NCBI GenBank assembly: GCA_009602725.1
Contig: WELB01000037.1
Span: 369,078 to 406,684 of the forward strand
Length of the DNA stretch: 37,607 bases
Source: Spirogloea muscicola
Taxonomy: Eukaryota > Streptophyta > Zygnematophyceae > Spirogloeales > Spirogloeaceae
Direction: 5' to 3'
The notes under the pieces are model-generated. The model searched no databases, was not told where the DNA came from, and was given only the letters and a program-made list of their open reading frames with translations. Position numbers and translations under genes: made by a program. Shown piece by piece: positions 1 to 37,607 of this stretch. Numbering within the stretch: the stretch's first letter is position 1; every line of letters begins with the position of its first letter.

Positions 1-245
1 GGGGGGGGGAAGAGGGCTGGAAGTGCCGATTGGGGCCTTGACGACCTGTCCTGCTGGAGCTGCTAGAGGAGGAGTTGGGCAGCAGCAGTAGCAGGAGGGA
101 TGGAAGGGGGGGGAAGGATGGCCGAAAGTGCCGGTGAGGGCCTTGTCGATCTGGCCTGGCAGCAGTGGCAGGAGGAGGGATGGCGGGAAGGGGAAGGAGG
201 GCCGGGAGGACAGAACAAGGTAGAAAGTGGCTCTTCCGAAGGGGG
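1..245. repeat. G-rich imperfect tandem repeat at the window edge
   Basis: Two imperfect units of about 110 bp are visible. Each begins with an AAGTGCCG motif, then a GGGCCTTG(A/T)CGA(C/T)CTG stretch, then a CAGCAG(T)GGCAGGAGG-type purine-rich stretch. A third, diverged start lies near 380-435 (GGCCTTGTCGACCCGTCC). No coding signal is visible. The window begins in a run of ten G, so the left limit is unknown. Confidence 0.5.
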
Positions 246-288
246 TTGAGGGCTCTCATAAAATGAAAGAAAGGAAGTGGCTCACTCA

Positions 289-375
289 AGAAGAGTGAAG
301 GCGCGCAGTTTGCATGAATTGAAAGCGTGGCCTATTCAAGCGAACACACTGTTCAGATAAAAGCTAGTGCAAAGA
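289..375 (-). repeat. LINE 3'-region block (GCGCGC block), diverged copy
   Basis: The + strand reads GAAGGCGCGCAG, then GCATGAATTGAAAGCG, then CTGTTCAGATAAAAGCTAG. The same order of motifs occurs at 13,690-13,870, 29,960-30,025, 31,876-31,952 (opposite strand) and 35,720-35,900. At two of those places it lies directly 3' of a LINE stop codon, so I read this as a remnant of a LINE 3' region in minus orientation. Confidence 0.55.
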
Positions 376-423
376 AACGATGGCCTTGTCGACCCGTCCT
401 ATGTCCGCTTCTGGAGTTGCTAG

Positions 424-970
424 AGGAGTGAAAAGGGGACAAGGGCTGCGAACAGCCAGCCCGAAGGAATTGACCAGGTCCGAAGGGGCCGAAAGGTAGA
501 GCCTACTTTGTCTTCTTGAGGCCTGCTGGACCAGTATGTGTCGCCTGCACTGGGCTACACTGCGTGTAGCGTCGGGCCGCTGTGGCCAAGGGCTTTCTGT
601 CATTTTGACTGGGCTGGCCACTCACAGCCATCGCCCTCTACCGGAAGCATTTATTCTCTTCTACTGGAAGCGTCTCTATCTTTCTCCCTTACGTCTTGCA
701 GAATGCTCGTCACAGCCGCCCGTTGACATCAGCTGCCTCCCCGGCTCTTTCAGAAGAGTATTTCTTTTTCAGACCAGTGGTCACTTTGAGTCGCTGTGTG
801 CTTTAGTTCTTTTCTGGCCCTTCGAGCTTTGCTCTTTCTTCCTGAGCTGGCCAATCACAGCCATGCCCTCTACTGGTGGAGTCTTTCTTCTCTTTTCAGA
901 CCTTGTCCATTCCAGTTGGGCTGGCCTCTCACAGCCATTGCCGTGCTTTTGAAACGCTGTTTCTACCAAA
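424..970. repeat. Cluster of hairpin-bearing repeat units
   Basis: At least four copies of the window's hairpin repeat. One is on the + strand (about 432-455, AGGGCTGCGAACAGCCAGCC). Three are on the - strand (about 606-640, 843-880, 905-950), recognisable as GGGCTGGCC(A)CTCACAGCCAT on the + strand. The - strand copies carry the unit's further conserved parts: AGCTCGAAGGGCCAG followed by an ACTAAAGCACACA stretch (about 790-830), and TGGACAAGGTC (about 900-915). Short open frames here are chance products of the repeats. Confidence 0.65.
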
Positions 971-1995
971 TTTGCAACTGCGCTTGAATTCCTCAGCAGA
1001 TAAGGAGGTTGAATGGGTCAACGACTACTCCCCCAGAGGCTGCTCTGTGACAGTGACCAGCTGGCGGCGCAAAGCAGCACGTGCCCTTAAAAGCGATCTG
1101 TAGCTTTTTGTAACATCAACTTTCTGTATCATTAAGTTGGCCCATTGTACAGCAGCAGCCGGCAGGCACTGACACAGTGTCATTTACTCAGCTGCAATAT
1201 GTGCAAAGGGACATGCCGAAAGCCAGTCAGCTCACTCCACTTCCTGCGTGGCTCTCATGGTGGGCAGTGTGGCAGTGGCTCTAGACTGGGAAGGTGGGCC
1301 CATGCTTTTGGGCCAGGATGGGGAAGTGCGAGTGCTCAGGCTGCGTCACTTCCTAGCGCTGTCGGGTTGGAGTCGCTTCAGCATGAGCAAAGCATTGTGG
1401 TGTGACTAGCCTCAGAATCACGGAGTTTGTGGTGGCTCCACACCGGCCAAGTACGGGTTCTCTCAAGCAAGTTGGTACAGTGCTCAGTGCATGCTTCGGA
1501 TAGTGCAACACAACAACAGCCAGCAACAATCTGAGTAGCAAATAAATATATGGTCGTTGAAATGGGGGGTTACATGAAATGCCTTGGCAGTGCATGGCAC
1601 GTCAGACATCGTCCACATCTGACCCCATCAGACTTCTCCGTCCACTGCCAACATTGTATGCTGGTAGTATCTGGATGAGTGGCATTCAAGAAGGTAGGCA
1701 CATAGCGGCACCAGAGAGGCTATATATATCTGTTACTGCTGTGCTCTATGCTAGATAGCGAGCCATATCACAGGCACACAGCAGTGGCACCCAGAGCATT
1801 CACCCACCGTGGAACGCGGCAGCCAAACTGCAATCTCTGCTCCAATGGCCAAAAAATCCTGGAGACTGGTGAAGTCACCAAGAAGCTGGCAGTCGATTCT
1901 TGCCAAGCAGCCACTACAGGATGGACTGAAGCTACTATAAGAACACCGTGTTCACAACAGTCAAGACCCCAATCATAATATCATTCTATTTGATG
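971..1995. other. Non-coding stretch downstream of the ABC transporter
   Basis: I see no gene, RNA or repeat that I can support. It holds the 3' untranslated region and downstream flank of the minus-strand transporter. On the minus strand a TGTAA motif, the usual green-algal poly(A) signal, occurs at 1,570-1,574, about 420 nt after the stop. There is a short TATATATA run near 1,720. Confidence 0.4.
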
Positions 1996-4900
1996 CTATG
2001 TCTGGCGATTATGGCGCAGGTATCGAAGAGCAAGGTCTGAAGCAACACGGAAGAAAACTGAGAATAGGGCAAGCGCCATCATGTCCAGGCCAATCTGGCT
2101 GTGCTTCAGCGATCTGCTTGCGCTGATAGTGTCCCACACAAACACATTCCTGCACATGCACACCACAGGTGAGAGCTGTATATAGCTGCAAAGGTGGGAG
2201 ACATGAGTTGAGGTTGAAACATGGTCATAGAATTTAGTTTCTGTGCTAGAATGCAGGTTTAGACAATTAAATGGAAGCAATAAACTAGAGAACAGACAGG
2301 CTTCTTAAGGTCTTTCTAAGCTTGCACCAACCAGCACCAACCAAGTGTACCTGGTGTCATGCAGCCGCGCACATGTGCACATGGGGCAGGCTGCTGGATT
2401 GATTGCACACATGATATTCTGGCCTCCATCCTTGCACTGCACAAGATAACGTAGACTGTAGATTACACTAAGCTTTGATTGCATGCTCTATGGTTGCATG
2501 CTCTAAAGGGCAATGAATGAGCACAAGAAATCTGCTGACTCATGTATAAGGCATGGACCTGCAAGCAGTAAGCCGTACAGTCCCGTACAGTCTTTACTCC
2601 TCCGACAAGAACGAAGTGATACAAAGCTGAATATGGCATATCGCAGGAATAATGTGCACACAAAATGAATGAAGACAGTCCTAGGGGAGATGCAATACCA
2701 GAGGGCCATCAGTGTTGCAGAAGAAGACGAGGCTGGTGAGCGCGTTCAGAGCATATTGCAGCGGATTGGACCAGAACAGCCAGATGTAGGGGTCGACAAC
2801 CTTCCGCTTGACCACAACATACCCATTGCTTGGCACCCACAGAGAGATAAGGATTGGGATGACAATCAACGCCAGCTGCCAGCAGCAGGGGAGATTGTTA
2901 TATGGCTGTCATAATGCTACTAGATCGATACCAATTATGTGAAACTTGTCACAATGGTCTGACTTGCAAGAGGGGATGAGCTCTTCAACTCACAGCAGGC
3001 TTAGGCATGACGGTGGAGAGGAACATGCCCAGGAATGTGATTGCAAGGACGAACTCGAACAAGATGAACCAGAACTGGAAAAACTGTCCAACATCTGCCG
3101 TCGCAACTCCAGACATGCCGCAGAATATGCCCGAATATATCAATGTCATCACCATTAAGTAGGGTATCTGCACATTGTCATCAGTCAGCCATTATTGCAT
3201 CTTACAAGGTAGTGACAAGAGCTCTACACCTGAATGAGGGATTATCAGAGAGCAGGGGTTATGAAATAAGTACCTCTGAAGCATCAAGTGTCAGTTCCTA
3301 GGCACTGATGAATTGGTCGCACTAGGTATACGTATGTGGCACAAGCATGGCATGCACGAGCTTGAAGAGTGTTCGAACCTCGGCCAGGGCCCATGAAAGG
3401 CCATAAAAAAACACATGGTATTGACTGGTAGCTAGCTCACGCTTGAAGCCGGGGTCCGCGGCGGCGAGCTGTGGCACAATGTTCATGGCATTCGAAATGG
3501 CAAGAAGGATGCAGCTGGCAAAAAGTGAGCCTGCGAGTGCGTTCATGCCGGGCGTGCTTTCGTAATTTTCCTGCCAGTATGTTGAGCCTAGCAGGAGCCC
3601 GAGGATGACTGCAGACATCAACCGCCCAAAGCTGTAGTTCAAATTTCGCCAGTACTGCAGCTGCATCCTGTGAGAACACAGTGGCTGCCAGAAGGTTAGG
3701 CAAACTCGCTCTGCGTGAAACGGCTTGGTTGACAAGCATGCCTGACAAGGTGGACAAACTGTTTGCTCCTGGAAGATGCAAATGAAATTTACTTGATGAG
3801 CTTGTAATGAAGAATGTTGTGCTGCTTCGCTATCATTATCAGAAAATGCATGATGACATGCAAGAGGACCAACAACAGCCACTGCAGCTCGCCTGATATG
3901 CAATATGCGGACCATGAGCAGCTCTGAGGGGCAGTTTCTGAAAACAGATTCATTCACCTTGTAATTAGCGTGACGGCTTGGGTGGTCAAGGAGCTCGCCT
4001 TTCCGCTGGTTGTGAGCTGCGGCCCGATCTTGCCCTTAGCCTTTCTGATTCTATCCAATTCAATATCATTGTTGACACAAAGCAGACTGCTCTTGTATTC
4101 AAAGGCATAGTTTCTTGAGTACATCTTGCCACTGTTGCCGTCACCAATGAGGTCTATCACATACTGGAGGGGGTGTACACCTGGTAAAGATGGAGGTGTT
4201 CCTGGTATAGAACAAAAATATGCCTGCAAGCAGTGAAGGAATCAACACATTGCATCATCCTACAGAATGCATTACAGAAGTTGCCATCCCAAGGTGTCGT
4301 GCGATAGGGTGCATCACAGTCTTAGACCACGGTTGACAATGTTCACCGGCATATAGACAGCTGTTTAAAGCATCGTCAAGGTGGTGACCTAAGGAGTGGT
4401 GACCTTCATCTCAGCGGTGTCTGCCGACAGTGGCCCAAAATATACCATCTCACCACCATTCTTCAGGATCAGAGCATTTGTGAAAAGCGACTTTTTCCGA
4501 TTGCTGGGTATGTCAGAAGCTGTCATGATGATACCCCTTCTTGTTCGAGTTATGTTCTGAGAGCAGAATTTTTAAAGGAGATGATCAGGTAAAATCTCTG
4601 CAACATTCTGAGAAGTGATGCTCTCTCATAAGATAAAGTCAACCACTTTGATTGCTGGCAGCTCTACAAGGTAACATCCCTCATATAGATTCCCAAAAAC
4701 TTGACCCAACGGGACTAACATTACTGGCTGCAAGATCCACTGGTCCTCACCTTCAAGGTTTCTATGAGTTTGAGGGCCGATCGAGAATCGACACCGCTGA
4801 GCGGCTCGTCTAAAAATAGCATGCTGGGGTTGGCAGACAGCTCAATGGCAGTGCAGAGGCGCTTTGATGATTCAGCTGCAACTGAACTGGGGCCGCTGAG

Positions 4901-7900
4901 CGATAAAACCAGGCGGTTAGCTGCGAATGTGAGCCCCATCACCTCCAAGACCTGCATGCACAACAGTCAAAAGGCCTAAGAATTGCTGTCCACGCATTGG
5001 CCGTCACAACAAACAATGTCTGCATTGCTGTGAGAATTGACAGTGAATCAAGGGCTTTAGTCTGAGCATGGCCAGCAAGCGAGCAATCCCCTGTCTGACG
5101 ATCTTTGCCACTAGGTTCATTGCGGTTGCCAGAAAGCTGATAAGCTGGGCAGGAGTACTTCAGAAAATTCATTGTCGCAGTCCAGGCTCGGAAGAGTTGT
5201 CCGATTTATATGTTAAGTGAGGGGCCATCACATTGCACATTGGCTTTGAAAAATGTTCTCTGATGGCCAAGTTCTTACCTCGTTGACAAATTGCACTTGC
5301 TGTGTTTTGGTGATGGTCTTTCCCATGCGTAGAGCTGCCGAGAAGAGGCACGCTTCTCGAACAGTCACAAATGGGGAGTAGGCATTACTGCGGTCAACGT
5401 AGGCCATGACCCTTGAGAATGTTGCTTGATTTTTGGGATAGCCATTGACCAATATCTTGCCTATGATGTTGTGAGAAGAGACATACCGTCCTGCGTGACA
5501 GAGATCATATGCATGAGTCAGTATAACGAAAGTGCAGATCTCATCGTCAGGGTCACCTTGCATCATGCTTTCATGTCAATCATGCTGTTACAGCCCCATG
5601 TCAGATGTATGCAACCCCACAATATAGCTTCACGGATACTGACTCAGTGCAAGCACTAGAGCATCTCACCAGCCAAGCAGTTGAGGAGGGTAGACTTTCC
5701 AGCGCCACTGGCTCCAAGTAAGAGCAGGATCTCGCCTGGTTTTGTCCACCCTGAAATGTCGTCGAGTAAACGACGCGACTGGCCAATCTGGGGGTTGAAG
5801 AGCTCGTAACCAAGATTGTGCCAACTGAGTGTTATGGGTACAAGAAGTTCGTCCAAGAGGCTGCTGCTCTTCATGGATAGCTCTTGCTCTCCAGCCTGAC
5901 CTTTCATGCCCGGACTTAGCTCTTCGTCAATCTCAGCATCAACTTGGTTGTTTTTAGAAGGTTCCTGGACAGACAAGTGAACAGTCCAGAAGTCACTGAG
6001 TTGCTTATGAGCATCGGACTTTTAGAAGTAAAGCGTGACGCTAGAGAGGAGTACAGTACCAAGCAACCAGGCAGGAATTTGAACAACATGATTGGCAGCT
6101 AGATGCTTCACCAGTAACGTGTGCAGTACCACCTCGTCTCTCCAATTTATTGACAGCATACAAACAAGGGAAAGACCTACAAGCACGGCATCGTTGTCGA
6201 CCATACCGAGGTCTTCTTAGGAGGGCCCAGCCCTTCACGAGGAAGAGGTACATGCCGCACTTTGGTCAATGCCCACAGCGAGAGGAGGTTGAAGACAGCA
6301 AACCACGCCAGCAACACAGCAAAGCCGACAGCAATCCAGCCGTAGTTGACCAAGAACTGATTCTTGGCCAGCCACGCCCGTCCAATAGGCTCGTCCAGCC
6401 TTCCAATGCACTGCCAATGATTGCTTGCATGCAAGGAAGTCAGGTCCAATAGCACCACTTTCAACATCAATTGGCTATCTTGAAGTTGTGTAACAAGTGG
6501 TAAGTTTATGGGCGAGGAAGCACGTGCAGCACAGAGAAGCGGGGCCCCAGCTTTACAACATTGACCAATCAAATCTGAAGTACCTGTGGAACCAAGGCAA
6601 GGCTAACGTCTCGGCAGTACTGGTTGCTGTAAGTCGACGAGCGAAACTCATTGATCAGGAAGGACGTGATGGCCCACTGTAAGGGTGAGAGGTAGTACAT
6701 CCATATCCAGTAGTGTGGTATTTTGAATCTTGGAACGAGGAATCCGGCAAACAATAAGAAGAGGGCAATGATGATTCCTGCAGTAGCAAAGGCAAAATCA
6801 TGAAAAGGTGCAGTATGTACAACAGATTGCAGTGGTCATGACAAGATGCTGTATCTCAGACACTACATGTTTGTCATACATTGACATCATGATGTACACA
6901 GGACTCAGAGAATTATACCTGAAACTGCACTTGCTGCATCAGGCGTGGGTGCCCAGTTGCCGAGGAAGCGGACCATAGAGGAAGCCTGAAAGAATGTATG
7001 CCACATCAGCAAAAGCTCTGCTCCACGCAAGCTCGGGCTGGTGGGCTTAGTGATACGTCAGACGAGGAATCTTGCATACTCTTTCGTGAGTCTCCTAACT
7101 GGCTAATTTACATCTACAAGAGCTGTGAAAGAAGACTGCACGGAGAGAAGGATCCGCAGGCACTGCCCACTTTGATGCCGCCCCTTTGAACTGCAATTTT
7201 TCAGCAAATGCCGACTTCCTGCACCAGCTCTGCTCCAAGGAAACAAAACATCATTGTGGTGATCCTGGAGGACATGAGTCTCTTACCCACAAAATGTTGC
7301 AAGTGAAAAGGGCCCAGAAAACAAAAAAATGCCATCCTCCACTTGAAACCGTCAAGCCTCCGATGAAGTAAACCAAGATAGACCAGATTGTTGCCTGCAG
7401 CCAAGCTTTGTTGTCATATCAGCCCTGGACATGCATTGACTTCATAATGTGGTGCTGGACCTCATGCTTGAGACCATCTGCAATACGTAAAGATACGGCA
7501 ACTGATGAGAAGCATGAAGTGCTACTAGAATCTGCAGAAGTGAATTATCACAAGAAGCTCATGATTGTTGAACGACTGCAACAAGCCTCACAGGACCTGG
7601 AGACTTGCCTCAGTGAAGGAAAAAGGGAATTGGCTGAAAATTTGAGCAAGAAGGTATGATGCAGGGCGATAGAAGCGGGCACCCTGCTGCTTGTAGAAAA
7701 CAACTCGGTCTTCCAGGATGAGTGGCAGGTGGCCCAGGTTGATCAGTGTTGTTGTCATCACGGATGAGAATCCGATGCCTCTTCGTAGATTCATGTCGAG
7801 CTGGTTGGCGTCCTGCTTGAGCTGAAAGAAGAAAGTGCCCACGAAGAGTCCAAGGAGCACAATCTGCATGCACGCAGGTAGCCAGCACATATCATACTGA

Positions 7901-10900
7901 GATCGCACTGAAGTAAACATGAGAATTTTCATGCGTGAAGTAAACATGGAAAAGTTCATGAGTAGATTGTGTGTACAAGCTGCTGTAAGACATCATAAGA
8001 AAGGATCACATGTTACTACCACGTTGTCAAGGTGCTCTGCTGACCTGGAAGAGACGTGCATATACATGAAGCTTGTTGCGCCAAGTGTTCAAAAATTGAC
8101 GGCGAGTCAACAATCTAACCTCATACCAGAAGTCGTGAACATACTCTCTGTTATATTGTCCTACTCCATACATTGTATCTTGCTGCAACAGAACGACTTA
8201 CTGGTGGGATAACTAAGCACGTCCATCTAGCAATACCTGCTCAAATCGTCCTAAAGCTGGGTTGCTTAGTATCACAACACCCATTAGCTTGGAAGCATGA
8301 TTGCCTTGTGCAAATCTACCGTGGTATGCTGAGAGATAGTTGTCATTAATCTTGTGTTGGTCACTGAATGTGACACGTGAGCAACAGTCCTGAAATACCT
8401 CTACGAAGGGCCGCTCAAGCTGCAGTCTGACAGGACAAGCTGCCAGTTCCAGAGCCCCCGCCACAGCTTGTGCTTCGTGCCCCACCACGTATGCCAGTCT
8501 GTTGACCACATCCAGCAAGGGCTTGTCTAAGCCGGCTTTGCCACAGTGCTTCGGTCCTACAAAATCCTTGAGCAATTCAAGACAATGCTAAGAAAGGGTC
8601 CCCATGGAAAGCAAGCAGAACGACCTGTTGTTGGTGCTGGAGACAGCTACAACTCTGTCCCCTTCCTTCACTCGCCCGCTGTTCTGTATGGCGGGCTTGC
8701 TGAGCGGCTGCCCTTCAATGACCTTCTTAACAGTGGCAAATCCAGCTGCGTTATTGGCCAACTCAATTCCAGGGGGCTTGGATGCCTGCACCGTAATTGC
8801 CAAGTCAGCATTTTACTGGTTAGAAACTGCAACTTCAGCTGCAGGGCTTCTTGAGCAGACATACTAGGATCGCAAGTAAGCTTCTAGATGCCGTTAGAGA
8901 TGACAAAAATCTCCTGATCTCATTAAATCTCAAAAGCAGAAGTGGGAGCAGGCACGCTTTCTGAGTGAGGAGCACGTCATGGGCTGCTGACCTGGACCCA
9001 GTAGTTCAAGTGCAGCTCAGGGCTTTCAACAATACGCAGGGTGTCCTTGTAGAGGTCTGAGTTCTGGTAAGCCTGTACAAAGCCGTCAAAATCGAGACGC
9101 TGTGCACCTGGTTGAAGAAACCGCCAGCCTTCCTCTGTGGTAACATCCACCAGGAACTCCGGTGCACAGACATGCAGTGGTTTGATGTACCTGTAGTACC
9201 ACCTCATTATGACATGGGCTCAGCAAGAAGGTACTTCCAAGTAAGTGCTCTTCAACCACACTTGGTTCAATATTCTGCCTAAGAGAGCATATAAATTCGT
9301 CTCATTATGTACACGTGACAACCTGACGGTCACAATGCTCAGGCTTTGAGGCTTCAGTTGCTGAAGGCTAGTGCATAGGGTTATGCGCCTTCTGTTCAGA
9401 GTCCGAGCAGGGCAAGCCACAGGGGCACAGACCATTGACGACGACCCCTGCCGAGCAGACAACAAGAGTCCTGTTCCTACCCAAGATCTTCAAAGTAAGG
9501 CAGTGCATCCGCCTGTGGCCCAAAGTACAAGATGTGGCCGTGGTCCATGAGGAGTACTTGGTCGAAGAGGTTGTACGTGGCAACAGATGGTTGCAGCAGC
9601 GAAACAACACAGGACACCCCACGCACCCTGCTGAATATCTTCATGTTCTCGACCAGGTCGCGAGTAACTGAAGCGTCAACTCCTGCAATGCAACTGAACC
9701 ACTTGTTTCATATTTTAACTCGACGCAGGCGCAAATTCCTTTTGGACCACCATGGCTTAAGGTATTGGCACACTGGTGTTACTCCTGGTCGCACCTGGCC
9801 AACCACCGGGTTTTGCTGTGCCGGGTCAATGCGCGCCAGCGCAAAATTCAAGTAGCAAACACTACTGCTGTGGCTGACTGCCAAATGCGTGAGCACCAAG
9901 CCAGCCCAGAGAAGCCTACCTTTATTGAGCTCATCAAAGTAATATACAGCATACGTTCCAGCGACCATCTCCGCCACAGTGACGCGGTGCCTTTCGCCAG
10001 CAGTCAGTGTTGGCATCTTCTCGCTGCCCACAGGGCGGCTCTGGAGGCGCTTCAGGCCCATCATGTGCAGGTTCATTTCTAGCTTCGGGTCCTGGCCCAG
10101 CTTCAGCGCCTCCTCTGCAATGGCCTGAGGGCAATTGCTGCAAAGACTTTTAGATGGCCAGGATCGACTGTGGGCTCCTTGCCAGCTTGGTAATAAGCGC
10201 GCCTCTTGGTATTGTTCATCAATCTGAGGTCTGAGGTCTCCAATGACAGTCGGCCCAATCCACGCCCTTGGTGTAAGGAGCAACTGGAGCATGTGGCAAA
10301 ATAGTGGCAATATTGCTCATAATTTGCACACCTTCAGCTCAGGACCAAAGTCCTTATACGTCCACGCCAGCGTGGAATCGCGGGAGAACTCCATAGTCTC
10401 CTTCACCGTGAGAAAGGGCTGGTGATTGTCCTGCGCAGCAATGCACGCCGCCAGCCTCTCCACAATCACCTCCCGTACGGGCTTGTGATTGTATAGAACA
10501 GAGCCTGACAGGCCTGGTGAATCCTTGATCCTCCCTGTCAAGATTCTCAGAAGCGTGCTCTTTCCACAACCTGGCGAGCCTGCAAGCGCTCGTAGTAAAG
10601 CCTGGTTATTGGCAAGGGACTCTGCTTTGCTAGGACACACTGCTTATGTGCTGGAGGTTTTTCACAAGACATGGTTGGGCTCACAAGGTTACGCAACTGT
10701 AATTGCAATGTACTTACAGCATCATCTCACTGTATCCTGCCATTAAGGTCACGATAGGAGCACAGCAACCAGAATCTACCAGTGATCTGTAGAGTAGTCA
10801 TCTGACATCAGCCACCTGTCAAACCTAGATCATTTGTGATGAGCGCAAAAGCATGCCAAGCAAGCCAAGGCTGTACCTAAGATGAGTGTCATGGACCCTG

Positions 10901-12036
10901 GCATGAAGTAGCCAGTCGCGTTCTTAACCACTGTCACAGGCACCTTCTTTGGCTTCTCCCTGAGGAAGCAGCCCCCGAGGAGGCCTGTGACCTGGACACA
11001 CACATTTTCACACTTAGAAGCAGGAGCTTCAAGTGGTGCCACATGAAGAAGCTCAGACACATCAGTCATGATCCCATGAGCGGAAATCAGCCCTTTTCAT
11101 CGAATCTTCACATTAAAGCCTACTACACAGATTGAAAGATGACCTTATCACCTACTGTATGCATCCACAGGCATTACTGCCTTGTCCACTGATATCGGCA
11201 AGCACTGCTATGTGTTGCCGGCCACAGTGCACGAGCTGCAGTACATCAACACGAGGTACAACAGAAGGTGTCAATTGGGATGCAGTGGTCTTGCCTTACT
11301 GCCAATGGTTGGGAAACCATCCGGAATGACGATGGAGTTGACGAAGGACACGTCCTTGAATTTCACAACCTGCAGAACATATGGCTCCAGCAAACACCAC
11401 AGCTACTTCAGACCAAGAGCAAGAAGGCAAGGTCGTACAGCATCGGCAGCGACAGAGTCATTGTTTGTCGCAATCATGCTCCAGATGTCCAGACACTCGC
11501 GACTCTGAGTTAACCTGACTGCGTATAGGCGGGAGGAGGGGCTGGACGCGCAGCAGGAACTCAAGAAGGCCGTCCTTCAGCAGTAGCTCGAATCCCTGCA
11601 GCTCTGGGGCCCGGGACGGGGCACGCCGCCGCTCGGCGAGAAACGCCTCCAGCTCCTCGACTATCACCGTGGCTTCGGCAGTCAGCCCATGGCTCAGTAG
11701 CGCCGCGTGGTAGCTGGAGACCATGTGAATCAGCACCGACTGCGGAGCGTCGGCAACTTTGGCTATCAGATCTGGCCCGCCGTTGACCACAGCCGCGGCT
11801 GCTGCTTGATGAGGTCCGCCCCTGTCTAGGCCTCCCGCCGCCGGGCCTGGTGGCATTAGCGGCACAGCTGCGGCAGACTCGTCCTCCAGCTCGCGCGTGT
11901 GCAAGGAGCTGCGGCCATGGCAACGGCGCATCAGCAAAGCTGCACACCTCATCTGATTGAAGCGTACGCTCTGCCGAAGCAGCATGTCCAGGCTCAATTG
12001 GCGCCAGCGTTGTTGCCTGCGAAGGAATCGGTGCAT
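1996..12036 (-). CDS. Full-size ABCG/PDR transporter with an internal PDZ-like domain
   Basis: An ATP-driven membrane exporter of the pleiotropic drug resistance (ABCG) type; the substrate cannot be told. Twenty-five exons (plus coordinates, 5' to 3'): 11515-12036, 11300-11369, 10877-10984, 10332-10579, 9920-10124, 9481-9682, 8992-9190, 8645-8785, 8377-8566, 8045-8145, 7597-7863, 7287-7394, 6919-6985, 6584-6777, 6207-6410, 5670-5964, 5279-5460, 4751-4951, 4404-4556, 3958-4223, 3379-3667, 2994-3167, 2699-2875, 2351-2436, 1996-2149. They sum to 4,803 nt, 1,600 aa, phases matching. Order: N-terminal region 1-175; NBD1 with Walker A GSPGCGKST (234-242), LTAGERHR signature (356-363), YYFDE (377-381); PDZ-like region about 510-625; TMD1 about 640-930; NBD2 with GASGAGKST (1026-1034) and LFLDEP (about 1146-1151); TMD2 about 1,308-1,600. 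NBD2 lacks the usual Q-loop, signature and HQPS. Start taken at the first in-frame ATG; the first 174 residues and the true start are the least certain part. Confidence 0.88.
8377..8785 (-). other. PDZ-like domain coded by two exons of the transporter
   Basis: Exons 8645-8785 and 8377-8566 encode a PDZ-like fold between NBD1 and TMD1. Visible landmarks in order: SKPPGIEL (carboxylate-binding-loop position), FATVKKVIEGQPLSKPA, GRVKEGDRVVA (the usual GD-x-(I/V)-(L/V)-x-(V/I) turn), AGLDKPLLDVVNRL (the PDZ helix), and VRLQLERPF (last strand). Phase 0 joins the first exon to the NBD1 side (ending YWVQ). The second ends in phase 1 and joins an exon reading YVHDFWYEVRLLTRRQF, the usual lead-in to TMD1. 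Seen directly: the motifs and phase. Known: PDZ domains bind C-terminal peptides. Inferred: that this one folds and binds. I do not recall it as a standard part of plant or fungal PDR proteins. Confidence 0.72.
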
Positions 12037-12048
12037 TTGCGGACGCGT

Positions 12049-12353
12049 CACCTGCTGCTATGGAGGCTGCGGGTCCCGTGCTCCAGAAGCTCGGCGAGGT
12101 CGACCTCGTCCCTCTCCACCGCGATGTGTCCTGCCAAAGCGCGAGCTTTGTGGTGAAGACAAGCAGTGGCCGAGCTGCTGCAGCGTGGAGGAGGAGCCCG
12201 TGGAACGATCGCGGCACCGCCGCAAGCAGCAGCCGCAGCGTGCCGCACTGCTGCCGGGCTGCATTGCACAAGCCCGAGCTTGCGCTGCAGGAGGGCACGG
12301 CACACTCTGTGACAGGCCTTCCCCTGGCTGCGTTGGCGACCACAGCCAGGCAT
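12049..12353 (-). other. Possible upstream coding segment of the transporter
   Basis: A minus-strand open frame from an ATG near 12,353 becomes protein-like towards its end (HIAVERDEVDLAELLEHG) and stops just after a CAG/GTGACG donor-like site. Joining that site to a CGCAG acceptor 35 nt further on keeps the frame of the transporter's first exon (AG + G gives Arg). Either this is the true 5' exon with a very short intron, or the transporter starts at 12,036 and this is leader sequence. Overlapping frames on both strands are long only because the region is GC-rich. Confidence 0.3.
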
Positions 12354-12414
12354 TACAAGGCCTCTTCTCTATAGCATGGAAGCAACTCACCGGCGGGCGC
12401 CACCTCGAGCGCCA

Positions 12415-12735
12415 TATCGCCGCAGCCGCCGCCGCCGCCGCCGCCGCCGACGGCGGCTCTTGGCGGCGGCGGTGGGGGCGCTACCGCAGCGCTTTGGAGC
12501 CGCTTGATGAGAAAGGGGCGGAGAGGCGGGACGTCTCACGTGCTGCAGCCGAGCGATCATGACACCACGGGTGGGGAGGGAGGGAGGGAGGAGCGGGGAG
12601 AGAGACGGGGGCAACAAGGGAGCCGTGTGATAACGAGAACCAGACGATGTGGGGAGAGGAAGACGGGCGGACGGGGAGGAGAGAGGGAGCGCAGAGGGAG
12701 AGGGGAGAGGTGGGGGGGGGTGGGCCCCGCGTAAA
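12415..12735. promoter_or_regulatory. GC-rich then polypurine tract upstream of the transporter
   Basis: 12,420-12,480 is a GCC/GGC trinucleotide-rich stretch. 12,565-12,735 is almost pure G and A on the + strand, with GGGA repeated and a run of G near 12,712-12,719. It lies 5' of the minus-strand transporter, so it is probably promoter or 5' untranslated sequence. No TATA box is visible. Confidence 0.35.
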
Positions 12736-12887
12736 GCCAGGGGGAAGGGTCCTCGGGGATACCTTTTCAAAAAGGCGGAGAGGACTCGCGGCCGTACTCA
12801 GCTCATAGTGGCGAGGACGGCGTGATCGATTTCGTCGGCGAACCCTACGCCCCCTACGGCCACGCTCACGTCAGCCCCCGAATGTCA

Positions 12888-13072
12888 GGCAATTTCGTGT
12901 ATAAGAAACAAAAGTAGGCCAAATGGCCAAGTACAAAGGCAAGCACATCTGAAGAAATGTCGTGTATTTGGAACAAACGAAGGCCAAATGGCCAGGTACC
13001 CCGGAAAATTCCGTGTAATAGAAAGAAATGTAGGCCAAATGGCCAAGTACAAAGGCAAGCACATCTAAAGCC
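12888..13072 (+). repeat. Tandem repeat with GGCCAAATGGCC core, three units
   Basis: Three units of about 55-65 bp begin with (T)CGTGTA(T/A), then AGAAA(C/G)AAA-type sequence, and a shared core AGGCCAAATGGCCA(A/G)GTAC. Units 1 and 3 continue with AAAGGCAAGCACATCT; the middle unit is shortened (GTACCCCGG). The core itself is an imperfect inverted repeat (GGCC AAAT GGCC). The same unit recurs once at about 32,083-32,137 in the same strand sense and once, diverged and reversed, at about 34,427-34,470. Confidence 0.75.
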
Positions 13073-13138
13073 GGGAGCGCCGGCCCTCCTCCGCTGGTCG
13101 AGCTTTAGCTGTTGGCACAAGGGTTTGTCATTTGCCGT

Positions 13139-13208
13139 TCGGTATTCGCGCATCAGTTTACTTCTCTTTTCCATTAGCGACCTCGATATGCCGACTAGTC
13201 GTTACTGA
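13139..13208 (+). mobile_element. 3' end of a LINE reading frame (remnant, + strand)
   Basis: The frame ending at 13,208 reads SDLDMPTSRY-stop, and its stop is followed by GCGGGTCAG. The LINE frame ending at 32,171 reads SDLYVLTRGY-stop followed by GCGGGTCAA. Nucleotide similarity begins near GTATTCGCGCATC at 13,139. This is a 3' scrap of the same LINE subfamily; everything upstream is lost. Confidence 0.6.
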
Positions 13209-13689
13209 GCGGGTCAGCTTAGCAGCAGTTGGTGTCAATCTGTCAATGTCCTCGCCGTTGTACGCATGTGGCTCTCATCACTCTCCCGCGCAACTTCTTC
13301 CAAGGCTCACACCGTGCACTTGCGGGCAGGCCGTGCTGCTGCGTCTGGGTCTCGTCACAGTGCTTCTTTTCCTACACTTGCTTAGCAGGACTTACTGAGT
13401 ATTCCGTAGCTGCCTGAGTCCATCTGTGCTAGCTTTAAGCTCCCCTCCGCTGTAGTCTCGTGCATAGCTATGTGGTTTAATTGCCTTTCAGCTTTCGGCT
13501 CTTCGGACCTTCTCCCTTCGGCTGTCCTGTTTCCAGCCACCTTCTCAAATGGGAGCGAGCTTTTCGTTTGTTTGTAAGTAGCCTCTCTATCTCCAGATAC
13601 ACACTCCATACCTGCGAAAGAAGGCGTGCAGTGCGCATGTATTGGTAGGGGAGGCCAGATCATAGCAATCAACACACAGTGCACTTTTC

Positions 13690-13870
13690 ACGCGAGAGGG
13701 CAAAAGCTAGTGCGAAGAAATGTAGCTAAATGAAGCGAAGCCCTATGCGAAGGAAGTAGCACAAAGCCCACATCAAGGACAAGATCTCCAACATATAGAA
13801 GAGAGAGAAGGCGCGCGGTGCGCATGAAATTAAAGCGAGGCCAATTCAAGCCATTACATTGTTCAGAAGT
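13690..13870 (-). repeat. LINE 3'-region block, longer copy
   Basis: The + strand shows, in order, AAAAGCTAGTGCGAAGAAA, GCGAAGCCCTATGCGAAGG, GAGAGAAGGCGCGCGGTGCG, CATGAAATTAAAGCGAGGCC and TTACATTGTTCAG. The same blocks in the same order occur at 35,720-35,900, directly 3' of a LINE stop in minus orientation. It sits about 150 bp upstream of the MECR-like gene, so that gene's promoter may lie partly in repeat DNA. Confidence 0.65.
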
Positions 13871-14019
13871 AGATCGGACTACTGGTCTGAAAATGGACTA
13901 GTGTCCAACGGGAAGGGCGTAAAATGTGAAGGCTACCCCCTTCGTCCGACGAGCTCGTTCGCTCTTTCTCGTCTTCTGGTGTCCATCCACAGCCGTCTAC
14001 AATTGCCCGTTTCTAGGGT

Positions 14020-14949
14020 TTGCGTAGCCAACTTCCACAAGCTCCGCGCCGCAGCAGGCGCCGTGTGGCCCGGGTGCGCAGCCCTCTGCGGCTCGCCCCA
14101 GCGGCGCGGCGGCAGCGGCCCAGCATGCGAGCCGCCTGGTGGCCGTCGCGCAGGCTGCTCCAGACGCCGCTTGCAGGCGGCGGCCACGGCGGCCGCGGCT
14201 GTGGCCGGCCCTACTCCCTGTCCGCTGCGAAGCTTCTCGATCGCGTCGACTTGAAGCCGGGTCAGCCGTCAGCCGCGGGCGCCGTCGAAGCGCAGAGCCA
14301 GGCGACGACCCTTTTGGGGCTCTACGGCGGTGCTGACTCTCATAGCCCGGCGGCCGATTGCTGCGCAGGTGACGTCATTGTCCAGAATGCAGCTGACAGC
14401 GACGCAGGGCGGGCCCTTATTAGGGAGGCCCGAGAGCGCGGGGTTAAGACCATCAACGTGGTGGGCGACAAGCCCGGCACCGCCGACGTCGTGGAGCAGC
14501 TCAAGATGCTTGGTGGAGACATCGTCGTCACCGAGTCCTACACGAGGCTCTGGTAAGCATTTGAGGGCTGCCGCTTGGGCGTGCACCCTCTGCGATCTTC
14601 CCGCACTGCGCCCTCGCAGTCTGCCCACAAGATGTTGACACTGGCACGTTGAGTCTGTTGCTGCAGTTCGCCAGTGTTGACCTCCTTTTGAGTTTTGCTG
14701 CATTGTGCTGCATTTATTTGCAGGTATATCAGCCGTCTGCTGAACGACTTCCCAAAGCCCAAGGCTGGAATCAACTCGGCAGACGGCTCCCAGCTGCTTG
14801 CAGTCACCAAGCTCCTTGGTCCAGGAAGCACATTGCTGAGCACAAAGAAGCTGCCGGCAGTAGTACAATACCCTGGTGCTACAAGGCGACCTGTGAAGTG
14901 GCAAGACTATTTGAAAGCCAAGAATATCAATGTGGCCAATCTTGATTGA
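14020..14949 (+). CDS. Short MECR-like (trans-2-enoyl reductase) Rossmann protein, lacking the catalytic half
   Basis: The family reduces trans-2-enoyl-ACP/CoA with NADPH in mitochondrial fatty acid synthesis. Exons: 14020-14260, 14369-14552, 14724-14949, 216 aa (181 aa if the ATG at 14,125 is used). Landmarks: LLDRVDLKPG, then GDVIVQNAADSDAG where the family has a GANSxVG cofactor loop, GVKTINVVGDKPG, LGGDIVVTE, LNDFPKPKAGINS and a final RPVKWQDYLKAKNI. The amino-terminal catalytic domain, about 170 residues in full-length MECR, is absent upstream, and the end is about 100 residues short. The cofactor loop has lost its glycines and the phosphate-binding Arg of the NVVRD motif is Gly. The leader from 14,125 is rich in Arg with no acidic residue, which suits a mitochondrial presequence. 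Intron 1 (14,261-14,368) is 108 nt, in frame and stop-free, so it can be read through. Probably not an active reductase; perhaps a pseudogene, though the frame is intact. Confidence 0.72.
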
Positions 14950-16029
14950 CTCTAGTTCGAATCAAACTGCATCGTTTAGTTGCTCTTTAAGAGCTGGCAA
15001 CTATTCACATTGCATCTTCCGACTGGCTTCAATGGCCGCCGGTTCCTGTAACCCGACCCCTCAGATACCCAACTGGTCGTGTGCCCCTCTCCAAAGTTTT
15101 AGCAGACTGTCTCTCTCAGCTGCACAGCGCAGATCCGCTCATGGTGGCGGACAGCTCAAATTAGCACAGGTATTGGTCTGCACTCAAAGTTGGGCTGCAG
15201 CTATAGCTAGGGCACGGGAGCAGACATTCAAGTGCCTCAAGGGATATAAATACCCGATGCATGTGCACACCTTTGCAGATGAGCACTCCCCATGCCCACC
15301 AGGTTGAGTACTTACTACTTCCCCAAGTCGGTGCTACCTGATTCATTCAACTTGACCTACTGCACCTCCCTCAAGTGCATGCATGGCTACATTGCCTACT
15401 CTTTACTTCCTCAGACGTGGCTGAGGCGGAGGCATGCTGCAATGTCCAGTCAATAAGCAGCTGCATCATTGCCGAGAGCAATGTGACTGCGATCTTGGTA
15501 TACAGTGTCTTACAGCTAAGGGATGGCTCAGCTGATTAGTGTTCTTTCACTGGCTAACTACCTGGCCGTGTCCACTTTGTGAAACACAAAACTGAAAGTA
15601 GATGTACACAAAGATTCCAGCTCCTGTTACTGTTGAGATAACATTCTAAATCGGGAGCCAGAACTCTCATAAAAGCATGAAATGCATCCAACCAGTCCAG
15701 ATGCTCTATTGAAGTCTGTCCCCACGGACAAAACCACTTGGAATTGACACCACCAGGACTTGCAATGCACAATAGAACCAAGAATTGATAAGCTGTAAGA
15801 GCCACTATGTAGCCCGACAGTGGCTACCTCAAATACACAACAGTTCATCAAAACTTGCGGCGGCAAGCGCAAGTTGCTCAGGAGCTGGTCTGCTAATTCA
15901 AAAGGAAAACGTGTTGGATGAAGATATGAAAGGAGCAACTTTCAAGCGGCACATCTACACCAATCTAATGCACAATACACCCTGCGCAGTACACCTCCCA
16001 GAAGACCTCCCAACAGTACCAGAAGTGCT
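14950..16029. other. Intergenic region between two convergent genes
   Basis: It holds the 3' untranslated regions of the MECR-like gene (+) and ARF1 (-). I see no further gene. A frame at 15,785-16,078 (+) shows no family similarity and runs across the last ARF1 exon on the other strand. No repeat of the window's families was noticed here. Confidence 0.45.
15047..15051 (+). terminator. TGTAA poly(A) signal candidate
   Basis: TGTAA, the typical green-algal polyadenylation motif, lies about 98 nt after the stop of the MECR-like gene, a normal distance. A five-base motif occurs by chance often, so this is only supportive. Confidence 0.4.
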
Positions 16030-17934
<1,905 letters not shown>

Positions 17935-18175
17935 AATATCACAGCCATCGCCCACTTTGGAAGCGCTTCTTCCTCTCCATGCCATCTACATTGTACATAC
18001 CCCCTTGTAGGTGATATTGAGCGGCCACTTGAGTGGATGTAGCTCTTCTTGCCCCTTGTTTGCTCGTTCTTTTCTGGGCTGGCAATCACAGCCATCGCCC
18101 TTCACTATGAAGTATTTTCACTATGTACATTCCTTTGGGCTGGCCTCTCACAGCCATTGCCTTACAATGCAAGAG
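17935..18175 (-). repeat. Three hairpin-repeat units between ARF1 and the TOG gene
   Basis: Three minus-oriented copies: about 17,938-17,975 (CACAGCCATCGCCCACTTTG), 18,060-18,115 (GTTCTTTTCTGGGCTGGC, then ATCACAGCCATCGCCC) and 18,120-18,175 (CCTTTGGGCTGGCCTCTCAC, then AGCCATTGCC). The spacing and flanks match the 424-970 cluster. They lie in the divergent promoter region of two genes. Confidence 0.65.
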
Positions 18176-18314
18176 CCTTCGCTTCGTGACATCAATCGTG
18201 ACAAGATATCACGGAACGAGGAAGGCAGAAGTTGGACAAGAACCTGCGTACGAATCCACACCGTTGGGCTGTCGAGCTGCCACTACATGTTGCCCACCTC
18301 CGAGACCAGCCACG

Positions 18315-20840
18315 ATGGCCGAAGGATTTGCCCACCACGCCGTTAACGATCGGTGTGCGCGCCAAGAAGGCCATTCAAACGCTGCCACCGGTCTCATCCC
18401 TGCCGCCGCTCGCGCTGCCGTTGGCGCCCCGAGGACCGCGCTGCCGCTCGACTCCTTCGCTCCTCGCCCTTCGCTTGCGCTCGCTTGGCAGAAAAGGCCA
18501 CGAGGCCGCCGCCCGGAGGACGCCGTAGACGTCGACGAGCCAGAGCAGGCCGCCACTGGCGGCGGAGAGCAACTTCCCCGGCGCCACAAGAGGCTGCGGC
18601 CGCACAACTCCATCGTGGCAAGAAGTCATTGCTGTCCAAGAGCCTAATTTCCGACGAATAGGGCATTTGTTCATTGGCGACCAAGTCATCAAGAACGGTG
18701 CAGAAGCGCTGCAAGCTGTGCCATCATTTTGGTCATACTGCAGGCTGGCTTGATGGCTCTCCAGAGGTTGGAGAGCGTTGACAACCACCGGAAGTTGGAC
18801 GAGCGTAGAACACTCATCAGAAGTAAAAGTTCTTTTCGGGGCAATGAAGAGAACTTCGACAGCAACCTTGCCAGGCCAGAGCTGCTGCCTGTGCCACACA
18901 AGCCTCAGTGCGTGCCGAGGAGCAATGCAGAAGGGGAGAGCACGCAAGCTGCTCCCGTGGAGTACATGCCAACGGAAAACCTCCAACCTGTTGAAGACGC
19001 TCAGGCGTGTTTAAATGTACGTACTGTTGCCCTTGGCTCATCTACCAACGCTGATGCTGATTGCAAGCCACATTCTGCTTTACAAAGAGGGCTGGCGACT
19101 TTGTGCAGACTCTTTTACAGCGCCTGAGCTCGAAGAACTGGTTCGTCGTCTGCCACGCCTTGGTCAATGTGCGGCAATTGTCAATCTTCCACAGCCTTGC
19201 TTTCCGGCTTCAACTGTGAGCATTCCCGCCTCCCATGTATTTCAGTGACACCACCTTTTGTAGGCTTGCCTGGATGTCCAATTGGCTGGGCATGAGCTGA
19301 GCAGTATACTGAGCATTATGAGTGAAAGATTGCACTCCTGGATGCTCAAGCATGTGGCATCAGCACAGGAGTGCTTCTCACCACATTTTGCAACGTGCTT
19401 GTCAAGAAATTGTTGACATGCTGCTGATGAGGACCCATGCCCACCCTGCAACAGTATATTTGGCTCACAATGACTCAAGCTGGAAGTGCAGAAAATCTGT
19501 GATCCCTTCCATACTAAGGTCAATGCAAAGTCCCCGAAGCGTGCTCTGCAAGACAGCCATCATGGTCACATCAGACCTTCTGGCTGCCTACGCAGACGAA
19601 ATGCTTGTCTACATTGACCAGATTGTAAGCCAATGCCTGAAGTCCGGTGTGCTTGTGGTCTGGCAGCTTATGCAGTTCTTCTAGTCACAGTGCTGGCATT
19701 GTAGCAACTACAGTAACATCACTTTCCGTCACAGTTGCAATACAAGCTGTTCGCAATACAAGTTTGCCCCAGTGAGTTCCTTGTTCATTGATGCCATTCC
19801 TCACAGTCCCTTTGCGGTGTGAATTCATGTTGAATGTCACGGGGGCAGGGTTGACATGATCTTAACATGAGGTTGTGCAGCTACCACACCTGCTCATGAA
19901 GGCATCCCAAGATAAGCAATTTGTATGCGAGGAAGCAGCAAGGACACTCCAATCGATGACCACAGCCCTTTCCCCAGGACCCCTGCTGATGAAGCTACAG
20001 CATCTTGTACAGCATCGCAACCCTCGTGTTCGTGCTAAAGCCACAGTGGCCATTCAACAAACTGCTTCAAAGCTGGTGCGCTTCATGCACATCCAAACCG
20101 GCAATGGCACCAAATCATCTGTGTGCCTCTGGCGATTTGCTTTGTCATGAAGCCACTACAAGAACTTGGACACGACCAACAATCAATGCAGGAAGAATTG
20201 TAGGACCGGACTTGCATGTTGCACGGGTATGATATATCATCAACCATAACTGATTGCTGTAGCAGCATAAGTAGAGCAGCTGGGTTCAGTGATTGGGGAT
20301 GCTAGACTGATTGCTAAGCATCACAAACGCACAAGTGTCAACAGGGGGCTGATGGACTTGCCAAGTGGGGCCTTGATGCCCTGGTCAAGCTTGCGGGTGC
20401 ACAGATAGCCGATCAGCTTCCAGAAGCTAGAGAGGCAGCCCGGAAACTGACTCTGGATCTCTTCCAAGGTCATCAAGCACCTGCTTACACAAGTCTTGTG
20501 ATCTGATGCTGAAAGCAGAACGATGCATCATTGCGATGCCAAAAGACTGCGAATGTACTTCAACAGTCAGTGGAATAGCCTAGACAAGCTTTGTCCATCA
20601 TTCTGATGTTATGTTGACTTGCTTTTATCTTTCACAGCATCAAAGAATCTACAGGAGCATGCATCTGTGGATGAGTCAATGTTGGATGGCAGCTCCCTCA
20701 ATGGCACTGGGCAGAACTGGGAGCAGCTGTGCCGTAGAATGTTGCCGGTCACCGCAGCTATGGCCTTAATAGACCTTACATGCACTACTTGCATACAAGA
20801 GCCCACCACGAGTGCTGTTTCAGTGCTTGGTGAATCATAG
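18315..20840 (+). CDS. TOG/ARM-repeat protein (plant TOG-domain family)
   Basis: Similar to the plant single-TOG ARM-repeat proteins, relatives of crescerin/TOGARAM; TOG domains bind tubulin. Exons: 18315-18614 (tentative), 18744-19016, 19109-19215, 19492-19624, 19881-20075, 20345-20468, 20638-20840; 1,335 nt, 444 aa, phases consistent. A charged, low-complexity amino end (to about 190) precedes the TOG domain: LSSKNWFVVCHALVNVRQL (helix pair with the conserved Trp), MQSPRSVLCKTAIMVTSDLL, ASQDKQFVCEEAARTLQ, HRNPRVRAKATVAI, and DQLPEAREAARKLTLDLFQ. The end, NWEQLCRRMLPVTAAMALID, matches the family's WExxC tail. The first exon is the weak part: its protein (RRPEDAVDVDEPEQAA) looks coding, but the donor is either ATC/GTGGCA or a GC donor GTG/GCAAGA, both in phase. 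Faces SNU23 tail to tail, 357 bp apart. Confidence 0.82.
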
Positions 20841-21197
20841 TCTTCACCCCAGCTTTGTGTGTTACTGCTCTGCTTTCAGTCTTGATATGCTGCCTAAGAC
20901 GCTGCCTATTTATTACCTATGTCTTGATGCAGACAGCACTGTCTCGTTCCAACTTGAGATTAGCAGCTGCACTAGGCTATTGAGGGAGCAACATCAGAAA
21001 CGTCCTGTCCCAAGAAACTCGCTCTACTACAATCACCTTACCCAGCAAGTACTTGCACATGCCGAAGGTGACAGGCACCCTCATGGCAACAGGAACAGCA
21101 GAACATGCAATCACAGAGTTCAAGCCTTGGGCAATGTCCAGTACATGAATGTGTATATACATAATGTCATGTACAGCCAGAGGTAGCAGCACAGAAG

Positions 21198-24100
21198 CTA
21201 GGCCTTGGTCGTGCCAAATCCCCCAAATCCCATAAGGGCCGCGACATCCACGTCAGCTGCTGGGAGCACTTCTGCCGCCTTCTCTTTCTGCACGTGTGAG
21301 GAGAAATGCCGGTCACTCTCTTACCTCTGACTGTTTGAAGGCTAGCCATCACAGTGACAAATGGTGACATCTAGTGGTTATCAGACAGGGCTTGAGGGAA
21401 AACACCACCTAATGCATGCCATTCATGCAACACAAAAGAGACAGAGCACGTCGCTGAACCTTCTTTTCCTTTTTGCGCTCCTTGCGTTGCCGCTTCCGCT
21501 CCTCCTCCTCCTCCTGCTGCTTAAGTATCCTGGCATCCAAATCTGCAGCAAAAGCAGCACCAGCCAGCCTGAGGCTCCATGGCACCTTGCCATTGACCAG
21601 CAGGACTCTAGCGCCTGACTTGTGCACCTGGGCAAATCAGTGCCTGTGCCCACAACAACAAGCCCGCCCCCTGCTAAGGCACACAGGATTGTACGACAGT
21701 CTGAATGGAGCTGCATAAATGACAGTGGCTGGTTCCTCTCATAAGTGACAGGAGGCTTGTGATCACTAGGAGTTCATTGCCTGGATCATAGGCGCAAGAC
21801 AGACGAAAACAAAATCGCTGCCTAGAAGACGACAAAACAGGGTATATGAAGGGCACATTATATGAGCACAGCACTTGAGGAGGCCTTCTTTTGGTCATAG
21901 ATCAACTGCACTGACCTTTCTCTGTCAATGTTGAGACCTGCTCCTTTTTCCGCTTCAGCTCCTCCAATCGATCTCTTACCTGCACGAGGCTCGTATTTGC
22001 TGGTGCATTCCATTACCAAGGAGGCAGCAAAGCACAGCAACTCCAGGTCTTGCAGCTCCTTTGCAACACAACGCCTTAAGGTCAACTACGCTGCCGCAGT
22101 ATCCTGACCTGGTGCACGTTGGACCGCTCCACCCGCATGGACATGCCCAGCGCTCGTTGGTCTGGCCACACCATTTGACATCAAAGATTCGAGGTTGACA
22201 TTCAGTAGGTCAGCTTCTGCAACCTAGAGGGTAAAATTCAAGGTCACGTGACTTGATGGGATGATACGACAATTTGCTGGATCAGTTCTCAAACTCTCAA
22301 CCCTGAATGCTGAAGCTGAGTTAGAGTCTACAGAAGGGCAGACGAGACTGCACTACATAGCAACTTTCACTCATGGCAATCAGCCTTTGAGAGCTCAAGA
22401 GCTGACAGCCAACTTTCCCTTGCCAAAGCGACTGAGATTGAATGTGCCACACAGGAGGCTTCCCAACTTGCAGGGGGGAAGCCTGCCGATTACGACTTTC
22501 AATTTCTGCTTTTCATGGCAGCCACTCACGCTTTTTGCCATTGATGTGGTCAAGGTAATTGGCTGAGTCCTTCACAACGCACTCGCACACATTGCAGTAA
22601 TAGCCTGCCTGGGGTGCACCCGCAACAGGGCCCCCCGCTGGCACCACTGTCAACTCCAGGGCCGCTAGCACGCAGATGTTAAAGAGCTACGGTGCTCCTG
22701 CAAGTACGTGCGCAAGTTGAGAAGAAGACAAGCAGCTGAAAGGAAAGTCCAGATTGGGCCTTGAGCTTCGGAACATGTGACGTACTCTTGGGTGGTCAGC
22801 CAAGATGGTCTTTACTATCAAAGACTGCGGGCTTGAGACACGTACGGGCCCAAGCCCCTCACCTGTTGGCTGAGTGGCGTGACCTGCGTCACCACCTGCA
22901 AAGGGAGAATGTGGGAGATGCACGTCAGAATGAGAGCATTAAAGACATAGGAAAGACAAGGAAAGATGGTGGGGCTTATTGTCAGATAGTCAGTATTGCG
23001 GTCCACATCAGACGCAGGAGCATCTGAGGCGATGCAAATGCACAGGCCCAAAGGCTGGAGGTGGCTTATAGGGGCGTGCGGCGGCCAGGTGAGAGGGCCA
23101 CCACCTGCGTCTTGCCTAGGCGCGAGGCAAGGTCCACGGAGTGATCACGCTGCTTCAGCGGCGCCCTCTGCACAGCCGGTCCTCTCGCTGCACACATGCA
23201 AGGAGGAGGGGGGGTGGGCGGGGGGGCAGCATGCGTAAGGAGGGGAAGCAAGAGATAGAGCGAGGAGGGAGGCCAGTAAGGAAAAGGAAGGGTAAAGCGG
23301 CAGTAGGACCAGACATAGCACTTCATTTGGAACGCCCCCCCAATATTTGTGCAAGGATGGGCTGTCCTGGGGCCGTGCAAGAGCAACAGAGATCTCGCAG
23401 CTGGGCTATGAGCAGTGATGACCTCCTGAGGACTCAAAGCTGGTTTCAGGTGTATGGGAGGTTGAGAGAAAGGAGGACAGACTTCACATAGGACAGCTTT
23501 GAGATGGAAGTCTAGGATGATGGGCTTAACAAGTCACTGTCAGCATCTTCTTGATATTGATATGTTGCGACACTCTTCATTGGGGCTTTGAGTCAAGGCT
23601 GAGAGGCCAGGGGGCTATACATGAGGGGCGGGCGCGCTCCTCCTCTTCCTGCGCGGAGCGTTGCAAATCATAATGTCATCATGGGCTGAGCCGACGAGCA
23701 TTGCAGAGGAGCAGCTGCGAGGCTTGACCTGGGCTGGGAGACCGTGAGGACCCCACAGCAGGACAAAGAGCGCACGATGGTGAGATGGAAGCGGAGCTTC
23801 AAAGCTGACGGGTGAGTGCTGCCAAGGCTGCATCCGGCAGCCGCTGTCACCACAAGCGCTCACTACCGAGCAGGCGCCCGTGACATCGGTCTTTGAGTCG
23901 GGCAGAGGGTGGGAAGCCCACCTGCTCGAGCTCCCGCGCCCTTTGCTCGTACTCGTCGCGGTCCCACTTGCGGCGCGCGGTGTTGTCGACGCCCGCGGCC
24001 TGCGCGGCGCAGCATGCCAGCCCATGGCCGCCTGATCTAAGTTCTAGTATTGATAGATATGAAGAAATGTTAAGTTACAATCGTATTTAGAAACAACGAT

Positions 24101-24343
24101 TGGTAGATATTGGTGTTGTTACTGCACAGCAAGCTATGGGATGCTATTTGTGTAGAATTGAGACGAAACATGCCTATAATCTAGTGGGTCCACGCCCGGG
24201 GCTCATCTTTGGCTTCTTAGGAGCTGAGCGAGGCCCGTCAGCCGAGCTGCCGCTCGACGAGGCCTCGCTTCTGAGGAAGGGGGGAGGGCCATTCGCGGCA
24301 GCGAGCCTGCCCAAGAGGAGGGCTCGCCCCTGACCTTGGACAT
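21198..24343 (-). CDS. SNU23: U4/U6.U5 snRNP zinc-finger protein SNU23 (ZMAT2)
   Basis: A component of the U4/U6.U5 tri-snRNP that leaves on spliceosome activation. Ten exons: 24335-24343, 23922-23999, 23621-23648, 23105-23187, 22863-22895, 22530-22608, 22109-22161, 21916-21979, 21460-21542, 21198-21287; exactly 600 nt, 199 aa, which is the length of human ZMAT2. Landmarks: [19 protein letters not shown] (amino end), [31 protein letters not shown], then the U1-type finger C82-x2-C85-x12-H98-x5-H104 ([26 protein letters not shown]), [15 protein letters not shown], a charged coiled coil ([20 protein letters not shown]) and the family ending [13 protein letters not shown]. The exon 6/7 junction splits the last zinc-binding His codon. 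The 9-nt first exon (MSK) is inferred from phase and is the uncertain part; all others are firm. Divergent from LSM14. Confidence 0.92.
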
Positions 24344-24880
24344 CGCTCCTCCGCCGTCGGCCACCCCAGGCGCTGCTGGCCGCGCAGGGGGACCTCGCTC
24401 TTGGATGCCACCCACGGGCCGCCGCCGCCACAGCCACCGCCGCTGACGGCCAGCGCCGCCGGAGCCCACGCCGCGCGGCGAGCGGCAAGCTTCGGGCCGC
24501 GCGGCACTGCGGCTCGGCTCGCGCGGGAAGCTAGCCGAGCCTCCGCCGCTTTAGTCGGACAGTCGCTGCAGCTATGGCGCGGCGCGCAAGCGGCGGCGGC
24601 GGCGGCGGCGGCGGCGGGAGCTGGGCTGCCACGACGGGACTAAATGTGTTACCGGTGTAGGGGGCCACTTAGGGTGCTCACTCGTGGTTGATCAACACTA
24701 ACAAGGCCACCTAACCGGCCACTAACGGGCAATTCCTCTGCAATTCCGCGGGACTGGCTGCCTTGCGAGCACTCTGGACCGCTGGCGAGGGTGCCCGGTG
24801 CCGGCAGAGGAGAGGCGGTTCCAGCCGCAGGCNCCGCGCGCGCCGCTCCCTCCGGCGCCGGCGGCGGCGGCGGCGGCGCC
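24344..24880. promoter_or_regulatory. Divergent promoter region of SNU23 and LSM14
   Basis: Contains the 5' untranslated regions of both genes. It is GC-rich, with a (GGC)n run at about 24,591-24,617 and an unresolved base (n) at 24,833, just upstream of the LSM14 start. No TATA box is obvious. Long frames on both strands here follow from base composition. Confidence 0.5.
24591..24617 (+). repeat. (GGC)n microsatellite
   Basis: Nine uninterrupted GGC triplets in the shared 5' region of SNU23 and LSM14. Confidence 0.9.
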
Positions 24881-25010
24881 ATGGCGGACGCGTACATAGG
24901 CAGCGTGATCAGCCTGACGAGCAAGAGCGAGATCCGGTACGAGGGCGTGCTGTACACCGTCGACACCGAGAACTCCAACATCGCCCTCCAGAACGGTGTG
25001 CCCGCCGCCC

Positions 25011-25041
<31 letters not shown>

Positions 25042-28000
25042 CAGTGGCGGAGGGCTTGGCCTTGAGACTTTGCCTGTCGTTCGCCTCCCTCCTCTCGCCG
25101 GCGTCGGCGGCAGTGCGGTCGTTTGGCACCGAGGGGCGCAAGAAGGACGGCCCCCAGATCCCCACCAGCGACAAGGTGTACGACTACATCATATTTCGCG
25201 GCTCCGACATCAAGGTCCGCGCCGCCGACGCCGCCGCCGCGCCTGCCGCCTTCATTGCCGCGTCCAGGATTATGCATCAGTGCTTTGCAGCGGACTTTTG
25301 TGACACTGACATGCCACATTCGATGTAATCCGCGTGTCGTCTGCTGTGCCGCCACTGCGTCCCGCGAGTGCAGGATTTGCAGGTCAAGTCCGCGCCGCCG
25401 CCGCCGCCGCCGCCGCCGCCTCCGCCGCAGCCCCACAGCGACCCGTCTATCATCTCCGTCCAGGCGAGTGCTGCCGCCGCCGCACACTTTGATGGCAGCC
25501 AAGCCAGCCGCCGGCCGCCAGCCTCGCTCTGGCACTGGGCTCACAAACCCGTCTGCGGTTGCACCGCGCCTTCATCGCTGCTGCAGGAGCCTGCGCCACA
25601 GTCGCAGCAGCCGCCTCCACTGCCGCCGCCACCTCCGCAGCCTTCTGTTGCACAGGCAGGACAAGCCCCCGTCGCCGTGGCAGCAGCGGCGGCGCCACAG
25701 CCGGCCACTGCGGCTGCATACTCCAGTGGGCATGCGCCTGCGCCCGAGGCAGCAGCGCAGCAGCGCCAGTTCGGGACAGCGCCGCCAGCGGCCTTCCAAG
25801 GAGCGTCGCACTTGTACCAGCAGCAACCGCCGCCCCCGCCCGGCAGCGCCGGCTGGGGTGCTCCGCAGGCGGCCTACTGGCAAGGCTACTATGCTGGCCC
25901 ACCTCCTCCAGCCGTTCCCCCGGCTGCCAATGCCACTGCTGCTGCTGCTGCAGATCCTGCGCCGGCCGTCGGACAGCTGCATTTGAGCAGCGCGCGGCCC
26001 AGCCATGGCCATATTGCTGCAGCACCGGCAGCCGCCGCCGCCACTGCAAGGCCACCGGCTGCCGTGGAAGGCATCAGCGCCGCGATCACGCCGGCAGCAC
26101 GGGGAGGCCGGCGGCCACCACCCGGGTTGGGTGTGGCCGCTGCAGCAGCGGCCGTTGCTGCCGCCCCTTCAGCGGCGTACTCGGTCAGCCCCACCTCAGC
26201 GGCGCCCCCCGCCAGCCTGCCCTCTCAGCCGGCGGGTTCCGACGCAGCTGCAGCGCCTGCGGCTCTTGACATCTCGCAGCAGCCGCTGTTGCCGCTGCCC
26301 GGGAGCGCGCCCGTTGTGCCGCTCCAGGTAAGTGTTGCCTGTACTCGGCCATGGTGTGAGCACAGCCCCCGTGTCACTAGTGCTACGATAGTGGTGGCAC
26401 TAGCCCCTTAAGGACCGATGCTTGCCTTAGCCATGAGGCCTTCTGCTTGCTGTTGCTGCGCTGCAGAAGCCCTCTGCGACCGGCGGCGGACGTGCTGGCG
26501 GCAACCCTTGGCAGGTGATTGGCTGGCCATTGCAGCTAGGATAGAGTGCCTCGCCAGTGAGCCCTCTGTCGTCAAGGACTCCAGTTGCTGGCCGCGGCAT
26601 CTCTAGTGCGTGCACGCCTGACTGGGGTCCGGCTTCGACCAGGCCCGCATGCAGTCGGCGAACGTGGGCAGCCCCGCCGCATCCAAAGACTACGGCCTTG
26701 TCAACAGCCTCGTCCCAGGCGGGGGCGGCGGCATGGGGGGCGGGCAGGGGTATGCCCGCCGTGGAGGTGGCGGCCACGGCCGCGGCGGCAATCGAGGCAT
26801 ACTGCAGGTGTGATGCAGCTCAGGCGCAACTCGCGCACACCGCTCGTCTGCTGTGCTGAGGCTACCGCTGGGGGGCTTGCCTTTGTGGGGTTCTCTGATT
26901 CGTGCCAGCGACCCTGTTGGCCTCCGCTGCTGTGCAGCCTGGGCAGCTGGCGCAGGTCTTCACTGAGGACTTTGACTTCAGCGCGATGAATGAGAAGTTC
27001 AAGAAGGATGAGGTATGGGGGGAGCTTGGCGGCGGCGGCGGCGGTGGCAGCAGTGGCGGCACTGGGAGGCCTGCCGACAAGGACGAGCGCAAGGGCACTG
27101 GCAAGGGCGGCGAGAAGGAGAACGATGGCGCTGCTGCCGCCACTGCCGCTGCCGCAGACGTCGCAGTACCAGATGGCAACCTGCTCGCTGTGACAAGTGA
27201 TGGTGCTGCTTTCAAGGAGGGGGAGCCTGGAGCGGCGGGAGGCATGGAGGAGGGCATTGAGGTTGCTGAGGACAAGAAGGTGAGAGTCACGCCTGCCACA
27301 ACTCCATCTTGCGGCCTGTATCGTGATGCACTGTGGCTGCTATCGTGGTCCCCTGTACTGTTGGCTCGATTGTGCGCATCCGTCGACTGCAGTGTTCAGG
27401 CTGGTGGTAACACCTCCAAGCCGTCCTCGCCCTTATCAAAGTTGGGCACAGCACAGCTGTGAGACACTCTGCTCGATGCCTGACGGATAAAGTATCTGAT
27501 TGCGCAGGTGCCCACATCCTTGTACGTGAAGGACGACTTCTTCGATGCTATCTCGTGTGACTCGCTTGATCGCTCGGCAGGCCGAGGAGGGGGCGCACGC
27601 ATGCGCTTCTCTGACCAGCGCAAGATTGACACTGAGGTATGTTGTCCTTAAGAGCTGTGACAGACTGATGGTCATTTTGCAGTAATAGATGTTCCAGTTT
27701 ATCGATGATGTCAGCTTGAGACATTGGGCTGGTGGCTGTCATAGGGGCTTCATTGAGCACGGAAGTTTTTCCTTGCTGCAGGGAGCAGATTGTAGCGTCT
27801 GAAGAGGGGTCCTCAGCAGACTGCTAATGTGGTTGATCTTCCCATTTTTGGCAAAAGCTCATGTTAGCGTAGTCAGCTAACTGGCATTACCTGATCTGCT
27901 GTGCATGTTGCAGACATTCGGCAATGTGCCCATGCGGTCAGGCCGGGGTGGCCGAGGAGGCCGGGGGGGCCGGAGGGGTGGCTACCGCGGTGGAGGCGGC

Positions 28001-28195
28001 TATGGCAGCGGCGGCGGCAGCAGTGGCGGCGGCGGCGGCACCGGCGGGTCATATGGTGCTGGAGGTGGAGGATACTACGGCGGCAGCCATGGCGGGTATG
28101 GAGGCGGTCCTGGTTATATGCGGTCTGATGGGCGGAGTAATGGTGGGCGGAACCAGGGCCCTGCTGCTCCTATGAGAGGAAGTGGGGCTACATGA
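24881..28195 (+). CDS. LSM14/SCD6/DCP5-type mRNP protein
   Basis: P-body protein of the RAP55/SCD6/DCP5 family that represses translation and helps decapping. Exons: 24881-24995, 25114-25214, 25374-25463, 25587-26327, 26467-26514, 26643-26807, 26938-27279, 27508-27636, 27914-28195; 2,013 nt, 670 aa. Start ATG at 24,881 in a GCGCCATGGCG context. Domains: LSm fold 1-75 ([20 protein letters not shown], then FGTEGRK and [11 protein letters not shown]); a long Pro/Ala/Gln-rich linker (poly-Pro then poly-Ala) to about 350; a Gly/Arg patch about 390-420; FDF motif at 431-441 ([16 protein letters not shown]); FFD box at about 538-552 ([13 protein letters not shown]); TFG box (KIDTETFGNVP); RGG tail from about 590 to the end. 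Intron 25,464-25,586 would be GC-AG (CAG/GCGAGT), is 123 nt, in frame and stop-free; if retained, the protein is 711 aa. Repetitive linker codons may vary in length. Confidence 0.92.
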
Positions 28196-29110
28196 CTGGT
28201 TGTGTAGCAATGGTTCGGGCAGTTGGTTGCACTGCTGTTTCTTGCCTGCCCTTCTAATACCAACCGGTGACGAGGACGCGGAGTTGTAGAGACAGGCAGC
28301 AGGCAAGTTGAGGCGCAGGCACGAACTCCATTGACCTACGAGCCTTTTCCTGCCTCATCTCCTACTATGTAGCTTGGCTGTTCGCCCATGTTGTCATTCT
28401 GCTGCCACTGGGGAGCACATATTGGCAAAGCTAGCTGTCAGAAGCTGTACAATTGCATGCTGAGGGCATTCAGATTGCACCAGCTTCACCAAGAGCCTGT
28501 GCTGGCATTGGCATCCTTCAGCTGAGTTCTCTTGGCAAGGTTGTACAAATGATGTGAGCTGGGTATTGCGCGCAAAGTGCATTTACCCCTGAGCTTCTTT
28601 GAATGAGGTCATCTTGCTGCTGCCAGCAACCATCCCGGGATTCTAATGCCCCTATCGCTTGCCCTTTTAGACAAGGAGCAATTGTTAGGCTTCTGCTTGT
28701 ATTGTCCTTTTGAAAGTCTTCACCTGCCGTTTTGGCATTGTGCTACTGCCAAAGCCAAAAGAGTGCACTAGCCAGTTTCGGCAGGCCCGCGATAGGCTAC
28801 ATTGGACCTATGGTTGTATGACAGGTGAGGATTCTAGCTCACAGTCACCACAGCCCGAGAACGACTCCTTGAGCTGCGTAGGCTTTGCTTAGGTGGTGGC
28901 CATAATGCGCTTACTGCCATGTGCAGACAAGTGGTTCCAGTGATAGTGCAGGTATTTTACCCCCCTGCCCATCAACACCCAGTATCTCGGAATCGAATAT
29001 ATATAAGCCCAGGTGTTTCAGCAAAGCCGCAAGCTGCTAATTCTCAAATTTATTGACAAGAAACTTTTGAAGGGGATTCAAGGTAGCTTAGAAAGGGATC
29101 CACGGTAGCT
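28196..29110. other. Flank downstream of LSM14
   Basis: Probably the 3' untranslated region of LSM14 followed by intergenic DNA. No further gene, RNA or repeat could be supported. A TATATATA-like run lies near 28,999. Confidence 0.4.
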
Positions 29111-29114
29111 TCAA

Positions 29115-30025
29115 GGAAGAAGGCACTAGCGCGCATGAGATGATAGGGAGGCCAAATCAAGCTAATGTACAAACTCAAGTAGGAAGGGGGTAGGTGGTTT
29201 CCTTTCTTCAGTAGTAAGACTACTGCTATATACTGCGTAAATGTGACTTCAAAAGCAGCTGCTTCTCTGGCAGTGAAACATGTTGGCTGGGCTCGACAGC
29301 CAGAAATGTGGACACCTGCCTCTGCCCAAGGATCTGCAAGACAGCAATGCAGTCAACTGCTTCACCTTATCCTAGCAGGCAGAATACTGAAGTGCTACTG
29401 TTAATGCTACTGTTAATGTGGAAGTGTGCCTATAAAGTCAGGTCTGGATGAGAGATGATAGAGGCATGAAAAGGATAGGGCTCCTCCAAGTGGGCAGAGG
29501 AGAGGCTGTATATGGTCAGCGCATATGTTCAGTGTTGTCGGAGCATCGATGTTTCTCAGTGCAGCAGTCCATCATTGGCCACCTCGACTTGGAAAGGGTG
29601 CAAGCTTCTGTTTGGCCTGCCCACGAGACTGTTGAGAATTGCTGGGCAGCACGGAGTCGCAGAGCCAAAGCTGGAGACCAAGGAGTGGCAGTCGATGACA
29701 ATGCAAACACACTGGCTGCAGGACACCAGCCTGACATTAGACAGGATACACCACGACAAATGCCTGGAGCAACCGCTCAGGAAAGTAAAGCATGGAATTG
29801 CAACGTGAAGGCTAGCCACAGTTGCAGGATACAACAGCAGTATACATGGGCGAGCGAGTTCGACAATGGAAGGCGCTCACTACTAAAAGGTGCCACCAGG
29901 CAAGCAGCGCGGCGGGTGGTAGACTACGTAGCTGCATTGCAGCTGTAGGTGTCAATGGACTAAGAGAGAAGGCCCGCGGTGCGCATGAAATTGAAAAGGG
30001 AGGCGAATTCTAGCCTTACAAATGT
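29115..30025 (-). repeat. Two diverged LINE 3'-region blocks with unassigned DNA between
   Basis: 29,115-29,170 is a weak copy (AAGAAGGCACTAGCGCGCAT, then GGGAGGCCAAATCAAGC). 29,957-30,025 is a better one (GAGAGAAGGCCCGCGGTGCG, CATGAAATTGAAAAGGGAGG). Between them a 166-codon open frame (29,448-29,948, +) has no recognisable domain and no coding-like composition; I do not call it a gene. Confidence 0.5.
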
Positions 30026-30640
30026 CCTGTTAACTGGGTAATGAGTTGGCTAGGGGGGACAGTGATATCCAAGCTATGCTGAGGAGCCAAACCACCACCA
30101 AGGAAGCCACTAGCCTGGGCTAATGCACGACCAGCACGCTAAGAAGCAATGGACTAAGAGGTCTAGGGCAGGCTTGGACGCATACTCTGCCACCATCTGT
30201 GCTGTAACGGCCTCAGCTAGCACATAAGCTGCAGAGAGCGTCGACTATTACCCCTTTGGTGGTCACTACCTTGACATCAGGAACCTGGCGGCTGTTGCAG
30301 ATCTGCTCTTACAAGACCCGCATCTTCAATACTCTCATTGGGAAATCCAGCAAAGAAAGAAGGTGGCTCTTGAGGGCAAGGGCCGCGCAAAGCCAGCCCA
30401 TGTTTTTTAATAAGGTCCAATTGTTGAGAGGCGCTAAAAGCACATGGTAATGCAAGTGACTACAACGAATAGAAGGAAATTGCTATCCCATAGAAGGTAG
30501 GGGCTGGAAAAGGACAGCCTAAAAAGAAGACAAGGTCCAAAGAGCCGGAAGGCGCCTAACACAGCTTGACACGAGGCTACCACAGATGGAAGCTTTACTG
30601 ACCACGAGTGAGCAGCAGCAAGTCGGAGTAACTCGCAGCT
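30026..30640. other. Unassigned non-coding DNA
   Basis: No gene or clear repeat is visible. The composition is like that of the neighbouring repeat DNA. Confidence 0.35.
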
Positions 30641-31150
30641 GGGACAGAGAGAGCTGAGAGAGGCTCGCAGCTGAGAGAGGCCAGCCCAGACAAAAGAACA
30701 ACAAAGTTCGAAGGGGCCAGGGAAGCACTAAAGCACACACGAAAAAGTAGCTATTGAACATTCAGTAAACCCTACTAAGTTAACCCTACTTTCTACTCTC
30801 TGAGCAAGAGTAGAAAGGACGCTTCCAGGAGAGGTCGGTGATTAGGAGAGGCCAGCCCAGGAAAAAGCTGAACAACTGAACAAAGTTCAAAGGGGCCAGT
30901 CAAAACGCTAGAACACACACGGAATCAAGTAGCTACGATAAACTCAGGAACTTCTACTAAGCAGCCGCAGGTCGTAGAAACTAGTCTCCTGGTATCGGGT
31001 CCCGTGGCTAGGGACAGAGGCTGCAGCTAAGGCCCGACCGGCACGGAGATGCAGCACGCGAGCCGTGGATCTCTGCAGCGAGACGGCCAAGCACATGCGA
31101 TGCACCTGCACAAGCGAGCCTGCTGCATGGAAATCAACTGGCTCCCCAAG
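30640..31150 (+). repeat. Tandem pair of the ~180-bp hairpin unit plus its 3' block
   Basis: Two units spaced about 175-180 bp apart start at GAGAGGCCAGCCCAG (about 30,675 and 30,845). Each is followed by AAAGTTC(G/A)AAGGGGCCAG and by a CACACAC stretch. The second ends with AAGCAGCCGCAGGTCGTAGA (30,959) and a 150-bp GC-rich block (GGGTCCCGTGGCTAGGGACA, GACGGCCAAGCACATGCGAT). The same blocks in the same order occur at 36,945-37,430. The 5' part holds a small local duplication (CTCGCAGCTG(A/G)GA). Confidence 0.7.
30789..30817. repeat. Perfect 11-bp hairpin
   Basis: CTTTCTACTCT, a 7-nt loop, then AGAGTAGAAAG. It lies within the first ~180-bp unit of this cluster; the other units show no matching hairpin here. 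Confidence 0.8.
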
Positions 31151-31202
31151 TCGGAGCTACTCTTAGTTGAAATAAGGAAGAGGTCTTCCAACGTATTATA
31201 AT

Positions 31203-31235
31203 GGCTGTGAGAGGTCAGCCCGAAAAGCAAGTGAG
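31203..31235 (+). repeat. Single hairpin-repeat core
   Basis: GGCTGTGAGAGGTCAGCCCG followed by AAAAGCAAG; one mismatch from the usual core. Confidence 0.6.
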
Positions 31236-31694
31236 GCGAAAAGATTCACGCCAACGATTCCCAGAAAGAAAGTGGCCGCAGTCAAAGCGAAGCCAAAGAA
31301 TAATAACGGACCCATTTGGATACAGGCCCCGCCTTGGAATATGCGTACACTGTTCAATCACATGCGCGGCTGCTTTCACTTTACTGAGAGCCCACTTGCT
31401 GACGTCTTGGAGACTAGTATCCTGCTTTTTGCGCCATCCGGCCCTGTCAGCCCTTGTCTGTACCTTTGGGGAAAGAACAAGGAGCGACAGAATAAGGACC
31501 ACCCCAGGGCGACCACTTCTTCCCATGCGCCATGGACATATACGGCCGCAACGGAAGGAAGTGGTCTCCCCTCCATCGCCTGACACAGCATGTTGAAGCC
31601 CGCCGACGTAGTCGGGCTGGTAGCTTAGGGCCCCGCAAGCCATCGTTGCCTGGTATGGATTGCGGCTATCATTGAGGCTACAGCGCTCTCAGGC

Positions 31695-31955
31695 GCTCTC
31701 AGGTGCTCAACCGTGGGTACTGATGTCACCTTAGGCACCTTGGCTTCGTCCATATTAATTTGCGTGTGTTTTTAGTTCTAAGCAAAAATTTCTTTTTAAT
31801 GAAGAAATTATTGTTGCTCTAAGTTTCTTGGGTTTTCTTTTTTTCCGTATTATGTAGCCCTGTTTAGTTTGCCCTAGACTCTGCCTGAACAATGTAGCGG
31901 CTTGAATTGGCCTCCATTTCATTTCATGCGCCCCGCGCGCTTTTCTCTCAGGCAC
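31695..31955 (+). mobile_element. LINE 3' end, + strand (stop codon plus 3' untranslated region)
   Basis: GTGCTCAACCGTGGGTACTG reads VLNRGY-stop (VLTRGY-stop in the copy ending at 35,962). The stop is followed by ATGTCACCTTAGGCACCTT, an AT-rich stretch, TCCGTATTATGTAGC, CTGCCTGAACAATGTA and the GCGCGC block at 31,876-31,952. The minus-strand copy at 35,826-36,078 shows the same order with only moderate divergence, which ties the dispersed GCGCGC block to the LINE 3' region. Coding sequence before about 31,690 is not recognisable. Confidence 0.75.
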
Positions 31956-32082
31956 TCGCGATCCAGGCTAACGGCTTCCGTGGTGATGGTCGGGCCTCTG
32001 CTTAGATTGTCAGACATTGAAGCCTGTAAGCAATGCGCTAGCCCAAAAGCTATGTGCCCACAACAGGGCATGAGAGGAGATC

Positions 32083-32137
32083 GTGTATTAGAAAGAAATG
32101 TAGGCCAAATGGCCAGGTACAAAGGCAAGCACATCTA
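32083..32137 (+). repeat. Single GGCCAAATGGCC repeat unit
   Basis: CGTGTATTAGAAAGAAATGT followed by AGGCCAAATGGCCAGGTACA and AAGGCAAGCACATCT; near-identical to the third unit at 13,010-13,072. It lies 34 bp from the LINE stop at 32,171, on its 3' side. Confidence 0.8.
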
Positions 32138-32170
32138 AAAATCTACATAACCTACAGCAGATTGACCCGC

Positions 32171-33304
32171 TCAATAACCACGGGTCAAAACATAAAGGTC
32201 ACTACTCGATGCATGAATACTAGATGCCAGGAACGGAGCCCTTCTGCCACCTACTAGAGCTCGCCCAGCTTTCTGGTGCAAGGCACTAGCCTGAGCACGC
32301 TGCAAACAGGCCGAAACTCGACGTCGCAAGAGCGACAGATATGCAGCTGGCAAGCCCATCTCAGCCGGAAACACATCTGCGCGTCGAGTGTAGCCTAGAT
32401 TGGCAATGTTTTGAAGCAGAGTGTGGAAGCGAGGACCCAGACAGCCAAAGATGTCGATTGCAGCTGGCAGGAGTTGATCGCATTGGGGGTAATCGGAGTA
32501 ATGCCGCAGTTTTCTTTGCTCTGCTCCGCCCACTGCGTGCCCAGCAATGTGTGTTGATGCTGGGCCTTTATATGCCTCCGTAACAACAACGTCGACCAGG
32601 GCCCGTGGTCCTCCACCAGGTTGCACGCCCACAATGTCAAGTGTGCGGCGATGATGACGTCCCTGGGCGTCCGTGGTGATAGGCATGATATTGTTGACTT
32701 CCACGACCGCACGGTAGCCGGCGTCGCGCATCAAGCCCGCCAGGGCATCGCGAAGGAGGTTGTGAATGCCCACCACTTCTGGTCCAGTGGGGCATCTCAG
32801 CATGTGAGTGGCGAGCACAGCACCCTCTGCACGGTAGCCGCACTCGCACTGGCGCACCCCAATCAGGCAATTAGGTGGGAGGCCGAGGAAGAGTTGAAGC
32901 GATGTCCAAAAGGCCTCGGAGCTGATGCTGAAGGCGTTGGCGACGGGCGGAGAGGAGATCCAGTCAGTGGCACCAGGTGTGGCCAGAGAAGTGAGTCTTG
33001 CCAAGCTCCTTGGATTGTTCTGAATCTCTGGCAGCCTCCTCAACCTTCTGCGGCTATCGTCTTCCACTGCCGTAACCAGTCTGGATTGTGCCCCTCTATC
33101 AGAAGCTTGGGCGAGGGCAGAGAATGGCGTGAGTAGGGGTTGGAGAGAGGGAAAAGAGCTGATGGCTGAGTCGCGCATGCTCCTCAGATCCACTTGGAAG
33201 GGGAGGGGGCCTTCCTCCACATTGCGTACAGGGTCGTGGAGGCAAGGTGAAAGGGGCTGGCAAGAGAAGAGGGCTGGCAAAGCCAGCCCAAAAAGAATGG
33301 ACAA
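32171..33304 (-). CDS. Carboxy-terminal part of a LINE ORF2: zinc knuckle and restriction-like endonuclease (5'-truncated element)
   Basis: 377 codons. Residues about 30-377 resemble the end of non-LTR retrotransposon proteins with a restriction-like endonuclease (RandI/Dualen or R2-like types). A zinc knuckle lies at C153-x-C155-x11-H167-x3-C171. The PD-(D/E)XK-like core is TLDIVGV (D223), ALVDVVVTE (D238) and AEQRKLRHY (K265). The end is SLLRRRVSACLQRAQ, then DLYVLTRGY-stop. No reverse transcriptase domain precedes it. The first 25 or so residues come from a hairpin repeat (about 33,270-33,300) on the other strand, so the element is broken there and the ATG is fortuitous. The frame is otherwise undamaged, suggesting recent insertion. 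The family is known to nick target DNA for reverse transcription; this copy alone cannot move. Confidence 0.8.
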   Translation of the reverse strand: MSILFGLALPALFSCQPLSPCLHDPVRNVEEGPLPFQVDLRSMRDSAISSFPSLQPLLTPFSALAQASDRGAQSRLVTAVEDDSRRRLRRLPEIQNNPRSLARLTSLATPGATDWISSPPVANAFSISSEAFWTSLQLFLGLPPNCLIGVRQCECGYRAEGAVLATHMLRCPTGPEVVGIHNLLRDALAGLMRDAGYRAVVEVNNIMPITTDAQGRHHRRTLDIVGVQPGGGPRALVDVVVTEAYKGPASTHIAGHAVGGAEQRKLRHYSDYPQCDQLLPAAIDIFGCLGPRFHTLLQNIANLGYTRRADVFPAEMGLPAAYLSLLRRRVSACLQRAQASALHQKAGRALVGGRRAPFLASSIHASSSDLYVLTRGY

Positions 33305-33445
33305 AGAATGGCAAGCGCAAGCTGGTCAAGGTAGCCGAGCGCGGCCCAACGACGTCCGCTAGGACGCGTGGGGCACCGCCGGAACCCAATGAGCGTCCAT
33401 TGCTTTGGGCTGGCCTTTCCCAGCCACCAGTCAATCTGGCCGCGC
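33265..33445. repeat. Two hairpin-repeat cores in opposite orientation
   Basis: 33,271-33,300 (+): GGGCTGGCAAAGCCAGCCCA then AAAAGAATGGACAAAG. 33,408-33,450 (-): TTGGGCTGGCCTTTCCCAGC then CACCAGTCAATCTGGCCGCG. The second is nearly identical over about 45 bp to the reverse complement of 35,165-35,210. Confidence 0.75.
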
Positions 33446-33529
33446 TTTCTTCTAATAAGCGGCATGCTCGAGGCCGCACCGGCTGACACAGTCGGGCATG
33501 GCACCGGACATCTTGTGAATTTAGTTGAG

Positions 33530-33890
33530 GATCAGATGAGGTCGGGCGTGCGGTGACAGGAGGAAATCTTAGAAGAGGGGGTCAGGGGCGGCCTGACAGG
33601 GCGGTACCCGTCTGGTGTCAGATGCAATCTTGTCAGTCACCATCATACCGGAGAGCCACAGAAACCGGATCCTTCATGGCCTTCTCTTTTTGGGTTTAGG
33701 GGCGATGGCTGTGAGGCCAGTCCGAAGGGGAAGCCACGAGGGTTCGGGTTTCTGTGGCTTTCAGGTATGGTGGTGACTGACAGTAAGACTGTCTCTAATA
33801 CCAAACGGAACAGCCCTGTCAGGCCGGCCATGCCACACTTTTCTTTCTAAGATTGCCTCCTGTTCACGGCACGCCCGAGCTGATCTGATC
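33530..33890. mobile_element. Foldback element with ~150-bp inverted arms
   Basis: The left arm (33,530-33,682) and right arm (33,733-33,890) are imperfect reverse complements along their whole length. Matching landmarks, outside to inside: GATCAGAT, TCGGGCGTGC, GACAGGAGG(A/C)AATCTTAGAA, GGCCTGACAGGGC, TGTCAGTCACCA(T/C)CATACC, AGAGCCACAGAAACC (AAAGCC in the right arm). The ~50-bp centre holds a hairpin-repeat core (CGATGGCTGTGAGGCCAGTC). No protein is encoded. A long foldback or MITE-like element, or an inverted duplication, fits; no clear target-site duplication is visible. Confidence 0.85.
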
Positions 33891-34420
33891 GAGAAGCACG
33901 CTCTTCCATGAAAGAACTGTGGAAGAGCTGCTTTTCTTCTTCACAGCCATTGCCCTCTCCCAGAAAACGTCTTCTTTCTTCGTCATAGCTCGTGTCAATT
34001 TGTTGCAGCTTAAGCATGTCAAAGACGGCTTGACAGATGCCTGAGAGACTAGGCACCTCACCCGCCAACGAACCAGAAAGCAGTCTGCTTGCTTGTGCGG
34101 AGGATGGTACGATGTGGAGACAGTGGGCAAAACAGTGTGATGCTGGCGCCGCTGGAAAAAGCGATGCTGTAGAGACCGCCGTACACGATTGACTCTTATT
34201 TCTTGTCGACGTTGACGTTGACAAATGACGACGACCGCGGACAGTAAACCGCTGGTAGAGCTATGGGCCGTTGACTGACCATTGACGGGAGACCGTCAGT
34301 GAGACAGTAGACAACTACCTAAGAGTACCAGTAGCCCAAGAGGAAGATCTCTGCAGGGAGCCCGTGCAGAGGGGTGAGCGTGGAGTGAGCTCCTTCCCCT
34401 ATTTGCAGTGGGTGATGTAC
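33891..34420. other. Unassigned DNA with one repeat fragment
   Basis: A partial hairpin-repeat half (CACAGCCATTGCCCTCTCCC) lies at 33,942-33,961. The rest has no feature I can support; open frames of about 125 codons on the minus strand show no family similarity. Confidence 0.35.
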
Positions 34421-34426
34421 GTCAAC

Positions 34427-34475
34427 AGATGTGCTTGCCGTTGTACTTGGCCACTTCGGCCTTACATCATTTCAA
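34427..34475 (-). repeat. Diverged, reversed GGCCAAATGGCC repeat unit
   Basis: AGATGTGCTTGCCGTTGTAC followed by TTGGCCACTTCGGCCTTACA; the reverse complement of the unit at 12,888-13,072, with several changes in the core. Confidence 0.7.
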
Positions 34476-34779
34476 ATTACGCAAGTTTATCCTGGGACCC
34501 CTTGGTTGTGGCTTTGTTGCCACTGCGGCCCCTGTCCATTGCCTTTCATTGTTTCTTGCACTGCCGCAAATTGGGCTTGGTAGTCTGCTCGTCCCTCTGA
34601 CGGCCTGCACAACCTGGGACCTCATGCCTCGATATGGCACAAATCACCGTGGCCTCCGACTAGGTGGTGCCTGTGACAAGCGAGCCAGAAAGACAACGCG
34701 AGAACTGGGCTCCGGGTGCGAGTTGGATGAAGGAGAGCTTCTTTTTTAGAGAGAACTATTGGTCTTGTAAAAGGGACCC

Positions 34780-35250
34780 AGGTGGCTGTGAGGAGCCAGC
34801 CATGATAGATTGGACAAGCCTTGGACAAGGTTGCCAGTCCAATCCGCCCACTTACAGCAGAAGGCTAGAGAGTCACAACTTACGAGCTCCCATCCAGTGG
34901 GCAATGTGACATTAGAAGACGTGACTCCTCCCACAGCACAGTGGCTGTGATAGCAACCAGCCCTGAAGAACTGGGACAGAATCATGCCAAAGAATGAGGC
35001 CAGCGCAGCAGAGAGCAGCCAGAACCAGGGAGAATGCTACTTCAATGATTGCAGCAAGAAACAGAAGACAAGAAGCACGGCAATGCCAGGGCCTCTTCAA
35101 GACGGCAGTAGGGCGCAGCCCAGAGAAGGAAAAGAGAGAAGGCGCGCGGGGCGCATGAAAAGAGAAAGCGCGGCCAGATTGACTGGTGGCTGGGAAAGGC
35201 CAGCCCAAAAGAATGGACAAGGTCTGAGGGAGCTTGAGGAAGGAAAAGGC
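34780..35250 (+). repeat. Hairpin-repeat copies and a fused LINE 3' block
   Basis: Cores at about 34,784 (GTGGCTGTGAGGAGCCAGCC), 34,942 (GTGGCTGTGATAGCAACCAG) and 35,187 (GTGGCTGGGAAAGGCCAGCC). At 35,126-35,172 a GCGCGC block (GAGAGAAGGCGCGCGGGGCG) runs straight into the third core, showing that the two repeat types are neighbours in one longer element. Confidence 0.7.
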
Positions 35251-35339
35251 TTCGAGGAGGGGGGCTAGGACTGTGAAATACAAGCCCGGAAAATAATGTC
35301 AAGGGCCGAAAGGGTATCCTGGCAAGATCCGACAGGCAG

Positions 35340-35382
35340 CCTGAGCACCGAGGGGAGGGAGACGCATGCCAGGGGGAGCCTC
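35340..35382 (+). repeat. Short duplicated segment, copy 1
   Basis: GAGCACCGAGGGGAGGGAGA then CGCATGCCAGGGGGAGC. The segment at 36,185-36,220 reads CAGCACCGAGGGAGACGCAT then GCCAGGGGAAGC. Confidence 0.6.
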
Positions 35383-35529
35383 ACATGAAGGCTCAAACCA
35401 AATCCTAGAACAAGTGGCTGACGCGGATGGCTGGTGACAGCCCCGGGTGACAGCCGCAGAGAAGGATGTACGGAATATTGCCACTGAGCAGGGGTGAGAT
35501 CCAATCTGCAGAGAGGGCGGCGGTTCACG

Positions 35530-35790
35530 GGAAGAAAGTGCTCGCCCATTGAGAATAGGGGCTGGAACAACCAGCCCGAAAAAGAATGAACAGAGTACGA
35601 GAGGAGGGCAGGCGCGCCAGAAAAACAAGCGCCAGAAGGGAAGTGGCTCTCCCAATGGGGGCAAGGGCTGTGAGAAGCCAGCCCAAGAAAGCGTTGACCG
35701 GAAGGGAGGCCAGCATAAGCTAGTACAATTGTCAGAAAAAAACGATAGAGCAAAGAAGGGGCCAGACAAAGCGGAAGCCCTATGCTAAGG
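35530..35790 (+). repeat. Two hairpin units followed by the AAGCTAGT block
   Basis: First unit: AGAAAGTGCTCGCCCATTGA, then GGGGCTGGAACAACCAGCCC, then AAAAAGAATGAACAGAGTAC. Second: GAAGTGGCTCTCCCAATGGG, GGGCTGTGAGAAGCCAGCCC. Next come AAGCTAGTACAATTGTCAG, AAAAACGATAGAGCAAAGAA and AAGCGGAAGCCCTATGCTAA, as at 13,700-13,760. Confidence 0.7.
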
Positions 35791-35825
35791 TGGGGCGAAG
35801 GTGAGAGAGCGAAAGCTGGCTGAAG

Positions 35826-36078
35826 AGAGAGAGAAGGCGCGCGGGGCGCATGGATTGAAAGGGAGGTCAATTCAAGCCAATACATTGTTCAGGCAGAGTC
35901 GAGTGCAGACTAAACAATGCTATATAATACGGAGACCTAATCTAAGGTACCTAAGATGACATTAGTACCCACGGGTGAGCACAAACAAATCTGACAAGCT
36001 AACTTGGGGAGCTGGAGCGCCGCCACGAATGCCGGAGGCCTGACTTAGAGCGCGCCCTGCACGTTGATGAAGAGCCAC
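35826..36078 (-). mobile_element. LINE 3' end, - strand (last 38 codons plus 3' untranslated region)
   Basis: The minus strand encodes VALHQRAGRAL, then SLSDLFVLTRGY-stop (stop at 35,962), matching SALHQKAGRAL and SSDLYVLTRGY of the LINE frame at 32,171. After the stop come ATGTCATCTTAGGTACCTTA, TCCGTATTATATAGC and the GCGCGC block. Similarity ends at 36,078, exactly at a perfect hairpin, so the copy is truncated there. Confidence 0.78.
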
Positions 36079-36108
36079 TGGGTTACTGAAGGGGACTTCA
36101 GTAACCCA
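36079..36108. repeat. Perfect 13-bp hairpin at the 5' edge of a truncated LINE
   Basis: TGGGTTACTGAAG, loop GGGA, CTTCAGTAACCCA. It abuts the last recognisable LINE codon, so it may mark a fold-back at the truncation point. Confidence 0.85.
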
Positions 36109-36159
36109 AAAGTGAGCGCAACACTGAATGTGGCTACTGACAGATCGGCTGCAAACATT

Positions 36160-36365
36160 TCCGACGGCTGCAAATTTGGGGAGCCGCAGCACCGAGGGAG
36201 ACGCATGCCAGGGGAAGCGACGGGGAAGGGGCTAGCGCCGGGCGGCTCGGAGGCGGCCGCGACAGCGGAGCGAGCCGCTCCGCGCCACGGGGGGCCGTCG
36301 GTCGCCCACTGGCAAGGCGGCGGTACAAACGGGCAGACAGGTGGCCCGGGCTGGGCCTAGCGAGG
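36160..36365. other. GC-rich stretch with duplicated segment copy 2
   Basis: 36,185-36,220 is the second copy of the 35,340 segment. 36,225-36,365 is very GC-rich with open frames on both strands; no protein family is recognisable. Confidence 0.45.
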
Positions 36366-36514
36366 CCGTCAAGTGAGAAGGCACGCGGTGCAAGTGGGAA
36401 GAGAAGGCGTGCATTGTGCATGACGCATTGTACATAACGTGACAAAGCGAGTAGTACATTAAAAAGGTAGGTACTCTACTCAGAGTGCGCAGGGGCCCAC
36501 AAAAGAATACGCAG

Positions 36515-36870
36515 GGACCCACAAGAACAAGAGGCCAGCCCACAGAGGATAGGCAAGGTCCGATGCTGTGTGAAGGAATCTAAAGAAGCAGCACTTACAA
36601 GGAAACAGCTTCCAATGAAAGGCAGCGGCTGCGAGAGGAAACAGCGGGCGTCCAAAAGAAGAAAAGGGACTGTGAGAGACCACAGCCGTCACCCTCATCT
36701 GGGCTGGCTTTTCCAGCCCCTATCCTCAATAGGCGAGCACTTTCTTCTCTGGAAGAGTGTCTCTGTGATGTGGCAGCCCACAAATAATCTTGCAGTAGAG
36801 GGCGACGGCTGTGTTTGGCCAGCCCAGAAAAAGGAACAAAACTCGAAAGGGGCCAGATAAAAGGCACAAC
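36515..36870. repeat. Hairpin-repeat cluster in both orientations
   Basis: Cores at about 36,530 (+, AAGAGGCCAGCCCACAGAGG), 36,697-36,755 (-, CTGGGCTGGCTTTTCCAGCC, then CTATCCTCAATAGGCGAGCA) and 36,803-36,860 (+, ACGGCTGTGTTTGGCCAGCC, then ACTCGAAAGGGGCCAG). The minus copy is the exact complement in design of the 36,950 unit. Confidence 0.7.
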
Positions 36871-36944
36871 AGCTCTACCGATGCCGCTGCAGATAGTAAA
36901 GAGCGGCTGTAGAAGGCCGTAGAAGGTGGGCAGGGGCTGTGGGA

Positions 36945-37313
36945 AAGAAAGTGCTCGCCCATTGAGGATAGGGGCTGGAAAAGCCAGCCCAAAAAAGAAT
37001 GAACAAAGTACGAAGGGGGCCAGGGGAAGCGCTAAGAATAACAAGCACACACAGAAACAAAGCAGCTACGAATCACTCAGTTACCCCTGCCAAGCAGCCG
37101 CAGATCAGAGATGCTAGGCTCCTGGAAGAAAATGCTCGCCCATTGAGAATAGGGGCTGGAAAAGCCAGCCCAAAAAAGAATGAAAAGAGTACGAGAAGGG
37201 CCAGGGGCCAGGGGAAGCGCTAAGAAAAACAAGCACACAGAGAAACAAAGCAGTTACAAATTAATTAGTAACCTTTGCTAAGCAGCCGCAGGTCGGAGAT
37301 GCTAGGCTCGTGG
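36945..37313 (+). repeat. Tandem duplication of the full ~180-bp hairpin unit
   Basis: Unit 1 is about 36,945-37,125 and unit 2 about 37,126-37,313, in direct order. Both read, in order: AGAAA(G/A)TGCTCGCCCATTGA, GGGGCTGGAAAAGCCAGCCC, AAAAAAGAATGAA(C/A)A, GTACGA, GGGCCAGGGGAAGCGCTAAG, AACAAGCACACA, AAACAAAGCAG(C/T)TAC, AAGCAGCCGCAG(A/G)TC, GAGATGCTAGGCTC. Unit 2 carries a small internal duplication (GGGCCAG twice). This is the best-preserved copy of the repeat and defines its consensus. Confidence 0.85.
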
Positions 37314-37607
37314 AAGTGGGTCCCCTGGCCAGAGCCAGAGGCAGCAGCGAGGGCTCTGCCGGCACGAAGGTGCAACGCCCGGGCGAGATGGCCAGGCACA
37401 TTCTATACACATTCGATCCCTGGAAGGGGTCCCCATGTGGGAGGCCAGCCCAACTGAAGGACCAGGGGATGCCGGAAGGCGTGTAGCAGGGGGGGGTGTG
37501 GGGACGGTGCCGGCCCTCCAAGGCGCGCCGGCCCAGCCGCGGGGGGGACGTCGGCCCGCCAGCCCCCTGCGGCGTGGACGGCCACGGCGGCGCGACGTGG
37601 GGCCTCG
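37314..37607 (+). repeat. Repeat 3' block and GC-rich window edge
   Basis: 37,317-37,430 (GGGTCCCCTGGCCAGAGCCA, CTGCCGGCACGAAGGTGCAA, GAGATGGCCAGGCACATTCT) matches 30,990-31,110 at roughly two bases in three. A further core fragment (GGGAGGCCAGCCCAACTGAA) is at 37,439. The last 130 bp are GC-rich without recognisable content. Confidence 0.55.

Follow-up and report, generated by a model that had tools for sequence, protein, structure and literature searches.

A full-size ABCG transporter gene of Spirogloea muscicola with a probable PDZ-type domain between NBD1 and TMD1, present in two subfamilies

The window, by which we mean the whole 37,607-nucleotide stretch of Spirogloea muscicola DNA analysed here, lies on contig C37 of the 153-Mb source assembly in which the genome searches were conducted. 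This assembly contains 68 matches to chlorophyll a/b-binding proteins at E-values up to 0.001, in keeping with a photosynthetic eukaryote and probably a green alga. On its minus strand, it carries a gene for a full-size ABCG/PDR transporter, which runs from NBD1 to the stop codon over 11.0 to 2.0 kb. The gene model starts at NBD1; its second half (NBD2 and TMD2) was located through motifs and matches, and is spliced only in part. The first half is read from nine exons. Exon 1 (10991-10877; spliced reading and Pfam ABC_tran) encodes the start of NBD1 (VTGLLGG...MTLILG), exon 2 (10579-10332; motif, spliced reading and Pfam) its Walker A motif (GSPGCGKST), exon 3 (10124-9920) its signature (LTAGERHRV) and Walker B motif (YYFDE), and exon 4 (9682-9481) its D-loop and switch region (SLLQPS), the last two being assigned from motifs and the spliced reading. 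Exon 5 (9190-8992) contains the end of NBD1, after which the PDZ-type domain begins with its first strand (...LHLNYWVQ), as judged from the copies compared and the spliced reading. The remainder of the domain is divided between exon PDZ-a (8785-8625; ASKPPGIEL...GRVKEGDRVVAVSSTNN(R)), placed by comparison of the copies and by fold prediction, and exon PDZ-b (8498-8399; (R)LAYVVGHEAQAVAGALELAACPVRLQLERPFVE), placed by an upstream TGA in the close copies and by an uninterrupted homolog. TMD1 then begins in exon 8 (8182-8045; QDTMYGVGQYNREYVHDFWYEVRLLTRRQF...; copies compared, spliced reading and Pfam) and continues in exon 9 (7863-7609; ABC2_membrane; spliced reading and Pfam), which ends at the likely GC donor (GAG/GCAAGT, 7609/7608) of a GC-AG intron. 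Together, these exons give a stop-free reading of 541 residues in one continuous frame, comprising NBD1, the linker and TMD1; Pfam recognizes ABC_tran (7.8e-17, residues 23-186) and ABC2_membrane (3.9e-19) within it, and leaves the linker blank at E-values up to 0.1.

Downstream, and on the same strand, motifs reveal the Walker A region of NBD2 (5829-5668; GASGAGKST), an altered signature (SGPSSVAAESSKRL) with the Walker B motif (4951-4751; LFLDEP) and a switch region (4556-4404) in which TASDIPS replaces TIHQPS. These are followed by TMD2 (3678-3376; Pfam ABC2_membrane match at C37:372453-372755) and by the last coding stretch found (2148-1996), which reads ...LRYLRHNRQT and then stop. The presence of NBD2 and TMD2 completes the NBD-TMD-NBD-TMD order of a full-size ABCG/PDR transporter within one gene. 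Elsewhere in the window, there is a short dispersed repeat (approximately 18020-18193) with matches on many contigs of the assembly, and a 377-codon open frame on the minus strand (32171-33304), which has a C-x-C...H...C pattern and, on visual inspection, resembles the terminal part of a retroelement reverse transcriptase.

A sequence-only reading of this DNA had described a PDZ-like segment in the transporter (a GIEL loop, GRVKEGDRVVAV and VRLQLERPF), and the minus strand does indeed carry the coding sequence for this segment, which lies between NBD1 and TMD1 and is in frame with both. It occurs in six copies of the gene, which divide equally between two subfamilies. Subfamily A consists of the window gene and its close copies on contigs C21 (L001) and C7 (L002), which are, respectively, 89.9 and 88.9% identical to it over 3.2 kb. 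Subfamily B consists of three diverged genes, C140 (L003), C157 (L005) and C13b (L006), which carry the domain at the equivalent place, in linkers that share 31-32% identity with that of the window. The three B copies align with one another and have the same spliced protein layout as subfamily A, with introns at other sites; using tblastn, the C140 linker is recovered as a single unbroken stretch from LTEADIQ to LERPLEQ, spanning the second PDZ intron of subfamily A. The K, P and G of a KPxG motif, GDRV and PVRLQLERP are invariant in all six copies, and the dN/dS ratios for the domain lie at 0.16-0.23 in subfamily A (three of three pairs) and 0.09-0.38 in subfamily B (three pairs), such that all six pairs fall within 0.09-0.38. 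Retention in the close copies and in a diverged subfamily, taken with the fold predicted for the window, indicates that the PDZ-like segment is more than a chance resemblance. As a separate observation, several PDR genes of this assembly occur in threes, and the genome appears to be either triplicated or represented by three diverged haplotypes; the window flank itself has two syntenic copies, with 79-91% identity by piece (C37:384077-393077, C7:57079-66069 and C21:117389-126572).

The exon borders around the domain required revision. Of the exons initially proposed, 8992-9190 is retained in the corrected model; the next two, which had been drawn as 8645-8785 and 8377-8566, are correct at the 8785 end and wrong at three places. 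The first of these closes at 8625 instead of 8645 (donor AACAG/GTCGTT), the second becomes 8498-8399 (acceptor GTCAACAG/ACTGG, donor GTAGAG/GTATTT), and the onward splice to TMD1 joins 8399 to 8182, replacing 8377/8145. Consequently, the "GLDKPLLDVVNRL" helix (8566-8499), which had been counted among the PDZ motifs, is not protein: this stretch is intronic, and, in C21 as well as in C7, the frame of the former third exon hits a TGA at the position where the window has TTA. The corrected phase-2 junction, AACAACAG/GTCGTT with GTCAACAG/ACTGG, leaves all three close copies open. Among these three, the 8566-8499 stretch is 82.4-86.8% identical, as compared with 90.0-95.0% for the two PDZ exons, 97.5-98.5% for the preceding exon, 87.9-92.1% for the intron at 8398-8183 and 91.3-96.4% for the first TMD1 exon; since the measured introns themselves range from 83.3 to 92.1%, identity alone is a weak guide to exon borders. 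The splice is instead fixed by subfamily B, because it reads intronless across the disputed junction, and the nine residues that it has between GDRV and LAY are exactly the spacing produced by the corrected splice of subfamily A. In alignments to subfamily B, the corrected splice attains z 18.2 and the earlier splice z 9.3, the sequence behind the latter value lacking the first four residues.

It might still be argued that the earlier exon model is correct and that the close copies are pseudogenes: the earlier third exon is an open frame in the window itself, and, given an equal start, its product resembles the solved PDZ domain of LSF1 (PDB code: 8j5d_D) nearly as well. Thus, with the residues YWVQ included, the window aligns to LSF1 at z 5.6 (0/2000 shuffles) in the corrected splice and z 4.8 (4/2000) in the earlier one, and, without them, at z 3.3 (24/2000) and z 2.6 (48/2000), respectively. 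Against this stand the TGA in both close copies, the exact agreement in spacing with the uninterrupted homolog and the alignment scores above, and we regard the pseudogene explanation as scarcely credible. The similarity to LSF1 is no proof of the corrected splice, as from equal starts it hardly separates the two; an apparently decisive comparison (54/2000 shuffles for the earlier splice and 0/2000 for the corrected one) involved unequal starts, the former sequence being without its first four residues. The corrected splice, which is a prediction, is thus supported by the TGA codons of the close copies and by the unbroken reading of subfamily B, and not by LSF1.

The sequence-only reading had proposed a Pfam search as a check on the PDZ assignment, with the absence of a match as a refuting outcome, and this came out negative: none of the six linkers contains a PDZ domain above the cut-off, the earlier and corrected splices alike give no match, and NCBIfam yields only weak matches below its cut-off. 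A search of the genome with the Pfam models PF00595 and PF17820 lists other places, but not these linkers. For a domain of the LSF1 kind, however, this silence is uninformative, since the solved LSF1 PDZ domain itself scores 14.9 bits with the Pfam PDZ model, where the cut-off is 23.2; a second solved chain, 9iiu_G, passes at 27.9 bits. Direct comparison with these two structures is more revealing. Subfamily B aligns to the LSF1 PDZ domain at z 11.0 (0/2000 shuffles) and to 9iiu_G at z 10.2 (0/2000); for C7, the corresponding values are 6.0 (1/2000) and 4.1 (2/2000), and the window reaches z 4.5 (4/2000) with 9iiu_G. Homology to a solved PDZ domain is, therefore, found through LSF1, albeit more weakly for the window when its first four residues are removed. 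Moreover, a profile of the six sequences scores LSF1 at 16.5 bits and 9iiu_G at 14.8 bits, and the best of 10,000 shuffled copies at 10.7 bits.

Searches of the PDB gave a more mixed picture. With the C7 linker, phmmer returned seven weak matches (E 0.19-1.4), all of them chains of PDZ-domain proteins, some of which we assign to that class from the name; with subfamily B, it returned no PDZ domain and two unrelated matches. A joint profile produced 19 matches, namely 11 to HtrA, two to spike, two to FapR, three to the PDLIM2 PDZ domain and one to LSF1, the last covering profile positions 5-95 (E 0.27); the best stretch in the 11 HtrA chains lies, we presume, in the protease part and outside the PDZ domain, such that 15 of the 19 matches are apparently not to a PDZ domain. 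Overall, on the basis of sequence comparison, we consider the similarity to LSF1 to be strong for subfamily B and modest for subfamily A, and LSF1 to provide good evidence for a PDZ domain in subfamily B and, via subfamily B, in the window linker. The assembly also contains a separate plant-type PDZ exon (L015, C11:862035-862166; TYEVELEKPLGIKF...PGDKVLA, KPLGIKF), which matches the LSF1 PDZ domain with an E-value of 0.014.

Structure prediction, the other check proposed, gave a PDZ fold for the window domain, in a model that is of low confidence and includes an unspliced intron. The AlphaFold input was the contiguous stretch 8806-8399, in which the 126-base intron was kept and its one stop entered as Q, and the alignment comprised eight other rows; in the resulting model (mean pLDDT 54.4, pTM 0.51), strands at residues 2-8, 14-18, 24-29 and 51-57 are followed by a helix at 112-121 and a strand at 126-132. 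The PDZ topology, with helix αB preceding the last strand, is thus present, at low pLDDT and with the retained intron contributing two extra helices (pLDDT below 50). The modelled first strand is partly intron-coded (8806-8786) and stands where the true strand, LHLNYWVQ from the exon before, would be. Foldseek found 464 matches to this model at E-values up to 10, none of them at 0.001 or less. The best 50 of the 464 have probabilities of 0.93-1.00; PDZ is named in the titles of 48 of them, and we take the remaining two, neurabin and PSD-93, to be PDZ proteins. When 926 chains chosen by Foldseek were compared using VIA-align, 422 scored Z 8 or more; 48 of the best 50 of these have titles that name PDZ, the others being GIPC1 and PSD-95, and the best alignment covers 81 residues (Z 10.4, rmsd 2.3). 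The model for the subfamily B reading showed no PDZ fold (pTM 0.25, with PDZ matches at probability 0.28 or less); in it, a retained hydrophobic intron is folded as a long helix.

Could the insertion be an unrelated β-rich linker whose motifs resemble those of PDZ domains by chance? The silence of Pfam, the subfamily B model without a PDZ fold, the weak E-values throughout the phmmer and joint-profile searches, and the dependence of the window-LSF1 match on a few starting residues would all be compatible with this. Chance is, nevertheless, difficult to reconcile with the absence of a single comparable shuffle in 2000 for subfamily B against either LSF1 or 9iiu_G, with a profile that ranks both structures above all 10,000 shuffled copies, and with the PDZ domains retrieved for the window model in two structure comparisons, and we judge this explanation to be improbable. 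Rather, a PDZ fold at the NBD1-TMD1 junction is very probably present. Of the original proposal, that a PDZ domain is built into a full-size ABCG/PDR transporter, the core is supported by the diverged subfamily, the homology and the predicted fold, whereas its exon borders and one of its four motifs are wrong; once these are corrected, the finding stands, with the PDZ-type domain occurring in full-size ABCG pumps of two subfamilies, each with three copies.

Canonical transporters of the same genome offer a comparison. For 15 PDR loci, all stop-to-stop frames of at least 15 residues on the strand of the gene were searched with the six-linker profile: it recovered the domain in its six source loci, where the main exons have E-values from 1.2e-34 to 3.2e-08, and gave nothing better than E 13 in nine canonical loci (C65, C25, C207, C165, C87, C13a, C60, C41 and C213), for each of which the entire NBD1-TMD1 linker lies, by coordinates, inside the searched stretch. 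Chance matches to the profile outside the linker of the A loci reach E 0.09, and the linkers of C65 and C87 are, by eye, of the plant type. When the linker alignment was used as the query, no relative could be confirmed in a prokaryotic genome collection (0/68 pattern stretches) or among viral contigs (0/43). The eukaryotic scope of the architecture search was the S. muscicola assembly alone.

The two subfamilies differ in the switch region of NBD2. Both NBDs of the window gene have Walker A and B motifs. In subfamily A, however, the NBD1 signature is altered (TAGER), and NBD2 combines TASDIPS for TIHQPS with an altered signature in all three copies; subfamily B retains TIHQPS in all three of its copies. 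From these motifs, it is possible that subfamily A has a regulatory rather than a bulk-transport role.

This divergence bears on whether the domain binds anything at all, as the PDZ fold might simply serve as a structural spacer that stiffens or lengthens the NBD1-TMD1 linker. The altered NBD2 of subfamily A would fit such a reading, in that a functional drift of the protein is possible, as would the putative peptide site: the candidate carboxylate loop is non-canonical (GIEL, GAQF or GANF in place of GLGF), and the likely αB histidine, placed by judgement, varies, being H in the window and C21 and R in C7. A passive spacer sits less well with the residues of KPxG, GDRV and PVRLQLERP that are invariant across both subfamilies, or with the low dN/dS ratios in all six pairs, and we think it rather unlikely. 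We favour a domain that binds.

What would it bind? The linkers between NBD1 and TMD1 of ABCG transporters are cytosolic, and the PDZ domain would, therefore, be located at the cytosolic, membrane-near face of the pump. There, it would bind a partner in trans, either through a C-terminal tail or through an internal motif of that partner, thereby docking the pump within a patch or complex. The domain may, in addition, bias the coupling of NBD1 to TMD1. We consider it probable that the window encodes a pump of the order NBD1-PDZ-TMD1-NBD2-TMD2, whose PDZ domain is of the plant or plastid kind (KPxG...GD...LERP) and docks a partner in trans; that such docking is the main job of the domain is an evenly balanced proposition. 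Scaffolding or clustering through the PDZ domain, as suggested by the sequence-only reading, is possible. The same reading had raised autoregulation by the C-terminal peptide of the transporter, which we do not favour. The usual ligands of PDZ domains have a hydrophobic last residue, whereas the tails here end in RHNRQT (all three A copies) or RYNRR (all three B copies). The position of the domain, between NBD1 and TMD1 and near the coupling region, would suit a wider form of this idea, in which the domain regulates the pump itself via its own tail or another internal segment; given those same tails, we rate it as distinctly unlikely. Trans docking is preferred. A bolder extension, which we put forward tentatively and think unlikely, is that these genes represent a distinct algal ABCG class in which the plant-type PDZ domain is a built-in receptor between NBD1 and TMD1 and, with the degenerate NBD2 of subfamily A, the binding of a peptide or partner gates transport in place of a second active ATP site.

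As far as our searches reach, a PDZ domain within an ABCG pump is a new combination of known parts. By title and the start of the abstract, no report of a PDZ domain in the ABCG/PDR architecture was found in the open-licence literature; the term 'PDZ' is absent from the main text of PMC9164057 and of PMC13257379, and 'ABC transporter' from PMC6411480. Because Pfam misses the plant-type PDZ domain, other algae may contain this architecture without its having been annotated. With a PDZ domain of its own at the coupling junction, such a pump would provide a direct handle on the control of the ABCG cycle by partners.

In its NBD-TMD-NBD-TMD order and its ABC_tran and ABC2_membrane domains, the window gene corresponds to the full-size ABCG (PDR) transporters known from plants and fungi; it is set apart by the extra domain of approximately 90 residues, placed between NBD1 and TMD1, and, for subfamily A, by the altered NBD1 signature, NBD2 signature and switch region. 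One account describes the NBD1-TMD1 linkers of full-size ABCG transporters as mostly ordered (PMC13257379). The PDZ domain of LSF1 aligns over the whole of the domain (KPLG..F, GD, S..G and LERP), most clearly with subfamily B. In LSF1, the domain belongs to a protein annotated as a chloroplastic phosphoglucan phosphatase, whereas in the window gene it forms part of a membrane transporter; the PDZ and interaction domains of LSF1 are described in PMC12892837 as forming with MDH a platform for BAM1. Chain G of 9iiu, a 'PDZ domain-containing protein' that is not named as a transporter, begins with KPLGFKFA and aligns overall with subfamily B. Among ABC transporters, CFTR and other ABCC members are clustered or regulated through PDZ contacts of the NHERF type. 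In those systems, the ligand tail belongs to the transporter and the PDZ domain to a separate scaffold, whereas in S. muscicola the PDZ domain is in the transporter itself.
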